Positions 1 through 64,000 of a stretch of DNA of 64,000 nucleotides are shown one piece after another; within the stretch, counting starts at the first letter, position 1; each line of letters begins with the position of its first letter. The notes under the pieces are model-generated. The model did no database searches, had not been told where the DNA came from, and worked only from the letters and a program-made list of their open reading frames with translations. The stretch is from positions 1 through 64,000 of the forward strand of contig MGOY01000030.1 in assembly GCA_001797275.1 (NCBI GenBank). The letters run 5' to 3'. This stretch comes from Clostridiales bacterium GWF2_38_85. Its GTDB lineage: Bacteria > Bacillota > Clostridia > Oscillospirales > CAG-382. The position numbers were made by a program, and so were the translations under genes.

Positions 1-18
1 ATTTTGAAGCAAAAAGAA

Positions 19-64
19 ATCGAGTGCTCACACGGAATACTCAAATCCGTTATGAACACTCGAT
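19..64 (-). terminator. Rho-independent terminator of tRNA-Leu(CAG)
   Basis: The arms ATCGAGTG (19-26) and CACTCGAT (57-64) are perfectly complementary. An inner ACGGAT/ATTCCGT pairing extends the stem. On the minus strand the stem is followed by a T-rich run (TTTCTTTTT), directly downstream of the tRNA gene. The 3' arm plus T-run recurs at 4344-4361. Confidence 0.75.
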
Positions 65-65
65 A

Positions 66-152
66 TGGTGCGGGTAACAGGACTTGAACCTGCACATCCT
101 TGCGAACATAAGAACCTGAATCTTACGCGTCTGCCAATTCCGCCATACCCGC
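66..152 (-). tRNA. tRNA-Leu (anticodon CAG)
   Basis: On the minus strand the acceptor strands GCGGGTA and TACCCGC pair perfectly. The discriminator is A and CCA is encoded (66-68). A long variable arm follows the anticodon stem-loop TAAGA-TTCAGGT-TCTTA, giving anticodon CAG, and the T-loop reads GGTTCAAGTCC. Long variable arm and anticodon together identify a type II leucine tRNA. A leader of roughly 80 nt separates it from its promoter. Confidence 0.95.
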
Positions 153-239
153 ATATTAAATTATTGAATTTTACGCAGTCTGCAACATCCTGATTCTCGA
201 GACGTTATTCCCCATGCCTGCAAATGTTCAACGAAGTGT

Positions 240-268
240 ATTATATCATATATAAAATATAATTTCAA
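240..268 (-). promoter_or_regulatory. Sigma-A promoter for tRNA-Leu(CAG)
   Basis: On the minus strand TTGAAA (263-268) is followed after 17 nt by TATAAT (240-245), upstream of the tRNA. This is a near-consensus vegetative promoter. Confidence 0.75.
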
Positions 269-289
269 TAGTTTTTTTGCTTTTTACTA

Positions 290-318
290 TTGATTTATAC
301 TGTTAAAAAAGATAGAAT
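290..318 (+). promoter_or_regulatory. Sigma-A promoter for the membrane protein at 358
   Basis: TTGATT (290-295), a 17-nt spacer and TAGAAT (313-318) lie about 40 nt before the start codon. The spacing is ideal and the -10 box differs from consensus at one position. Confidence 0.5.
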
Positions 319-357
319 GTATATATAAAATATAATAATCTGTCAGGAGAAAAGTAA

Positions 358-957
358 ATGTCAAAATTATCGATATTTATTAAAGAAAACTTTCGAATAA
401 TCAGAAAGTTTTGGATCAATCAATTTACCATGTCTTTATTTGGATTGTTTCTCACAATACCTATGTCGGTTTTCGCCAAAAAGAACTCACTTGGCAATAC
501 TCCTGTTTTAATTGCAAGCATAGTTGCTGCCTTTTTGTTTATTTTCATAATGCATGATTTATTCTGGCAAGCAGGCGCAAAAAATGCAATAAAACAAAAA
601 GGAAAAGGGAGTAGAATTGACAGAAAACATGGGCTTAAGACTGCTCTGGTTGCCTATTCGCCAACAATTATTATTACTTTAATTTCTGTTATTATGTTTT
701 TGATAAATGTCAATTCATCATCGGAATGGGCTGGTAATGTTAATTCGGTTTTGATTTTTATTTTGAATTTTATTTTCAGCGGAATGTATTTTGGAATTTT
801 CAATCTTTATTTCAGTAATCAACCATATTATATGCTGATCTTTACTGCTATAACCATAATAATCCCAGCGATATCATATTATATGGGAACCAAAGAGACA
901 AAATTACACTCATTAGTAGGACTTGGCAATGTTGATTTCAAGACAAAAACAAAATAA
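358..957 (+). CDS. Multi-pass membrane protein, unknown function
   Basis: I do not recognise this 199-residue protein. It has about five hydrophobic segments: residues ~25-40, 50-65, 98-116, 129-150 and 156-175. A basic cytoplasmic loop rich in Lys/Arg/Gly (residues ~72-92) separates the second and third segments, and the C-terminus is charged. AGGAGA lies 8 nt before ATG, and the gene has its own vegetative-type promoter. It sits just upstream of cwlD and radA, but the sporulation-type promoter between 958 and 1018 suggests cwlD can be expressed independently. No catalytic motif is visible. A DUF624-like membrane protein is conceivable but unproven. Confidence 0.8.
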   Translation: MSKLSIFIKENFRIIRKFWINQFTMSLFGLFLTIPMSVFAKKNSLGNTPVLIASIVAAFLFIFIMHDLFWQAGAKNAIKQKGKGSRIDRKHGLKTALVAYSPTIIITLISVIMFLINVNSSSEWAGNVNSVLIFILNFIFSGMYFGIFNLYFSNQPYYMLIFTAITIIIPAISYYMGTKETKLHSLVGLGNVDFKTKTK

Positions 958-959
958 TC

Positions 960-988
960 GAATATAAATATTGACACAGGCATATACT
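960..988 (+). promoter_or_regulatory. Sigma-E-like (mother-cell sporulation) promoter for cwlD
   Basis: GAATATA (960-966), 14 nt, then CATATACT (981-988) matches the Bacillus sigma-E pattern (KMATATT, N14-15, CATACAHT) with one mismatch in each box. It lies 30 nt before the cwlD start. Family knowledge supports it: cwlD of B. subtilis is transcribed by sigma-E. Confidence 0.5.
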
Positions 989-1018
989 TCATAAATGAGG
1001 ACAGGAGGCCTGGTATTA

Positions 1019-1822
1019 ATGAACGAAAATAGTGAAAACATAAATTCTGAATTTTACAATGAAAATTATTTTAATTCTCCTAAAAAGGTTCTTATAATAT
1101 TTATTGCTTTTATTATTACTATTATTTTATTCTATTTCATTGCAACAATTTTTATTTCATATGGATACCGTGAAGCGATGAACGCTACTTATTTTCAAAG
1201 TATAAATACAAGCGGAGATAATATAAATAATACCTTAATTATAATTGATCCCGGTCACGGCGGTGAAGATAGAGGTGCTATAGCAAACGGACTTGCAGAA
1301 AAGGATCTGAACCTTGCTGTCGCTATGAAATTGAATCAATTTTTCATATTATCCGGTTACACGGTTATAATGACAAGAACCGATGATGTTTTATTGTATA
1401 AAGAAGGTCAGGAAGACCGCAAGAAATTTTACGATCTAAGAAATCGGCTCGAGATCGCTGAGAAGTATGAAAACTGTATTTTCATTAGCATCCACATGAA
1501 CAAATTTCCGCTACAAAGCTCACATGGACTTCAGGTTTTCTATTCCGATAATGATGAATCAAGCCAGGTGCTTGCTGAAATGATACAGAATGAATCAAAA
1601 TTGCTTGATCCAACTAATACACGAAAAATAAAACATGACAATAATACTATCTATATCCTTGAGAAAATAACAAAACCCGCAGTTCTGGTCGAATGCGGAT
1701 TTATTTCAAATTATGAAGAATCGAGACTTCTTGTTGATGAACAATATCAGAACAAACTTGCTTTTATCCTGTTCTGCGGAATAACAAAATTTATGAATAA
1801 AACTGAAATTTCAGAAAGGTAA
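1019..1822 (+). CDS. cwlD: N-acetylmuramoyl-L-alanine amidase, CwlD-type (spore cortex)
   Basis: This Amidase_3 family zinc hydrolase cleaves the amide between MurNAc and the stem peptide. CwlD orthologues start muramic-delta-lactam formation in the spore cortex. The 267-residue protein has an N-terminal membrane anchor (residues ~23-46) and then the catalytic domain. The zinc ligands are His80 in DPGHGG, Glu in AEKDLN and His in SIHMN, and the catalytic Glu lies in VECGFISN. I chose the ATG at 1019 because AGGAGG (1003-1008) lies 10 nt upstream. An in-frame ATG at 995 has no such site. The stop is 4 nt before radA. A sigma-E-like promoter upstream fits expression in the mother cell. The CwlD assignment over other Amidase_3 enzymes rests on size, anchor, promoter and the radA neighbourhood. 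Confidence 0.85.
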   Translation: MNENSENINSEFYNENYFNSPKKVLIIFIAFIITIILFYFIATIFISYGYREAMNATYFQSINTSGDNINNTLIIIDPGHGGEDRGAIANGLAEKDLNLAVAMKLNQFFILSGYTVIMTRTDDVLLYKEGQEDRKKFYDLRNRLEIAEKYENCIFISIHMNKFPLQSSHGLQVFYSDNDESSQVLAEMIQNESKLLDPTNTRKIKHDNNTIYILEKITKPAVLVECGFISNYEESRLLVDEQYQNKLAFILFCGITKFMNKTEISER

Positions 1823-1826
1823 CTTT

Positions 1827-3206
1827 ATGAAGACAGACGAAAAAAATATTTTTGTATGCTCAAATTGCGGTTACAATTCAATAAAATGGTATGGTAGATG
1901 TCCAGAATGCAATGAATGGAATACATTTGAAGAAAGAATAATTAGAAAAACACTAAAGACTTCAAAAGCATCGGATAAAATGACAGAAATATATCATACA
2001 AGTATAGCAATGCCAATATCAAGTATTGATTATCCAAACCATATAAGAATAAAAACCGGGATGGGCGAATTTGACAGAGTACTTGGTGGGGGTATTGTTA
2101 AGGGTTCAGCAGTTTTATTGTCAGGTGAACCTGGAATAGGGAAGTCTACTCTTCTTTTACAAATATGTGAATGCATAGGTTCATATGGCAAGATATTATA
2201 TGTTTCAGGTGAAGAATCTGCTTCACAGATAAAATTACGAGCTACTAGGATTGGTGTTGACACATCAAATTTATTAGTTTTATGTGAAACGAATATAAAT
2301 AAGATATTATTGGAGCTTGATGCTGTAAAACCCGCTGTTGTAATAATAGATTCAATACAAACGATGTACGATGATAATCTAAGTTCATATCCCGGCAGTG
2401 TAACTCAGGTTAAGCAGAGTGCATCACTTTTAATGAGCAAAGCAAAATCCAACGATATGGCTATTCTAATAGTTGGTCATGTAAATAAAGATGGTGCTAT
2501 TGCAGGTCCTAAGGTTCTTGAGCATATAGTTGATGCAGTTTTATATTTTGAAGGTGAAAAGCAGCACGCTTACCGTATAATACGAGCAGCAAAAAATCGT
2601 TTCGGTTCAACAAATGAAATTGGTATATTTGAGATGGTTGAAAACGGACTTGCAGAAATTGAGAATCCTTCAGCAGTATTATTATCTCAAAGGCCACGCG
2701 GTGTATCAGGAAGCTGCGCAGTTTGTGTTGTTGATGGTAGTAGACCAATTATTGCAGAAATACAAGCTCTTGTTACTCCAACCTTTTTCCCGAGTGCGAA
2801 AAGAATGTCAACCGGTCTAGATTACAACAGAACATCATTGATTTTAGCTGTTCTTGAAAAGCGTCTTGGATATCGTTTTTCAACTCAGGATGTATATTTG
2901 AATGTCGCCGGTGGATTAAAAATTGACGAGCCTTCAAGTGACATAGCTACTGCTCTTGCTTTAATTTCTTCATATAAAGATATTGCAATCCCTGATGATG
3001 TTATTGCATTCGGGGAAATAGGTCTTGCCGGTGAATGCAGATCAGTATCAGGCATTGAAATGCGAATTAATGAAGCTGTCAGATTAGGATTTACAAATAT
3101 TGCGATTCCGCATAGATCGATGAAACTTTTAAAAAAAACATATCCCGAAGTGACAATAAATCCGATTAGAAGCGTTTTTGATTTACTGAAATTAATTGGT
3201 ATTTAA
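1827..3206 (+). CDS. radA: DNA repair protein RadA (branch-migration ATPase)
   Basis: RadA (Sms) is a RecA-like ring ATPase that drives branch migration during recombination and repair. The 459-residue length is normal. The N-terminal zinc finger has CSNC (11-14) and CPEC (25-28). Walker A is GEPGIGKST (100-108), the Walker B region is VVIIDS (171-176), and the RadA-specific KNRFG motif is at 256-260. The C-terminal third is the Lon-protease-like domain. It lies 4 nt after cwlD and directly abuts the next gene, so all three genes are probably cotranscribed. All diagnostic motifs are intact. Confidence 0.97.
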   Translation: MKTDEKNIFVCSNCGYNSIKWYGRCPECNEWNTFEERIIRKTLKTSKASDKMTEIYHTSIAMPISSIDYPNHIRIKTGMGEFDRVLGGGIVKGSAVLLSGEPGIGKSTLLLQICECIGSYGKILYVSGEESASQIKLRATRIGVDTSNLLVLCETNINKILLELDAVKPAVVIIDSIQTMYDDNLSSYPGSVTQVKQSASLLMSKAKSNDMAILIVGHVNKDGAIAGPKVLEHIVDAVLYFEGEKQHAYRIIRAAKNRFGSTNEIGIFEMVENGLAEIENPSAVLLSQRPRGVSGSCAVCVVDGSRPIIAEIQALVTPTFFPSAKRMSTGLDYNRTSLILAVLEKRLGYRFSTQDVYLNVAGGLKIDEPSSDIATALALISSYKDIAIPDDVIAFGEIGLAGECRSVSGIEMRINEAVRLGFTNIAIPHRSMKLLKKTYPEVTINPIRSVFDLLKLIGI

Positions 3207-3986
3207 ATGAATATACAAAATATTAAACCAAATGAACCTAATATACCATCAAATTATGTCGCTGGAGTATTTATATCAGATAATTTTCCATTATATATGG
3301 AAGAAAAGCTTCATAATTTTAACATACAAACTATTCGACTTAAGTCTTGTAAAAACATTTTAAGCGAAGTCAGATATCATACAGATATACTTTGCTGCAA
3401 TGTAAAAAAAGGCATTTGGTTTTTTGAACCTGAAAACGCATTCAGAGTTGTTAATGATTTAGACACATTTTGGCAGGGAAGTGATGTAGTACAAATTATT
3501 GTTGGTTCAGAATTAAAAGACAAATATCCTCACGAAGTAATGTATAATTGCTTCACCATTAATGAACATTTGTTCTGCTCTGGATTTACATCACCGCATA
3601 TATTAAAATATGCTGAAGAAAATGAATTAAATATAATTAAAGTTAAACAAGGATATACCAAATGTTCAGCTGCAATATGCGGTAAAAATAGTATTGTTAC
3701 ATCTGATAAAGGATTATATAAAATACTGATTGAATTAAAATATAATGCTTTATTAATTAACGGTTCTGACATTCGACTAAACGGCTTTTCCTGCGGGTTT
3801 ATTGGAGGATGCAGTGGAATGATTGCAGCGGATAAAATTGCGTTTACGGGCAACTTAACACGAATGAAAGATTATAAAAGTTTAAAAAGCTTTTTAGACA
3901 ACATACATATCGAATCTATTTTATTAGGTAATGAGGTATTATATGATTATGGTGGTATCTTACCATTTTGTGAATACTCAGTCTGA
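3207..3986 (+). CDS. DUF6873-like protein (guanidino-modifying-enzyme fold)
   Basis: This 259-residue cytosolic protein resembles the clostridial DUF6873 family, which is predicted to share the arginine-deiminase/amidinotransferase (GME) fold. The support is general: a family-like length, alternating beta/alpha pattern, a SGFTSPHILKYAEE segment, and a Cys-rich C-terminal GGCSGMIAADKIAFTGNL segment typical of that group. I infer no reaction. The ATG follows the radA stop codon immediately, so translation is probably coupled. Clustering with radA is a common clostridial arrangement as far as I recall. The family name is recalled rather than searched. Confidence 0.7.
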   Translation: MNIQNIKPNEPNIPSNYVAGVFISDNFPLYMEEKLHNFNIQTIRLKSCKNILSEVRYHTDILCCNVKKGIWFFEPENAFRVVNDLDTFWQGSDVVQIIVGSELKDKYPHEVMYNCFTINEHLFCSGFTSPHILKYAEENELNIIKVKQGYTKCSAAICGKNSIVTSDKGLYKILIELKYNALLINGSDIRLNGFSCGFIGGCSGMIAADKIAFTGNLTRMKDYKSLKSFLDNIHIESILLGNEVLYDYGGILPFCEYSV

Positions 3987-4043
3987 TCTCTTTATAATCT
4001 CTTTAAATTCATATTTATACATATTATCTTCGTATATACCCCT

Positions 4044-4081
4044 ACCGTACTATACAAAATTTGCATTTTGTATAGTACGGT
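4044..4081. repeat. 17-bp perfect inverted repeat
   Basis: The arms 4044-4060 (ACCGTACTATACAAAAT) and 4065-4081 are exact reverse complements separated by TTGC. No T-run follows on either strand, so it is not a standard intrinsic terminator. It may be an element end or a protein-binding hairpin. Confidence 0.85.
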
Positions 4082-4129
4082 TAAGTTATCAGAGTTTAGC
4101 AGTTATTCTTTTTTCGTACTACCGTTGCA

Positions 4130-4153
4130 CTTCCAAAATGCTCGTTTTGTGCA
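4130..4153. repeat. Imperfect hairpin next to the recombinase remnant
   Basis: The outer arms TTGCAC and GTGCAA and the inner AAAA/TTTT pair form a stem with a TTCC bulge and a TGCTCG loop. Coordinates are accurate to a few bases. It lies just downstream of the recombinase remnant stop on the minus strand and could be that element's terminal hairpin. Confidence 0.5.
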
Positions 4154-4179
4154 ATTTACAATTAATTTTTTCTGATTCT

Positions 4180-4315
4180 CTATGTATACTCCACTGCAAC
4201 GCCCTGTCGGATATCTGCTTTGTAATTGCTTGTGAAAGCCGATTCTGGAATTTCAATATAGCCAACAAAACGATAATGAATCACAAGCTTTTGGATACGG
4301 CTCTTGCCGGTACCT
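4180..4315 (-). pseudogene. C-terminal remnant of a large serine recombinase
   Basis: On the minus strand the frame ending at the TAG at 4180 encodes KLVIHYRFVGYIEIPE, then YKADIRQGVAVEYT and the stop. This closely resembles the C-terminal tail of DUF4368-containing serine recombinases of Firmicute mobile elements. Only about 40 residues are recognisable. The catalytic domain, recombinase domain and zinc ribbon are absent, and the upstream in-frame sequence is not recombinase-like. A promoter and a Shine-Dalgarno-ATG (4366) lie upstream but lead into a different frame. This suggests an internally deleted, dead gene. The identification is from memory of the tail motif. Confidence 0.65.
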
Positions 4316-4343
4316 TCCACACATACGAAGAAAGCAAAAGAAT

Positions 4344-4361
4344 GCAAAAAGAAATCGAGTG
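4344..4361 (-). repeat. 18-bp copy of the tRNA-Leu(CAG) terminator 3' arm and T-run
   Basis: The 18 bases here are identical to 9-26 in the same orientation. A short GAGTG/CACTC stem precedes the T-run on the minus strand, so this copy is itself terminator-like. Confidence 0.7.
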
Positions 4362-4411
4362 TCCATGTCACTCCTAATATAAATTTGCTGTACCACAATG
4401 TTATTAATATA

Positions 4412-4440
4412 ATTTTACCATCGAAAATAAAACAAGTCAA
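4412..4440 (-). promoter_or_regulatory. Orphan promoter upstream of the recombinase remnant
   Basis: On the minus strand TTGACT (4435-4440), 17 nt, TAAAAT (4412-4417) precedes AGGAG and an ATG at 4366. The ATG opens only a 37-codon frame (4253-4366) that is not in the recombinase frame. Confidence 0.5.
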
Positions 4441-4578
4441 ACACTTTACAGCATTCGACTTGTTTCGACAAAATATTATGTGATCCACTGACAAAAAAGA
4501 TGCGGGGAGTTTAACGTGGAAAATGTTTATTAGGCGGTGTCCCCTGTCTTTGCGGGCTTGACTCACAGTCATGTTGCA

Positions 4579-5202
4579 TTATACCAATTTCGATTTAATA
4601 TCTTCTACGATTTTATCAAAAACCTGCTCCCGTTCCGTAGACGTATCATAAATCGTAAAACCGTATTTCACTAAATGATCAGTCATAGATCGACTGAATG
4701 GAATGGCTTCTTGACTAACTTCTCTTAGATCATCATCATCTAAACTATATGTCCAATCGTCTTCCGTATCGTATTTCCTAAAATCGTTGAAAAATTCATC
4801 AGCCGTTTTTTTGTTTTGCACCAACCCTATAAGCAAAAAATTGTCTTTCAATTCTTCTATCTCATACATTTTCAGAATAGGTAATATCTTCTCAAAATTA
4901 AAATACCCTCCTTCCAACACAAACCTATTTCCTTTTACAGCGTGCGCCCGCAGGTTTAGCTCATATGCAACGCCGTGACTGGAAGAAAATGCACCAAGAA
5001 AATGACCAAGGAACGGCGCTAAATTGTCTGTGGTCTTCCTTCTATTCCAATTAAGCTTAATATTTAATTGTGGATATGCCCCTTGAAATGTGGCGACAAG
5101 TTTGTCGACACTGATGACAAAGTAATTTAGCTCTTCGTTTATTTTTCTTGCTAATGTTGATTTACCGGCTCTTGACGGACCTGCAATGATTATGTTTTTC
5201 AA
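4579..5202 (-). CDS. P-loop nucleoside/shikimate-kinase-like NTPase
   Basis: This 207-residue cytosolic protein begins MKNIIIAGPSRAGKST, a strong Walker A motif (GPSRAGKST), followed by SVDKL, which fits the substrate/DxD region of small P-loop kinases. An Arg-rich lid-like segment and a long C-terminal helical region follow. It resembles AAA/zeta-toxin/adenylate-kinase-like predicted kinases, and the substrate cannot be read from sequence. The start is a TTG at 5202 with GAGGTG 7 nt upstream. It has its own promoter and lies between a recombinase scar and tRNA-Leu(TAG), an arrangement typical of acquired genes. Confidence 0.75.
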   Translation of the reverse strand: MKNIIIAGPSRAGKSTLARKINEELNYFVISVDKLVATFQGAYPQLNIKLNWNRRKTTDNLAPFLGHFLGAFSSSHGVAYELNLRAHAVKGNRFVLEGGYFNFEKILPILKMYEIEELKDNFLLIGLVQNKKTADEFFNDFRKYDTEDDWTYSLDDDDLREVSQEAIPFSRSMTDHLVKYGFTIYDTSTEREQVFDKIVEDIKSKLV

Positions 5203-5239
5203 AATAACACCTCGCCTAATATAAATTTTCTAGGCTCCT

Positions 5240-5268
5240 ATTATATCAAAAACCTGCCGATAAAGCAA
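5240..5268 (-). promoter_or_regulatory. Promoter of the kinase-like gene
   Basis: On the minus strand TTGCTT (5263-5268), 17 nt, TATAAT (5240-5245). The -35 region lies inside the terminator hairpin of tRNA-Leu(TAG), so the two signals overlap. Confidence 0.55.
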
Positions 5269-5287
5269 TTACTGCTTTATTCGACAG
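5254..5287 (-). terminator. Terminator of tRNA-Leu(TAG)
   Basis: On the minus strand CTGTCGAATAAAGCA (5273-5287) pairs with TGCTTTATCGGCAG (5254-5267), with one bulge and one mismatch, and is followed by GTTTTTG. Confidence 0.65.
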
Positions 5288-5298
5288 ATTTTTCTTTT

Positions 5299-5382
5299 TG
5301 GTGCGGATGACAGGAATTGAACCTGCACTCATTGAGAATCGGCTTCTAAGACCGACGCGTCTACCATTTCCGCCACATCCGC
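5299..5382 (-). tRNA. tRNA-Leu (anticodon TAG)
   Basis: On the minus strand the acceptor strands GCGGATG and CATCCGC pair perfectly, with discriminator A and encoded CCA (5299-5301). The anticodon stem-loop TCGGT-CTTAGAA-GCCGA gives anticodon TAG. The variable arm is long, as in leucine tRNAs. It shares the D-arm sequence with the tRNA-Leu at 66-152. Confidence 0.95.
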
Positions 5383-5414
5383 ATTTTATCGCAACATTTT
5401 TTGCGAACATATGA

Positions 5415-5443
5415 ATTTTAACATAATTATATCGAAAAGTCAA
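5415..5443 (-). promoter_or_regulatory. Promoter of tRNA-Leu(TAG)
   Basis: On the minus strand TTGACT (5438-5443), 17 nt, TAAAAT (5415-5420), about 32 nt before the tRNA. Confidence 0.7.
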
Positions 5444-5464
5444 GCATTATTATCTTTCAATTTA

Positions 5465-5719
5465 CTATAGTAATATGTAATTAGCTGCAAAGCCAAATAT
5501 CAGGCTTTCTGTTATACACAATAGATAATATTCAACAATAATTCTTTGTGTATACACAGCCATTTTCAACTGCAACCAACTACTATCAATCCCCTTCCCT
5601 ATTATAATAAATCCAACCGCACATAAAATTGTGCTGAATATAATACCCCATAATATTATATTTCTTGATATTGGCATAATAGTATATAGTATGCTTAATT
5701 TCTTTTTGTTTCTATTCAT
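5465..5719 (-). CDS. Small membrane protein, unknown function
   Basis: This 84-residue protein has a basic N-terminus (MNRNKKKLS) and two transmembrane segments (~residues 18-41 and 63-82). AAAGGT lies about 8 nt before ATG. It is divergent from nrdR, with about 170 nt between them holding the nrdR promoter. I do not recognise the family. Composition and a plausible ribosome binding site make it likely real, but its short length keeps confidence moderate. Confidence 0.55.
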   Translation of the reverse strand: MNRNKKKLSILYTIMPISRNIILWGIIFSTILCAVGFIIIGKGIDSSWLQLKMAVYTQRIIVEYYLLCITESLIFGFAANYILL

Positions 5720-5758
5720 TTTTATTTACCTTTAGCTTAATTTTAAGCTTTTCCTTTC

Positions 5759-5787
5759 TTTACATTTGTTTAATTTTATGTTATAAT
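5759..5787 (+). promoter_or_regulatory. Promoter of nrdR
   Basis: TTTACA (5759-5764), 17 nt, TATAAT (5782-5787). A leader of about 95 nt precedes the nrdR start at 5887. Confidence 0.6.
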
Positions 5788-5886
5788 TGAATAAATACTA
5801 ATATGTAAATATATTAAGCTAACAATTGAATGGTGTAATTCATTTATCAGGTTATATACTAAATAAGAATTATATGGGAGAAAATT

Positions 5887-6342
5887 ATGAAGTGTCCAAC
5901 ATGTTCTCATCTCGAAAGTAAAGTTATTGACTCCAGGCCTTCAACTGAAGGCGATTCAATACGCCGCAGACGCGAATGCTTGAATTGCCAAAAACGGTTC
6001 ACTACATATGAAACAATTGAGACAATTCCTATTATGGTAATTAAAAAGGATAAGTCTCGTGAAAGCTTTGATCGGAATAAAATTCTCATGAGCATTATCA
6101 GAGCATGTAATAAACGTCAGGTTTCACGAAATGATATGGAAAGAATCGTCAACGAAATTGAACTTCAAGTTCAGAATTCACTTCAAAACGAAGTGCCTTC
6201 TTCATATATCGGTGAGCTTGTTATGAATAAACTCAAAGCTTTAGATGAGGTTGCTTACATCAGATTTGCTTCTGTTTACAGGCAGTTTAAGGACATAACT
6301 GATTTCATGGATGAGTTAAACAATTTAATGACACAAAAATAA
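5887..6342 (+). CDS. nrdR: Transcriptional repressor NrdR
   Basis: NrdR represses ribonucleotide reductase genes in response to dATP/ATP. The 151-residue length is typical. The zinc ribbon has Cys3, Cys6, Cys31 and Cys34 (CPTC and CLNC), followed by an RRRREC segment. The ATP-cone domain spans residues ~48-138, with the [16 protein letters not shown] start typical of the family. TGGGAG precedes the ATG. The gene is monocistronic, with a terminator shared with the convergent envelope operon. No NrdR box pair is visible in its own promoter. Confidence 0.97.
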
Positions 6343-6348
6343 AAATAA

Positions 6349-6384
6349 AAAAGCAGCAGGTGATGTCAATTCCCTGTTGCTTTT
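6349..6384. terminator. Bidirectional terminator between nrdR and the LytM-like gene
   Basis: AAAAGCAGCAGG (6349-6360) pairs with CCTGTTGCTTTT (6373-6384) with one mismatch. A-rich and T-rich flanks serve both convergent genes. Confidence 0.75.
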
Positions 6385-6399
6385 AATTTTGATTTTTAA

Positions 6400-8004
6400 T
6401 TAACTTAATTTTATACCTTCCTCAAGTAAAATATCAGGATTTACAAGTATACCGTTAACCGATGCTGCAAACATAAATTCATTTCCTGTAACATACCCAG
6501 TATTACCGCTTAAACCTATTGTTACACCTTTTTTAACATTTACATTCTCTGATACACTAATTGATTTCAGATGACAATAAATAGTTTGTATACCCATGCC
6601 ATGGTCAATAATTATTGTTTTGCCTGTTAATTCTGTCTCACCGGCAAATATTACTTTCCCAGCTTCCGAGGATTTCACGGATGTTCCTTGAGTTACGTTA
6701 AAAACATTACCGGGGCAGGATACGGATGCCGGATCGGGATCATAGAATAATTCATCACTATAATAATATTTTGCTTCTCCTGAAATAGGATCTAAGAAAG
6801 TTATACCATCTTCTATGTATAAAAGATTCTCGCTTCTAATATATGAGTTTAATAACAGTTCATTGAATTCGGTATACGCAGATGATGATAAAGTTTTTGT
6901 AGGAGTTATGTGATAAATTGTGTTATCAACCTGATTTACCGTTATATCAAAATTTGTTTCTCTTCCGCCTGCTTTAAGCTTCATTGAATAGATACCCGGA
7001 GAATTCTTATTGCTAATCGGTAATAAAGCTATATACTTGGGATCACAATTAAAAAATTTCAAATCTGAAGTTTTAAGATTTGTTTCTATAACGATAACTT
7101 CAGAAGAATCCAGGAAACTTGCATTAATTGTTAAAATATCACCTTGCGATAATTGTTCACTTGAAATGGTAAATTTGGCGGGTATATCATATCTGGCATT
7201 AATTTTATATTCGGCAATACCGTATGTAGTATTTGTTTCGGTCTGATTCCACTTTGCATGAACATAAATAACAAGTGACATATCGGTACCAAAGGATAAT
7301 TGAGATATATTCAAGGAGTCTGACTGATAAATACGATTCCCTACATAATCATAAACATCAATAGAAACAACATCCGGTGCTTCTACAAATTGAAGTACAT
7401 TTACCATGTCTGAAAACAGCTCATATTCAGATACATCATCGCTTTGCAGTTCAGTTTGTGTGTCTTTATAATATGTATTATCACTCTTCCTATAATTCCA
7501 AGTATACTCAACAGGTAGTACTTTTGATTGTATTCCGCTAGCTGTAATAGTCAACTCTGGTAGTTTTGCATTATCATATAAATATACTAATTCATCACGT
7601 AATAATAATTTTTCTGAAGTCTCCTCATCTAAAAGCAAATATTCACCATCCGGAGACAACATAAAACATTCTTTTGCATCAAGCGAAGGAAACAATAAAT
7701 AATCAACTTGCTTATCCGGTCTTTGATATCCTATGACAACAGCACTTTCGCTTTCGTTATTGATATCTCTCGGAGCTTTTGATATTTTATGTGCATCAAG
7801 CATTGCATTTAAATAAAAATCAACATTAGTCTTATCTGTATATAGAATTATCTCATCCGATGGAAGAGTTATATTAACCTGGTTTATATCCTTAGCAGCT
7901 ATATTATGTGATGAATACACAATAATCAGGTAAATAATAAATATTACGGGCAGACACAGTATTAATGAAATTGCAATATTCAATGTTTTTTTGCCGTTAT
8001 TCAA
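6400..8004 (-). CDS. Membrane-anchored protein with degenerate LytM (peptidase M23) domain
   Basis: This 534-residue protein has an N-terminal transmembrane anchor (~residues 9-30), a long extracytoplasmic beta-rich region and a C-terminal LytM fold (~425-525), recognisable by GKVIFAGE, IIIDHGMGIQTIYCHL and VKKGVTIGLSGNTG. The catalytic set is incomplete. The usual first zinc motif HxxxD is replaced by the segment around GNVFNVTQGTSV. The final HxH is replaced by EFMFAAS. Only the His of YCHL is kept. It is therefore probably a non-catalytic peptidoglycan-binding or regulatory LytM protein, as known for SpoIIQ- or EnvC-like proteins. The start is TTG with GGGGAG upstream. It is last in the operon 10480-6400. 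Confidence 0.8.
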   Translation of the reverse strand: MNNGKKTLNIAISLILCLPVIFIIYLIIVYSSHNIAAKDINQVNITLPSDEIILYTDKTNVDFYLNAMLDAHKISKAPRDINNESESAVVIGYQRPDKQVDYLLFPSLDAKECFMLSPDGEYLLLDEETSEKLLLRDELVYLYDNAKLPELTITASGIQSKVLPVEYTWNYRKSDNTYYKDTQTELQSDDVSEYELFSDMVNVLQFVEAPDVVSIDVYDYVGNRIYQSDSLNISQLSFGTDMSLVIYVHAKWNQTETNTTYGIAEYKINARYDIPAKFTISSEQLSQGDILTINASFLDSSEVIVIETNLKTSDLKFFNCDPKYIALLPISNKNSPGIYSMKLKAGGRETNFDITVNQVDNTIYHITPTKTLSSSAYTEFNELLLNSYIRSENLLYIEDGITFLDPISGEAKYYYSDELFYDPDPASVSCPGNVFNVTQGTSVKSSEAGKVIFAGETELTGKTIIIDHGMGIQTIYCHLKSISVSENVNVKKGVTIGLSGNTGYVTGNEFMFAASVNGILVNPDILLEEGIKLS

Positions 8005-8032
8005 TTTCTACTCCCCTTTCGAAAATTCAATT

Positions 8033-8491
8033 TTATTTGATATATTTTTTAATTATATTTGTTGCTGTACTTATGTCATCATTTACAATCAGATATACAA
8101 ATAAGCCTTTCCTTACAACTCCAGTTTTATTGAAAATTGCATACATAGCAGGAGAATAATCTTGTGAACGTGTTTTTTGTACACCTAAATATTTATCTAA
8201 TTTATCATAAATAATTTGAGAATTATTGTCATCAGTTGCTTTGAATATAAAAATTCTATTCGCTTGTAAAGCATCGCTTGGTAATAAACTAACTTTTTCG
8301 GTAAACATATCAGTTTTTATGCCCATATCTTGCAATATAGTGTCATCGCTTGCTGGATATAATTCTGTAAACGTTACGTTGCTTGTTATTTCATCAACAA
8401 TATCCTGAATTGGTGGTACTTCCACAGATTTACATGCTGAAATATTTACAATAATGATAAATATAAAAATTATTGATAAAATTTTTCTCAT
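8033..8491 (-). CDS. DUF4358-like lipoprotein
   Basis: This 152-residue protein starts with a lipoprotein signal peptide whose lipobox is ISAC (Cys20), so it is predicted to be anchored outside the membrane. The remainder, with TELYPASDDTILQDMGI and a C-terminal segment about a possibly failed reading (YAIFNKTGVVRKGLFVYLIV), resembles the DUF4358 family of Clostridia, whose function is unknown. I placed the start at 8491 because AGGAG is 7 nt upstream. The ATG at 8497 is too close to that site. Only 10 nt separate it from the preceding SGNH gene, so it belongs to the same operon. Confidence 0.75.
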   Translation of the reverse strand: MRKILSIIFIFIIIVNISACKSVEVPPIQDIVDEITSNVTFTELYPASDDTILQDMGIKTDMFTEKVSLLPSDALQANRIFIFKATDDNNSQIIYDKLDKYLGVQKTRSQDYSPAMYAIFNKTGVVRKGLFVYLIVNDDISTATNIIKKYIK

Positions 8492-8501
8492 AAACATTCT
8501 C

Positions 8502-9476
8502 CTACTTATCAGATCCTAAAAGCATAGTTTTTATATTTTGATATTGACCTAATATTTTATCCGCTGCATAACCTCTGAAAATTTCAATCCATCTATCATA
8601 GTATTGATAATACAAATGAACATAATGATCTGGGCTATATTCAGATATTAAATAACCTTCATCATCAGTAAGGCAAGTGGAAATATCAATATAATCATAT
8701 CCATTATCATTACAAAACTGGAGCATCAATTCATTACATTCCCGCGTTACTTCGTTTGTTCTGCCTAAATCTGGCTTTTCGCCTTCCCTAACATAGTAAG
8801 ATGTGCTTGTTATTATAATTTCGACATCAGGTGATTTTTCGAGTATCTTATTTATTAATTTTTCTGCATTACTGATTCCAGTTGTTGCATATGAACCCGC
8901 AAAATCATTTAATCCAAGCATAATAAATACTTTTGAAACTTTTGCTTCTGCAATTGCGTCCCATACCGGCATCTGCTCACCGTTGTATGTTGGATGTAAT
9001 GAAGAATTTTCTTTCAAAGCATTATAAAAGCCATAACTTTCAGAACATAAAAATAATGGATTAGCAAAATAATTTGAATCTGAAAGCAATTTTGCTTGAA
9101 CTCTTGCTTTTAATCCGACTGCTATAGAATCACCAATAAACGCAGAATTATTAAAATACTCATTACATTCTTGTATTGTCAATCCGTGCAAATCAGTATC
9201 CTGAACTATCGGAGGCTCCGAAGGTTCACTAACTTCAGATACAGTAGATTCTTCTTCGGATGTAGTTTCACTGCTGGTATCCTGTGAATTATCAATACTT
9301 GTGTTTGATTCCATTGTAGATATTGTATTTGATGTTATAGATTCATTGTTTGAAATAGTTGAATTTGAATCTTCCGGCTTGCTTTCATCTTTATTAAATT
9401 CACATGCATTTAGAAAAGTAACTGTCATTATTATATATGCTAAAAATAAAGATATGTATTTAATGCTTTTTTTCAT
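8502..9476 (-). CDS. SGNH/GDSL-hydrolase lipoprotein
   Basis: This 324-residue predicted lipoprotein has the lipobox LNAC (Cys25). A Ser/Thr/Glu-rich disordered linker (~residues 30-92) leads to an SGNH hydrolase domain. The catalytic Ser117 lies in FIGDSIAVG (block I), GLND is the oxyanion block III, and D-x-x-H is seen as SPDHYVH near the C-terminus. SGNH enzymes of this kind remove or transfer O-acyl groups on envelope polysaccharides. The substrate here is unknown. It is the second gene of the operon, 23 nt after a paralogue with the same architecture. GAAAGGA precedes the ATG. Confidence 0.85.
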   Translation of the reverse strand: MKKSIKYISLFLAYIIMTVTFLNACEFNKDESKPEDSNSTISNNESITSNTISTMESNTSIDNSQDTSSETTSEEESTVSEVSEPSEPPIVQDTDLHGLTIQECNEYFNNSAFIGDSIAVGLKARVQAKLLSDSNYFANPLFLCSESYGFYNALKENSSLHPTYNGEQMPVWDAIAEAKVSKVFIMLGLNDFAGSYATTGISNAEKLINKILEKSPDVEIIITSTSYYVREGEKPDLGRTNEVTRECNELMLQFCNDNGYDYIDISTCLTDDEGYLISEYSPDHYVHLYYQYYDRWIEIFRGYAADKILGQYQNIKTMLLGSDK

Positions 9477-9499
9477 ATTTCAAATTCCTTTCATTTCAA

Positions 9500-10480
9500 C
9501 TATTCAAATTGCATTGTCATCGAAGAAACATTTTTATAATTACTATCTAATTTTGAAGCAGCATATGCTCTGAATATATTCGTCCATATATCATATGCGG
9601 GATCATATAGATGACATTCATTATCGCTGCAATAATCAGGCTTCAAATACCCGTTATCAGTTGCCAGAGCGGTTGCAACATCAATATAATCCATACTGTT
9701 TTCATTGCAATACTCAAGCATCAGTTGATTTAGTTTACGAAGATTCTTTGAGGTTAAATTAGTAAGTGACTTTTCCCAGTCTTCATATAAATATGTCGCA
9801 CTTATTATTATTATTTCAACATCCGGAGATTTTTCTTTTATGCGTGAGAACAATGTTTTATAATTTTTAAGTGTTTCTTCGGGTCCTGTCCCATTATTAT
9901 ATTTACCAACATCGTTGAGTCCAAAAAGTATAAATACTTTTTTTACTCCCATTAATGCAACAGCGTCTTCAATTTTAGTTTGTTCGCCTTGATACATAGG
10001 ATGAACTGATTTATCTGATATTGGCCATAATGCACTTTCCGCACCATAGCTGCCTGCAACATGAAATTTTACACTACTCATAAATTCTGAGTTCGTCAAA
10101 CGTTTTCTGTCAATATAGGATTTATAACCAAGCATTACGGAATCGCCGACAAAAACCGACTCTTTGAAGTACTCATCACATTCCTTCGCAGTATATCTGC
10201 TCCAGTCTGTGCTTTGTTCTGTAACTACGCTTGGATTACTTTGATCAGTGCTTGATTCGAGAGTTGAATTATCGGGACTTTCGTTTTTTGAATTGTCTGA
10301 TGATACTTCTGTACTTGAATTTTCTGAATTGTCAGAAATTGTAGATACAACCGGAGCCTTTGAATTAATCTGTGAATCATTATTGGAGTTTTCATTTGGC
10401 AACGGTATTGTTACACAGGATATTAATACTGCAATAAGCACCGCAAAGCCAATAATTAGTGTAAGAACCTTAAATTTCAT
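9500..10480 (-). CDS. SGNH/GDSL-hydrolase lipoprotein (paralogue)
   Basis: This is the first gene of the envelope operon. The lipobox LISC puts the lipidated Cys at residue 22. A Ser/Asn/Thr-rich linker (~residues 30-92) precedes the SGNH domain, with Ser114 in FVGDSVML, GLND, and the catalytic Asp-His as SDNECHL. I chose ATG 10480 (326 residues): a longer open frame to 10537 would start upstream of the promoter -10 box at 10523-10528. CAGGG lies about 9 nt upstream. The two SGNH genes look like a tandem duplication that has diverged. Likely role: extracytoplasmic deacylation or acyl transfer on cell-wall glycans (inference). Confidence 0.85.
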   Translation of the reverse strand: MKFKVLTLIIGFAVLIAVLISCVTIPLPNENSNNDSQINSKAPVVSTISDNSENSSTEVSSDNSKNESPDNSTLESSTDQSNPSVVTEQSTDWSRYTAKECDEYFKESVFVGDSVMLGYKSYIDRKRLTNSEFMSSVKFHVAGSYGAESALWPISDKSVHPMYQGEQTKIEDAVALMGVKKVFILFGLNDVGKYNNGTGPEETLKNYKTLFSRIKEKSPDVEIIIISATYLYEDWEKSLTNLTSKNLRKLNQLMLEYCNENSMDYIDVATALATDNGYLKPDYCSDNECHLYDPAYDIWTNIFRAYAASKLDSNYKNVSSMTMQFE

Positions 10481-10522
10481 GTAATATACCCTGCCATTCG
10501 GTGATAATCTCAATTGAGTATA

Positions 10523-10551
10523 ATTATACATCATCATAAATATTATGTCAA
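10523..10551 (-). promoter_or_regulatory. Consensus sigma-A promoter of the SGNH/LytM operon
   Basis: On the minus strand TTGACA (10546-10551), exactly 17 nt, TATAAT (10523-10528): a perfect match to consensus. It implies strong vegetative expression and a leader of about 36 nt. Confidence 0.85.
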
Positions 10552-10590
10552 TCGTTGTCGTGAAAGTAAATGTAAAAAAATTAAATTATA

Positions 10591-10619
10591 AAATAATGTT
10601 ATCTATAATGAGCATAATA
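10591..10619 (+). promoter_or_regulatory. Sigma-G/F-like promoter of the germination operon
   Basis: AAATA (10591-10595), 17 nt, CATAATA (10613-10619) matches the forespore pattern GMATR-N17/18-CATNHTA, with one mismatch in the -35. It is about 30 nt before the gerA-type start. A sigma-A-like TTAAAT-17-TATAAT (10581-10609) overlaps it, so the assignment is ambiguous. Confidence 0.4.
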
Positions 10620-10648
10620 AAAATATATTTCCTCGAAAGGAACAATCT

Positions 10649-12076
10649 ATGCCTTTTCAAGATAATAACATAGAAATTATTGAAAATGAACTACAAAAAA
10701 GATTTATTAATTGTTGTGATTTTAATAACAACAGAATCAACTGCGATGAAGCTGTTGTCGGTATATATTTTTTTAGCTATATAACCGAACGCATTTTTAT
10801 GACAGACAGGATTATAAAATCAATTATAGATAAAAAAGATAAAATTAAAGAATTTAACGGTAAATTCGAAGCTTTAATTCCTGTAAATATTTTTTCTGAT
10901 TTTATTTCTATAGATGATTCTGTTATTAAAATTCTTGATGGTTATACGCTTGTTTGTATTCAGATCAAAGAAAGATGTTATCTTTCGCTCTGCAAAGCTG
11001 ATGATGTAATCGGGCGATCTGTCAGCAATCCAAACACAGAAGGAGCATTAAGAGGATCCTATTCTGCTTTTGTTGAAGACATAAGGAAAAATATTGCAAT
11101 GATGCGGCAAATATTAAGGACAGATAAACTTAAAATCGAACAATTTATTATTGGTAAGCTTTCGAACACACGAATTGCGATATGTTATATAGAAGGTAGA
11201 GCAAAAAAGCAGGTTATTGATGAGGTCAAGCGAAGAATTTTTGATGCGGACATAACATCGGTTATGGATTCCGCATATATAGAAATTGCATTTGAAAAAA
11301 GTCCTTCCCTCTTCAGAACAGCAGGCTCAACCGAGAAACCTGATAAAGCTTGTTCGAAATTGATATCCGGCAGAGTTGCAATTGTTGTTGATGGCAGTCC
11401 CTTTGTTTTAACTGTACCATATATTTTTGTAGAAAATCTTCAATCTACCGAAGATTATTTAAAATCTCCTATATATTCAACATTTATCAGAACTATCAGA
11501 TTTATTGCTATTCTGATATCTGTTTACTTACCCTCAGTATTTATAGCAGCGGTTTCGGATGATATCAAACTTTTGCCTCTTGAATTGCTTTTATCAATCA
11601 GTACAGCACGTCGAAATATAGCCTACAGTTTATTCGGCGAAATACTTTTGATGCTGATAATATTTGAAATTATTCGTGAAGTCGGTATCAGAATGCCTAA
11701 ATCGGTAGGTAATGCTGTCGGTATTGTAGGTTCGATTATTCTTGGCGATGCAGCTGTAAAAGCAGGTATTGCCAGTACAACAGTTATAATTGTTGTTGCA
11801 CTTACAGCGATTTCAAACTTTGTATTACCGCCATATGTCGACTCAACTGTAATATTAAGATTCGGATTTTTATTTGCAGCATATTTTCTTTCATTCTTTG
11901 GTATATTTGCTTTAACACTAATAATCTTGACTCGTTTATGCAGCAAAGACAGCTTTGGTACACCGTATATGATGCCAATTTCGCCTTTAGATAAAGAGGG
12001 ATTATCAGATTTTATAACTGTTGTTCCGAAAAAAGTGCTTGGCAGAGCCGAAAAAGGAGTAACAAAGGATAAATAA
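10649..12076 (+). CDS. Spore germination receptor A subunit (GerA/SpoVAF family)
   Basis: A subunit of nutrient germinant receptors in the inner spore membrane. The 475-residue length is normal. The N-terminal cytosolic domain (residues ~1-250) contains the family signature around NPNTEGALRGSYSAFVEDIRKNIAMMR. Next comes the GRVAIVVDGSPFVLTVPYIF segment, followed by about five transmembrane helices (~280-445), including the SISTARR and GIVGSIILGDAAVKAGI segments. CGAAAGGAAC precedes the ATG. It opens an operon with two or three reduced partner genes. A divergent promoter drives the envelope operon on the other strand. The subfamily (GerAA or SpoVAF) cannot be decided by eye. Confidence 0.93.
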   Translation: MPFQDNNIEIIENELQKRFINCCDFNNNRINCDEAVVGIYFFSYITERIFMTDRIIKSIIDKKDKIKEFNGKFEALIPVNIFSDFISIDDSVIKILDGYTLVCIQIKERCYLSLCKADDVIGRSVSNPNTEGALRGSYSAFVEDIRKNIAMMRQILRTDKLKIEQFIIGKLSNTRIAICYIEGRAKKQVIDEVKRRIFDADITSVMDSAYIEIAFEKSPSLFRTAGSTEKPDKACSKLISGRVAIVVDGSPFVLTVPYIFVENLQSTEDYLKSPIYSTFIRTIRFIAILISVYLPSVFIAAVSDDIKLLPLELLLSISTARRNIAYSLFGEILLMLIIFEIIREVGIRMPKSVGNAVGIVGSIILGDAAVKAGIASTTVIIVVALTAISNFVLPPYVDSTVILRFGFLFAAYFLSFFGIFALTLIILTRLCSKDSFGTPYMMPISPLDKEGLSDFITVVPKKVLGRAEKGVTKDK

Positions 12077-12080
12077 TTTT

Positions 12081-12641
12081 ATGAAAAAAAGAATGCTTGT
12101 TATTAGTGCAATTATTATAATCGCTATATCTGTATCTTTTTTTGAAACACGCAATCCTATAACAGCATATTGCATTGGCTTGACTGTGCAAAAAGAGAAT
12201 AATGAAATAATTTATGGATTTATTATTGCGAAACTTGAAGAGGAAGGTGCTTCAATTGAAGTTACTTTAATAAAACAAAACGGTAAATTTTCTTACGCGT
12301 TACAAAGCCTGAAGGAAAGTGATATCCTATTATTTTATCCGACCGTTAAGGGCATATATATATGTCGAGATATTAACAAAACAGAAATTGATGATATGTT
12401 GAATACAATATTTGAGATGCATTCATTCCCTACCGATATAACTGTTGTAATGACTAATGATCCAAACAAATTAATTCTCGAAAAAGATATTGGATCCGGA
12501 ATCTCTGGCGCTTTATTCATACCAAAATTAATTGAAAATCAGAAACGAAAAGTTACTTTAATTGATTACGCCAAAGGTAAAGAAATCCCCCTGATTTGTT
12601 ATCAAAACGGACAGTTCAATATACAAAAACAGACTGATTAA
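12081..12641 (+). CDS. Short GerC-position protein of the germination operon
   Basis: This 186-residue protein has an N-terminal signal/anchor (residues ~5-21) and a small alpha/beta domain. It occupies the place of the C subunit, which is normally a lipoprotein of about 370 residues. No lipobox Cys follows the hydrophobic segment. The opening ITAYCIGLTVQKENNEIIYGF resembles the first GerC strands (AIGIDKTEDG-like), followed by RDINKTEIDDML. It may retain only the first GerC domain. It starts 4 nt after the GerA gene. Function is inferred from position. Confidence 0.6.
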   Translation: MKKRMLVISAIIIIAISVSFFETRNPITAYCIGLTVQKENNEIIYGFIIAKLEEEGASIEVTLIKQNGKFSYALQSLKESDILLFYPTVKGIYICRDINKTEIDDMLNTIFEMHSFPTDITVVMTNDPNKLILEKDIGSGISGALFIPKLIENQKRKVTLIDYAKGKEIPLICYQNGQFNIQKQTD

Positions 12642-12660
12642 ATAAGGAATATATAATTAA

Positions 12661-13470
12661 ATGAATAAATTCTCGGCAGTATCAATTTGCACTATATGTT
12701 TATATGCGAACTCAATTATTTTTCCGATAGCTTCATGGCAGGAAGCCGCTGTTGCGTGTAGTATTGGTTTTATTTTCGCTCTGTTTTTATGGTCAGTTTA
12801 TAATCTTAAAATTCCTTTAAAACATTTTTCGGTTATTTTTATTTTAATGTCTGCCAATGAATTGATCATATATTCAACAACAACAAAAAGCTTTCTTGCG
12901 GATAACACGGTTACAATATTAATCACTTCGATATCAATATGCATATTTTTATTATATGCCGGTATAAAATCAATGACTTATCTTGCGCAGATATTGATAT
13001 GGTCTATTCCTTTATTATTTTTACTTTTTATTTTTGCACTAAATGGCTATAAAATTGAATTTTCGAATGATAACGATTACTTTTTCACGGGATTGAACAA
13101 TATTTTTAAATTTATTCTACCTATGATTTTACTCATGGTATTGATAAGAGAAAGCAAAGGTACAAGAAATCACTTTCTAGCTGGAATTTCAATTGGTTTA
13201 GTTACAGTGTTATTGCAGGGTGTGATAACTTCCATTTTCGGCTCAACGATTATTAAGAATCAGCATCCGTTACTCGTCTGTGCAAAACAGTCAGGATTGC
13301 CTCTTGAAGTAATTTTATTAGGCACCATTACTTTTGCCGGTATAATAAAAATCGCGGCATATCTAATAGGAGCACAAACTTTATTAAAAAAATATAAATA
13401 TAAAAATTTGCATATTCTTATTTTATTTTTAGCGACAGTTGCAATTATATATTTAACTACACCCACATAG
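12661..13470 (+). CDS. Short GerB-like membrane protein of the germination operon
   Basis: This 269-residue, highly hydrophobic protein has about eight predicted helices. GerB proteins are ten-helix APC-superfamily transporter homologues of about 360 residues that sense the germinant. The ASWQEAAVACSIGFIFALFLWSVY and FILPMILLMVLIRESKGTRN segments and the operon position support the assignment. The N-terminal unwound helix typical of the family (the Gly-rich Q..FF.....G start) is not obvious, so the protein looks shortened at the N-terminus. It has AAGGAA upstream and is followed by the DUF3298-like gene. Confidence 0.6.
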   Translation: MNKFSAVSICTICLYANSIIFPIASWQEAAVACSIGFIFALFLWSVYNLKIPLKHFSVIFILMSANELIIYSTTTKSFLADNTVTILITSISICIFLLYAGIKSMTYLAQILIWSIPLLFLLFIFALNGYKIEFSNDNDYFFTGLNNIFKFILPMILLMVLIRESKGTRNHFLAGISIGLVTVLLQGVITSIFGSTIIKNQHPLLVCAKQSGLPLEVILLGTITFAGIIKIAAYLIGAQTLLKKYKYKNLHILILFLATVAIIYLTTPT

Positions 13471-13506
13471 AATTTAATAATGAATCAAAATGGAGGTACA
13501 CAGGTT

Positions 13507-14199
13507 ATGATTTATAAGTCGTTCGACTATCAGAGTGATTTTTCAAAATATTCTGTACAACAAAAGCAAATTAAAGAATCAATAAAGCAAGACGAAAAAA
13601 GATTGGTTGAAATTAACATTAATTATCCGGAAATGATAAAAGCTGATTTCGAGCCAAAAACTGCTGTAAAAATGTCTGATTACTATAAAAGAATGGCTAT
13701 GGGATTTGCTGATTTTGCTCGTAAAAAACTAAAAGAAGAAGCTATAAAGAATATTAGTAATTTAAATTCACCATATAGTGTAGTAATGAAATACATACCT
13801 ACATTCGAAAATACGGCATTAATTTCAATAGTTACCGATGTTTTTGTATATTATAATTCAATTCGTTCTGAAACAGAAAGGATATCTAACATTTTTCTTA
13901 AAACAAAGTTTGGTTTATTGAATTTCACTGACTTCTTTAGGTCTGAAGTAAAAAGATTGATTATAAATTATATACTTGAAAATTCAATTAATACTTTTAC
14001 TTCTGATTCATTATACAACAATTATCAGGATCTTATAAAAAAGAATTTTAAAGTTAAAAATTTATTTCTGTGTGAAAACGGATATGGATTCTATTATAAC
14101 GCAGGAATATTGTCAGCAAATATAATGCCATCAGTATACATAATACCTTTTGGTACATTCGGTGATAAGGAAATCGGACTGCACTTTATAAAAACATGA
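13507..14199 (+). CDS. Soluble protein with RsiV/DUF3298-like C-terminus
   Basis: This 230-residue protein has no signal peptide or transmembrane segment. Its C-terminal third (NLFLCENGYGFYYNAGILSANIMPSVYIIPFGTF) resembles the DUF3298 domain of RsiV-like proteins, where a substrate-binding fold is known. The N-terminal half is helical and charged. I chose ATG 13507 because GGAGG (13492-13496) is 10 nt upstream. An in-frame ATG at 13480 precedes that site. It is the fourth gene of the germination operon, an unusual partner whose function I cannot assign. Confidence 0.6.
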   Translation: MIYKSFDYQSDFSKYSVQQKQIKESIKQDEKRLVEININYPEMIKADFEPKTAVKMSDYYKRMAMGFADFARKKLKEEAIKNISNLNSPYSVVMKYIPTFENTALISIVTDVFVYYNSIRSETERISNIFLKTKFGLLNFTDFFRSEVKRLIINYILENSINTFTSDSLYNNYQDLIKKNFKVKNLFLCENGYGFYYNAGILSANIMPSVYIIPFGTFGDKEIGLHFIKT

Positions 14200-14218
14200 A
14201 AAGAATTTATAAAAAACC

Positions 14219-14247
14219 TTTACTTTTATATTTTATATGAGTATAAT
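14219..14247 (+). promoter_or_regulatory. Promoter of the oxidoreductase/DUF4434 pair
   Basis: TTTACT (14219-14224), 17 nt, TATAAT (14242-14247), about 50 nt before the start codon at 14298. Confidence 0.65.
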
Positions 14248-14297
14248 TGGTATATTAAAATAAGATGATTATTTATCAAAACAAATGGAGTGAAAAA

Positions 14298-15371
14298 ATG
14301 AAACAAGTAAGATTAGCAATTTTAGGTCAAGGCAGAAGCGGCCGTGACATTCATGGCCTTCACTTAAAAAGCGACACCGAGAGATTCAAGGTTGTTGCTG
14401 TTGTCGAGCCTTTTAATGCAAGAAGAGAACGAGCAGCGGTTGAATATGGATGCGATATTTACAACGATTACAGAGAACTATTTAATCGTAATGATATCGA
14501 TTTAGTTGTAAATGCAACACCAAGCTATCTTCACTATTCTATTACAAAGGATTTATTACAGCACAAATTTAATGTACTTTGTGAGAAACCATTCACTCCT
14601 ACTGTTGCTGAGCTAGATGATCTGGTTGCTACAGCAAAGGAAAACAATTGTAAACTTATGGTGTTCCAGCAATCCAGATTTGCTGGATATTTTGAAAAAG
14701 TCAAAGAAATAATTGCAAGCGATAATTTAGGTCGAATTGTTCAAGTAAATATTCAATTTAACGGATATGCAAGACGCTGGGACTGGCAATGCTGTCTTGA
14801 GTATAATGGCGGTAACCTCGCAAACACCGGACCACACCCACTTGACCAAGCATTAAATATTATGGATATGTATGATGGAATGCCGAATATTTATTGTAAA
14901 ATGGATTCCTGCAATTCATTTGGTGATGCTGAGGATTATGTCAAGCTAATACTAACCGCTCCTAACAAACCATTAATAGATTTAGAAATATCGTCATGTG
15001 ATGCTTATCCTTCATTTACATATAAAGTTCAAGGAACAAAAGGCACATTAAAAGGAAATATGTCAAAAATCGAATGGAAATACTTCAAACCTGAAGAAGC
15101 TCCATTCCAAAAACTTATTAAAACAACATTGACTTCCGGAACTGAGATGCTACCTGCTTATTGTGGTGAAAAGCTTAACTGGTACGAAGAAAGCTGGAAT
15201 GGTGATCCGAACAGCCCCTTCATATTCGCAGTCAGAAAATATTATAATATGGTTTATGATCATCTGGTCGAGAATAAACCTTTGATAATAACACTTGATC
15301 AGGTAAGGCAACAGATAGCCGTTATAAATGAAGCTCACCGTCAGAATCCGCAATTTGATATCAGAAAATGA
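14298..15371 (+). CDS. Gfo/Idh/MocA family NAD(P)-dependent oxidoreductase
   Basis: This 357-residue cytosolic enzyme has an N-terminal Rossmann domain (RLAILGQGRSGRDIHG, where GxGxxG is varied to GQGRSG). The family lysine lies in the CEKPFTP motif (~residue 93), and the C-terminal alpha/beta domain contains NTGPHPLDQALN with the conserved His. Family members oxidise or reduce sugars, inositols and related polyols. The substrate is unknown. I chose ATG 14298 because GGAGTG lies just upstream. The longer frame from 14265 lacks this. A DUF4434-like gene follows after 18 nt, so the pair probably acts together on a carbohydrate. Confidence 0.92.
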   Translation: MKQVRLAILGQGRSGRDIHGLHLKSDTERFKVVAVVEPFNARRERAAVEYGCDIYNDYRELFNRNDIDLVVNATPSYLHYSITKDLLQHKFNVLCEKPFTPTVAELDDLVATAKENNCKLMVFQQSRFAGYFEKVKEIIASDNLGRIVQVNIQFNGYARRWDWQCCLEYNGGNLANTGPHPLDQALNIMDMYDGMPNIYCKMDSCNSFGDAEDYVKLILTAPNKPLIDLEISSCDAYPSFTYKVQGTKGTLKGNMSKIEWKYFKPEEAPFQKLIKTTLTSGTEMLPAYCGEKLNWYEESWNGDPNSPFIFAVRKYYNMVYDHLVENKPLIITLDQVRQQIAVINEAHRQNPQFDIRK

Positions 15372-15389
15372 TCGACAGGAGAGAAAATT

Positions 15390-16334
15390 ATGATAAACCC
15401 TATTAATGGCTCATGGTTTGAATTTCAACATCATAATATCCTCGAAGGTAAGTACTGGAACGATATCTGCCGTAAGATGACGGAAGCTCAGTGGCGTGAT
15501 AAAATACATGAAATGAATGAGTTCGGTATGGAATACCTTGTTCTAATGGCATCTGCTTTAAACGATGAAGCTTATTTTGAAACTGATATTTATCCAATGG
15601 CTGATCTTATCTGCCACAATCCGATGGAAGTTATGTTTGGTGAGACAGAAAAGCTTGGTATGAAAGTCTTTGTATCTGCGGGATTCTACGGTGAGTGGAC
15701 AAGACCTTACGATAATTTTATTGATCCTGAAGTAACAAAGCGTGCTTTTAAAGCAATGAACCAATTATGTGAGAAATACGGTAAATATAAGAGCTTTCAC
15801 GGCTGGTATCTTCCCGATGAAGCATGGATAAATAAGTATTTCGATCCGTTATTTATTGAGTTTATAAATAAATACAGCGCAGAAATGCATAGATTATCAA
15901 AAAATTATAAAATGCTGATTGCTCCTTACGGAGCAAAGGATTGTGTTGTCGATGACAAATTTGTTAAAAGACTTGAAAGTATTGATTGCGATTATATTGC
16001 ATATCAGGATGAAATTGGTGTTGAAAAGTCAACTGCTGAACAAACAAAGAAATATTTTGAGAATCTTAAGTTTGCTCATGATAAAGCAGGCAGAGCTGCA
16101 CTTTGGGCCGATGTTGAAACCTTCAAATTTGAAGGCAAGGTTTATCACAGTGCATTAGTTGCTCCGGAATTTGAGCGACTGAAAGCACAGCTTGAATCCG
16201 TATCACCTTATGTTGAGAAAATTCTTGTCTATACTTATGAATGCACATTCAACAAACCCGGGACTTCTGCTTTTATCGGTGATCCTAACACAACAAAGTT
16301 ATATACTGATTATAAAAACTTCTTCAATTTGTAA
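15390..16334 (+). CDS. DUF4434-like TIM-barrel protein (glycoside-hydrolase-like)
   Basis: This 314-residue protein has no signal peptide. The opening PINGSWFEFQHHN, then FGMEYLVLMAS, KVFVSAGFYGEW, FHGWYLPDE and ILVYTYECTFNKPG, fits the TIM-barrel DUF4434 family, which is related to glycoside hydrolases. The Glu of YLPDE and the Glu in YTYECT sit at strand ends where catalytic acids would be expected. The cytosolic location and pairing with the Gfo/Idh oxidoreductase suggest metabolism of an imported sugar derivative (inference). CAGGAGAG precedes the ATG. A hairpin follows at 16345. Confidence 0.75.
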   Translation: MINPINGSWFEFQHHNILEGKYWNDICRKMTEAQWRDKIHEMNEFGMEYLVLMASALNDEAYFETDIYPMADLICHNPMEVMFGETEKLGMKVFVSAGFYGEWTRPYDNFIDPEVTKRAFKAMNQLCEKYGKYKSFHGWYLPDEAWINKYFDPLFIEFINKYSAEMHRLSKNYKMLIAPYGAKDCVVDDKFVKRLESIDCDYIAYQDEIGVEKSTAEQTKKYFENLKFAHDKAGRAALWADVETFKFEGKVYHSALVAPEFERLKAQLESVSPYVEKILVYTYECTFNKPGTSAFIGDPNTTKLYTDYKNFFNL

Positions 16335-16344
16335 ATTGTAAATA

Positions 16345-16376
16345 ATATCGATGGAGTGGAAATTCTTCATCGATAT
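16345..16376 (+). terminator. Terminator after the DUF4434 gene
   Basis: ATATCGATG (16345-16353) pairs with CATCGATAT (16368-16376). It is followed by AAAATTTTATTTAT, a weak T-run. Confidence 0.55.
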
Positions 16377-16514
16377 AAAATTTTATTTATGTATATTATG
16401 CAATATGTTGTATCATATGAATTATTATGTCGCAAAATATATTAAAAACTATCATTGCTTTATAATATAAAAGATGATAAAATAATATTGAGTTTTAGAA
16501 AAGGAATGATTGCT

Positions 16515-16649
16515 ATGTTAGTTTATAAGCTTTCATATCGCAACCTTACAGGTAGCTTTTGTGTTGTACCTAAAAGCGCAATTACATGCTGCTCTAAAAC
16601 ATCTGCGCAAATCATCCCTTCACGACTAATTGAAATATACTTAACTTAA
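16515..16649 (+). CDS. Putative 44-residue leader peptide upstream of purE
   Basis: AAGGA (16501-16505) lies 9 nt before an ATG at 16515 that opens 44 codons, with three Cys residues (SFCVV and TCCSK) and no recognised domain. The TAA overlaps the start of the attenuator-like hairpin. Such an arrangement could couple translation to purE transcription. It may also be chance, since no homologue is known to me. Confidence 0.3.
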   Translation: MLVYKLSYRNLTGSFCVVPKSAITCCSKTSAQIIPSRLIEIYLT

Positions 16650-16683
16650 GACAGGCTTCAATCGGTTTGTCTTTAATTTTTTA
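16648..16683 (+). terminator. Attenuator-like hairpin before purE
   Basis: AAGACA (16648-16653) pairs with TGTCTT (16668-16673), followed by TAATTTTTTATT. The stem is short, so it would be a partial terminator at best. It lies 55 nt before purE. Confidence 0.4.
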
Positions 16684-16727
16684 TTGGTATTTTTTATAAA
16701 TATTTTAAAACAGGAGTAGTTTGAAGA

Positions 16728-17216
16728 ATGAAAAAAGTAGCTGTTATTATGGGCAGCGACAGTGATCTCAAGGTAGTTGATGCTGCTATTAAACAATTAG
16801 ACGATTTCGATATTCCTTATGAAACGAGAATAATGTCAGCGCACCGTACTCCTGAAGCAGTAGCTGAGTTTTCAAAAAATGCTTATGCTAATGGTTTTGC
16901 TGTAATTATTGCTGCTGCAGGCAAGGCAGCACATCTTGCAGGTGCAATTGCAGCTCAAACAACTCTGCCGGTTATCGGGATTCCAATCAAATCCTCAACG
17001 CTTGACGGACTTGATGCTCTTTTATCGACTGTTCAGATGCCAGCAGGTCTTCCTGTTGCCACTGTTGCAATTGACGGAGCTGTCAATGCAGCAATACTTG
17101 CCGCACAAATTATTGCTATCGAAGATAAGAAACTGACTATGAAGCTTGTAGAATTCAAAGAAAATATGAAAATAACTGTTCTTAAAAAAGACAAAGAATT
17201 TAATAGAAATCAATAA
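16728..17216 (+). CDS. purE: N5-carboxyaminoimidazole ribonucleotide mutase (PurE class I)
   Basis: It converts N5-CAIR to CAIR in de novo purine synthesis. The 162-residue length is typical. The phosphate/substrate motif MGSDSDL and the catalytic-loop SAHRTP are intact, as is the Gly/Ala-rich [17 protein letters not shown] and [11 protein letters not shown] region of class I enzymes. It opens the purine operon, with AGGAG upstream. No purK (N5-CAIR synthetase) is present in the operon, so CAIR precursor supply must come from elsewhere. Alternatively the enzyme works directly, as class II enzymes do. Confidence 0.97.
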
Positions 17217-17245
17217 AATATATAACGCTTAAGGAGTATGGAATT

Positions 17246-17956
17246 ATGAAAAAGCTTGAACAATTATACGAAGGTAAAGCGAAAAAGGTATTCAAAACAG
17301 ACGATCCAAATCTTTTCATTGTAGATTATAAAGATGATGCTACTGCGTTCAACGGTTTGAAAAAAGGTACTATTTCCGGTAAGGGTGTTATTAATAATCG
17401 AGTTACAAACCACCTTATGAAGCTTCTCGAATCAAAAGGTATACCAACTCATTTTATTAAGGAATTATCGGAACGTGAAACTCTGGTAAAAAAGGTTACA
17501 ATAGTTCCTCTTGAAGTTATTGTCAGAAATATCGCTGCCGGATCATTGGCCAAAAGACTTGGTCTCGAAGAAGGCACCAAGATGAAGAGAACTGTACTGG
17601 AATACTGTTATAAAGATGACACGCTCGGCGATCCGATGGTAAATGAATATCATATATATGCTATGGAATATGCAACTGAAGCTGAACTTAAGCTTATAGT
17701 AGATTATTCGCTTAAAATTAATCAGATTTTATCGGAATATCTTGCAGACTTAGGTATTGAACTTGTTGACTTCAAACTTGAATTCGGCAAAACAACCGAT
17801 GGTACAATAGTTCTTGCTGATGAAATATCACCTGATACCTGCCGTTTCTGGGATTCAAAAACAGGTAAAAAGCTTGATAAAGACCGTTTTCGCCATGACC
17901 TTGGTGATGTTGAGGATGCCTATAAGGAAATTATGAAAAGATTACTTACTGAATAA
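17246..17956 (+). CDS. purC: SAICAR synthetase PurC
   Basis: Phosphoribosylaminoimidazole-succinocarboxamide synthase ligates Asp to CAIR with ATP. The 236-residue length is normal. The nucleotide loop YEGKAKKVF at the N-terminus, [15 protein letters not shown], and [12 protein letters not shown] with the metal/substrate Asp residues are all intact. It lies 29 nt after purE with AAGGAG upstream, in an operon continuing to purF. Confidence 0.97.
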
Positions 17957-17989
17957 CGCTCGATACTTATTTCTGAAAGGAAAAAACTA

Positions 17990-19432
17990 ATGTTAAATGA
18001 GTTACATGAAGAATGCGGTGTTTTCGGGATATACTCAAAAGATATAAATATTGATGTAGCATCAAATACTTATTATGCATTATTTGCTCTTCAACACCGT
18101 GGGCAGGAAAGTTGCGGTATTGTTGTTAACGATGACGGTGTTATGACAAGCCATAAGGATGTTGGACTTGTCGAACACGTATTCACAAAAGACACTCTTG
18201 CTCAGCTTGGACAAGGGCAGATTGCTATTGGTCATGTCAGATATGGTACAACCGGTACACGCCCACGCTTGAACGCACAGCCGATTGTAGTTAATCATAT
18301 AAAAGGCTCAATGGCAATTGCACATAATGGCAATCTTACAAATGCTTTTACTCTCAGAGAAGAACTTGAGAGTAATGGTTCTATATTCCACACAACAAGC
18401 GATACCGAAGTAATATCATATGTAATAACAAAAGAAAGAATAAATTCATCCTCGATTGAGGAAGCAGTATGTAAAGCAATGCCGAAACTTAAAGGCGCTT
18501 TTTCTATTGTTCTTATGTCACCTACCAAACTTATTGCTGTACGTGATCCGCTTGGATTTAGACCATTGTGTATGGGTAAAATCGGTGAAAGTATTATATT
18601 TGCCTCAGAGACCTGTGCATTAGACAGCATTGGCGCAACTTATATCCGAGACATCCAGCCTGGTGAGATTGTTGTTGTTGACGAAAATGGTGTTAAATCT
18701 ATCACGGAGCATTGCAATAAATCAAAAAAAGCTCTTTGTATCTTTGAATATATTTATTTTGCACGTCCCGATTCAGTTATAGATGGTAGCTCTGTTCATA
18801 CAGCACGTCAGCGTGCGGGTGCATTTCTTTCACTTGAACATCCCGTACAAGCTGATGTTGTCATCGGTGTTCCCGATTCAGGGATTGATGCTGCAATCGG
18901 TTATGCAAAGCAATCCGGTATACCGTATGGGCTTGGATTTATCAAAAATAGATATATCGGTAGATCCTTCATTCAACCTACTCAGCTACAGCGTGAAACA
19001 AGTGTCCGTATAAAACTTAACCCTATTGCTTCAACCTTAAAAGGCAAAAGAGTTATTATGATAGACGATTCAATTGTACGTGGAACGACCAGTGCAAGAA
19101 TAGTAAAGATGATAAGAGATGCAGGTGCCAATGAAGTCCATATGCGTATATCTTCTCCGCCTTTCAGATTTCCATGTTATTTTGGGACTGATATAGATTC
19201 TCAGGAGCATCTGATTGCCTGTCAGCATACACTTGATGAGATAAGAGATATTATTGATGTAGATTCATTAGGATATTTAAGTTTGGACAACTTAACAAAA
19301 ATATGTGACAACGGAAATTCAGGTTTTTGTACAGCATGTTTCTCCGGTAAATATCCCACTGAAATTCCAACGGATGTTAAAAAGAATAAATTTGAACAGA
19401 AAATAAGCAACCGTTCAACGGATAATGAGTAA
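17990..19432 (+). CDS. purF: Amidophosphoribosyltransferase PurF
   Basis: It catalyses the first committed step, PRPP plus Gln to phosphoribosylamine. The 480-residue protein has a short propeptide MLNELHEE preceding the nucleophile Cys9, and the N-terminal glutaminase domain contains GHVRYGTTG. The PRPP motif [13 protein letters not shown] lies in the C-terminal half. Cys residues in [19 protein letters not shown] and CTACFSG match the 4Fe-4S ligands of the Bacillus-type enzyme, so it is predicted to be oxygen-sensitive. GAAAGGA precedes the ATG. Confidence 0.97.
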
Positions 19433-19455
19433 TTCATTCGAAAGGATTTATAATC

Positions 19456-20490
19456 ATGAAAAGTTACAGTGAAAGCTATAAAAATGCAGGAGTTGATATT
19501 ACTGCGGGATACACTGCTGTAAAATTGATGCGTAAACACATTGCAAAAACAATGACTGCAGGTGCATTATCTGATATTGGTGGTTTTGGTGGTCTTTTTG
19601 AACTTGACCTGACAGGTATATCAAAACCAGTCCTTGTCAGCGGCACTGACGGTGTTGGAACAAAATTAAAAATAGCTTTTCTTATGGACAAGCACAATAC
19701 TGTCGGTATTGATTGTGTTGCAATGTGCGTAAACGATATTATATGCTGCGGTGCAAAGCCTTTATTTTTCCTTGATTATATTGCACTTGGAAAAAACATA
19801 CCTGAAAAGGTTGCTTCAATAGTTGAAGGTGTTGCAAACGGATGTGTACAGGCGGGATGTGCACTTATTGGTGGTGAAACTGCTGAAATGCCCGATTTTT
19901 ATCCTGTTGATGAATATGACCTTGCCGGCTTTTCAGTCGGTGTTGTCGATAAATCAAAGGTGTTCGATAATAAAACAATAAAATCCGGAGATGCTGTTAT
20001 TGCTCTTCCCTCTTCTGGTGTTCATTCAAACGGCTTTTCTTTGGTCAGAAAAGTTTTTAACATCAATTCTGATACAGTAAAAAGGTATTATGATGAGCTT
20101 GACACAACACTTGGTGAATCATTGATAACTCCGACAAAAATTTATGTAAAACCACTTCTTGATCTTGCGGAAAAAATTAATGTCAAAGCTGTCTCTCATA
20201 TAACAGGTGGCGGATTTCATGAAAACATACCAAGAAGTATTCCTGAGAACTACAATGTAAAAATAGAAAAATCCGCTCTTAAAATTCTCCCAATATTCAA
20301 CCTTATACAAAAGATAGGAAATATCGACGAACATGACATGTTCAACACATTTAATATGGGTGTTGGAATGAGTATCGTAGTTGATGCTGAAAATGCTGAT
20401 TTTGCTATAAAAACACTTCGTAAAAGTGGCGAAAATGCTTATATTTGTGGTAAAATCGTAAAGGGCGACGGAGGTGTTGAGATATGCTGA
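19456..20490 (+). CDS. purM: AIR synthetase PurM
   Basis: Phosphoribosylformylglycinamidine cyclo-ligase closes the imidazole ring. The 344-residue length is normal. The start [16 protein letters not shown], the ATP/phosphate motif [29 protein letters not shown] and [13 protein letters not shown] are all diagnostic. The 3' end overlaps purN by 7 nt, indicating coupled translation. Confidence 0.97.
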
Positions 20491-21104
20491 AGGCTAAAAT
20501 TGCTGTTTTTGTCAGCGGTGGCGGCACTAATCTTCAAGCAATTATTGATTCTGAAAAACGCGGCGAACTCCAACATTGTGAGCTTTCTCTTGTTGTGTCA
20601 AGCAAACCCGGTGCATATGCAACAGTCAGAGCAAAAGAAAATAATATTCCATTTGTTGAAATTAATATAAAAGACTTTCAAGACAGAAAAGACTTTGAAA
20701 ACGAAGTTTTGAAAAAGCTGCATGAATACAATATCGACATAATAGTTTTTGCAGGCTTTATGTATATTTTAAGTGCCGAATTTGTTTCTGAGTATGAAAA
20801 CAGAATTATAAATGTTCACCCTGCATTGATCCCTTCGTTTTGTGGAGATGGTTTTTATGGATTAAAAGTACATAAAGCTGTACTTGATTACGGTGTTAAA
20901 ATAACTGGTGCTACTGTACATTATGTAAACAGCATAACCGATGGAGGGAAAATCATTCTTCAAAAAGCGATTGAAGTTCATGATAATGATACACCTGTAT
21001 CCTTGCAGCAACGAGTTATGTGTGAAGCAGAATGGGTTATACTGCCACAAGCATGTGAATTGGTTGCTCAACAAATTATTGAAAGTAGGAATAATATAAA
21101 ATGA
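20484..21104 (+). CDS. purN: Phosphoribosylglycinamide formyltransferase PurN
   Basis: A formyl-THF-dependent GAR transformylase of 206 residues. The N-terminal [13 protein letters not shown] is the GAR-binding motif. The catalytic His lies in [10 protein letters not shown], and the downstream Asp is in SITDGGKII. It overlaps purM upstream and the PurO-like gene downstream by 4 nt. Confidence 0.97.
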
Positions 21105-21814
21105 TTGATATATTTTCTGATCTTAAGAACAATTCATACCTCGGAAGAGGCATTCTGATTGGTAAATCGGAAGATGGCAAAAGTGCTGTAATTGCTTATT
21201 TTATCATGGGTAGAAGTTCAAACAGCAGAAACCGAATATTTGTTGAAGATGTTAATGGAATCAAAACTGAAGCATTTGATTCGTCAAAAGTTGTTAATCC
21301 GTCCCTTATCATTTATTCACCGGTAAGAGTATTGGATAATTCAACAATCGTTACCAACGGTGATCAGACAGATACTGTATACGATTATATTGTTACAGGG
21401 AAAAGCTTTGAGGATGCACTCAGAACACGCTTCTTTGAGCCTGATGAACCGAATTTTACTCCCAGAATCAGCGGAATTGTAAACCTGAAAGATAGCAATT
21501 TCTCATATAAGCTCAATATTCTAAAAAGTGATGAAGGTAATAAAAATGCCTGTATCAGATACTTTTTTGAATACGAAACGCCGGTATCCGGATGCGGTCA
21601 TTTTATTCATACATATAAAACAGACGGAAATCCTATCCCATCATTCGAAGGCGAGCCGAAAAAGGTTTCAATTCAAGGCGATATTTATGAGTTTTCGGAA
21701 AAGTTATGGGATTCATTGAATATTGATAATAAAGTTTCGCTCTTTGTCAGATATATTTCATTGGATGGTTCCGGATACAGTTCAATTATTATAAACAAGA
21801 ACACAAAAGAGTGA
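21101..21814 (+). CDS. purO: IMP cyclohydrolase, PurO type
   Basis: It is predicted to cyclise FAICAR to IMP, the last step of IMP synthesis. The 237-residue protein belongs to the archaeal-type IMP_cyclohyd (PurO) family, not to the N-terminal domain of bacterial PurH. Family-like segments are SYLGRGILIGKSEDGK, YFIMGRSSNSRNRIF, PSLIIYSPVR and VTNGDQTDT. Its position between purN and a PurH lacking the cyclohydrolase half supports the role strongly. It overlaps purN by 4 nt (ATGA-type coupling). Confidence 0.88.
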   Translation: MIDIFSDLKNNSYLGRGILIGKSEDGKSAVIAYFIMGRSSNSRNRIFVEDVNGIKTEAFDSSKVVNPSLIIYSPVRVLDNSTIVTNGDQTDTVYDYIVTGKSFEDALRTRFFEPDEPNFTPRISGIVNLKDSNFSYKLNILKSDEGNKNACIRYFFEYETPVSGCGHFIHTYKTDGNPIPSFEGEPKKVSIQGDIYEFSEKLWDSLNIDNKVSLFVRYISLDGSGYSSIIINKNTKE

Positions 21815-21858
21815 TATTCAATTTTGCTTATTAAAATTAAGAAAGGTTTGAATATAAA

Positions 21859-23037
21859 ATGTTAAATGAACTCGAATTGAAATATGGGTGTAACCCCAAT
21901 CAAAAGCCTTCAAGAATTTTTATTGAGAACGGAGAGCTCCCAATCGAGGTTCTTAACGGGAAACCAGGTTATATTAATTTTCTTGACGCTTTAAACAGCT
22001 GGCAGCTTGTAAAAGAATTAAAACACGCTCTTGGATTACCTTCTGCTGCTTCTTTTAAACATGTCAGTCCTGCAGGAGCTGCTATAGGGCTTCCTCTTTC
22101 CGATGTTCTTAAAAAAATATATTTTATAAACCCTGATGAGGAGCTTTCTCCTCTTGCTTGTGCTTATGCCCGTGCAAGAGGTTCAGATCGTATGTCTTCC
22201 TTTGGCGACTGGATTGCACTTAGCGATTGCTGTGATGTACCAGCAGCTAAATTAATACAAAAAGAAGTTTCAGACGGTATAATCGCTCCCGATTACACTC
22301 CCGAAGCACTTGAAATACTTAAATCAAAACGCAAAGGTGGATATAATATTGTTAAAATAAATCCGGATTACATACCCAAAGAAACAGAACGCAAGCAGGT
22401 ATTCGGTATTACTTTTGAGCAAGGCAGAAATAATTTTAAAATAGATGACAGTTTACTTGATAAAGTTGTTACCCAAAACAAAGCTTTAACTGAAGAAGCA
22501 AAAAGAGATTTAATTTTATCACTCATTGCTCTTAAATATACTCAGTCAAATTCAGTTTGCTATGCATATAACGGCCAGACGATTGGTGTCGGTGCCGGTC
22601 AGCAGTCGCGTATACACTGCACAAGGCTTGCAGGAAATAAAGCTGATTTATGGTTTCTCCGTCAGCATCCGCAGGTGCTTGCACTTCCCTTCCGCGCTGA
22701 TATAGCAAGACCAAACCGTGATAATGCAATAGATGTTTATATTTCTGATGATTACAACGATGTTCTTGGCGATGATATATGGCAGGAAAACTTTACTATA
22801 AAACCTGAACCACTATCTTCTAGAGAGAAAAAAGAGTTTTTAAAAAATCAATCAGGAGTTTCTCTCGGTAGCGATGCGTTCTTCCCGTTTGGAGATAATA
22901 TTGATCGAGCATACAAGAGCGGGGTTTCATACATAGCTCAACCAGGCGGATCCATAAGAGATGATCTTGTAATCGAAAGCTGCAATAAATACAATATTGT
23001 TATGGCATTTACCGGAATGAGATTGTTCCACCATTGA
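21859..23037 (+). CDS. purH: AICAR formyltransferase (PurH lacking the cyclohydrolase domain)
   Basis: It transfers formyl from 10-formyl-THF to AICAR. The 392-residue protein is only the transformylase part of the normally bifunctional PurH (about 510-530 residues). It begins NELELKYGCNPNQKP, and the catalytic region includes ASFKHVSPAGAA (the Lys-His motif), GVGAGQQSRIHCT and AQPGGSIRDDLVI. The missing N-terminal IMP cyclohydrolase is replaced by the upstream PurO-like protein. It lies 44 nt after that gene, with AAAGG upstream. Confidence 0.93.
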   Translation: MLNELELKYGCNPNQKPSRIFIENGELPIEVLNGKPGYINFLDALNSWQLVKELKHALGLPSAASFKHVSPAGAAIGLPLSDVLKKIYFINPDEELSPLACAYARARGSDRMSSFGDWIALSDCCDVPAAKLIQKEVSDGIIAPDYTPEALEILKSKRKGGYNIVKINPDYIPKETERKQVFGITFEQGRNNFKIDDSLLDKVVTQNKALTEEAKRDLILSLIALKYTQSNSVCYAYNGQTIGVGAGQQSRIHCTRLAGNKADLWFLRQHPQVLALPFRADIARPNRDNAIDVYISDDYNDVLGDDIWQENFTIKPEPLSSREKKEFLKNQSGVSLGSDAFFPFGDNIDRAYKSGVSYIAQPGGSIRDDLVIESCNKYNIVMAFTGMRLFHH

Positions 23038-23060
23038 TTATAACTTGAAAGGAATTTTTA

Positions 23061-24332
23061 ATGAATATTTTAGTGGTTGGCGGCGGCGGTCGAGAACATG
23101 CAATTATAAAGAAAATAAAAGAAAATAAAAAAGTTACAAAAATCTATGCACTACCCGGTAATGGTGGCATAGCTACTGATGCCGAATGTATTGAAATCAA
23201 TACAAATGAAATTGAGAAAATCAAAGATTTTGCAGTTGAAAATGAAATCGATTTCGCTGTTGTTGCTCCCGATGATCCACTTGTACTTGGTGCAGTTGAT
23301 CTTCTCGAAGAAAACGGTATTCCTTGCTTCGGGCCTAATAAAGCAGCAGCTGAAATCGAAGGCAGTAAGGTTTTTTCTAAGAACCTTATGAAAAAATATA
23401 ATATACCCACAGCTGATTATAATGTTTTTTATAATTCTGATGATGCAATAGCTTTTATAAAAGATAACAACACATATCCTATTGTTATTAAAGCTGATGG
23501 TCTTGCATTAGGCAAAGGGGTTATTATTGCAGAAGATGAAAAGCCAGCAATTGAAGCAATAATATCAATTATGTCAGATAAAGTTTTCGGTAATAGCGGT
23601 AATCAAATAGTTATAGAAGAATTTCTTACAGGTCCTGAAGTTTCTGTTCTTTCATTTACCGATGGGATAACAATTGTACCGATGGTTTCTTCAATGGATC
23701 ATAAAAAGGCTTTTGATGATGATCAGGGATTAAATACAGGTGGAATGGGTACTATTGCTCCAAACCCATATTATACGGATGAAATAGCAAACCTGTGCAT
23801 GAAACAGATATTCGTTCCAACTATAAATGCAATGAATGCTGAAGCCAGATCATTTAAGGGTTGTTTATATTTTGGCCTTATATTAACTACGAACGGACCG
23901 AAAGTAATTGAATACAATTGTAGATTTGGTGATCCTGAAACTCAGGTTGTACTGCCATTACTTAAGACAGATTTACTCGATATTATGATTGCTGTTTCCA
24001 TGCAAAAGCTTGATAATGTCAAGATAGAGTTTGATGATGAAGCTGCCTGCTGTGTTATTCTTGCATCAGGAGGATATCCCGTTTTATACAAGAAAGGTTA
24101 CGAAATTACAATTGATGATATTGATAAAAATATTCAACTATATCATGCCGGAACAAAGCTATTAGATGGTAAATTAGTGACCACCGGTGGACGAGTTATT
24201 GGTGTCGTTGCTATTGGAAATACTCTTTTCGAAGCAATAAAAACTGTATATTTGGAGATTCCAAAGATAACCTTTACTGATTGTTATTATAGAAAAGATA
24301 TCGGAACTAAGGCATTAAATAAAAGAAAATAA
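23061..24332 (+). CDS. purD: GAR synthetase PurD
   Basis: Phosphoribosylamine-glycine ligase of 423 residues with an ATP-grasp fold. The start MNILVVGGGGREHAI is diagnostic. FGPNKAAAEIEGSK, the ATP-grasp IVIKADGLALGKGV, and the C-terminal GDPETQVVLP metal-binding segment are intact. It lies in the purine operon, with GAAAGGA upstream. Confidence 0.97.
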   Translation: MNILVVGGGGREHAIIKKIKENKKVTKIYALPGNGGIATDAECIEINTNEIEKIKDFAVENEIDFAVVAPDDPLVLGAVDLLEENGIPCFGPNKAAAEIEGSKVFSKNLMKKYNIPTADYNVFYNSDDAIAFIKDNNTYPIVIKADGLALGKGVIIAEDEKPAIEAIISIMSDKVFGNSGNQIVIEEFLTGPEVSVLSFTDGITIVPMVSSMDHKKAFDDDQGLNTGGMGTIAPNPYYTDEIANLCMKQIFVPTINAMNAEARSFKGCLYFGLILTTNGPKVIEYNCRFGDPETQVVLPLLKTDLLDIMIAVSMQKLDNVKIEFDDEAACCVILASGGYPVLYKKGYEITIDDIDKNIQLYHAGTKLLDGKLVTTGGRVIGVVAIGNTLFEAIKTVYLEIPKITFTDCYYRKDIGTKALNKRK

Positions 24333-24377
24333 CTTTATCCCAAACAGATATCTCATACAGCAAGAAAGGACATTATA

Positions 24378-27300
24378 ATGGTATATCGTATATATGTTGA
24401 AAAGAAAAAGGAGTTTGCACAAGAAGCACAAGCTTTACTAAATGATATCAATTCATCACTTGAAATTGATAATCTGAATAACCTAAGGCTTATCAATAGA
24501 TATGATGTAGAACATATTGAGGAAAAATTATTTGACTATTGCATAGATAAAGTTTTTTCTGAACCGCAGGTTGATATTGCTTCAAGAGAACTGCCTGATG
24601 GTTATGATCATGTCTTCGCAGTTGAATATCTGCCTGGTCAGTATGATCAGAGAGCAGATTCAGCATCACAGTGCATTCAAATCATTTCACAAAGTAAACG
24701 ACCTGCTGTTAAAAGTACGAAAGTGTATCTTCTTAACGGTATACTTTCTGACAAGCAAATTGAAAAAATAAAAAACTATGTAATTAACCCTGTTGAGAGT
24801 TGTGAAGCTTCACTTGAAACTTATAAAACTCTTGATGTGGAATACGATATACCAACCGAAGTTGCAAAAATCAATCGATTTATAAATTTCAATGAATCAG
24901 AACTTAAACAAATGCTCTTGGAATTTGGGTTCGCAATGGACCTTGACGACATTAAGTTTTGTCAGAAATACTTCATATCAGTCAAGCGTAACCCAACTGT
25001 TACCGAAATGCGTATGATTGACACATATTGGTCTGATCATTGCAGGCATACCACGTTTACGACAACAATAAACAGTGTTCAGATCGAAAATGATATTGTA
25101 ATGTCTGAATATGAAAATTATATAAAAATCAGAAAAGAACTGAATCGAAATAAACCAATAAATCTGATGGATATTGCTACAATCGGCGCAAGGTATCTTA
25201 AATCCATAGATAAACTACCCAGAATCGATGAATCAGAAGAAATAAATGCCTGCACAGTTAAAATTGATGTTGATGTCGACGAAAATACAGAGGAATGGTT
25301 ACTTTTATTCAAAAACGAAACACATAATCATCCCACCGAAATAGAACCCTTTGGTGGAGCTGCAACATGTATTGGCGGTGCAATCCGTGATCCACTTTCG
25401 GGAAGAAGTTATGTTTACCAGGCAATGCGTGTTACGGGTGCAGGTAATCCTTTGACACCGGTATCTGTAGCAATAAAAGGAAAACTGTCACAAAAAAAAA
25501 TCGTTACCACTGCTGCTGCCGGTTATTCGTCATACGGCAACCAGATAGGTCTCGCAACCGGATTGGTTGATGAGATATACCATGATGGCTATACAGCCAA
25601 ACGCATGGAGATTGGCGCTGTAGTTGGTGCTGTGCCGAGTAAGAATGTAGTCAGGGAAATACCTCAACCTGGTGATGTTGTGTTGCTTATCGGCGGCAGA
25701 ACAGGCCGTGACGGATGCGGCGGTGCAACCGGTTCATCCAAATCGCATACAACAGAATCTCTTGCCAAATGTGGTGCTGAAGTTCAAAAAGGTAATGCAC
25801 CCGAAGAAAGAAAACTTCAAAGATTGTTCAGGAATATTGAAGCTGCGAAAATGATAAAGCGCTGTAACGATTTCGGAGCCGGAGGTGTTTCTGTTGCTAT
25901 AGGTGAATTAGCCGACGGGCTTTTCATAAACCTTGATACTGTTCCTAAAAAATACGATGGTCTTGATGGCACAGAACTTGCAATAAGTGAATCACAGGAA
26001 AGAATGGCAGTTGTCGTAGCCGAATCCGATGTTGATGAATTTATAACACTCGCTGATTCGGAGAATCTTGAAGCAACAGTTGTCGCAACTGTTACCGAAG
26101 AACCTTTTTTGAAAATGAGCTGGAATGGAAAAATAATCGTCAATATTTCGCGTGAATTTCTCAACTCCAACGGTGTCGAAAAGCATATTGAGGTAGTTGT
26201 ATCAAAAGGTAATGAACTGAATCAAAAACAATATGATGATTTTAATCAAGGAATATTTGATATCGCATCTGATTTGAATGTATGCTCAAAAAAAGGATTG
26301 TCTGAGCGTTTTGACTCCACAATCGGTGCTGGTAGTGTTCTCATGCCTTTTGACGGGAAATATCAGATGACTCCAACGCAATGTATGGCTGCAAAGATTC
26401 CTGTATTATACGGTGAAACAAAAACTTGTTCTGTAATGGCATACGGTTATAATCCATTCCTTACAGAAGCAGACCAATATCTTGGAGCGTATACAGCTGT
26501 TGTTGAATCTGTTTCGAAGCTCGTTGCTGCCGGAGCATACACCAAAGACTGTTATTTAACCTTCCAGGAGTATTTTGAGAGGCTTGGTAAGAACCCTTCA
26601 AGATGGGGAAGACCCTTCTCCGCGCTGCTTGGCGCATTGAGAGCCCAGATTGATCTCGGTATCGCCGCAATCGGCGGTAAGGATTCAATGAGTGGCAGCT
26701 TTGAAAATATTGATGTGCCGCCTACTCTGGTTTCTTTTGCAATATCCACATGTAATTCTGATAATATTATAACACCTGCATTTAAGAATTCAGGAAATAA
26801 AGTTGTATTTGTAGAAGCTATGAAAAACGGAATGTTGTTTGATAGTACTGATTTATTGAAAATATATACTAAAATCACTCAACTTATTTCACAAAAAAAA
26901 GTGTTGTCAGCATATACTCCTGCTTTCGGGGGTATTGCTGCTGCGATTATTAAAATGTGTCTCGGTAACAAAATAGGCTTCGAATTTAATAATAAATTTG
27001 ATTTAAATAGGATTTTTAATTTAAATTATAGTAGCTTTATTCTTGAAGTTACCGATGAAGTTGAAATCGGAGAGCTTCTGGGTTATACCACAGCAGAATA
27101 TATTTTAAAGTACAATAATGACATAATATTTATGGATAAAGTGCAGTTTGTATACGAATCAAAGCTTGAACCTGTATTCCCAACCAAACCGATAAATTAC
27201 AATACAGAAATTGTTGCTAAGATATCATCTCAGACAATTGATCGCTATTCCTTCAAAGCAAAAGCAATAACAAAGCCAAAGGTTATTATTCCAGTATTCC

Positions 27301-28070
27301 CGGGAACAAACTGTGAATATGATACTGCACGAGCATTCATTAAAGCTGGAGCAAATGCAGAAATTATTGTTATCAGAAATAAAACAGCACTTGATATTAT
27401 GGAATCGATAAACTACTTTGCAGAAAAAATAAAAGATACGCAAATTATTTTCATTCCGGGCGGTTTTTCAGGCGGCGATGAACCTGACGGTTCCGGTAAA
27501 TTCATTACAGCATTTTTCAGAAATCCAAAGATTAAAGAAAATGTAGAATTGTTACTAGATAAAAATGATGGTTTGATTGGTGGTATTTGTAACGGGTTCC
27601 AAGCTCTTATTAAATTAGGGTTAGTTCCGTATGGTCATATCGTTGACATAGATTCCAAAAGTCCAACATTGACCTTCAACACTATCGGAAGACATATGTC
27701 ACGGCTTGTTCGTACCAGAGTTGCTTCTAATAAATCACCTTGGTTCTCTATGTACAAGGTGGGTGAAATATATACAATGCCTGTTTCACATGGCGAGGGC
27801 AGATTTATCTGCCCAGAAGTTTTGGCAAAACAACTGGCTTTAAACGGTCAGATTGCAACACAATATGTAGACCTGAACGGAAATCCTACAATGGATATCA
27901 ATTATAATCCAAATGGCTCAATGCTTGCTGTTGAAGGTATTACATCTCCGGATGGTAGAATTTTTGGTAAAATGGGTCATTCAGAAAGATACGGAGATAA
28001 TTTATATAAGAATGTTGATGGAGCAAACGACAGCAGAATTTTTCTGTCAGCAGTAAAATATTTTATTTAG
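24378..28070 (+). CDS. purL: Phosphoribosylformylglycinamidine synthase, single-chain PurL
   Basis: It converts FGAR to FGAM with glutamine. The 1230-residue protein fuses the PurS-like N-terminus, two synthetase halves and the glutaminase. WSDHCRHTTF is the diagnostic motif of the synthetase, followed by NETHNHPTEIEPFGGAAT. The C-terminal class I glutaminase starts at about residue 970 (PVFPGTNCEYDTARAF), with nucleophile Cys in GGICNGFQ and His in SHGEGRF. This long form replaces the separate PurS/PurQ/PurL of Bacillus. GAAAGGA precedes the ATG. Confidence 0.96.
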   Translation: MVYRIYVEKKKEFAQEAQALLNDINSSLEIDNLNNLRLINRYDVEHIEEKLFDYCIDKVFSEPQVDIASRELPDGYDHVFAVEYLPGQYDQRADSASQCIQIISQSKRPAVKSTKVYLLNGILSDKQIEKIKNYVINPVESCEASLETYKTLDVEYDIPTEVAKINRFINFNESELKQMLLEFGFAMDLDDIKFCQKYFISVKRNPTVTEMRMIDTYWSDHCRHTTFTTTINSVQIENDIVMSEYENYIKIRKELNRNKPINLMDIATIGARYLKSIDKLPRIDESEEINACTVKIDVDVDENTEEWLLLFKNETHNHPTEIEPFGGAATCIGGAIRDPLSGRSYVYQAMRVTGAGNPLTPVSVAIKGKLSQKKIVTTAAAGYSSYGNQIGLATGLVDEIYHDGYTAKRMEIGAVVGAVPSKNVVREIPQPGDVVLLIGGRTGRDGCGGATGSSKSHTTESLAKCGAEVQKGNAPEERKLQRLFRNIEAAKMIKRCNDFGAGGVSVAIGELADGLFINLDTVPKKYDGLDGTELAISESQERMAVVVAESDVDEFITLADSENLEATVVATVTEEPFLKMSWNGKIIVNISREFLNSNGVEKHIEVVVSKGNELNQKQYDDFNQGIFDIASDLNVCSKKGLSERFDSTIGAGSVLMPFDGKYQMTPTQCMAAKIPVLYGETKTCSVMAYGYNPFLTEADQYLGAYTAVVESVSKLVAAGAYTKDCYLTFQEYFERLGKNPSRWGRPFSALLGALRAQIDLGIAAIGGKDSMSGSFENIDVPPTLVSFAISTCNSDNIITPAFKNSGNKVVFVEAMKNGMLFDSTDLLKIYTKITQLISQKKVLSAYTPAFGGIAAAIIKMCLGNKIGFEFNNKFDLNRIFNLNYSSFILEVTDEVEIGELLGYTTAEYILKYNNDIIFMDKVQFVYESKLEPVFPTKPINYNTEIVAKISSQTIDRYSFKAKAITKPKVIIPVFPGTNCEYDTARAFIKAGANAEIIVIRNKTALDIMESINYFAEKIKDTQIIFIPGGFSGGDEPDGSGKFITAFFRNPKIKENVELLLDKNDGLIGGICNGFQALIKLGLVPYGHIVDIDSKSPTLTFNTIGRHMSRLVRTRVASNKSPWFSMYKVGEIYTMPVSHGEGRFICPEVLAKQLALNGQIATQYVDLNGNPTMDINYNPNGSMLAVEGITSPDGRIFGKMGHSERYGDNLYKNVDGANDSRIFLSAVKYFI

Positions 28071-28081
28071 AGGAGAAAATG

Positions 28082-29521
28082 ATGAGCAATTCTGAAAAAA
28101 CCAAATATATTTCACCTTTATCAACACGTTATTCAAGTGATGAGATGCAATATTTATTCTCAGAAGAATATAAATTCAAGACATGGCGTCAATTATGGAT
28201 TGCACTTGCAAAAGCAGAAAAGAAACTTGGACTGAATATTTCTGATGAACAAGTTGCTGAACTCGAAGCTAATGCAGATAATATTAATTTCGATATTGCA
28301 GAAGCTCAGGAAAAAATAGTAAGACACGATGTTATGTCTCATGTCTATGCATACGGTCAGCAATGCCTAAAAGCAGCAGGTATAATTCATTTAGGAGCAA
28401 CCTCATGCTATGTCGGCGATAATACGGATATAATTATTTTACGAGATGCTGCTCAGCTGGTTCTCAAAAAGCTTGTAGTCGTTATCAAAAATCTATCGGA
28501 ATTTGCCGATAAATACAAATCACTTCCCTGCCTTGCATACACTCATCTTCAACCTGCTCAGCTCACCACTGTCGGTAAAAGAGCAACACTCTGGATATAT
28601 GAATTATTACAGGATGCCGAGGAACTTGAACACAGAATTGCTTTATTAAAACCTCTTGGTTCAAAAGGTACGACAGGAACTCAGGCAAGCTTTATGAAAT
28701 TATTCCAAGGTGATGAAGAAAAAGTTAAGCTACTCGATAAATATATTGCTGAATCAATCGGATTCGATGAATGCGTACCGGTATCCGGGCAGACATATTC
28801 AAGAAAAGTCGATGCATATATTCTGTCAGCTCTATCGGGTATAGCTCAAAGTGCATATAAATTTTCAAATGATCTTCGTATTCTGCAATCATTTGAAGAA
28901 ATGGAAGAACCGTTTGAGAATAAGCAGATAGGTTCATCTGCTATGCCCTATAAACGCAACCCCATGCGCTGTGAGCGAATTTCAGCTCTTGCTAGGTATG
29001 TTATCATAGATTCATTGAATCCTTCATTTACGGCTGCTACACAATGGTTTGAGAGAACCTTGGATGACTCTGCAAATAAACGACTTTCAGTTTCCGAAGC
29101 ATTTCTTGCAGTTGATGCAATTTTAAATATCTATATAAATGTTAGTGATGGTCTTGTTGTATATCCAAAAATAGTCGAAAAACGTGTTATGGAAAAACTC
29201 CCTTATATGGCAACCGAAAATGTAATGATGCAAGCAGTTAATAAAGGTGCAAACCGTCAAGAGCTGCATGAAAGCCTCAGAACTCACTCTCATGCAACAG
29301 CAGCAAAAGTCAGACTTGAAGGTGGAGAAAATGATTTAATTGATCGAATTGCAAATGACCCAATCTTTAACTTGACAAAAACTGAAATTTTAAAAGAAAT
29401 GATTCCGGATTTATATATCGGGAGAAGTATAAGTCAGACGCAGGAATTCATTAGTGAATATGTGAATCCATTAATTAATAAATTCAATTTTAATGATGTA
29501 AAAGTTGATTTAAAAGTTTGA
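28082..29521 (+). CDS. purB: Adenylosuccinate lyase PurB
   Basis: It cleaves SAICAR and adenylosuccinate. The 479-residue protein belongs to the fumarase/aspartase superfamily. The signature SSAMPYKRNPMRCE is intact, the catalytic His is in THLQPAQ, and GATSCYVGDN is present. There are adjacent ATG codons at 28079 and 28082. I prefer 28082, because AGGAG (28071-28075) is then 6 nt away rather than 3. It is last in the purine operon and is followed by a terminator. Confidence 0.96.
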   Translation: MSNSEKTKYISPLSTRYSSDEMQYLFSEEYKFKTWRQLWIALAKAEKKLGLNISDEQVAELEANADNINFDIAEAQEKIVRHDVMSHVYAYGQQCLKAAGIIHLGATSCYVGDNTDIIILRDAAQLVLKKLVVVIKNLSEFADKYKSLPCLAYTHLQPAQLTTVGKRATLWIYELLQDAEELEHRIALLKPLGSKGTTGTQASFMKLFQGDEEKVKLLDKYIAESIGFDECVPVSGQTYSRKVDAYILSALSGIAQSAYKFSNDLRILQSFEEMEEPFENKQIGSSAMPYKRNPMRCERISALARYVIIDSLNPSFTAATQWFERTLDDSANKRLSVSEAFLAVDAILNIYINVSDGLVVYPKIVEKRVMEKLPYMATENVMMQAVNKGANRQELHESLRTHSHATAAKVRLEGGENDLIDRIANDPIFNLTKTEILKEMIPDLYIGRSISQTQEFISEYVNPLINKFNFNDVKVDLKV

Positions 29522-29535
29522 AATAGTTTATGAAA

Positions 29536-29572
29536 TAAGTCTATAGACCATATAAGGTTTATAGACTTATTA
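29536..29572 (+). terminator. Terminator of the purine operon
   Basis: AATAAGTCTATAGACC pairs with GGTTTATAGACTTATT, with one wobble. It is followed by ATTTTTACT, directly after purB. Confidence 0.8.
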
Positions 29573-29736
29573 TTTTTACTGTTAAATGTCTGAAGTTAAC
29601 ATATAATTAACTTAATATTTATACAATTTTATTTATTTTGTATTCATTTCATAATATTTATCTGTTTTACAAGTTTATTATTAAATCTAAATAAAATAAT
29701 CGTTAAGCATGTGGTAAAATTGTCTACTATAATTTA

Positions 29737-29765
29737 TTTACTTTCATAGCTATATACAGTATAAT
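29737..29765 (+). promoter_or_regulatory. Promoter of the DUF6514-like gene with overlapping direct repeat
   Basis: TTTACT (29737-29742), 17 nt, TATAAT (29760-29765). The 11-mer TATATACAGTA occurs at 29751-29761 and 29766-29776 (15-nt period), overlapping the -10, and could be an operator. Confidence 0.6.
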
Positions 29766-29811
29766 TATATACAGTAGACTACAATATATGGTGAGGAGGC
29801 AAAATTAAGTT

Positions 29812-30093
29812 ATGACAATTTCTAAATTATCAAATGTTTTGAAAATCGGAGAGGTTAATTATGAGTTGAGCTACTTGCTGAATGTTGAGGGGGGTGATCG
29901 AATTTATTATAATATTCTAATCTTAATGAAGGATTTATCCAATGGTATTACAGGCACGTCTGAAGTCGAAGATATTACATCAGATATCGAAAAAGTAAAA
30001 AGTTTATTCAATAAAATATCGTCGGGGTTAGTAACTCCTGTTACACTCAAAGACATCATTGAGGATTATCTATGCGAAGAATATTCTGTTTAA
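29812..30093 (+). CDS. Small DUF6514-like protein
   Basis: This 93-residue acidic cytosolic protein is probably of the clostridial DUF6514 family. The C-terminal pattern IEKVKSLFNKISSGLVTPVTLKDIIEDYL matches my recollection of that family (DREKVE..L...LVTPVHL.DV.ED.L). Function is unknown. GAGGAGG (29793-29799) is about 12-14 nt before ATG. It has its own promoter and terminator, so it is monocistronic. Confidence 0.65.
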   Translation: MTISKLSNVLKIGEVNYELSYLLNVEGGDRIYYNILILMKDLSNGITGTSEVEDITSDIEKVKSLFNKISSGLVTPVTLKDIIEDYLCEEYSV

Positions 30094-30147
30094 AGATATT
30101 TATATAAAGAAATATCATTATTTATCAAAAATTATACATAAAAATTA

Positions 30148-30173
30148 AAGAAGCCATCAAATGATGGCTTCTT
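30148..30173. terminator. Bidirectional terminator
   Basis: AAGAAGCCATCA (30148-30159) and TGATGGCTTCTT (30162-30173) are perfectly complementary with a 2-nt loop between them. It separates the convergent small gene and the lipoprotein gene. Confidence 0.85.
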
Positions 30174-30198
30174 ATTAACTTATATAGTGTATATGTTT

Positions 30199-32268
30199 TT
30201 ATTGAAAACTATATCCTGTAAAATCAAAATATGTTTCATCGGCATCGTCAGCAGTGTAAACAGAAAATGCTTCGTCATTGCAATAGAAATATAATAAACT
30301 GCCGGAATTATCATAAATGAAGCAAACATTTAAATCGTTTGCGCCAATAAGAAATTCCTCATATGACAGATATTCATCGTTGACATATACTTTCCCTGAT
30401 TTAACAAAGCTCGGATCAGAAAAATCATATATAGGAAGAGTAGAAATTTCATCTACAGAAGATTCTATTAACAAAGAGTTCATTTGATCAACTGAGTACC
30501 ATTTCTCACCATCAAAATAATATACTAAGTATTCATATAAGCTCATATCAAATGTGGAATAGTTGATTTTTGAATCCATAAATTCACTCGATATCGATAT
30601 TGTTGATGAAGTTATAGAGAAACTGCCATTACCGTCAAAAACATTTGCAAAGACATCTGCAGATAATTCGCCTTCTGTTGAAACTGTCTCTGTTTCATCG
30701 AATACTATCGTAAGATCAGTATTAATAATTGGCTCATCATTACCAATCAATGAATTAATAATATCTGTAAATCCCGAAAAGTTCTCCGAAAATGCTTCTG
30801 ATAATTCCATCATAGAATCTTCATCACTTACATCATATGAATTCTCAGTTGTAATCTCGGGTATATTGAATTCATAACTGTCAAGGAGTTCGTAAATGTA
30901 AAGAACATCAAAATCAAAATTTTCAGCTTTAAAGTTCATTGAAATTTTCATAGAATTATCAGTTGCTTCAATAAACTTTAGTGTAATTGTCATTTCAAAG
31001 GTATCGTTGTTATCATCGTTTTCATATGAATAAAGCTGCGATACTTTAATGTCAAATTTATAAGTATCTTCATCAATCTTTTTTATAACTAATTTTAACA
31101 CCTCAGCAAGCTCACCGTTTTCATTTGAATCAATTGCTATAGTGTACTCATTATCTGTTGTATTCTCAGTATAGACAATTTTCCCTTCAGTATCATCAGC
31201 ATCTTTAAAGCTAAATGTGAATTCATTTGTATTTTCTTTGCTAATGTAAGAAAAATCAAGATTAAACACTTCATTCGCATCAGTAAAAGCTTTTAAATTC
31301 ATTCCAATTATAGTCTTATTTAAATATTTAACAACTATTTTTAAACTGTCTTCTTCATTTTCTGACTCTTCAGATTCTGAATTGGTTTGTTCTATAAGGT
31401 CATCTATTGATGATTTAAATTCTTCAATTACTTCATCAGCAGTATCAGGTAAATCAGTTCCTAGAGAAGATTGTTTAATGAAGTCATAATATTCTTCAAT
31501 CATACTAGAAATTTTTTCATTATCTCTAATATACTCCATGTAATCTACGAAAATAGATATTACCGTATCTTCGTCAAGATTTAATGTAATAACATCAACT
31601 TCAACTTGTTCACCATTATAGTCAATCGTTTCTTTGGTGTCAATAAAATTTTCTTCCGGAAGCTTCTCAATAAGTAAATCCTTTAATTTTATTACGAGAT
31701 CATTAAGTAATACTACAATTTCTTCACTTTGTATAAATGATGGAAGATCAATCATACTTGCTGCTGTGCTTACAGCAGCGCTGGTATTCGGTAAATAATT
31801 AAAAAGATTTAATCCGGACAATTCATTTGGAATCACTATATACTTTTCAAGCATATCAGGAAATTCAACTATTACATTTTCATCATTAATATAATACTTG
31901 CCTGACATTGTTTGGTCTAAAAGAGATAAATACAATGATCCTTCCATTTGTTTATCTTTAAGATATGAGGTCAACTTAACACTATTGGAATTATTGAGTG
32001 ATACGCCATCAGAAATCTGTAAATTATTTATTGTTACTTCTGCTTCAGTTTTTTCAACTTTGTCTGTAGTATATGATGCTTGAACCAAATTACTTATTTT
32101 CTCAAATTTTTCTCCTGAAAATAAATCGCCCAATGTTATTGTTGGATCATACTCATCAGAAAGGAATGCTTCTTTTCCGCCTTTGAAGGATGTATCCTGA
32201 CATCCGGATATCATGGTCAGGATAAACAGAGTTGCTAAAGAAAAACTAATTATTTTTCTTAAATTCAT
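30199..32268 (-). CDS. Large acidic lipoprotein, unknown function
   Basis: This 689-residue protein has a lipoprotein signal peptide (lipobox ISGC, Cys23) and an Asp/Glu/Ser-rich body of repeating beta-type segments (for example FEKISNLVQASYTTDK, TVSTEGELSADVF). It is predicted to be extracytoplasmic. The recurrent pattern of strands and a weak internal similarity between the two halves hint at LolA/LppX-like or DUF-type barrels, but I do not recognise a family. It is monocistronic with a TTGACT-17-TAAAAT promoter. GGGGG lies about 8 nt before ATG. Confidence 0.85.
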   Translation of the reverse strand: MNLRKIISFSLATLFILTMISGCQDTSFKGGKEAFLSDEYDPTITLGDLFSGEKFEKISNLVQASYTTDKVEKTEAEVTINNLQISDGVSLNNSNSVKLTSYLKDKQMEGSLYLSLLDQTMSGKYYINDENVIVEFPDMLEKYIVIPNELSGLNLFNYLPNTSAAVSTAASMIDLPSFIQSEEIVVLLNDLVIKLKDLLIEKLPEENFIDTKETIDYNGEQVEVDVITLNLDEDTVISIFVDYMEYIRDNEKISSMIEEYYDFIKQSSLGTDLPDTADEVIEEFKSSIDDLIEQTNSESEESENEEDSLKIVVKYLNKTIIGMNLKAFTDANEVFNLDFSYISKENTNEFTFSFKDADDTEGKIVYTENTTDNEYTIAIDSNENGELAEVLKLVIKKIDEDTYKFDIKVSQLYSYENDDNNDTFEMTITLKFIEATDNSMKISMNFKAENFDFDVLYIYELLDSYEFNIPEITTENSYDVSDEDSMMELSEAFSENFSGFTDIINSLIGNDEPIINTDLTIVFDETETVSTEGELSADVFANVFDGNGSFSITSSTISISSEFMDSKINYSTFDMSLYEYLVYYFDGEKWYSVDQMNSLLIESSVDEISTLPIYDFSDPSFVKSGKVYVNDEYLSYEEFLIGANDLNVCFIYDNSGSLLYFYCNDEAFSVYTADDADETYFDFTGYSFQ

Positions 32269-32307
32269 TTAATTAACCCCCATAAATTTTTATTGCTCAG
32301 ATAAGTT

Positions 32308-32336
32308 ATTTTACTACTTTCTATTATTAAAGTCAA
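32308..32336 (-). promoter_or_regulatory. Promoter of the acidic lipoprotein gene
   Basis: On the minus strand TTGACT (32331-32336), 17 nt, TAAAAT (32308-32313), 40 nt before the start codon. Confidence 0.7.
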
Positions 32337-32463
32337 TATTAAAATTATGATATTTCCATATTTATCTTTTCATTGTTTTTCCAATAGCAATGTTTTATCA
32401 ACAAGCATATAATATAATGAGTTGCATATTAGGCTTCTCAATCTCAATTTAGGAGATGAAAAA

Positions 32464-32889
32464 ATGTCTGAATGTAATAGAAGAAGAGTTTGCTCATGCA
32501 GTTGTTTGTCTATAGTCTTAAGCATTATTATCGGTGCAATTGTTGCTATACTTTTTGCATTCGATTTAATTCAGTTTTTAGAAGTAATTATCTGGATAAC
32601 CTTTGGGCTTAGTGTTTTAGCCTTGATTATATTATATTATGTTGCAGTTATTGCCGCAAGAGAACAATCATCCCCTCTAATAAGATGCTTATGCAGAAAT
32701 ATATTATGTCTTATCATTTCTGCTTTTGGAACATTAATATTATCTATTGTCGGTCTTTCGATTATTCTTGTACCAGAACTTATAGCATCAATAATTATCG
32801 TTGCATTGCTATTTTTCTTTTTCGCACTGCTGTTAATTTCTTTAATCGCATTTTTATTATGTTTGTTATTTTCATTATGTTGTGACTAA
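32464..32889 (+). CDS. Small Cys-rich membrane protein, unknown
   Basis: This 141-residue protein has four predicted transmembrane segments (~residues 17-37, 39-60, 80-103 and 107-136). Cys clusters lie at both ends of the hydrophobic core: RRRVCSCSCLS near the N-terminus, CLCRNILC in the middle and LFSLCCD at the C-terminus. The start at 32464 has AGGAG 8 nt upstream. A longer frame from 32422 lacks a site. The family is unknown to me. It is followed by a strong terminator. Confidence 0.75.
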   Translation: MSECNRRRVCSCSCLSIVLSIIIGAIVAILFAFDLIQFLEVIIWITFGLSVLALIILYYVAVIAAREQSSPLIRCLCRNILCLIISAFGTLILSIVGLSIILVPELIASIIIVALLFFFFALLLISLIAFLLCLLFSLCCD

Positions 32890-32902
32890 CAAATAAGATG
32901 AA

Positions 32903-32924
32903 AAAACCGCCATACGGCGGTTTT
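32903..32924. terminator. Bidirectional terminator
   Basis: AAAACCGCC (32903-32911) pairs with GGCGGTTTT (32916-32924), and A- and T-runs extend on both sides. Confidence 0.85.
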
Positions 32925-32929
32925 GTTTC

Positions 32930-33856
32930 TTAATCGATTTTTATTATATCGGTTTTAGCTTTTTCTTTTAATATGTCGGATGCAAATATCAATATTGAAA
33001 ATGCTGCACATAATAATCCTATTATTATTGGCATTGTGAAATCGGAGTTTTCAATCGCTATTTCAATAAAAGATGAAGGAGCATTCATAAAATATGCGAT
33101 TTGATTATTTGTAACCAAATACATGATTATTTGTGATGTAAAAGAACAAATAATTACACCAAAAATCGATAATATACTGGTGATTATCAGGCGTAATTTC
33201 CCTTTTCTGCCTTTAAATAATACGTACCCAAAATATATAAACATTGCTAATAGGAACCCTGCCCACATTGATACAATACCCAAGTATGCAATAAGATTCC
33301 AAACGAAAATACCAAGTAAAAGACCGATAATACCGCCTAAAATTCCAAGTCCAATTTTACCGCTTATGATTTCTTTATGTTTTTCATTGTTTTCTTTCTT
33401 TGAATTTTGGATCAAATCAAGAGTACATGAATCACATAGAGCATATCTGTTTAGATTGATTGATACCTTTTTATATTTATCTTCGAGTGGTTTCCCGCAT
33501 TCAGAACATACCTTTACACCGGCTATTTCTTCAGAAGTTAATTTTTCAATCATAGCATTAATATATTCTAAAAGTTTTGTAACTGTATCAACTATTTCTA
33601 TCGTTACACCATTATCTTCAATTTCAAATTCTTTAATACCAAAACTTAATATATCTGCTTTAACACTTTCAGATAATCTAAATTTTTTTAAAGCATCACC
33701 TTCGTTATCCATCAAATAGTAATTTATAAATGCGATCTTTCTGTTCCCTTTTTCATATAGAGAAATCATATAACCTTGATATTCACCAAATACGCAATCA
33801 TCAGCAATATTGAATCCAATATCTGTTGCTAATGCTAATAAAGCTTTGCTTATCAT
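32930..33856 (-). CDS. Membrane protein with zinc-ribbon-like motif, unknown
   Basis: This 308-residue protein starts with a cytosolic domain of about 110 residues. A four-Cys zinc-ribbon-like element follows: CSECGKPL at ~118-125 and CDSC about 25 residues later. A charged linker and four transmembrane segments (~170-192, 196-215, 226-250 and 275-295) come next. GCAGGAGA precedes the ATG. The family is not recognised. The architecture, with a cytosolic sensor-like part ahead of a membrane domain, is plain, but the role is unknown. Confidence 0.75.
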   Translation of the reverse strand: MISKALLALATDIGFNIADDCVFGEYQGYMISLYEKGNRKIAFINYYLMDNEGDALKKFRLSESVKADILSFGIKEFEIEDNGVTIEIVDTVTKLLEYINAMIEKLTSEEIAGVKVCSECGKPLEDKYKKVSINLNRYALCDSCTLDLIQNSKKENNEKHKEIISGKIGLGILGGIIGLLLGIFVWNLIAYLGIVSMWAGFLLAMFIYFGYVLFKGRKGKLRLIITSILSIFGVIICSFTSQIIMYLVTNNQIAYFMNAPSSFIEIAIENSDFTMPIIIGLLCAAFSILIFASDILKEKAKTDIIKID

Positions 33857-34009
33857 TGTAAATTCTCCTGCTTCTATTAAATAATCAAATATAACATCCG
33901 TATAATACTACTTCTTCGTGGTTTATTTGTGAAAATTTTGTTAAATCTGAAACAAAAAATATTAAATATATTAATTTGTTATACTTATCAATATTATATT
34001 TTTATAAAG

Positions 34010-35005
34010 CTAACTTTTTGATTCTTCTGACTCATCATCTGATTCGTATTCATATAAAGGTTTTATTTTTTCGTTATCATTTTTTGTAGATTTAACAAGA
34101 TATTTCTCGACAACCGGCCAGGAAGCATAAACACCCATAAATCCACAAATTCCAATTGTGAAAATGAAAGGCAAAAATACGCCGAGCGGTTGTATTAAGA
34201 AATAAAGTACTATATTAATATAGATAACTATAGCTATCCCCATTAATGCCAATATATTTCTTTTTATTCCCAAAAGTGCAAGTCTGAAAGAATAATTTAT
34301 AATTTTCGAAATTTTCAGGGAAAAGGTTATTGATAGCAGATATAAATAGTTACGTATTATTATATATAAAAGAGCAATAAAGACAATTGCATAAAAGCCC
34401 ATTGCATTTATAAAAGAGCTGGAATTGTAGTAAAAAGATATTAAATCGTAATATAGTATATAAATGATTGTAATATCAAAAATTCCAATAATTAATCCCT
34501 GCTTCCAGTTCTTTTTTATTGCACCCAAAAAATCATGCCATATAAATATTGATTTATTTCGTACTGAATCTCTTAGTAAATATGTCATTCCAACATTAGC
34601 AAGTCCAAACGTAAAAATACAAATTAAAGATATTGCATATAAAACCATTGTTGCTTTGCTTGGAACTGAGAGCTCAGCAAATATACCAAAGTGACTATTT
34701 AATGCTGCCGTTACAGTATTAATTCCTTCGTACTTAATAACTCCGTATATATTTGGATATAAAAGATCGGTTGGTGCTCTTGTAATTATATTTTGAAAAC
34801 CTGCAAGTGCATATAATGCAAATATAATTGGTATATTGCACAAGAAAAACAATGCGTTTGATTTAACTATATTATTAAATTTAATACTAAACATTTTAAA
34901 AAAGTTTATAAAACTTAATTTTTCTAAATTCCCCGCTTCTTCTTTTGTAATACCTTTACCATCTTTATCTCTATGACCGGTAAATATATTGAATATCTTT
35001 CCCAT
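34010..35005 (-). CDS. DUF624/YesL-like membrane protein
   Basis: This 331-residue protein has about six transmembrane segments. The pattern FFKMFSIKFNNIVKSNALFFLCNIPIIFALY, then MTYLLRDSVRNKSIFIWHDFLGAIKKNWKQGLIIGIFDI, resembles the YesL/DUF624 family, which is often found beside sugar ABC transporters. None is near here. The C-terminal tail is acidic (YESDDESEESKS). It may be cotranscribed with the downstream recombinase/proC group, all minus-oriented. Confidence 0.7.
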   Translation of the reverse strand: MGKIFNIFTGHRDKDGKGITKEEAGNLEKLSFINFFKMFSIKFNNIVKSNALFFLCNIPIIFALYALAGFQNIITRAPTDLLYPNIYGVIKYEGINTVTAALNSHFGIFAELSVPSKATMVLYAISLICIFTFGLANVGMTYLLRDSVRNKSIFIWHDFLGAIKKNWKQGLIIGIFDITIIYILYYDLISFYYNSSSFINAMGFYAIVFIALLYIIIRNYLYLLSITFSLKISKIINYSFRLALLGIKRNILALMGIAIVIYINIVLYFLIQPLGVFLPFIFTIGICGFMGVYASWPVVEKYLVKSTKNDNEKIKPLYEYESDDESEESKS

Positions 35006-35028
35006 TAATAATCCTTTCCTTATGCAAC

Positions 35029-35949
35029 TTATGCTCTTGGGTGAAACTTCATATAACTGTTCTTCATTCTGTCTTTTAAAAATTGGGCATATCTTTGTGT
35101 AGATGATATATCTGAATGACCAAGTATCTCTTGAATATCATGAATATCAGCACCATTTTCAAGAAGATGTGCCGCAAAAGAATGTCTCAATGTATGAGGA
35201 GTAATTGGCTTAAATATCTTTGCTTGTTTGGCATAGATGTTAAGTATCTTCCAAAATCCTTGTCTTGTCATCCTTTCACCGGAAATGTTGACAAATAGAG
35301 CTTTTTCGTCCTTATGTAAAATCAATAGCTTACGAGCTATTTCAAGATAATGTGCCAATGACTTAGCTGCGATCGGATACATGGGTATAAATCTTTCGTG
35401 ATCATTTTTTAAACATCTGAGAAAAGACATTGAAAGGTTAACATCATCTACATTCAAAGATATTAATTCGGATACTTTTATACCAGTTGCATATAATACC
35501 TCGAGCATTGCTTTGTCTCGTATTCCTTTTATGTCATCAGTAGAAGGCTGCGAAAGAAGGATTTCTATTTCTTTATTAGTCAATACTTGCGGTCCCTTTT
35601 TTTCACATTTATCATTGGGAATTTCTCTAGCTGGATTTTGTTCGGTAATAGATTGAGATATTAAGTATTGATATAAACTGCGTAACGCAGATAATGAACG
35701 ACTTGTCGATGATGGCGATAACCCTTTCTTGGTAAGATACATTTTATATTCATTGATAATATCAGAAGTTATATTCCTGAAGTCAGTTATATTTGTTTTT
35801 TCTGAGAAGGAAAGAAAATTGCCTAAATCTCTTTTATATGCATCGATAGTATTATTAGAAGAATTCTTCACATCAGATAAATAAGTGATGAATTTGCCGG
35901 TCAATAGTACCATATCATATTCATTTTTTACTTCTTGAATGTTCATCAT
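35029..35949 (-). CDS. XerD-like tyrosine recombinase with Arg-I to Lys change
   Basis: This 306-residue protein has an N-terminal SAM-like core-binding domain (~15-105) and a C-terminal catalytic domain (~120-300). His252 and Arg255 (HTLRHSF), His278 (LGHSD) and the nucleophile Tyr287 (RYAQF) are present. The first catalytic Arg, normally in ATGxRVSEL, is Lys158 here (ATGIKVSEL, codon AAA). Xer proteins resolve chromosome dimers at dif. Whether this one is active, or a chromosomal paralogue of XerD, is unclear. It lies among housekeeping genes, not in a mobile element. GGAAGGA precedes the ATG pair. Confidence 0.88.
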   Translation of the reverse strand: MMNIQEVKNEYDMVLLTGKFITYLSDVKNSSNNTIDAYKRDLGNFLSFSEKTNITDFRNITSDIINEYKMYLTKKGLSPSSTSRSLSALRSLYQYLISQSITEQNPAREIPNDKCEKKGPQVLTNKEIEILLSQPSTDDIKGIRDKAMLEVLYATGIKVSELISLNVDDVNLSMSFLRCLKNDHERFIPMYPIAAKSLAHYLEIARKLLILHKDEKALFVNISGERMTRQGFWKILNIYAKQAKIFKPITPHTLRHSFAAHLLENGADIHDIQEILGHSDISSTQRYAQFLKDRMKNSYMKFHPRA

Positions 35950-35965
35950 AAAATCCTTCCGACAA

Positions 35966-36664
35966 TTATAGTATTAATTTAATGCTTATATAAGATATTA
36001 CTATTAATGTCAAACAGTATAATAAATAAATTGTCGTATATTGCCAAACATTTTTTAACTTCATTATTTCAGCTTTACCTAAAATAATTAATTCAGAATA
36101 CTTATTTGTTTCTGATGCAAAAACAATACAAATAAAAATTAAAACCGCAGACAGAAGATAAAACAATATCGATTTAAATGCATAAATATTCTGTATAAAA
36201 CTTATAGAAAAAACACTCCATGTACATCCTAAAAAAAATATCCATATTGATGTGGCTACTTTTGAGAAAATTGTATAACCGCAGAAATAGATAAATAGCG
36301 AAGATAATAAAACAGGTGATATAATAATAAGGGTTGATAGTAAGCTCTTTTGAACCGTACTTACATAATTATAATAATTTAACAATATACTGTGTAGCTC
36401 GTCCATCCCTAAAGAAGTAAATTTATATAAAATGGTTGTAATAATTATTGATGTAATGATAAATTCAAAAAAATATAAAAAGTAAAATTTTCGCCTATCT
36501 CTAAAAATAACGGAAAGTCTACCAAAATCTTTTACCGGAATATATTTTTTCATTCTAATATTTTTATCCAGAATAAAGTCTTTTTTATTTGAATTCAATT
36601 CAGAATCTTTGATATTCAATGTAATAAGAGCATTTGAATTTTTAGTATCCAGCATACCATTCAC
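35966..36664 (-). CDS. Five-helix membrane protein, unknown
   Basis: This 232-residue protein has a hydrophilic basic N-terminus (~60 residues) followed by five transmembrane segments (~62-85, 110-130, 135-158, 165-183 and 207-230). The topology resembles Yip1-domain proteins, but I see no diagnostic motif. It lies 16 nt upstream of the recombinase and downstream of proC on the same strand, suggesting cotranscription. Confidence 0.75.
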   Translation of the reverse strand: MNGMLDTKNSNALITLNIKDSELNSNKKDFILDKNIRMKKYIPVKDFGRLSVIFRDRRKFYFLYFFEFIITSIIITTILYKFTSLGMDELHSILLNYYNYVSTVQKSLLSTLIIISPVLLSSLFIYFCGYTIFSKVATSIWIFFLGCTWSVFSISFIQNIYAFKSILFYLLSAVLIFICIVFASETNKYSELIILGKAEIMKLKNVWQYTTIYLLYCLTLIVISYISIKLIL

Positions 36665-36701
36665 ATCCTTTGATATATGATATGCTTATATTTTTCAAAT
36701 A

Positions 36702-37529
36702 TTACTTATTTTCTGCAAGCTCCTCAGCTCTTTTAGTGCAAGCAAACATTGCACGGATAATAGAATTCTCAAAGTCATCATTATCTAAAGAAATGATGGC
36801 TTTTTCTGTAGTACCTTTTTTAGATGTAACCATATCAATTAAATTTTGAATCGGAACATTATTTTGACGAACAAGTTCAATTGATCCTTCAATGCTTTTC
36901 AATACTAATTCTTTAACTTCAGATTCAGAAAAACCTTGTTGTACAGCACCGTCAATCATCGCTCTTATGAATTTAAAGATATATGCTGGTGAAGATCCAT
37001 TTACAGAAACAACAGAATTCATTTTACTCTCGTCAAATATTGCTACAGTTGCAACTTTTTTGAAATCATCAATTATAGTTTCGAAAATTCGTCTATCAAC
37101 AAATTTATTTTTTGAAATAGCAATTGCACCCATACCAACCAAAAAAGGAGTATTAGGCATTGTTCGAATAACAGGACAGTTACACTCTAAAAAATTATTA
37201 ATAAAATTAGTAGTAATTCCAGCGGCAATAGAAATATATATCTTATTGCCGTATTCAATACATTTTTTAACTGGGAATAAGGCTTCAATCATAAATTGAG
37301 GTTTAACAGCAAGAATTATGTAATCTGAAAAAGAAATTGCTTCGTCAACCGAATTAGCACAATTCACTTTTATTGATTTAAAAAAATTATATTTTGATTT
37401 ATCGATATCATAAACAATTATACTTTCTGGATTCACTACTTTATTAGATATAAAGGACCTTATAATAGCTGACGCCATATTTCCAGCACCGATAAATGAA
37501 TACTTTTTTATTTTATTATTTATTTCCAT
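36702..37529 (-). CDS. proC: Pyrroline-5-carboxylate reductase
   Basis: It reduces P5C to proline with NAD(P)H. The 275-residue length is normal. The Rossmann start SFIGAGNMASAI, the middle VKPQFM, CPVIRTMPNTPFLVG and the C-terminal dimer segment VSVNGSSPAYIFKFIRAMIDGAVQQGFS are typical. It is the first gene of a minus-strand group that continues to 35029 and perhaps 34010. Its 5' flank is the 586-nt structured intergenic region. Confidence 0.95.
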   Translation of the reverse strand: MEINNKIKKYSFIGAGNMASAIIRSFISNKVVNPESIIVYDIDKSKYNFFKSIKVNCANSVDEAISFSDYIILAVKPQFMIEALFPVKKCIEYGNKIYISIAAGITTNFINNFLECNCPVIRTMPNTPFLVGMGAIAISKNKFVDRRIFETIIDDFKKVATVAIFDESKMNSVVSVNGSSPAYIFKFIRAMIDGAVQQGFSESEVKELVLKSIEGSIELVRQNNVPIQNLIDMVTSKKGTTEKAIISLDNDDFENSIIRAMFACTKRAEELAENK

Positions 37530-37629
37530 ATAATCTGTTTTCTCTCCAATCTTGAGAATAAATCAATGTAAACATTATGATAATACATTTTACGAAAAAA
37601 AACAACCCCTATTTTTAATATTTTTCAGA

Positions 37630-37647
37630 ATTGTCAATTATGACAAT
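37630..37647. promoter_or_regulatory. 18-bp palindromic operator-like site
   Basis: ATTGTCA and TGACAAT are separated by ATTA. It lies 101 nt upstream of the divergent proC start. The symmetry suits a dimeric regulator. The regulator's identity is unknown. Confidence 0.45.
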
Positions 37648-37931
37648 GTATTATGTTAACTATATTATGTATACCAAATGCAACCATACATCATGTTGTA
37701 TTGTCCTGTTTATAATATACGCATATATAGAGAAATATGAAATATATTTTTTTGCATAAGTTAAATAAGATGATAATTTTGCATTTAATGTATTTAATAG
37801 GTTGTAATTTTGCATAATAATTTTAAATGTGTAGACTATATTATTTTTTATATAAATTTTTTAAATGAAAACATCATCTCTGATTTTTCGAATGATTAAA
37901 TATAAATACATTTATTAATTTAATATTTGTA

Positions 37932-37959
37932 TTGACTTTCCATCCAATATTATGATAAA
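37932..37959 (+). promoter_or_regulatory. Putative promoter of the coiled-coil gene
   Basis: TTGACT (37932-37937) and GATAAA (37954-37959) with a 16-nt spacer. If correct, the transcript leader of about 150 nt contains the large inverted repeat. Confidence 0.45.
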
Positions 37960-37970
37960 CTTATTTATAA

Positions 37971-38073
37971 TATATAAAACTAATAAATGAATTACCTTAG
38001 CAATTTAAAAAACCTATACTTTTTGGCTTTTTTTAAATTAATAAAATCACAATTCATTTGTTAGTTTAATATA
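37971..38073 (+). repeat. Large inverted repeat in the 5' leader of the coiled-coil gene
   Basis: The 23-nt arms 37971-37993 and 38051-38073 are complementary with two mismatches. A nested hairpin (AATTTAAAAAACC, 38002-38014, with GGCTTTTTTTAAATT, 38025-38039) fills the loop. The structure ends 30 nt before AAAGGAGG. Confidence 0.8.
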
Positions 38074-38115
38074 GATACCCTTTCCAAATAATTTACAACA
38101 AAAAGGAGGCAAACC

Positions 38116-38754
38116 ATGATAAATGATAATATAGGACTAACCCCCGCAGAAAGTATTGAATTAATGGCGGAAAAGCAAAAAGGTGATCTAAAAATCACTC
38201 TTCTCGAAAAACATCTTATGAATCAACGTGAAATGTATAACCAATTAAAAGAAGAAGAAAACGAATCTCTAAAAAAGCAAGAAACCATAGTTACCGAGAT
38301 TTATAAATTTACTAAAGACATAAAAGACTATAATGAAATCGCTCAGAATACTATCAAAGAAGAAGCACAAAGAATCAAAACGGAGTTGTTTGATGTATGG
38401 CAAATTTCTTTAAAACAGGTGCTTGATGATGAAATAAAACGTGTTGCAGATTTATCTTTCAGCGAAACTTCAAAAATAATAGAAAAGCAGAATGCAATAA
38501 TTGATGTCCAGTCAAAAAATATTAAATCTTTAGTCACAGGTTATAAGTTGATGAAATTCATGTCTTACGCTGTTATGGTTGTAGCTATTTTTGTTCTTGC
38601 TATAATTCCCATCGGACAATTTGGGTATATTAAACTTTCAAGCTACTTTGATAAGCCAGATATTTGGGGTGGTGTCATATTAGCATCAACAATAGTTATT
38701 TTAGTCTTATCAATAATCTTAGTTGTTCAACTTAAAAAAAGAATACAAAAATAA
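38116..38754 (+). CDS. Coiled-coil protein with two C-terminal membrane helices
   Basis: This 212-residue protein is unknown to me. Residues ~15-140 are charged, heptad-like helix (LLEKHLMNQREMYNQLKEEENESLKKQETIV and following), consistent with a coiled coil. Two transmembrane segments follow (~150-170 and 183-205), ending in a basic LKKRIQK tail. AAAGGAGG is 6-8 nt before ATG, and a very strong terminator follows. It is monocistronic, between a structured leader and tRNA genes. The topology resembles MotA/ExbB-accessory or mobile-element membrane proteins, but nothing decides it. Confidence 0.8.
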   Translation: MINDNIGLTPAESIELMAEKQKGDLKITLLEKHLMNQREMYNQLKEEENESLKKQETIVTEIYKFTKDIKDYNEIAQNTIKEEAQRIKTELFDVWQISLKQVLDDEIKRVADLSFSETSKIIEKQNAIIDVQSKNIKSLVTGYKLMKFMSYAVMVVAIFVLAIIPIGQFGYIKLSSYFDKPDIWGGVILASTIVILVLSIILVVQLKKRIQK

Positions 38755-38794
38755 AAAACCGGAGATACGATTTAATCGATATCTCCGGTTTTTT
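38753..38794. terminator. Strong bidirectional terminator
   Basis: AAAAAACCGGAGAT pairs with ATCTCCGGTTTTTT around a small inner stem-loop. It serves the coiled-coil gene (+) and tRNA-Arg (-). Confidence 0.9.
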
Positions 38795-38796
38795 AT

Positions 38797-38873
38797 TGGC
38801 ACGCCGTAAGGGATTCGAACCCCTGACCCTTTGGTTCGTAGCCAAATACTCTATCCAGCTGAGCTAACGGCGC
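38797..38873 (-). tRNA. tRNA-Arg (anticodon ACG)
   Basis: On the minus strand GCGCCGT pairs with ACGGCGT (one G-T). The anticodon arm TTTGG-CTACGAA-CCAAA gives ACG, the T-arm reads GGTTCGAATCC, the discriminator is G, and CCA is encoded (38797-38799). Confidence 0.96.
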
Positions 38874-38889
38874 ATATATAAATTTAAAT

Positions 38890-38918
38890 AAACTGAGCCT
38901 TGAAAACAAGGCTCAGTT
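38890..38918 (-). terminator. Perfect 13-bp hairpin between tRNA-Lys and tRNA-Arg
   Basis: AAACTGAGCCTTG and CAAGGCTCAGTTT are exactly complementary, immediately 3' of tRNA-Lys on the minus strand. The following ATTTAAATTT is a weak T-run, so partial readthrough into tRNA-Arg is likely. Confidence 0.6.
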
Positions 38919-38994
38919 TGGTGACCCATCGGAGAGTCGAACTCCGGACACCATGATTAAAAGTCATGTGCTCTACCAACTGAGCTAATAGGTC
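38919..38994 (-). tRNA. tRNA-Lys (anticodon TTT)
   Basis: On the minus strand GACCTAT pairs with ATGGGTC (one T-G). The anticodon arm CATGA-CTTTTAA-TCATG gives TTT, the T-arm is GAGTTCGACTC, the discriminator is A, and CCA is encoded (38919-38921). Its 5' end is duplicated just upstream. Confidence 0.96.
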
Positions 38995-39027
38995 AAATGC
39001 CTTCTGAGCTAATAGGTCAAATGCCTT
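38980..39027 (-). repeat. 24-bp perfect tandem duplication covering the tRNA-Lys 5' end
   Basis: Positions 38980-39003 and 39004-39027 are identical. Each unit has the first 15 nt of tRNA-Lys (acceptor 5' strand and D-stem start) plus 9 nt of leader, so the primary transcript carries a second, useless tRNA 5' end. Confidence 0.95.
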
Positions 39028-39048
39028 TGCCGCGTCAACGCAAGGCAT

Positions 39049-39077
39049 AGAATACCACAAATTTTAATTCTTGTCAA
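39049..39077 (-). promoter_or_regulatory. Promoter of tRNA-Lys (and possibly tRNA-Arg)
   Basis: On the minus strand TTGACA (39072-39077), 17 nt, TATTCT (39049-39054). The start point would be near 39042, giving a leader of about 48 nt that contains the duplication. Confidence 0.75.
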
Positions 39078-39140
39078 GACTTTTTTAATTTTTTTTATTT
39101 AACTTGAACACAAAACATTTTTAAATTGTTTCTTCAATAT

Positions 39141-39749
39141 TTAGTAAAAACGAAAATTTGCAATAACTTTCCCGAGTACAGTGACTTTCGATGCGTATAT
39201 TGGTTTCATAGTTGAATTTGCAGGTTGCAGTCTGAACGTACCATTTTCTCTGTAGAAGTATTTTACTGTTGCTTCATCTTCTATCAATGCAACTACTATT
39301 TCACCATTTTCGGCATATTGTCTGCTCTGCACAACAACGATGTCACCTTCAAGGATTCCAGCTTCAATCATGCTAACACCAATGACTCGTAAAGCAAACA
39401 GCCCTTCTGAAGTATGTGACATTGCTGCCGGGAAATCAATATATCCTTCATAGTTTTCTACAGCAAGTATCGGACTGCCTGCTCTGACTTGTCCCAATAT
39501 TGGAACGCGAAGCATTCGCTCGTGCTTAACGTTCTGTTCATTCTCTAATTTAATTGCTCTGCTCTTCCCGTCTGCTTTACTTAAATACCCTTTTGTTACA
39601 AGTTTATCGATATAAGAATGAACGGTTGAAGTCGATTTTATTCCAACAGCAGCGCAAATATCTCTTATCGAAGGAGCAAATCCCTCCCTTTCGATATTTT
39701 CCTGAATATATCTGTAAATGCTCTCTTCAAGATTCGATAACTCTCTCAT
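39141..39749 (-). CDS. lexA: LexA repressor
   Basis: SOS repressor and self-cleaving serine protease. Counted from ATG 39749 it has 202 residues. The winged-helix DNA-binding domain is residues ~1-65 (PSIRDICAAVGIKSTSTVHSYIDKL). The Ala90-Gly91 cleavage site lies in VRAGSP, and the catalytic pair is Ser126 (GVSM) and Lys163 (TVKYF). A TTG start at 39767 adds six residues, but the only Shine-Dalgarno (AGGAGG, 39785-39790) is 17 nt from TTG and 35 nt from ATG. A hairpin ATACTGC-N10-GCAGTAT lies between them. It is the last gene of the recA-led minus-strand cluster. Confidence 0.95.
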   Translation of the reverse strand: MRELSNLEESIYRYIQENIEREGFAPSIRDICAAVGIKSTSTVHSYIDKLVTKGYLSKADGKSRAIKLENEQNVKHERMLRVPILGQVRAGSPILAVENYEGYIDFPAAMSHTSEGLFALRVIGVSMIEAGILEGDIVVVQSRQYAENGEIVVALIEDEATVKYFYRENGTFRLQPANSTMKPIYASKVTVLGKVIANFRFY

Positions 39750-39758
39750 TTTAAATTT

Positions 39759-39782
39759 ATACTGCAAAATTTATAGCAGTAT
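39759..39782 (-). promoter_or_regulatory. Inverted repeat at the lexA start (operator or ribosome-binding-site hairpin)
   Basis: The arms ATACTGC and GCAGTAT are separated by 10 nt and lie between AGGAGG and the lexA ATG. If folded in RNA, the site-to-ATG distance falls from 35 to 11 nt. Confidence 0.5.
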
Positions 39783-39816
39783 TTCCTCCTCTCATCTCAT
39801 ATATCAATTAATGTAT

Positions 39817-40218
39817 TTATAAATTTTTATTTTTTATTATTAAAAATAAATCTCGTGCTCTCTGAATGTTTCCGGAAAGATACAAAAATCCAAATACACA
39901 TTCAAGACCGGTTGCTCGACGATATGCAACTGTAGAAGCACTCTTTGGCGTGTGAGCTGATTTAGAATTGCGACCGAGCTTATATATCATTATTTCATAT
40001 TCATTAAAATAAGGCATTACAAGCTCTACTGCAGCGCTTTGATTTTGAGCTGTTACAAATTCTTTTGCCATTTCGTTAAGCTTATTTGGAGTCGTGTTGC
40101 CATCCCCGATAATATATTCTCTTACAAAAAGCTCCATAACAGCATCACCCATATAGGCTAAAACCAAAGGGTTGTAATTTGCGATGCTAAACTGTTCTAT
40201 ATTTATACCCTCTTCCAT
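39817..40218 (-). CDS. mrnC: Mini-ribonuclease III
   Basis: MrnC matures 23S rRNA in Firmicutes. It is an RNase III catalytic domain without the dsRNA-binding domain. The 133-residue length is normal. LAYMGDAVMEL contains the catalytic Asp. The HTPKSASTVAYRRATGLECVFGFLYLSGN block is diagnostic, followed by RARDLF. Its 5' end overlaps cysS by 16 nt, the common cysS-mrnC coupling in Firmicutes. Confidence 0.95.
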   Translation of the reverse strand: MEEGINIEQFSIANYNPLVLAYMGDAVMELFVREYIIGDGNTTPNKLNEMAKEFVTAQNQSAAVELVMPYFNEYEIMIYKLGRNSKSAHTPKSASTVAYRRATGLECVFGFLYLSGNIQRARDLFLIIKNKNL

Positions 40219-41600
40219 TTTACTCCTTGCGGTGTATCCTCTAATATAATTCCCTTTTCTTTTAGTATACTACGGATTTGATCAGCCAATATATAATTTT
40301 TATTTTTCTTTGCTTCGATCCTTTGGTTGATTAAATTCTCGATTTCTTCTGTATCATCATTATTTTCTGTAGATTTCTCAAGTCCCAATAAATTTAAAAA
40401 TTCAAAGAAGACTCCCGATGAAGTATTCAAGTATTCTATGCTGCATGTTTCGTTTGATATGTTAGAATTGATTTCTCTTGTAATTTCAAAGAGTGCGGAA
40501 ATAGCATCTGCAGTATTAAAATCATCATCCATAGCATCAATGAATTGTTTCTTTTTGTCGTTAATAATTAACAAAGATAATTTTTCTGGTTCAGACAATT
40601 CAGCATTATAAAGTTTTGATGATATAAATTTAATATTTGCTGCACAATTTTGAAATCTTGCTAACGATGCTTTCGACTGTTCAAGTATTTCTGCTGAAAA
40701 GTTGATCGGGCTTCTGTAATGAGATGATAATAAGAAGTACCTAATTGTCTGATAACCATACTGTTTAGCCGCATCACGCACCATAAAGAAGTTTCCATCG
40801 GATTTTGACATCTTCTTATTATCAACATTAATATAACCATTATGCAGCCAGAATTTCGCCAATATATGATCTGTTGCGCATTCTGACTGTGCTATTTCAT
40901 TTTCATGATGAGGAAAGATAAGGTCTTGACCACCGCAATGAATATCAATTTCTGTACCGAGAAATTTCTTAACCATAGCGGAGCATTCAATATGCCATCC
41001 CGGTCTTCCTTCACCCCATGGTGATGACCAGCTTATTTCACCTTCTTTTTTTGCTTTCCATAAAGCAAAATCTATTGGGCTGTTTTTTACTTCGTTTATG
41101 TCGATTCTAGCTCCAGCTTCAAGATCTTCTATCGGCATATGAGACAACTTACCATATTCATTAAATGACTTTGTATTGAAGTATACATCACTGTCAACTA
41201 CATATGCATGACCTTTTTTAATAAGAGCTTCTATAATTTCTATGATTTGATCAATATTTTCTGTAGCTTTTGGGTGATAAGTTGCCGGTTTTATGCCTAA
41301 TCCTTTGGCATCAGTGAAATATTCTTGTATATATTTATCTGCTATTTCCCCAACAGTAGTATTTTCCGCTTGTGCTTTTTTTATCATTTTATCATCGACA
41401 TCGGTAAAATTCTGAACAAATATTACTTTATACCCACGATATTCAAGATATCTTCTGAGCATATCAAAAACGACAAAGCATCTTGCATTACCAACATGAA
41501 AATAATTATAAACAGTGGGACCGCAAGCATACATTCTAATTGAGTTATCTTTGATTGTAAATTCATCTTTTGATCTAGTCAATGAGTTATATAATTTCAT
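40203..41600 (-). CDS. cysS: Cysteinyl-tRNA synthetase
   Basis: Class I aminoacyl-tRNA synthetase of 465 residues. The HIGH-equivalent is FHVGNAR, and KMSKS is intact (KKMSKSDGNF). Zinc ligands are visible in YACGPT, WHIECSAM and HHENE. It is cotranscribed with pgsA upstream and mrnC downstream. No T-box leader is visible, in line with its internal operon position. Confidence 0.97.
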   Translation of the reverse strand: MKLYNSLTRSKDEFTIKDNSIRMYACGPTVYNYFHVGNARCFVVFDMLRRYLEYRGYKVIFVQNFTDVDDKMIKKAQAENTTVGEIADKYIQEYFTDAKGLGIKPATYHPKATENIDQIIEIIEALIKKGHAYVVDSDVYFNTKSFNEYGKLSHMPIEDLEAGARIDINEVKNSPIDFALWKAKKEGEISWSSPWGEGRPGWHIECSAMVKKFLGTEIDIHCGGQDLIFPHHENEIAQSECATDHILAKFWLHNGYINVDNKKMSKSDGNFFMVRDAAKQYGYQTIRYFLLSSHYRSPINFSAEILEQSKASLARFQNCAANIKFISSKLYNAELSEPEKLSLLIINDKKKQFIDAMDDDFNTADAISALFEITREINSNISNETCSIEYLNTSSGVFFEFLNLLGLEKSTENNDDTEEIENLINQRIEAKKNKNYILADQIRSILKEKGIILEDTPQGVKWKRV

Positions 41601-41622
41601 TGTGAATGAATACCTTCTATTT

Positions 41623-42219
41623 TTATTTTGATGGATCTAATAAATGCCAATACGCTTTTATATAATTCAATCCGCTGAAAACTGTTAAAATTGTAGATGC
41701 AATTATGAATATATAACTTAGCAAGTGATACTTAACAAAAATGTCAAGGTCAGAACCGAAAATTATCGGTTCGAGCAATATAACAACAACAGTAATACAT
41801 TGGATCATTGTTTTCAATTTTCCAAGAAAGTTAGCGGCAATAACAATACCGCTGTCTTTTGAAGCAAGTAATCTTAATGAAGTAACAGCAAATTCTCTGA
41901 AAATGACAATTATAGTTGCCCAGACCATTACACCTGCTAAAATTTTATCATCTATTGACATACAAAAACAAAGAAATGCCCCGATTATCATCATTTTGTC
42001 AGCAAGCGGATCAAGAAACTTCCCAAAATCCGTTATTAATCCTCTGCTCCGTGCAATCTTACCATCAAAAAGGTCAGTTAACGCTGTCAGTATAAATATT
42101 GCTGCAGCAATGATTTTCGACCAAGTTTGTCCAAAAGGACTGTATAAAATAAAAATCATAAAAAATGGCACCAAAATTATTCTTGCTACAGTTAATTTGT
42201 TCGGTAAATTAAGTTTCAT
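41623..42219 (-). CDS. pgsA: CDP-diacylglycerol-glycerol-3-phosphate 3-phosphatidyltransferase
   Basis: It makes phosphatidylglycerol phosphate in the membrane. The 198-residue protein has about five to six transmembrane segments. The CDP-alcohol phosphotransferase motif is intact: DLFDGKIARSRG, then GKFLDPLADK. The start LPNKLTVARI is typical. It lies between rimO and cysS, with short gaps of 26 and 22 nt. Confidence 0.95.
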   Translation of the reverse strand: MKLNLPNKLTVARIILVPFFMIFILYSPFGQTWSKIIAAAIFILTALTDLFDGKIARSRGLITDFGKFLDPLADKMMIIGAFLCFCMSIDDKILAGVMVWATIIVIFREFAVTSLRLLASKDSGIVIAANFLGKLKTMIQCITVVVILLEPIIFGSDLDIFVKYHLLSYIFIIASTILTVFSGLNYIKAYWHLLDPSK

Positions 42220-42245
42220 ATATATCGACCTTTCAAGTGCAAGTT

Positions 42246-43577
42246 TTATATTATAATTGCTTTCCCTAATAAATCATAATCAAATATCTCTGTAATTTCA
42301 ACATCAACGAAGGTTCCATCCTTGATTTTTTTTGTTGATGAAAAAAATATCTTACCGTCAATATCAGGTGCATCTGCATAGCATCTACCGAAATAGCTTT
42401 CAGATACCTTATCATATCCTTCACATATCACCTTTAAGGCCTTTCCTACAAACCCTAGATTAAATCTGTTATGTATTCGGAGCTGTTCACGCATCAAAAT
42501 ATCCTTACGACGTTCTTTTGTTTTTTCATTCACCTGATTGCTGAAATTATAAGCAGGTGTGTCTTCTTCACGGGAATAGCTGAATACACCTAATCTTTCG
42601 AAATGACCCTCCTTAACAAACTCATGCAGTAAATCGAAGTCTTCCTTCGTCTCCCCTGGGAAACCGACAATAAGAGTTGTTCTTAAGACTATATCCGGTA
42701 TTTTTGATTTTAACTTTTCAATAACTGCTTTAATCTCAGCAGAATTTCCTCTTCTGTTCATTCGTCTAAGTACATTATCAGATATATGTTGAATAGGCAT
42801 ATCAATGTATTTTATTACTTTTTCATTTGTGGCAATTTCTTCAATTAACGAATCAGTAATTTTATCCGGATAACAGTATAAAATGCGTATCCAATCAATT
42901 CCGTCAACTTTTGATATTTCATTTAATAAACTATCAAAAGCGTATACACCATAGATATCTTCACCGTATCTTGTTGTATCCTGTCCAACCAGACAAATTT
43001 CTTTAACTCCTATTTCAGATAATTGCTTTACTTCAGCAACAATATCTGACATTTGTCTGCTTCTGAATTTTCCTCTGAGTTTAGGTATTACGCAATAAGT
43101 ACAGTTATTATCACAGCCTTCAGATATTTTTATATATGCAAAATAATCCGGTGTGGTGATAACTCTTTCATTATCAATAAAGGAGTTATCAGGACTTTTT
43201 AAAGAAATATACTTTTCACCTTTATATGCTGCATTGACAGCTTCAATTACATCGGAATATGATCCTGTTCCAATTACAGCATCAACTTCAGGAAGCTCCT
43301 CAAATAATTGTTCGCGATATCGCTCGGATAAACATCCTGCCACTACAATTCCTTTGAGGGATTTATTTTTTTTAAGCCATGCTACATCGAGGATAGTTTC
43401 AATTGCTTCCTCTTTTGCTTGTTGTATAAAAGCACAGGTGTTGACAACTATTACATCAGCATTTATATCATCAGCAACAAGTTCCATGCCGGCTTCATTT
43501 AATTTATACAACATTGTTTCTGTATCAATAAGATTTTTCGGACATCCAAGTGATACAAAGGATACTTTAATCGCCAT
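42246..43577 (-). CDS. rimO: Ribosomal protein S12 methylthiotransferase RimO
   Basis: A radical-SAM enzyme that adds the methylthio group to Asp of S12. Counted from ATG 43577 it has about 443 residues. The N-terminal UPF0004 domain has Cys in SLGCPKN, NTCAF and AGCLSERY. The radical-SAM motif is CDNNCTYC, followed by a C-terminal TRAM domain. A GTG at 43598 would add seven residues but has no ribosome binding site. RimO rather than MiaB is supported by the SLGCPKNLID start and pgsA linkage. Confidence 0.95.
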   Translation of the reverse strand: MAIKVSFVSLGCPKNLIDTETMLYKLNEAGMELVADDINADVIVVNTCAFIQQAKEEAIETILDVAWLKKNKSLKGIVVAGCLSERYREQLFEELPEVDAVIGTGSYSDVIEAVNAAYKGEKYISLKSPDNSFIDNERVITTPDYFAYIKISEGCDNNCTYCVIPKLRGKFRSRQMSDIVAEVKQLSEIGVKEICLVGQDTTRYGEDIYGVYAFDSLLNEISKVDGIDWIRILYCYPDKITDSLIEEIATNEKVIKYIDMPIQHISDNVLRRMNRRGNSAEIKAVIEKLKSKIPDIVLRTTLIVGFPGETKEDFDLLHEFVKEGHFERLGVFSYSREEDTPAYNFSNQVNEKTKERRKDILMREQLRIHNRFNLGFVGKALKVICEGYDKVSESYFGRCYADAPDIDGKIFFSSTKKIKDGTFVDVEITEIFDYDLLGKAIII

Positions 43578-43650
43578 TTTAAATCCATTTCCCGACACTT
43601 GTCGTATTGAAATATTTATGTAATAATAAAATTATTATTTATTAACTATT

Positions 43651-44280
43651 TTAATTCTGTATATCATCTTCATCGACTATCCGGTTTATTGCACTGCTTA
43701 TATCGCTCGATGAATAACCTTTATTTCTAAGATAAAGATACACTTTTTGTTTATTTTCACGGTCTATTTTTTGTTCTTTGAACTTTTTCTTTATCAATAA
43801 TACAATGTTTTCGTTATATTCTTCTTGATTTACTTCCAGCTCATCAACAGCAATTCTTATATCTTCGCGTTCAAATCCACGTTTCATCAATTCGGTTATA
43901 ATGCGCTGTTTCCCATATAATCTTTTTTGATAAATTTCCGCATATCTTTTTGCGTTTTCAGCATCGTTGATATAATGCATCTCTGTTAGTCTATCTAAGA
44001 CTTTAACAATTATATTCTCGGAAAATTCAGATTTCAATTTTCTGTATAACTGCTTTTTTGATATATTTGAATATGATATCGCTCTGAATGCTTTTTTTAA
44101 ACAATTATGATATTCTGATCTGATACATATTTTCTCATATATATCATTATCAATAATATCTTTTTCTTTTATATTAAAATCAGAATAATTTTTCAGCGAA
44201 AATAATATTCTTTCTGAATCAATTATCAGCAATACTTCATCTTTATCATAATAAATGATAATTTTATCTATATGATGCAT
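43651..44280 (-). CDS. recX: RecA regulator RecX
   Basis: RecX family protein that modulates RecA filaments, 209 residues. Three-helix repeats are visible: CLKKAFRAISYSNISKKQLYRKLKSEFSENIIVKVLDRL, AEIYQKRLYGKQRIITELMKRGFEREDI and QKVYLYLRNKGYSSSDISSAI. It lies 11 nt after recA, as in many bacteria. Confidence 0.93.
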   Translation of the reverse strand: MHHIDKIIIYYDKDEVLLIIDSERILFSLKNYSDFNIKEKDIIDNDIYEKICIRSEYHNCLKKAFRAISYSNISKKQLYRKLKSEFSENIIVKVLDRLTEMHYINDAENAKRYAEIYQKRLYGKQRIITELMKRGFEREDIRIAVDELEVNQEEYNENIVLLIKKKFKEQKIDRENKQKVYLYLRNKGYSSSDISSAINRIVDEDDIQN

Positions 44281-44291
44281 ATTATTAATAA

Positions 44292-45341
44292 TTAAAATTC
44301 GTTATCGAATTCTGCTGGTAAAAGTTCATCTTCGACGTCTGTGTTTGTTACTACAAGATTATCTAATAATTTCATTCTGATTTTACTCTCTATTTCAGCA
44401 GATAACTTATCTTCTTTCTTGAGTAATTCGCGAAGTGAATCTTTGCCTTGACAAAGCTTCTGACCGTTATATGAATACCATGATCCGCTTTTCTCAAGAA
44501 TATCCATTTTTACTCCAATTTCAATTATTTCACTTTCTTTGGATATACCTGTACCGTACATTATATCAAATTCTGCTGTCTTAAAAGGGGGAGCGACTTT
44601 ATTTTTAACGACCTTGCATTTTATATGGTTACCGATTATATCAGTACCCGATTTTATTTGTTCTGTTCTTCTGACATCAATACGAACTGATGCATAAAAT
44701 TTCATAGCTTGACCACCGGTTGTTGTTTCGGGATTACCGTAAATAACACCAATCTTTTGTCTAAGCTGATTAATAAAAATAATAATACAGTTAGATTTTG
44801 ATATTGCTCCGGAAAGCTTTCTCAGTGCTTGCGACATTAATTTTGCATGAGCACCCATCTGAGCCTGTCCCATATCTCCATCAATTTCATTCTGAGGTAC
44901 AAGAGCAGCGACTGAGTCTATAACAACAATATCAATTGCTCCGGATCTTACAAGTGCCTCTGTAATTTCGAGTGCTTGTTCACCACTGTCTGGTTGAGAA
45001 ACAAGAAGAGTATCTATATTAACACCGAGAGCTTTTGCATATATCGGATCCAATGCATGTTCGGCATCAATAAATGCTGCTTCACCGCCTTTTTTTTGTA
45101 CTTCGGCAATTGAATGAAGTGCAACAGTAGTTTTACCTGAAGATTCAGGCCCGTATATTTCTGTAATTCTGCCCTTTGGGATACCTCCGATCCCGATTGC
45201 AAAATCAAGAGATAAAGAACCTGTTGAAACTGAAGCAACCTTCATATGCGCATTTTCGCCCAAACGCATTATTGATCCCTTACCACACTTTTTTTCGATC
45301 TGAGCCAGTGCAGTATCAAGTGCAATCTTCTTACTATCCAT
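44292..45341 (-). CDS. recA: Recombinase RecA
   Basis: Strand-exchange ATPase and SOS coprotease, 349 residues. The start is typical ([21 protein letters not shown]), Walker A is GPESSGKTT (64-72), and [14 protein letters not shown] and the [11 protein letters not shown] loop L2 region are intact. It leads the minus-strand cluster recA-recX-rimO-pgsA-cysS-mrnC-lexA. Its promoter carries a Bacillus-type SOS box immediately after the -10, so it is LexA-controlled. Confidence 0.98.
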
Positions 45342-45399
45342 AAATCAAATACCGTCCTTTTCTATAATAATCAATAATATTAAATGCAAACCGTCGTGA

Positions 45400-45413
45400 C
45401 GAACTTATGTTCC
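45400..45413 (-). promoter_or_regulatory. SOS (LexA) box of recA
   Basis: CGAACTTATGTTCC matches the Firmicute LexA site (CGAAC-N4-GTTCC type) and lies just downstream of the recA -10 box, where bound LexA would block transcription. Confidence 0.85.
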
Positions 45414-45421
45414 TATATATA

Positions 45422-45450
45422 TTTATATCATATTTTAACATTAATGTCAA
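45422..45450 (-). promoter_or_regulatory. recA promoter
   Basis: On the minus strand TTGACA (45445-45450), 17 nt, TATAAA (45422-45427), with the SOS box 8 nt downstream. Confidence 0.85.
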
Positions 45451-45506
45451 TACTAAAATTATCATATGTAATTAAAACATAATTTTCAGATTTTTTCGCA
45501 AAACAA

Positions 45507-45535
45507 TTTACTTATTACGAATTTTGTTGTATAAT
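45507..45535 (+). promoter_or_regulatory. Promoter of the pduL/Fe-S scaffold operon
   Basis: TTTACT (45507-45512), 17 nt, TATAAT (45530-45535), 30 nt before the TTG start. Confidence 0.7.
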
Positions 45536-45564
45536 GGAGAGAATAAAAATCAGAGGTGATAATT

Positions 45565-46143
45565 TTGTCAGAAAAGAAGTTGATTCTCGTTGAAACTTCA
45601 GCTCGCCATGTTCATGTAACAGATAAAGATCTTGAAATTCTATTCGGTAAAGGTCATACCTTAACCAAAAAGAAAGAATTATCTCAACCGGGACAATTTG
45701 CTTGCGAAGAAAGACTTGATGTTGTAGGACCAAAAAATACAATTAAGAATATTAGTATTCTTGGTCCAACCAGAAAAAGTACACAGGTTGAAGTGTCCTT
45801 TACTGATGCTAGAACCCTTGGTGTAACTGCTCCAATCAGAGAGTCCGGGCATATTAGTGCATCTGCTCCCTGCAAACTTGTAGGATCGGCAGGTGAAATC
45901 GAAATACCGGAAGGTGTTATTATTGCAAAACGGCATATTCATATGACTCCAAAAGATGCCGAAGAATACGGTGTTACCGATAAACAGATCGTTTGTGTTA
46001 GAATTAACAGCGAAAGACCTGTTATACTTTGCGACACTGTTATTCGTGTTAATAAAAATTTTGCACCTGCAATGCACATTGATACCGACGAATCAAATGC
46101 AGCTGCTGCGTTTGGTGTTATTTATGGTGAAATAATCAAATAA
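45565..46143 (+). CDS. pduL: PduL-type phosphate acyltransferase (phosphotransacylase)
   Basis: It exchanges acyl-CoA and acyl-phosphate (acetyl or propionyl), as an alternative to Pta. The 192-residue protein has the two PduL beta-barrel repeats, with zinc-ligand histidines in SARHVHVTDKDLE near the N-terminus and KRHIHMTPKDAEEYGV near residue 130. The start TTG 45565 is favoured: AGAGGTG lies 6 nt upstream, whereas a GTG at 45556 overlaps that site. No microcompartment shell genes and no N-terminal targeting extension are present, so a cytosolic role in acetate/ATP metabolism is likelier than a metabolosome role. Confidence 0.88.
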   Translation: MSEKKLILVETSARHVHVTDKDLEILFGKGHTLTKKKELSQPGQFACEERLDVVGPKNTIKNISILGPTRKSTQVEVSFTDARTLGVTAPIRESGHISASAPCKLVGSAGEIEIPEGVIIAKRHIHMTPKDAEEYGVTDKQIVCVRINSERPVILCDTVIRVNKNFAPAMHIDTDESNAAAAFGVIYGEIIK

Positions 46144-46169
46144 ATATAAATTTAAACAAGGAGATAAAT

Positions 46170-46862
46170 ATGAATTATTCACACGAAGTTGAAAGTATGT
46201 GTGTAGTTGCCAAAGGTCCTAAGCACGGGCCTGCACCTATTCCTGAAGAGGGTAAATGGGTAAAAGTATACGAAATTAAGGACATATCCGGTCTTTCACA
46301 CGGCATTGGCTGGTGTGCACCTCAGCAAGGCGCATGTAAGCTTACACTTAATGTTAAAAACGGAATTATTGAAGAAGCGCTTGTTGAAACTCTCGGCTGT
46401 TCCGGTATGACACATTCAGCAGCTATGGCAGCTGAAATCCTTCAAGGCAAAACTATGCTTGAAGCTCTTAATACCGACCTTGTTTGCGATGCAATAAATG
46501 TTGCTATGCGCGAAATTTTCAAGCAGCTTGTTTACGGCAGATCACAGACTGCTTTTTCCGAAAATGGTTTACCTATCGGGGCTTCTCTAGAAGACTTAGG
46601 AAAAGGCCTTCGTTCTCAAGTGGGAACCTTCTTTGGTACAAATACCAAAGGAGTTCGTTATCTTGAAATGGCCGAGGGTTATGTTCTTAGTGTCGGTCTT
46701 GATGAAGACAATGAAGTTATCGGTTATAAATTTGTTCATCTCGGAAAAATGATGGACATGATCAGAAAAGGTACCGCTCCGAAAGAAGCATATGAAAAAA
46801 ATATAGGCAGCTACGGACGTTATAATGATGCGGTCACATATATTGACCCAAGAAAGCAATAA
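46170..46862 (+). CDS. Iron-sulfur cluster scaffold-like protein (NifU N-terminal type)
   Basis: This 230-residue protein is of the clostridial scaffold-like family that pairs with GGGtGRT proteins. Conserved Cys positions are seen in GWCAPQQGACKL, LGCSGMTHSAAMAAEIL and DLVCDAINVAMREIF. The middle pair resembles the IscU/NifU cluster-binding pattern. The C-terminal half (VRYLEMAEGYVLSVGLDEDNEVIGYKFVHLGKMMDMI) is specific to this group. The role in cluster assembly is inferred, not shown. It lies 27 nt after pduL and 15 nt before the partner gene. Confidence 0.8.
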   Translation: MNYSHEVESMCVVAKGPKHGPAPIPEEGKWVKVYEIKDISGLSHGIGWCAPQQGACKLTLNVKNGIIEEALVETLGCSGMTHSAAMAAEILQGKTMLEALNTDLVCDAINVAMREIFKQLVYGRSQTAFSENGLPIGASLEDLGKGLRSQVGTFFGTNTKGVRYLEMAEGYVLSVGLDEDNEVIGYKFVHLGKMMDMIRKGTAPKEAYEKNIGSYGRYNDAVTYIDPRKQ

Positions 46863-46876
46863 GGAGGACGAAGTAA

Positions 46877-47878
46877 ATGGCTACATTTGAAGGTTACGAA
46901 AGAAGAATTAAAACAATCGAAAAATGTCTTGTCGAATATGGTTTTAAGGACCTCGACGAAACCCGTGAGCTTTGTCTGAGCAAAGGAATTGATGTTGATA
47001 AAATAGTTAAATCAGTTCAACCTATTGCTTTTGAAAATGCTGTTTGGGCTTATACATTCGGCTGTGCTATAGCTCTAAAAAAAGGAATTACGAACGCTGC
47101 TGACGCTGCTGAAGTTATTGGCATTGGTCTCCAGTCGTTTTGTATACCCGGATCTGTTGCCGAAACCAGAAAAGTTGGTCTTGGACACGGAAATCTTGCA
47201 GCAATGCTTCTTCGCGAAGAAACAAAATGCTTCTGCTTCCTTGCCGGACATGAATCATTCGCTGCTGCCGAAGGTGCAATCGGTATAGCAAGAAGTGCCA
47301 ATAGAGTTCGCAAAGAACCACTTCAAGTCATTTTAAACGGTCTTGGTAAAGATGCTGCATACATTATTTCAAGAATCAATGGGTTTACATATGTTGAAAC
47401 AGATTATAATTTCTATACAAGCGAATTAAAAATTGTCAGAGAAAAGAAATATTCTGACGGTGATAAAGCAAAGGTTCGTTGTTATGGTTGTAATGATGTT
47501 CTTGAAGGTGTTGCTATAATGCAGCATGAGAAAGTTGATGTTTCTATAACAGGAAATTCAACAAACCCAACAAGATTCCAACATCTTGTTGCCGGTACAT
47601 ACAAAAAGTGGTCATATGATAATAACAAGAAATACTTCTCTGTTGCTTCAGGGGGTGGTACCGGTAGAACTCTTCACCCTGATAACATGGCGGCTGGTCC
47701 TGCTTCATATGGTCTGACAGACAGTATGGGCAGAATGCACGGTGATGCTCAGTTCGCAGGTTCTTCTTCAGTTCCCGCTCATGTTGAAATGATGGGGCTA
47801 ATCGGTATGGGCAACAACCCGATGGTTGGTGCAACAGTTGCTTGTGCAGTTGCAGTTGAAGAATCACAGAAATATTAG
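46877..47878 (+). CDS. GGGtGRT family protein
   Basis: This 333-residue cytosolic protein is named for its motif: SGGGTGRTLHPDNMA near residue 260. Other notable parts are an N-terminal Cys (IEKCL), NRVRKEPLQVILNGLGKDAAYIISRINGF, and RCYGCNDVLEGVAIMQHEKVDVSITGNSTNPTRF. The family is widespread in Clostridia beside an NifU-like scaffold protein. No reaction is established to my knowledge. The AAGGAGG site and tight linkage indicate cotranslation with the scaffold protein. A terminator follows. Confidence 0.88.
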   Translation: MATFEGYERRIKTIEKCLVEYGFKDLDETRELCLSKGIDVDKIVKSVQPIAFENAVWAYTFGCAIALKKGITNAADAAEVIGIGLQSFCIPGSVAETRKVGLGHGNLAAMLLREETKCFCFLAGHESFAAAEGAIGIARSANRVRKEPLQVILNGLGKDAAYIISRINGFTYVETDYNFYTSELKIVREKKYSDGDKAKVRCYGCNDVLEGVAIMQHEKVDVSITGNSTNPTRFQHLVAGTYKKWSYDNNKKYFSVASGGGTGRTLHPDNMAAGPASYGLTDSMGRMHGDAQFAGSSSVPAHVEMMGLIGMGNNPMVGATVACAVAVEESQKY

Positions 47879-47921
47879 AATATACATACTACTAAGTTTG
47901 AAGTAATTGCAATAATAAATA

Positions 47922-47947
47922 ACCCCGACGACTATTGTCATCGGGGT
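47922..47947. terminator. Terminator after the GGGtGRT gene
   Basis: ACCCCGACGAC pairs with GTCATCGGGGT (one mismatch), followed by ATTTTTTATC. It may also serve the convergent zinc-ribbon gene. Confidence 0.85.
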
Positions 47948-47975
47948 ATTTTTTATCGGTTTTGTTTATGACCGA

Positions 47976-48248
47976 TTATTGCTTTGACGCTGCAAAGCAC
48001 TCACTGCAATATACCGGTCTGTCATTTGTTGGCTGGAACGGTACTTTTGCTTCTTTTCCGCATTGTGCACAGGTAGTTACAAACATTTCGCGTTTAACTT
48101 TTCCTGCGCCTTTTCTTGCATCTCTGCATTTCTTACATCTCTGAGGTTCATTTTGGAAACCACGAGAAGCGTAAAATTCTTGTTCACCTGCAGTAAATGT
48201 GAATTTTTCACCACATTCTTTGCATACTAACTCTTTGTCTTCGTACAT
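47976..48248 (-). CDS. Small zinc-ribbon protein
   Basis: This 90-residue cytosolic protein has three CxxC pairs: CKEC, CKKC and CAQC, with CSEC completing the last ribbon. It matches the zinc-ribbon (zf-trcl-like) plus CxxC-x-CxxC proteins common in Firmicutes. The sequence ELVCKECGEKFTFTAGEQEFYASRGFQNEPQRCKKC is highly characteristic. Function is unknown. Nucleic-acid binding is possible. GAGGG lies 8 nt before ATG. A structured element lies in its 5' flank. Confidence 0.9.
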   Translation of the reverse strand: MYEDKELVCKECGEKFTFTAGEQEFYASRGFQNEPQRCKKCRDARKGAGKVKREMFVTTCAQCGKEAKVPFQPTNDRPVYCSECFAASKQ

Positions 48249-48281
48249 GCATTTTCCCTCGCTTTTTGGTATTGTTTATAT

Positions 48282-48308
48282 CCTCGGTCCTAAACCAGGT
48301 ACCGTAGG
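48282..48308 (-). promoter_or_regulatory. Structured element upstream of the zinc-ribbon gene
   Basis: On the minus strand CCT-A-CGGT-A-CC pairs with GG-ACCG-AGG (nine base pairs, two bulged A residues, a 7-nt loop). It is the most GC-rich part of the gap and is not followed by a T-run. Confidence 0.4.
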
Positions 48309-48334
48309 TTCAAATTAAGCAACCCGTGTATTAT

Positions 48335-48940
48335 TTACGAGTTTTTATTCTCAAGTGCTTTACTTATTTTAATTTTTATTCTTGAAATCGCATTATTTAT
48401 GCTTTTCTTATCTTTCCCGGTAATTCCTGCAATCTCATCAGCATTTTTTTCACTTAAGTAAAGTTCGAAAACTTTTTTTTCATAATAAGACAATTGCCCC
48501 AAAAAGCGATTATACAGGATTAGTGTACTTTCCTCATCAATAATAAGTGTTTCAGGTGATGCTAAGATCGTATTTGGTATTTTGTCTAAGAGAATAATAT
48601 TATTAGTTTCTTTTTTATATTTCTTTATAGCGGATAATAAGTTTCGCTTGATACAAGCAGTAGCATATGTAACAAATGATGCGGATATATTATCGTATGT
48701 TCTGATTGCTTTAAGTAATCCAATATAACATTCCTGTAAATCATCATCCCTTTCGGACGCCGGAATATTATAATTGTTTATTACCCATTTAATTAATGAC
48801 AGATATTTATTTGCCAATGCATCAAATGAAGCATTATCTCCAGCTTTTGCATTTGCTATTGTTTTCTTTTCTTCAAAGTCAGTAGAATCGGCAATAAATT
48901 CTTTAAAATTTTGCTCTTTATTATTTCGATTATCTGTCAT
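48335..48940 (-). CDS. Sigma-70 family RNA polymerase sigma factor (SigH-like)
   Basis: This 201-residue protein has sigma region 2 (residues ~30-100, DDDLQECYIGLLKAIRTYDNISASFVTYATACIKRNLLSAIKKYKKE) and region 4 (~135-195, LSYYEKKVFELYLSEKNADEIAGITGKDKKSINNAISRIKIKI). No region 1.1 or 3 is present, as in SigH/Spo0H and ECF-like factors. DLQECYIGLLKAIR is closest to SigH. ATG 48940 is required because the promoter -10 at 48971-48976 would lie inside a longer frame. GGTGA precedes it. Confidence 0.85.
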   Translation of the reverse strand: MTDNRNNKEQNFKEFIADSTDFEEKKTIANAKAGDNASFDALANKYLSLIKWVINNYNIPASERDDDLQECYIGLLKAIRTYDNISASFVTYATACIKRNLLSAIKKYKKETNNIILLDKIPNTILASPETLIIDEESTLILYNRFLGQLSYYEKKVFELYLSEKNADEIAGITGKDKKSINNAISRIKIKISKALENKNS

Positions 48941-48970
48941 TATTAGTTCACCATTTGGCTTTATGTTGAT

Positions 48971-48999
48971 ATTATATAACAAAAGTATAAATGTGTCAA
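48971..48999 (-). promoter_or_regulatory. Consensus promoter of the sigma factor gene
   Basis: On the minus strand TTGACA (48994-48999), 17 nt, TATAAT (48971-48976): a perfect sigma-A promoter. Confidence 0.85.
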
Positions 49000-49123
49000 T
49001 AGTTTTTTTACAATTTTACACGAATTATTTTAATAATATACTTCATTTTATTTATATATTTTTTATGTCAAGTATTAAATACATTTGATATTTTGTTTTA
49101 TTATAAAATTCACTTTGAACGAG

Positions 49124-49879
49124 TTAATTGCTAAAATCTATAAAATAATGCTGGTTTTGACGATATTTTTCTTCAGCTTTTTTCCACATCGGAATTGTAT
49201 CAATTAAATAACATTTTGCATTTAAAATTTTTCCTGTCTTAATTTCATCTTGAGTTAAGACATCATCGAGTCTGTCATATCTTTGAATAACATTTTTAAA
49301 GCCATGAGCTTTACACATCATTTTATGTTCTTTGCTCTCAGAATCGATCAATGTATATTCATATTCGCCATTCCATAAATAATCAGGTGTAATTAACTCC
49401 TCAACAGCATGCATTGATGTATTGGGTGTTGTACCGCAACCAAGAAATAATATCTTACCACCAAGCTCTTTTACTTTTCTGAACGATGAATTTACTCCAC
49501 ACGGGGTTGTATCATAATGATGTGTTGACGTTATTTCATCTGCATATTTCCCGATCGCACAGCAGGAATGTGTCGGGCAAAGTGAACGCCTTACACCATT
49601 AACCTGAGTACGGAAGTATTCAGGTATAGCTCCGACATTAGATGGTGTTTTATAGTAATCAAAAACCCTGTTTTCGGGATTGCAGTACATATAGCTTAAG
49701 GCAGGTAATACAAGTGTTCCTCCACCAATTGCATCCATAATTCCGTTTATGACATCTGCAGGAGTACAATCTATTCGTCCAAGTGATTTAAGTGACGAAT
49801 GCATTAAAATTGTATCACCTTTTTTAATTCCAAGTCTTGAAGCATCTTCAGATATTTTTTTCACGTAGTTGTTATTCAT
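49124..49879 (-). CDS. AAC(3)/YokD-family N-acetyltransferase
   Basis: This 251-residue acetyl-CoA-dependent Antibiotic_NAT family enzyme has the start KGDTILMHSSLKSLG, GGGTLVLPALSY, the conserved PTHSCCAIG with the catalytic His, and a second ITPDYLWNG block. Classical members acetylate the 3-amino group of aminoglycosides, but many chromosomal homologues act on other amines. It overlaps the GH13 gene by 8 nt and closes the glycogen operon, which argues for a metabolic substrate. Resistance cannot be inferred. Confidence 0.88.
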   Translation of the reverse strand: MNNNYVKKISEDASRLGIKKGDTILMHSSLKSLGRIDCTPADVINGIMDAIGGGTLVLPALSYMYCNPENRVFDYYKTPSNVGAIPEYFRTQVNGVRRSLCPTHSCCAIGKYADEITSTHHYDTTPCGVNSSFRKVKELGGKILFLGCGTTPNTSMHAVEELITPDYLWNGEYEYTLIDSESKEHKMMCKAHGFKNVIQRYDRLDDVLTQDEIKTGKILNAKCYLIDTIPMWKKAEEKYRQNQHYFIDFSN

Positions 49880-51644
49880 TTTTTATAATCCTCTCAATTA
49901 AAATACAGCTGTTTGATTTTATAATTACATAATTATCTTTATAAATTTTCTCAGTAATTAAATCGCTATAATACCCATCTAAATTTATAATTTCATCATT
50001 TTCTGACAGATTAACAACACAAATAAAATTTTTATTAATCTGATATGCGATACATTCCAGTCGTGTTTCAATGAAACTAATTGCACCGGATATTTTCTCG
50101 GTATTTCTTAGTTTACAAAGGGTCTTTGTCCATTCAAGAATATCGTTATCTTCTTTGCCCCAGGGATACGGTCTTCTGTTAAACGGATCACGGTAACCTT
50201 CCATACCAATCTCATCACCATAATATATGCAGGGCGTACCTTTCATTGTTAACAATAATAAAAATGCAAATTTTAATAAATTCTTTGCTTGTGATCTCTC
50301 ATTTAGTGTTAATTTGAGATTTGTTAATTCACTTCCCTTTATTCCTTCTCCGCTGATACCGCTTAAAATAGTTATAATTCGATTTGTGTCATGCGAGCCG
50401 AGAAAATTCAATGAATTATAAAGACAATGATCCGGATAATGCAATTCAAGAGTATTAATTGTATCAATCAGTTGTGTATTATTCTTGGTTAATATGAAAT
50501 TTATGATTCCTTCTCTAAGCGGATAATTTGTAACTCCATCCAATTCATTTCCCAGGAAATATTTCTTCCTGTTTCCATATGCGATTTTATTGGAAGCATC
50601 TTCCCATACTTCACCAATAATAACACCGTTATACTTCTTAACTGTTGAATTTATCTCTCCGAGAAGTTCATCTTCAAGTTCATCGGTAACATCGAGCCTT
50701 ATCCCCGTAATCCCCATATCAAAATACTTAGGAAGTACATTATTACAAATGAAATTTTTGAATGTTTCTGTCCTAACAGTTTTAGGAAGTATCTTTACTC
50801 CCCACCAGCAGTCGTACACATCAGGGTATTCTCTGAAGTTATACCATGAATAATATGGCGATTCTTGCGACTGATATGCTCCGAGTGATGAATATTTACC
50901 GTATTTGTTGAAGTAAACACTATCATCACCGGTGTGATTAAATGCACAGTCAAGAATGATTGATATATCTTTCTCTTTTGCTTTATCAATTAATTTCTTC
51001 AATGCTTTATCGCCGCCGAATCCCTCGTCAACCTTCATATAATCTCCGGTATCATACTTATGGTTAGAGTATGATTCAAATACCGGACTTAGATATATAC
51101 AACTGGTACCAAGAGATTTTATGTAATCGAGCTTCTCAATTATTCCATATATTGTACCACCAAAAAAGCTGTTATTTGGTATATAATCGCCAGGGTATTC
51201 ACCAAACTCAGGTTCAGTATTATACCAATCATCAAAATATACAGCATCAGTTCTTTTTGAAATGCATCCTCCGCGTGAGAAACGGTCAATAAAAATATGA
51301 TAGACAATACCGTTATTAATTGCTTTAACAATATTCAAATTATTATATATCAATATTAGTTCGTTGCATTGAAAAGTTTTTACCTCAGTATAAACATAAA
51401 ATTCGAAAAAATATAATCCAATACTTAACTCCTGTAAACTGACATCATAACAAATGAATTCTTTATCCAGATAACAGTCATTAGCTATTATAGTAAGTAG
51501 TTCTGTGTTATCATTTTTAAGTACACACTTTGCTGAAGTTGGGCAAATATCCCTATCCAATAAAAAAGTTAATGTGATATCTGATGTTACTGAAAAAGCT
51601 AACTTTTTGTTTTTTAATATTAATTTATTGTTTTTAAATTCCAT
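49872..51644 (-). CDS. GH13 alpha-amylase-family hydrolase (neopullulanase/cyclomaltodextrinase-like)
   Basis: This cytosolic 590-residue enzyme acts on alpha-glucans. An N-terminal beta-sandwich (~1-115) precedes the GH13 barrel. Catalytic motifs are the nucleophile Asp in GIRLDV, acid/base Glu in IIGEVWED, and the third acid in LGSHDTNRI. FIDRFSRGG and DCAFNHTGDD (region I) are also present, with a short C-terminal domain. No signal peptide is visible, so it likely processes glycogen or maltodextrin inside the cell. It overlaps glgP by 25 nt and the acetyltransferase gene by 8 nt. Confidence 0.93.
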   Translation of the reverse strand: MEFKNNKLILKNKKLAFSVTSDITLTFLLDRDICPTSAKCVLKNDNTELLTIIANDCYLDKEFICYDVSLQELSIGLYFFEFYVYTEVKTFQCNELILIYNNLNIVKAINNGIVYHIFIDRFSRGGCISKRTDAVYFDDWYNTEPEFGEYPGDYIPNNSFFGGTIYGIIEKLDYIKSLGTSCIYLSPVFESYSNHKYDTGDYMKVDEGFGGDKALKKLIDKAKEKDISIILDCAFNHTGDDSVYFNKYGKYSSLGAYQSQESPYYSWYNFREYPDVYDCWWGVKILPKTVRTETFKNFICNNVLPKYFDMGITGIRLDVTDELEDELLGEINSTVKKYNGVIIGEVWEDASNKIAYGNRKKYFLGNELDGVTNYPLREGIINFILTKNNTQLIDTINTLELHYPDHCLYNSLNFLGSHDTNRIITILSGISGEGIKGSELTNLKLTLNERSQAKNLLKFAFLLLLTMKGTPCIYYGDEIGMEGYRDPFNRRPYPWGKEDNDILEWTKTLCKLRNTEKISGAISFIETRLECIAYQINKNFICVVNLSENDEIINLDGYYSDLITEKIYKDNYVIIKSNSCILIERIIKNE

Positions 51645-54031
51645 ATATTTTCTGAATACTCTCTAATGCTTCTGTCAGCTGCAAAGAATCCTGCTTTAGC
51701 GATATTTACAAGAGCCTTTTTAAACCATTCTGTATCATTTCTATATAATTGAAGCATTTCATTGTGCTTTACTGTGTAACTGCCAAAATCCGCAAGACAC
51801 ATATAGGGATCTGAAATACCGTTTGCAAATAACAAATAATTGGTTATACCAGAAAATGATTTTCCGTTAAAGCCTTTATTTAATTGTTCGATTATGCTTC
51901 TTAGTATTTGGTTTGAATTATAATATTTCAGAGACTCATATCCTTTGCTCCATAAATCTTCAACTTCATTTGTTTTCATTCCGAAAATAAATATATTCTC
52001 ATCTCCGACTGTGTCATGCATTTCAATATTAGCTCCATCATATGTGCCTAATGTTAATGCTCCGTTAATCATTAATTTCATATTGCCTGTACCGCTTGCT
52101 TCTTTGCCGGCAAGAGATATTTGTTCACTTATATCAGCTGTCGGAATAAGTTTTTCAGCTAATGTAACATTATAATTTTCAAGAAACACGACCTGTAGCT
52201 TCTTATTTATACTATTATCACCAGCAATATGCTTGCTTAGATTACAAATAAGATTGATAATTTCTTTTGCCATATAATAACCGGGGGCTGCTTTTGCACC
52301 GAAAATAAAGGTTTGAGGTATTATATCAAGTTCGGGATTTCCTTTTAATTTAATATATAATCCGATTATATTCAATACATTTAAAAGTTGTCTTTTATAC
52401 TCATGCATTCTTTTTACTTGTACATCAAAAATTGAATTGGGATTTAATCTTATATTATATGTTTTTAATACATAATCTGAAAATTTTTCTTTATTCGAGT
52501 TCTTGATTTTTTTTAATTCAGCATGAACGCTGGTGTCATCTTTAAATTTGAGAAGTTTCTCAAGCTCAGCAGGATTATTCCTATAACCTTCACCAATTCT
52601 GTTGTCAAGTAATTCAGCCAATAGAGGATTCGCATTACAAAGCCATCTTCTGTGCGCAATTCCATTTGTAACATTCGTAAAACGATCGGGATATGATATA
52701 TAAAAGTCCTCGAACACTTTCTCCTTTAATATTTCTGAATGTAGCTTTGAAACGCCGTTCACCATGTGAGAACCTACAATGCTAAGATTTGCCATCCTAA
52801 TTACATGGTTATCTATAATAGTCATGTTGCAAATACGTTCCGGAACATTTTGCTTGATGTCATTACATAATTTGTTATTAATCTCGACAATAATGGAATA
52901 AATTCTAGGAAGTTTTTGAGCGAATAAATCCTTATCCCAACACTCAAGAGCTTCCGGAAGCACGGTGTGATTGGTATAAGATATACAATTAATAACTGTA
53001 TTCCAAGCTTCATCCCATGTATATGAGTATTCATCAAGTAAAATACGCATCAACTCCGGTATACATAATGCCGGATGTGTATCATTGATATGGATTGCAA
53101 CCTTATCACTCAGATTTGATAAAGTACCGTAATAACGCAGATGATCAAAAATTATATTCTGAATTGAAGCGCTTACAAGCAGATATTGTTGCATAAGACG
53201 AAGTTGTTTTCCTTCAATATGATTATCCTCAGGATATAAAACTTTTGAAAGCAGTTGAGCATTCGTGCTTTCCTGTACTGCTTTTATATATTCACCCTGT
53301 GAGAAGGCTCTCATATTAAAATTGCGGGTATCCTGTGCTTTCCATAATCGAAGTACCGATACTGCTTTATTATCCGAACCGGATATCATCATATCATATG
53401 GAATAGCTTCGACTTCGTCTGCGTTTTCATATATTATCTCTAATTTGTTCTGATTCCATCTTTCACTAATCTGACCGCCGAATTTTACTGTGAATGATTT
53501 ATCAGTGCGTGGTACCAGCCAGCTTTCGCCTGATGGCAGCCACATATCAGGCATTTCAACCTGCGAGCAATCTACTATTTTTTGTTTAAACAACCCATAT
53601 TCATAAAATAAAGAAAATCCCATCGCTGGATATCCTAATGAGGATAGACTGTTAAGATAACATGCTGCAAGCCTACCGAGACCTCCGTTGCCTAACCCCG
53701 CATCATCTTCCATCGAATATATATTTTCAAGCTCAAAACCGAATTCGAGTAAAGCTCCTTTGTATTGATCTTCAAGATTAAGATTGCAGAGATTATTCTT
53801 CAAAGATCTCCCTAACAGAAATTCTATGCTCAGATAATATACTCTTTTCGCTCCCGCTTCTTTAATCTTGCGATTGAATTCTTTTCGACTTACAGACAGA
53901 ATATCTCTGACTGATATGACTGTTGCTTTATATACTTGATCTTTAGTAGCATCTTCATATGAAATTCCAAAAAATCTTGATAAATTACTTTGTATTATAG
54001 ATTTTATATATTCTTTATTTATATTATTCAT
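51620..54031 (-). CDS. glgP: Glycogen/starch phosphorylase
   Basis: It releases glucose-1-phosphate from glycogen. The 803-residue protein is of GT35 type. The PLP-binding Lys lies in EASGTGNMKLMINGAL, the phosphate/PLP region in GLGRLAACYLNSLSSLG, and HINDTHPALCIPELMRILLDE is diagnostic. It starts 26 nt after glgA and overlaps the GH13 gene. Synthesis and degradation enzymes thus share one operon. Confidence 0.97.
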   Translation of the reverse strand: MNNINKEYIKSIIQSNLSRFFGISYEDATKDQVYKATVISVRDILSVSRKEFNRKIKEAGAKRVYYLSIEFLLGRSLKNNLCNLNLEDQYKGALLEFGFELENIYSMEDDAGLGNGGLGRLAACYLNSLSSLGYPAMGFSLFYEYGLFKQKIVDCSQVEMPDMWLPSGESWLVPRTDKSFTVKFGGQISERWNQNKLEIIYENADEVEAIPYDMMISGSDNKAVSVLRLWKAQDTRNFNMRAFSQGEYIKAVQESTNAQLLSKVLYPEDNHIEGKQLRLMQQYLLVSASIQNIIFDHLRYYGTLSNLSDKVAIHINDTHPALCIPELMRILLDEYSYTWDEAWNTVINCISYTNHTVLPEALECWDKDLFAQKLPRIYSIIVEINNKLCNDIKQNVPERICNMTIIDNHVIRMANLSIVGSHMVNGVSKLHSEILKEKVFEDFYISYPDRFTNVTNGIAHRRWLCNANPLLAELLDNRIGEGYRNNPAELEKLLKFKDDTSVHAELKKIKNSNKEKFSDYVLKTYNIRLNPNSIFDVQVKRMHEYKRQLLNVLNIIGLYIKLKGNPELDIIPQTFIFGAKAAPGYYMAKEIINLICNLSKHIAGDNSINKKLQVVFLENYNVTLAEKLIPTADISEQISLAGKEASGTGNMKLMINGALTLGTYDGANIEMHDTVGDENIFIFGMKTNEVEDLWSKGYESLKYYNSNQILRSIIEQLNKGFNGKSFSGITNYLLFANGISDPYMCLADFGSYTVKHNEMLQLYRNDTEWFKKALVNIAKAGFFAADRSIREYSENIWNLKTIN

Positions 54032-54056
54032 TTATGGTTACCTTTACTTTGAATAT

Positions 54057-55481
54057 TCATGTTACCTCATCATATAACGAAAGATATTCTTTCGCACTCT
54101 TGTCCCATGAGAAGTCTGTGTTCATAACATCTTTAACGAATTCATTCCACACAACTTTATTCTTAAACTTCTCCAATGCCCGATATACTGCAGCCATCAT
54201 GTCGCTGCTTTCATATTCATTGAATGAAAATCCATTAATTCCTTCATGGATTGTATCATGTAATCCACCGACACTTCTGACAACCGGAACAGTTCCATAT
54301 CGCGATGCAATCATCTGAGAAAGACCGCAAGGCTCGCTTTGAGACGGCATCAAGAATATATCTGAAGCTGCATATATTTTCTTTGACATATCTCTATTAA
54401 ACATCAGTAATATCGATACTTTTGATGGATAATGCTCCTTCAGTTGTGTAAAGAACGCTTCATAATGAAAATCACCGGTTCCAAGTAAAACAAATTGAAT
54501 ATTATTTGAAAGCAATTCATCTGCAGCATGAGAAATCAGATCAACTCCTTTATGAGATGCAAGTCTGGTTATCATTGCAATCATAGGAATATCCGGATCT
54601 TCAGGTAACCCGAGCATTTTTTGAAGCTGTATTTTATTTTGTTTTTTCATCGACACTAATTTTGGATCGTAATTATTAAATAATTCTGAATCGGTTTTAG
54701 GATTATAATAATCCATATCAATACCGTTTATTATTCCTCTGATCTTGCCCTTGAATAAATCGAGTACATTATGAAGTCCTGCAGAAAAAGACTGTCTCAA
54801 AATCTCATTTGCATAAGTTGGAGATACGGTTGTAAGCATATCGCAGCTCACTATTGCTCCTTTCATAAGATTAATTGCACCATTATAATCAACAGTCTGT
54901 CTATCATTTTCTGTCAAATCAAAAATGTCTCCCAGAATATCAAATCCGTAAACACCCTGATATTCGATATTGTGAATTGTGAAAACAGTTTTAATATTTC
55001 GGTATTCTCCCCTGTTCGCATATTGGCCTTTCAGATAAATTACAGTCAGTGCACTTTGCCAGTCATGCGCATGTAATATGTCCGGTATAAAATCAATTTT
55101 AGGTAATAATTCGACAACTGCTTTACAAAAGAAAGCGAATCTTTCACCATCATCAAAGCTGCCATATAAGAATCTGCGATTAAAGTAATGTTCATTATCA
55201 ATGAAATAGAATTTGACTCCTTCCCTCTCAATCATATAAACTGCAGCATATTGATTACGCCATGAAAGAGCAATTGTCGTTTCGCATATTTTTATCATCT
55301 GTTCACGATATTTAGGTTCGAGTGTTTTGTAAAGCGGAATAATAACACGAATGTCAAGTGATTCTTTCTGTAACCTTTTTAAAGCAAGCGGCAAGGAACC
55401 GATTACATCTCCTAATCCTCCAGTTGATGCAAACGGTAATGCTTCAGACGCAACAAATAAAATTTTTTTTACATTTGCCAT
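54057..55481 (-). CDS. glgA: Glycogen synthase GlgA
   Basis: A GT5 ADP-glucose-dependent glycogen synthase, 474 residues from ATG 55481. The start is KKILFVASEALPFASTGGLGDVIGSLP, with the ADP-Glc binding KTGGL-type loop as STGGLGDV. The second domain has MITRLASHKGVDLI and PSQSEPCGLSQMIASRYG. GGAG lies 8 nt upstream of ATG 55481. A longer frame from 55499 lacks this. It lies downstream of glgD. Confidence 0.97.
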   Translation of the reverse strand: MANVKKILFVASEALPFASTGGLGDVIGSLPLALKRLQKESLDIRVIIPLYKTLEPKYREQMIKICETTIALSWRNQYAAVYMIEREGVKFYFIDNEHYFNRRFLYGSFDDGERFAFFCKAVVELLPKIDFIPDILHAHDWQSALTVIYLKGQYANRGEYRNIKTVFTIHNIEYQGVYGFDILGDIFDLTENDRQTVDYNGAINLMKGAIVSCDMLTTVSPTYANEILRQSFSAGLHNVLDLFKGKIRGIINGIDMDYYNPKTDSELFNNYDPKLVSMKKQNKIQLQKMLGLPEDPDIPMIAMITRLASHKGVDLISHAADELLSNNIQFVLLGTGDFHYEAFFTQLKEHYPSKVSILLMFNRDMSKKIYAASDIFLMPSQSEPCGLSQMIASRYGTVPVVRSVGGLHDTIHEGINGFSFNEYESSDMMAAVYRALEKFKNKVVWNEFVKDVMNTDFSWDKSAKEYLSLYDEVT

Positions 55482-55507
55482 TTGTTCTACTCCTTTCAAA
55501 ATATCAA

Positions 55508-56635
55508 TTAAACTATCCCATTTTTACCGATAACAAAAGGTAATGTTTCATGTCCTGATAGGATCCTTCCGTCTCTGATAACAACATTCTTATCTGTTAT
55601 TATGCAATTTAAATCTACATTATCACCGCATAAAGTGTCTTGCATTAAAATTGAATTTTTTATATATGCATTTTTATTTACTTTGACACCTCTAAAAAGG
55701 ATTGAATTCTCAACTATCCCTTCGATTATACATCCGTCTGCGATCAGTGAATTTGATACCTTTGCTGTTTGGGTATACTGTGCTGGCGGTGAATTACGTA
55801 CTTTAGTATAAATCGGACGATTCTTAACTCTGAACAACTCTGTTCTGACTTCCGAATTCAATAAATCCATACTGTGCCTGAAATAATCTTTTATAGATGA
55901 TATTCGTGCAAAATATCCTTTGTATTTATAAACACGATATCTTTCCTTTTTAATATTTTTTTGTAAAATATCAAATGAAAGATGTGAATGATTGTGAACT
56001 ATGGAATCTGAAATTACTTTTAATAGATAGCTTCTTGTAAATACACAAATATTGAGATTTATATCTTTATATCCACTTTCAAAAAATGGAGCTGTCAGTA
56101 TATCGGTTATCCTACCATTCTCGTCAGATTCTATTATTTCAGTATCATCCATTGTATTCTTAACGATATACACCTGTTTTACTGCTATTGTCAAATTGCT
56201 TTTTATCTCTATATGATATTCAATTATATCTCGTAAATCAATATTGCATACAACATCACAATCGCATAAAACAACATAATCATCGGTTAATGATTGAAGA
56301 TAAGTATAAATGCCCTTTAGTGCTTCGAGACGGGTTGTATATAATTTATGTTCACCAGCATATGCGGTTATAAATGGGGGTAATATTTTAATACCTCCAG
56401 AACGGCGTGATAAATCCCAGTCCTTACCTGTCCCAATATGATCCATTAAAGACTGATAATTATAATGCGTTATTACACCCACATTGTATATCTCGGAATT
56501 TACCATATTAGAAAGTGCAAAATCAATAAATCTGTACCTGCATCCAAACGGAACAGATGCCATTGTACGCATTCGTGTAAGTTCTGAGATATTTTCATCA
56601 TGTATATTGGAAAATATAATACCTGCTGTTGACAT
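55508..56635 (-). CDS. glgD: GlgD subunit of ADP-glucose pyrophosphorylase
   Basis: This 375-residue GlgC homologue lacks catalytic motifs: the N-terminal GGxGxRL loop is absent and the start is AGIIFSNIHDENISELTRMRTMASVPFG. It retains the C-terminal left-handed beta-helix (SLIADGCIIEGIVENSILFRGV). GlgD is the regulatory partner of GlgC in Firmicutes. It lies 5 nt from glgC. Confidence 0.95.
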   Translation of the reverse strand: MSTAGIIFSNIHDENISELTRMRTMASVPFGCRYRFIDFALSNMVNSEIYNVGVITHYNYQSLMDHIGTGKDWDLSRRSGGIKILPPFITAYAGEHKLYTTRLEALKGIYTYLQSLTDDYVVLCDCDVVCNIDLRDIIEYHIEIKSNLTIAVKQVYIVKNTMDDTEIIESDENGRITDILTAPFFESGYKDINLNICVFTRSYLLKVISDSIVHNHSHLSFDILQKNIKKERYRVYKYKGYFARISSIKDYFRHSMDLLNSEVRTELFRVKNRPIYTKVRNSPPAQYTQTAKVSNSLIADGCIIEGIVENSILFRGVKVNKNAYIKNSILMQDTLCGDNVDLNCIITDKNVVIRDGRILSGHETLPFVIGKNGIV

Positions 56636-56640
56636 AATGG

Positions 56641-57852
56641 TTACTCCTTTGCTCCGGTATTTTTCGAAATATATTTACTGTCTACCATAACATCAGAAGG
56701 TATTTTCATATTGCTCGGTATTATCAAGTGGTTCTCAATAAGGGTTATGCCTGAAGAAGATTCTTTCTCTTCTCCGATTATAGTATTTGATCCTACTACG
56801 GTATTACTGTCAATTATTGAATAATTAATAACCACGTTTTTATTAATTATACAATTCCTCATAATAACCGAATCTTTTATTACTGCTCCCGAATCAACAA
56901 ACACACCTTCTGATATTACCGAATTTATTACTGTTCCTTTAATCTCACAACCCTCGGTTATAATCGAATTTTGTATAACTGCATCAAACCCAACATAATG
57001 TGGCGGATCAGCATAATTCCTTGATGAAATTCGTGATCTGGAGTCATGAAGATTGAACTCAGGTTTATCTCCAAGTAAATCCATATTTGCTTCCCAAAGA
57101 CTTTCTATTGTCCCGACATCCTTCCAATAACCTTCAAACTTATAAGCAAACATTCTTTCACCTGAATTGAACATTGCAGGTATTACATCTTTCCCGAAAT
57201 CCTTTGATGAGTTTTCATTTTCTTCGTCCATTATAAGATATTTTTTTAGTTTTTCTTTTGAAAATATATAAACACCCATTGAAGCCATTGTTGACTTTGG
57301 ATTTTTAGGCTTTTCCTGGAATTCGCTTATTGACATATCTGGTCGCAGTGATAATATTCCAAAGCGTGATGCTTCTTCTTGCGGTACTTTAATTACTGCA
57401 ATAGTACAATCAGAGTTGTTCTTTATATGAAAATCAAGCATAGCACGGTAATCCATTTTATATATATGGTCTCCAGATAGGACAAGAACATATTCCGGAT
57501 CGTATTTGTCAATGAAATTTAAATTCTGATATATTGCATTTGCAGTTCCCTTATACCAGTCAGCTTTTTTAGATGCCTGATATGGCTGCAATATCATAAC
57601 ACCGCCATATGTGCGGTCAAGATCCCACGGTTGACCATTTCCTATATACTCATTAAGCATTAACGGCTGATATTGTGTCATAACACCAACAGTATCAATA
57701 CCTGAGTTTATACAATTAGAAAGCGGAAAATCAATTATTTTATATTTGCCTCCAAAAGAAACTGCCGGTTTTGCAATCTGCTGTGTAAGTAAATATAATC
57801 TGCTGCCCTGTCCACCGGCAAGCAACATTGCGATACATTCTTTATTTCTCAT
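56641..57852 (-). CDS. glgC: Glucose-1-phosphate adenylyltransferase GlgC
   Basis: It makes ADP-glucose, the committed step of glycogen synthesis. The 403-residue length is typical. The nucleotide loop [12 protein letters not shown], the catalytic region [23 protein letters not shown] and [15 protein letters not shown] are intact, followed by a beta-helix C-terminus. GGAAGGGA precedes the ATG. It lies 18 nt after glgB. Confidence 0.97.
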
Positions 57853-57870
57853 CTTATTTCCCTTCCTTTT

Positions 57871-59751
57871 TCATTTTAACATCAATATACTGATCCCCAA
57901 TGGTGGTAATCTCAAATGAATTTTATATTCTGAATCAACTTTATTTGATATTAGAATTCCGGGATTAATTACACCGCTGCCACCGTATTTAACATCATCA
58001 CTGTTGAATATTTCAATATAAGCACCGTTTATATCTACAGGCAAAATAAAGTTTTCACTTACATTCGGTGTGAAATTTATTATAACAATAGCAGGCAGCT
58101 TCTTTTTATCCAATCTTTCATATGCAATAACACTATGCTTACTGTCGTTGACAATAAGCCATTTGAAACCGTTCCAGCTCGAATCACATTCCCAGAATTG
58201 ATTATGCTTCAGGTATAATCTATTCAAATCCTTTGTATAATTTAAAAGCTTTTTATGCATCTCAAAGTCAAGCATAAACCATTCGAGTGAATTACTGTAA
58301 TCCCATTCTCTGAACTGTCCGTATTCACTCCCCATAAATAAAAGCTTTTTTCCAGGATGAGTCATCATATAACCAAGAAATGCCCTCATTGTTGCGAATT
58401 TCTGCCAGTAGTCACCGTTCATTTTATCGATTAAAGATTTTTTACCATGAACAACCTCATCGTGTGAAATCGGGAGAATGTAATTTTCATTAAAAGAATA
58501 CACCATTGAAAATGTCAGCTTGTTATGATTATATTTTCGATTAGTAAACTCTTCTGATATATATGAGAGGGTGTCATTCATCCATCCCATATCCCATTTA
58601 TAATGAAACCCAAGTCCGCCATCTTTAATAGGTTTAGTTATACTGCTCCAGTCTGTTGATTCTTCCGCTATCATTATAACATCCGGATAATTAGTTGAAA
58701 CAGCTTCATTTAGCTTTCTGAAAAATGCAACAGCTTGTTGATTTATATTCGTGCCATCCGGATTAGGATTCCACTCTCCGGGCATTCTGTCATAATCAAG
58801 ATAAAGCATTGATGCAACTGCATCAACTCTGATTCCATCAATATGATACTTTTCCATCCAAAATAATGCATTTGAAATCAAAAATGACTGTACTTCGTTG
58901 CGGCCAACATCAAAAAAACGTGTACCCCAACCTTTATGTTCCATTCTATCCTGACCTTGATATTCATATAAAGGAGTTCCATCAAATTCATACAGTCCGT
59001 GTTCATCCTTCGGAAAATGCGCTGGTACCCAGTCCAATATTACACCGATGCCAACACTGTGCATTTTATTGATAAAGTACATAAAGTCCTGTGGCTTTCC
59101 GAACCTTGAGGTCGAAGCATAATACGAACATACCTGATAACCCCATGAGCCGTCATATGGATGCTCAGCGACAGGCAAGAGTTCAATATGGGTATATCCC
59201 ATCTCTAATATATAAGGACATAAACGATCCGCAAGCTGCCTGTATGTAAGATTACTACCAACGTTATTACGTTGCCATGAACCTAAATGAACTTCATAAA
59301 TATTCATTGGTTTCGGTATTGATATATGCTGTGACAGATATTCTGATAAACTTTTTCTTCTTTTTAAATATTTTGAATCGGACCATTCGAAACCCGACAA
59401 GTCATTTATTATAGAAGCGGTTTTACCTGCAGTTTCTGACATGAAAGCATATGGATCTGATTTATATACATATTTATTTTCACTTTTTATTATATATTTG
59501 TATAGCGAGCCTTCACCGAATTCAAAATTACTCAGTATAATGTACCATATCCCAGATTCGGTTTCTTTTGTCATTATTAGAGAATTGGACCAGTTATTAA
59601 AATCGCCTGTTAAAAATACTTCTGTAGCATTTGGCGCCCATACTCTGAATAAATATTCTGAATTATTACATTTGTGTGCACCCATATACTCATAGGTATG
59701 AAAATTTATTCCTTGATGAAACAAAAAGGCAGCGTAATTATCTGAAATCAA
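57871..59751 (-). CDS. glgB: 1,4-alpha-glucan branching enzyme GlgB
   Basis: A GH13 branching enzyme of 626 residues. The N-terminal CBM48 domain (~20-110, FRVWAPNATEVFLTGDFNNWS) precedes a barrel with VDAVASMLYLDY (nucleophile Asp), MIAEESTDW (acid/base Glu) and PISHDEVVHGK. It opens the glycogen operon. The start codon is TTG with GGGAGG 9 nt upstream, and a TTGCAA-17-TATAAT promoter lies 42 nt before it. Confidence 0.96.
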   Translation of the reverse strand: MISDNYAAFLFHQGINFHTYEYMGAHKCNNSEYLFRVWAPNATEVFLTGDFNNWSNSLIMTKETESGIWYIILSNFEFGEGSLYKYIIKSENKYVYKSDPYAFMSETAGKTASIINDLSGFEWSDSKYLKRRKSLSEYLSQHISIPKPMNIYEVHLGSWQRNNVGSNLTYRQLADRLCPYILEMGYTHIELLPVAEHPYDGSWGYQVCSYYASTSRFGKPQDFMYFINKMHSVGIGVILDWVPAHFPKDEHGLYEFDGTPLYEYQGQDRMEHKGWGTRFFDVGRNEVQSFLISNALFWMEKYHIDGIRVDAVASMLYLDYDRMPGEWNPNPDGTNINQQAVAFFRKLNEAVSTNYPDVIMIAEESTDWSSITKPIKDGGLGFHYKWDMGWMNDTLSYISEEFTNRKYNHNKLTFSMVYSFNENYILPISHDEVVHGKKSLIDKMNGDYWQKFATMRAFLGYMMTHPGKKLLFMGSEYGQFREWDYSNSLEWFMLDFEMHKKLLNYTKDLNRLYLKHNQFWECDSSWNGFKWLIVNDSKHSVIAYERLDKKKLPAIVIINFTPNVSENFILPVDINGAYIEIFNSDDVKYGGSGVINPGILISNKVDSEYKIHLRLPPLGISILMLK

Positions 59752-59792
59752 TTCACGCAGCCTCCCTTACCAATTTGTATTTTATTAATCTA

Positions 59793-59821
59793 ATTATATC
59801 TTATGGTTTATAAAATTGCAA
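59793..59821 (-). promoter_or_regulatory. Promoter of the glycogen operon
   Basis: On the minus strand TTGCAA (59816-59821), 17 nt, TATAAT (59793-59798). Confidence 0.75.
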
Positions 59822-59864
59822 GAGTAAATAAGAAAAAAATTAACATTTAACATTCGTATTACAG

Positions 59865-59893
59865 TTGAACAGAATGTATAATTATGCTATCAT
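59865..59893 (+). promoter_or_regulatory. Promoter of the WG-repeat gene
   Basis: TTGAAC (59865-59870), 17 nt, TATCAT (59888-59893), 90 nt before the start at 59983. Confidence 0.45.
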
Positions 59894-59982
59894 AAATAAA
59901 GAGTATTTATGCAGAATACAATATGGATTTTCTTGATAATAAAGTAAAAAATAAAGAAATATAAAATCCCGGGAGTTATTCT

Positions 59983-61275
59983 ATGAATAGAAATTATCTG
60001 AACTATATATTGAAATTTAGTTTTATTGTATTATTTCTTATCTTAAGTTACTCAATAATCTGGGCTGCAAGCAATAATTTATTGCCATTCTTTAATTATT
60101 CCGAAGTTGAGACATCAAAAGAAATCATTGAAGCCACTTCTTCATATCCGGAAGCAACCTCATCTCCTGAGACTTCAACGCCACCTATTATAATTGATTT
60201 TTCTACTTACTTAATAAATATAAAAAACAAAGAAAATTATCCTGCTTATCAGACTACTGATTTTCCATATGACAACAACTCAATTTTTGCATTTGCAAAA
60301 TCAGAAATAATTAATTTAAAAATTGTTTCAATGGTTCCAAGAATGGGATATATTTTCGTCACATATGATGATAATTCAATATCTTTGCTTGACAACACTG
60401 GTAATGTTATTTTTGATAAAATTCCGGATGGTTATACTTTTGCAGGCGTCAGAGATATTGAAAACCGACCCTTGTTTCTATTCGAAGATAAATATTATTA
60501 CCTTGATATCAATAACATTTTTACCTTAAGCGAATATGATGAAGGTCGCAACGGCCGTGGTATTCAATTTGATTATCCATCATATTATGGTGAATCAAAT
60601 AGTATTATCGAAAAATATAAATACGGCAACTTTTATGGTTTAAGATATATAAAATCAAAAGCAGTATATTTAAGTGCTTACTATAAAGCTATTTATTCCT
60701 ATTCTGAAGGTATTTGCAGCGCAATTTATAGTAATTATTATGGTCAGGATAGATTATTTTTCTATAATGAAAAGCGTCAAAGTGTTTCAAAAGAATACCT
60801 TCCACCTTTGACAAATGGAATCGAGAGTCTCGGTTATTATTACTTTGATCACGGTCTAACACGAATTCGTACAGAAGAAAATGGTGTCAGTAAAGAACTT
60901 CTGATGTATAAAGACACAACATTATTTCAGCTGCCGCCTGATTTTGAACTTGTCAGCTATAATAATGGTGTTCTAATATTGAAAAAAGGCAACAAATACG
61001 GTTATATGAAATATACCGGCGAATGGCTGACTGATCCCGTATACAAATATGCAGGACCGTTTATTGAAGGTGTTGCTGTTGTAAGCCAAGGCTCCAAGTA
61101 CGGTTTAATTGATATAAACGGTAATACAATCTTACCTGAAGTTTTTGATTTTATAAGCAGCTGCAGCGGTGGGGTTGTAATAATGCATGAAGAAGAAAAC
61201 GGATATTATATACTAAATAAAATGCATCCTATACCAGTTGAACCTAATACATCAGAGGAAAGTATACAAGAATAA
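59983..61275 (+). CDS. Membrane-anchored WG-repeat protein
   Basis: This 430-residue protein has an N-terminal anchor or signal (~residues 10-30), a Ser/Thr/Pro linker, then a beta-rich region with WG (KWG-type) repeats. They are clearest at the C-terminus (KYGYMKYTGEWLTDPVYKYAGPFIEGVAVV, then KYGLIDINGNTIL). WG repeats form extracytoplasmic binding surfaces of unknown specificity. GGGAG precedes the ATG. It is monocistronic, divergent from the glycogen operon. Confidence 0.8.
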   Translation: MNRNYLNYILKFSFIVLFLILSYSIIWAASNNLLPFFNYSEVETSKEIIEATSSYPEATSSPETSTPPIIIDFSTYLINIKNKENYPAYQTTDFPYDNNSIFAFAKSEIINLKIVSMVPRMGYIFVTYDDNSISLLDNTGNVIFDKIPDGYTFAGVRDIENRPLFLFEDKYYYLDINNIFTLSEYDEGRNGRGIQFDYPSYYGESNSIIEKYKYGNFYGLRYIKSKAVYLSAYYKAIYSYSEGICSAIYSNYYGQDRLFFYNEKRQSVSKEYLPPLTNGIESLGYYYFDHGLTRIRTEENGVSKELLMYKDTTLFQLPPDFELVSYNNGVLILKKGNKYGYMKYTGEWLTDPVYKYAGPFIEGVAVVSQGSKYGLIDINGNTILPEVFDFISSCSGGVVIMHEEENGYYILNKMHPIPVEPNTSEESIQE

Positions 61276-61470
61276 TTATAGACAAAAATGGCGTGAATAT
61301 AAGATAATGTATCAATAATTGAATCCACATTGAATCTTAGATGTAATGATTTAAACTTAACTTCTAATTTAAAAACTGAAAAAGAAATTTCAAACTTCTC
61401 TGTTGGTACACATTTTATCAAACAAGATAATTCAGAAATTTCTTCTGATCATTCTAAACAAATAAAAGTT

Positions 61471-61494
61471 GCCGGCTGATATTAAACAGCCGGC
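61471..61494 (-). terminator. Terminator of the MBL hydrolase gene
   Basis: GCCGGCTG (61471-61478) pairs with CAGCCGGC (61487-61494). On the minus strand AACTTTTATTT follows. The 195 nt between 61276 and 61470 contain only a short open frame without a usable start. Confidence 0.7.
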
Positions 61495-61503
61495 ATAAAT
61501 ATC

Positions 61504-62145
61504 TTATTTGTGTCTGAATTGCTCAAAATACAGGTTATATTTTTTTTCATCGCTCAGAACGCTGCTTTCATCATGACCCGGATATAATGCGAAGTCACCA
61601 GGTAATCTATAAAGCCTTTCGAGAGAACGCTTCATATCATCATCTGAGCCACCCTTGAAATCGGTTCTGCCGACACCGCCATTGAACAAAGTGTCACCGC
61701 TAAACATCAAATCGTCGAAAATATAACAGACTGAGCCGGGGGTATGCCCTGGGGTATTCATGACATTGAATTCAAAACCTGCAAGGTTGTATACTCCATC
61801 AGCATCAAATAAAAAGTCTGCCGGTGCAAACGGTCTCGGATCGTGATCAAGCATAGGTGAAAACAAGTCTCTGGCTGTTAAACTATCAGCATCTTTTTTG
61901 TGTATTGCTACAATTGTATTATCCCGTCTTATGTCTCCGAGCGCAAGAATATGATCAAAATGACCGTGTGTCAGCAGTATCAATCTGCATCTTGCGTCCA
62001 TATCCCGAAGAATGCTTTTAATATATATCCCGTTATCACCCGGATCTATTACCATAGCATTACCTGTATCGTTATCCTGAAAAATATAGCAATTTGTTTT
62101 AAGAAATCCGACTTTTAATGTTTTCAATTTATAATTAATCATCAT
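61504..62145 (-). CDS. MBL-fold metallohydrolase (glyoxalase II-like)
   Basis: This cytosolic 213-residue protein carries the binuclear zinc motif TxHxHxDH (His60, His62, Asp64, His65 in LTHGHFDHI), NTPGHTPGSVC, FSGDTLF and a last His in YPGHDESS. Such proteins are usually annotated hydroxyacylglutathione hydrolase-like, although Clostridia generally lack glutathione, so the substrate is open. ATG 62145 is chosen because GAGGG lies 6 nt upstream. A longer frame from 62163 overlaps the small ORF. It is preceded by a 31-residue membrane ORF. Confidence 0.92.
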   Translation of the reverse strand: MMINYKLKTLKVGFLKTNCYIFQDNDTGNAMVIDPGDNGIYIKSILRDMDARCRLILLTHGHFDHILALGDIRRDNTIVAIHKKDADSLTARDLFSPMLDHDPRPFAPADFLFDADGVYNLAGFEFNVMNTPGHTPGSVCYIFDDLMFSGDTLFNGGVGRTDFKGGSDDDMKRSLERLYRLPGDFALYPGHDESSVLSDEKKYNLYFEQFRHK

Positions 62146-62159
62146 ATTTATCCCTCGTT

Positions 62160-62255
62160 TCAATAATTAATATTTATTAATATAGATACAACGATTGACA
62201 ATACCATTAGTGATGCAAGTATTAAAGCGATCAAAGAAGCAATCTTTTTACTCAT
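62160..62255 (-). CDS. 31-residue single-pass membrane peptide
   Basis: The ATG at 62255 has AAAGG about 10 nt upstream and opens MSKKIASLIALILASLMVLS, continuing to a TGA at 62160. The product is two Lys followed by one hydrophobic helix (~residues 5-27). A TTGTTT-17-TATAAT promoter lies 38 nt before it, and the MBL gene starts 14 nt after its stop, so it is the first gene of that transcript. No family is recognised. Too short for most gene callers. Confidence 0.6.
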   Translation of the reverse strand: MSKKIASLIALILASLMVLSIVVSILININY

Positions 62256-62292
62256 TTTGAATTACCTTTTGTTATATAAAATTTATATATTT

Positions 62293-62321
62293 ATTATAAC
62301 ATAAATCGAATAAAAAAACAA
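62293..62321 (-). promoter_or_regulatory. Promoter of the small membrane ORF / MBL hydrolase unit
   Basis: On the minus strand TTGTTT (62316-62321), 17 nt, TATAAT (62293-62298). Confidence 0.65.
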
Positions 62322-62396
62322 GACTTGTAATTTTCAATTTTATATGGATAATATAAAGTGTGTTGTTTTTAAAATAACTCTAAAGGTGGTATTTGC

Positions 62397-62897
62397 ATGG
62401 ATTTTAATTTTTCTTTAATACCAAATGATATATTTCGTGAAATTGCTATATCTGAAATTATAGAACGCAACGAAAAGACAGTTGAATATGGATTAATTTT
62501 AACCAAAGAAGCCGCTTCCGAACTTGTTCAAACAAGAACCAATGAACTGACTAATACAGGAAGGGTTGAATTTGGTGGTGCAACAATTCAAAACATTATC
62601 GACGCATTTTATGATTCGCCATATATAAATCAATATAATTATGCTCAAACCTTACATGAATTGATTGAGATTTTTTATTATTATAAAAATGAGACTTTAG
62701 ATATAATATCAGATAATAATTTGATATATTACATGAAAAGTTATTTTAACGGTAGTTGTCAGGGTTCGCTTGAACTTTTAAAAAATCGAGAGCTTGATGA
62801 GCTTGCACGCAAAGTTCGATTCAGCGATTTTCATTTTTCTGAACCTAATGACATCAGTGAATTTTATTATGAGGTAGATTATGATGAATGGGAATAA
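62397..62897 (+). CDS. DUF6323-like protein
   Basis: This 166-residue acidic cytosolic protein matches my recollection of the clostridial DUF6323 family, which is encoded directly before DUF6179 genes. Features are EYGLILTKEAASELVQTRTNELTNTGRVEFGG and YAQTLHELIEIFYYYKNET, and a C-terminal FYYEVDYDEWE. It is helical, without a membrane segment. Function is unknown. AAAGGTGG precedes the ATG. The 3' end overlaps the next gene by 14-17 nt, so the two products are probably partners. Confidence 0.75.
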   Translation: MDFNFSLIPNDIFREIAISEIIERNEKTVEYGLILTKEAASELVQTRTNELTNTGRVEFGGATIQNIIDAFYDSPYINQYNYAQTLHELIEIFYYYKNETLDIISDNNLIYYMKSYFNGSCQGSLELLKNRELDELARKVRFSDFHFSEPNDISEFYYEVDYDEWE

Positions 62898-64000
62898 AAT
62901 TTCTAAAATACAAAAAATCACACGCGATAATCTAAGTAATGAGTTCTATCTTCAATCTCTGTTGCAGGAAGCATTGAGTTGTAAGATTATTTCAGAAGCA
63001 GAATATAAAAAAATCCTTGAAAATCTGATTAAATTATTAGCTGAAGAGACACAAAAATTTACCAAAGGCGAAAGCAGCTCTGTCCGAACAGAAACTGCAA
63101 AAGCGATTCTTGATTCAATGTGTTATAAAATCAGCATATATCTGAAAAGTATCAACAATTGTGATGCTGCTGTATTAATTCTTCTTGAAAGACCGTTAAG
63201 AGATATTTTATCTTCCGGAAATAAATTGATAGAATCTAAATTAAAAGTTGTTGTTTCATTATACAAAAAAATTAATAAAAACCGTATTAATACACCAAAC
63301 AATGCATATAATGATACAATAGGCAAAGGGTTGAAGTTGTTTTTTAAGGAATATGATAAGGACTTTGAATCAAACGAAACACCGGTTGCAATTGATTATC
63401 CTCTTTGTATAGAATGTAGTAATTATGTTGGAGTTGAATTTATAATAAACTATATGATATCGATGTATTGGGAGAATGTTTTCTGCTCTTATTTTGTCGA
63501 TACTGAAATTCATTCAATTATGCAATCAATAAATCACGATTATGAGGGTTTGCTTGTTAATATATTCGAACAAACATTATTGAATTCTCTTGCGAACATT
63601 ATTATTGGGAAACCTGATAAATTAAAATTATATATTAATGATATAACTGATTTATATGGAACTTTAAAAATAAAAAGCGATTCCGAACTTCGAAAATTGT
63701 TTAGTGATGCAGCTGCTGAATATAAAACGCAGATAGTAAATTTTGATGATTATCTTCGTAATTATATCTCAAAAGCAATAGACAAATTCTTGCCTAGTAT
63801 ATTACATGCTTTACACACTAATACACTTGATAAAATATTTGCTACAGAAAATAATACTGAAAAATCTGATATAATTCATATAATTAACGAAAAAAGAATC
63901 AGTGACGAAAAGTTCAGAGAACTTGTTGATGAAATCAGAACATGCGAAAATATTAGTGATAAAATTACAATGATTATGGCTGTTTCAAGTATAAAGGATC
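62884..64000 (+). CDS. DUF6179-like protein (3' end beyond the window)
   Basis: The open frame from ATG 62884 runs to the window edge (372 codons, no stop). GAGGT (62871-62875) is 8 nt upstream. An ATG three bases earlier (62881) is also possible. The product begins MNGNKISKIQKITRDNLSNE and continues as a helical soluble protein with PLCIECSNYVGVEF in the middle. It resembles the DUF6179 family partnered with DUF6323. Function is unknown. The frame overlaps the upstream gene, indicating translational coupling. Confidence 0.8.
   Translation, partial: MNGNKISKIQKITRDNLSNEFYLQSLLQEALSCKIISEAEYKKILENLIKLLAEETQKFTKGESSSVRTETAKAILDSMCYKISIYLKSINNCDAAVLILLERPLRDILSSGNKLIESKLKVVVSLYKKINKNRINTPNNAYNDTIGKGLKLFFKEYDKDFESNETPVAIDYPLCIECSNYVGVEFIINYMISMYWENVFCSYFVDTEIHSIMQSINHDYEGLLVNIFEQTLLNSLANIIIGKPDKLKLYINDITDLYGTLKIKSDSELRKLFSDAAAEYKTQIVNFDDYLRNYISKAIDKFLPSILHALHTNTLDKIFATENNTEKSDIIHIINEKRISDEKFRELVDEIRTCENISDKITMIMAVSSIKD

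Follow-up and report, generated by a model that had tools for sequence, protein, structure and literature searches.

The window, a 64,000-nucleotide stretch of a contig from an uncultured Clostridia bacterium, carries a block of four minus-strand genes (10480-6400) downstream of a perfect TTGACA-17-TATAAT promoter (Table 1). The block encodes two tandem SGNH lipoproteins (A and B), a third lipoprotein of the DUF4358 family, and an M23/LytM protein that is anchored in the membrane and lacks a zinc site. The three intergenic gaps of 23, 10, and 28 nt given in the first-pass annotation agree with the ORF coordinates, and its three consecutive lipoboxes are present as the lipobox-like motifs LISC, LNAC, and ISAC in SGNH A, SGNH B, and the DUF4358 protein, which are predicted to be lipid anchored. 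We place the start of SGNH A at the ATG at 10480; the ORF start at 10537 falls within the promoter. For the DUF4358 protein, the ATG at 8491 has the better-placed ribosome-binding site, and that at 8497 is also in frame. The hairpin downstream of the block scored z values of -3.5 and -5.1 on its two strands.

Table 1. Features of the four-gene block and its immediate neighbors (window coordinates)
Feature	Position	Strand	Remarks
Sigma-A-type promoter TTGACA-17-TATAAT, extended form TTGACATAAT	10523..10551	-	12/12 consensus match
SGNH lipoprotein A, P0001, 326 aa	9500..10480	-	LISC lipobox, 74-residue linker, Ser114, Asn189, Asp286, His290
SGNH lipoprotein B, P0002, 324 aa	8502..9476	-	Tandem paralog of A, 39% identity
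DUF4358 lipoprotein, P0003, 152 aa	8033..8491	-	
Membrane-anchored LytM/M23 protein, P0004, 534 aa	6400..8004	-	TTG start
Terminator-like hairpin	6341..6392	both	Between the LytM gene and convergent nrdR
nrdR	5887..6342	+	Convergent with the LytM gene; conserved neighbor; context, outside the operon
gerA-type germinant receptor gene	10649..12076	+	Divergent conserved neighbor; context, outside the operon

The promoter is, as had been claimed, the single perfect-consensus site in the 5.2 kb scanned. It is ordinary in kind, since the whole genome contains 107 exact TTGACA-N17-TATAAT sites (relative to 1 for the reversed control), and the notable point is its conservation between genera. Upstream of the leading module gene, a strict form of the pattern was found in 27 of 46 stretches, against 0.01 expected, a count that is partly circular because the pattern was shaped after some of the upstream regions had been viewed. 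Upstream regions that were not used in shaping it, belonging to 12 GerA-linked stretches (L075, L083, L085, L167-L170, and L172-L176), carried the pattern in nine cases. The conserved promoter precedes whichever module gene comes first, and vegetative expression of the operon seems likely. A regulon sharing the extended form TTGACATAAT was also considered; the exact form occurs once in the genome and the near forms resemble general strong promoters, so no such regulon is claimed.

Both SGNH proteins exceed the cut-off of the Pfam family Lipase_GDSL_2 (53.5 and 52.6 bits; cut-off, 32.9), and the Ser/Thr linkers reported to precede their catalytic domains are indeed there, at 74 and 73 residues with 70-74% S/T/N/Q/D/E. 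The claim that the catalytic motifs are intact held for Ser, Asn, and His, but not for Asp, which lies four residues before the His in both proteins. Ser114, Asn189, and His290, which belong to the SGNH blocks I, III, and V, are invariant among 12 aligned SGNH proteins; the canonical block V motif is DxxH, which is absent from both window proteins, where D-x3-H is found instead. Elsewhere, block V reads ADGLH in the second copy of a sister genome and DGIH in L149, L151, and L152. When the SGNH structure model was compared with known structures, putative acylhydrolases scored level with the sialate O-acetylesterase 6xpm (Z 18.9), and OatA (6vjp) and PatB (8tlb) both matched at Z 14.7; the very top VIA row was a designed scaffold, 9hi5.

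The last gene of the block encodes a protein with an N-terminal transmembrane (TM) helix, a beta-rich middle, a further domain from about residue 283, and a LytM/M23 domain at about 398-530, which scores 77.2 bits against Pfam Peptidase_M23 (cut-off, 28.7). The absence of HxxxD and HxH from this domain was borne out. Loss of the zinc site, which the first-pass annotation had put forward as a point on which its reading could fail, appears to be general: judged on aligned residues, neither motif is present in any of 45 LytM orthologs, on which basis an active M23 peptidase was rejected. Among the other M23 proteins of this genome, L001 and L002 have both motifs, and no match to the search pattern was obtained in L003. 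A variant of the rejected idea, in which peptidase activity persists through metal ligands at new positions, strikes us as highly improbable. Retention of D434 in 10 of the 45 orthologs, and of H478 and H511 in 18 each, speaks for it, but the first zinc His (H430) is found in none and the first His of HxH (H509) in one, three is the most that any ortholog retains of the five site residues, and 16 have none. Further, the window protein keeps H478 alone, and the only ligand-type residue of the LytM domain conserved in at least 85% of 31 aligned orthologs is H468. Both H468 and Y476 are present in all 45 orthologs, and the pseudo-LytM protein also has invariant residues outside the LytM domain. 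The protein is thus of M23 type, occurs across the family in Clostridia, and lacks the zinc motifs; with the promoter, the gene order, and the outside residues conserved, a possible non-enzymatic role becomes testable.

By structure, residues 283-534 of the P0004 model match the peptidoglycan peptidase 6jmy best (Z 25.9 over 243 residues), and the LytM domain of EnvC (4bh5) matches at Z 19.1. Assignment to a named NCBIfam family was rejected in each case: P0004 scored 30 bits with EnvC (NF008644; cut-off, 270), 19.8 with NlpD (NF008123; cut-off, 311), 21.7 with ActS (NF040883; cut-off, 375), and 75.6 with the Pgp3-type model (NF052530; cut-off, 300), which was nevertheless the best NCBIfam match.

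The first-pass annotation had also staked its reading on a conserved neighborhood, and one exists. A LytM ortholog was found in 56 of 63 family genomes, and DUF4358 lies directly upstream in 20 of these, spread over six genera (18 pairs contiguous, 2 split over contig ends). The conserved order is GerA - [SGNH] - [DUF4358] - LytM - NrdR. Of 45 mapped loci, 14 have SGNH genes ahead of the LytM gene and 25 have NrdR next to it on one strand or the other. Within this genus the operon has four genes; elsewhere the number is one, two, three, four (G008), or five. As GerA is divergent in 30 of the 45 loci, we considered a sporulation or germination module, in which a SpoIIQ-like degenerate LytM protein would work with cortex-editing esterases beside a germinant receptor. 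SpoIIQ does match the LytM domain (3tuf, Z 17.1), but the score with its NCBIfam model (NF053738) is 28.1 bits, far below the cut-off of 250, and that family too was rejected. In addition, GerA is absent from the stretch examined in 14 of the 45 loci (a contig edge truncates one further locus), and the consensus vegetative-type promoter is conserved between genera. We regard this explanation as unlikely.

The LytM gene does not need its upstream companions, since 36 of the 56 family genomes that have it (some of them fragmented) lack DUF4358 immediately upstream. Taken with the 11 of 45 mapped loci in which the LytM gene stands alone behind GerA, this means that no obligate link joins the two. 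LytM is the core, and SGNH-DUF4358 is a cassette lying between the conserved promoter and the LytM gene. Four changes of state are needed to place gain and loss of the cassette on the tree, which does not resolve them inside a 32-row clade; one gain followed by later losses is possible. Counting against a single origin, although with weak support, the LytM-linked copies do not form a single group in the DUF4358 tree, those of g1 and g12 falling apart from the rest.

These distributions bear on a second explanation, which we hold to be a serious possibility, though less likely than not: the genes are positional neighbors only, the LytM protein being an independent amidase or hydrolase regulator like EnvC, NlpD, and DipM, and the cassette sharing its strong promoter while serving a distant MBOAT-DHHW pair. 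Consistent with this, (i) six genera (g3, g4, g5, g7, g9, and g10) have LytM without adjoining DUF4358, (ii) SGNH-DUF4358 lies beside MBOAT without LytM in L107, L149, and L151, (iii) the promoter serves whichever gene stands first, and (iv) the sole MBOAT gene of this genome, on another contig (C45), is adjoined by a DHHW gene. An Amidase_3 gene at 995-1822 of the window would also fit as a partner; it formed a cluster of its own when the genes of the compared stretches were grouped and was therefore not used as evidence. Against the explanation, the arrangement is retained with short gaps in five SGNH-bearing genera, although LytM identity to the window's protein falls to 25-34% across them (52% within the genus). 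Moreover, the LytM-linked SGNH proteins form one group in the tree (91/88), and SGNH copies multiplied inside the operon in three lineages (g1, G008, and G012); for two of these the tree bears on lineage-specific duplication, which it shows for G008 and favors for G012 (93/98).

The DUF4358 assignment (55.9 bits; Pfam cut-off, 25) offers a link to O-acylation. DUF4358, sometimes together with SGNH, adjoins MBOAT and DHHW genes in other members of the order: among 31 above-cut-off hits outside the LytM operon, 8 have an MBOAT match within 2.1 kb, 6 more have a divergent one at 3.6-3.9 kb, and 17 have none within 4 kb. The arrangement is SGNH-DUF4358-MBOAT-DHHW in L149 and SGNH-DUF4358-ECF sigma-PdaC/DUF3298-MBOAT-DHHW in L151, the one case with an ECF sigma/RsiV-like pair. 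Thus the earlier description of an acyl-modifying module holds insofar as DUF4358, with or without SGNH, adjoins O-acyl-transfer genes elsewhere, but the window operon has none, a Pfam profile scan having found neither MBOAT nor DHHW in it. Co-occurrence of MBOAT was dropped as evidence because 36 of the 37 family members searched have the gene, making it almost ubiquitous there. Within the portions of the literature accessible to our searches, the name DUF4358 occurs in a single paper, in a table of proteins, and there was no description of this gene set and no match for LytM, GDSL, operon, and 'peptidoglycan O-acetyl' combined. Its recurrence beside SGNH, MBOAT, and DHHW genes gives DUF4358 a testable role in O-acylation of the wall or a wall polymer.

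The operon probably contributes to trimming or decorating the cell wall. Our preferred reading, which we put at a little short of an even chance, is a vegetative wall operon in which the SGNH enzymes edit O-acyl groups, DUF4358 is an accessory, and the dead LytM protein is a scaffold or hydrolase regulator. Its core would be a membrane-anchored pseudo-peptidase, composed of TM helix, beta-rich stalk, and a LytM domain without zinc and catalytic residues, with a cassette of the type found elsewhere with MBOAT-DHHW genes placed between promoter and LytM gene. Held at the membrane by lipid and by linkers some 70 residues long, the SGNH enzymes would act on O-acyl groups of wall glycan or a wall polymer, more likely removing than transferring them, a substrate and direction that we infer, and DUF4358 would be their accessory lipoprotein. 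The LytM protein would be coupled to these proteins physically and functionally, its dead groove binding stem peptides or an amidase, as in EnvC-type LytM factors, and this binding would place or time O-acyl editing. The displaced block V Asp, the lack of MBOAT in the operon and within 4 kb of 17 other DUF4358 hits, the frequent absence of DUF4358 upstream of LytM, and the weakly supported separation of the LytM-linked copies in the DUF4358 tree are observations that run against this reading. In a bolder version, which we consider doubtful, the dead peptidase would be a wall-reading scaffold steering the tethered O-acyl editors, and DUF4358 would serve as the adaptor in an undescribed MBOAT/DHHW branch; if true, glycan editing would be coupled to peptide sensing, and that branch would be widespread in Clostridia.

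Several known systems invite comparison. The Bacteroides sialate O-acetylesterase (6njc/6xpg/6xpm/7pzg), also of Lipase_GDSL_2, is the best natural sequence match of the SGNH proteins by HMMER and is among the top, tied structural matches, but identity is only 18-20%, and the proteins described here are lipoproteins with a long linker in which D-x3-H replaces D-x2-H. MBOAT and DHHW genes are known as polysaccharide O-acetylation partners, namely PatA1/PatB1 and CcsH/CcsI (PMC9487903, PMC7710045). Pairs of this type are adjoined by DUF4358, with or without SGNH, in related genomes; PatA/PatB-type systems encode MBOAT and acyltransferase together, unlike the window operon. The best structural match of P0004, 6jmy, which we take to be Campylobacter Pgp3, has entries titled peptidase, whereas P0004 has lost the site and has about 280 extra N-terminal residues. 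EnvC has a long N-terminal coiled coil where P0004 has a TM helix and a beta-rich stalk; past its TM helix, the P0004 model is rich in beta structure and has no helix longer than 14 residues beyond residue 31. LytM factors of the EnvC/NlpD/DipM type act as amidase activators (PMC9662197). P0004 has the degenerate LytM domain of M23 fold found in EnvC/NlpD-type factors, shares with the EnvC/NlpD/DipM type the absence of zinc motifs, and matches the LytM domain of EnvC in structure.

The four genes form a closely spaced run with intergenic gaps of 23, 10 and 28 nt; these gaps and the single consensus promoter, both described in the first-pass annotation, were recovered in the ORF map and the promoter scan. 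All four products matched Pfam models above cut-off (Lipase_GDSL_2 twice, DUF4358 and Peptidase_M23). The SGNH A start was placed at the later ATG because the longer ORF start (10537) falls within the promoter, and purine-rich ribosome-binding sites precede the most likely starts of the DUF4358 and LytM genes. A hairpin able to form on either strand lies between the LytM gene and the convergent nrdR. Elsewhere in the window, the GerAC-like protein is just 186 aa long, with Spore_GerAC_N (N-terminal domain; 28.8 bits) as its sole matching model, and the next two products (269 and 239 aa) have no Pfam or NCBIfam match; the cluster of the latter was seen in 17 fetched loci around the neighbourhood.

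Features in the window and in mapped stretches of related genomes (L-handles)
Location	Strand	Feature
10551..10523	-	Promoter TTGACA-17-TATAAT, ahead of SGNH A
10480 to 6400	-	Four ORFs: SGNH A (start ATG 10480), SGNH B, DUF4358, LytM
8491	-	DUF4358 gene, most likely start (ATG)
8004	-	LytM gene, most likely start (TTG)
995-1822		Amidase_3 protein
12081-12641		GerAC-like protein
12661-13470		269-aa product, permease position
13480-14199		239-aa protein
L149		SGNH-DUF4358-MBOAT-DHHW
L151:3663-8941 (G050:C132)		SGNH-DUF4358-ECF sigma-PdaC/DUF3298 (RsiV-like)-MBOAT-DHHW operon
L148, L153, L156		DUF4358-MBOAT-DHHW
L162, L164		Pair adjoins phosphoglycerate mutase-type and radical SAM genes instead
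L107:5443-7236 (G010:C33)		One protein, apparently two tandem SGNH domains; overlaps DUF4358 gene, then MBOAT
L102:7971-8582 (G000:C10)		Longer DUF4358 type; adjoins Fumble/BadF-type kinase gene

Orthologues were surveyed in all 63 genomes available for the family to which the window's genome belongs, with a LytM threshold of E at most 1e-18. At this threshold LytM was found in 56 (31 of the 32 good genomes); in at least one of the other seven, G020, it is present as weaker pieces. The neighbourhood search proposed in the first-pass annotation showed the gene order to be kept, with DUF4358 directly upstream of LytM in 20 family genomes, contiguously in 18 and split in two (G001 and G084), where the genes sit on the ends of separate contigs; in G001 the LytM start is also visible where the DUF4358 contig ends. 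The 45 mapped LytM loci (42 from the family, three from other families; the named relatives are metagenome-assembled Clostridia, Eubacteriales and Firmicutes) comprise 14 with SGNH and DUF4358 (12 contiguous, two split), five with DUF4358 and no SGNH (genus g6), one in which a contig edge falls above DUF4358 (G030), 11 with LytM alone and GerA divergent, and 14 without GerA within the available stretch. GerA is divergent at 30 of the 45, and NrdR adjoins LytM at 25, mostly convergently (exceptions: same strand in g6, upstream in G024). Operons carry two SGNH copies in genus g1 as well as in G008; G012 has three, and the remaining SGNH-bearing genomes have one.

Ahead of the first module gene, the strict pattern TTGAC[AT]-17-TA[TA]AAT occurs in 27/46 stretches, against 0.01 expected in Markov-shuffled sequence, a count that includes the upstream regions on which the pattern was modelled; it recurs in 9/12 GerA-linked stretches outside that set. 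The longer form, TTGACATAAT, is found in 16 of the 46. By our count of scan rows, 25/30 GerA-bearing stretches have the strict pattern, and in two of the five misses (L081, L082) the boxes are perfect and the spacer is 16 nt; the 46-stretch scan did not find it upstream of the module in genus g7. The promoter is vegetative in type and conserved among relatives, and ordinary in kind, given 107 exact TTGACA-N17-TATAAT sites in the window's genome. It precedes the first gene whether SGNH, DUF4358 or LytM, so that the SGNH-DUF4358 cassette is situated between promoter and LytM. The main rival explanation is that LytM and the cassette are linked purely by this position, a real possibility, though one we lean against.

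The first-pass annotation had described a LytM domain lacking HxxxD and the final HxH, and this holds for the window protein and for all 45 aligned orthologues, none of which has either motif. At the metal and catalytic positions the window protein has C430, V434, E509 and M511, with H478 alone remaining; the expected residue occurs in 0 (H430), 10 (D434), 18 (H478), 1 (H509) and 18 (H511) of the 45. Both motifs are present in two of the three other M23 proteins of this genome, and the motif pattern returned nothing in the third. Ten residues are invariant in 31 aligned proteins (P19, W169, W252, G262, G288, G449, G461, H468, G469 and Y476), conservation that would most simply reflect selection acting on a non-catalytic protein. 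In the best of five AF2 models (eight sequences; mean pLDDT 82.1, pTM 0.60; the others 67-75), a single TM helix (5-31) is followed by beta-rich middle parts and the LytM domain. In VIA-align, which barely probed residues 35-280, the peptidoglycan peptidase 6jmy aligned with model range 283-534 (Z 25.9 over 243 residues), while EnvC LytM 4bh5 scored Z 19.1 and SpoIIQ 3tuf Z 17.1. Zinc-less M23 proteins are described as interaction hubs in a passage of PMC9662197. The window also encodes an Amidase_3 protein with a hydrophobic N-terminal stretch, which might partner a LytM factor; conservation of its gene as a neighbour was not seen in the fetched stretches.

SGNH A and B, 39% identical, are paralogues in tandem, and a search with SGNH B (P0002) at E 0.001 found no third relative in the genome. 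Their catalytic motifs, first annotated as intact, retain Ser, Asn and His, but Asp is displaced to His-4 in both, and the distance is larger still in some orthologues. Block V could be located in 18 of the 19 LytM-linked copies, and in 16 of these a Cys precedes its His; the motif is DGIH in L149, L151 and L152, and D-x3-H in the two g7 relatives. A lipobox-like pattern is present in 15/19 copies, and for some of the other four, including SGNH A, the ORF used begins too far upstream. The SGNH A model (four sequences, mean pLDDT 76.5, linker low) matched sialate O-acetylesterases at Z 18.6-18.9, level with the matches to putative acylhydrolases and to a designed scaffold, and OatA and PatB at Z 14.7, which favours, without deciding, an esterase rather than a transferase. 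The LytM-linked SGNHs form a single group (support 91/88; 86% of bootstrap trees), and the closest rows outside it are g7 SGNHs adjoining DUF4358.

A survey of 60 genomes gave 46 above-cut-off DUF4358 matches, 15 LytM-linked and 31 other. Among the 31, MBOAT lies within 2.1 kb of eight (seven loci) and divergently at 3.6-3.9 kb from six; 17 have none within that distance. SGNH adjoins DUF4358 outside the LytM operon at 6/21 mapped loci. On contig C45 lies the single MBOAT gene of the window's genome, and the genes after it encode DHHW and a DUF4430 protein. The family also has a second DUF4358 type, longer than the first (ORFs about 180-205 aa; L102, L108, L159, L160, L165, L166), which forms one tree branch (support 95/95).

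We tentatively propose that the SGNH lipoproteins, assisted by DUF4358, would edit the O-acyl decoration of a wall glycan or wall polymer, while LytM would bind a peptide or amidase and so position the editing. To this reading as a whole we give slightly less than an even chance; it builds on the operon-like layout, the conserved order and promoter, the LytM protein without zinc motifs, the esterase-like SGNH fold and the linkage of DUF4358 to O-acylation elsewhere. Every single domain is already known, and the listings and passages returned by our literature search contained no description of the set SGNH-SGNH-DUF4358-LytM. Passages on PatA1/PatB1 and CcsH/CcsI describe MBOAT and DHHW as a polysaccharide O-acetylation pair (PMC9487903, PMC7710045). 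The L151 operon is possibly a wall-stress regulon that includes DUF4358, and its PdaC/DUF3298 protein beside an ECF sigma factor resembles SigV/RsiV of Bacillus. That system senses lysozyme and controls wall O-acetylation.
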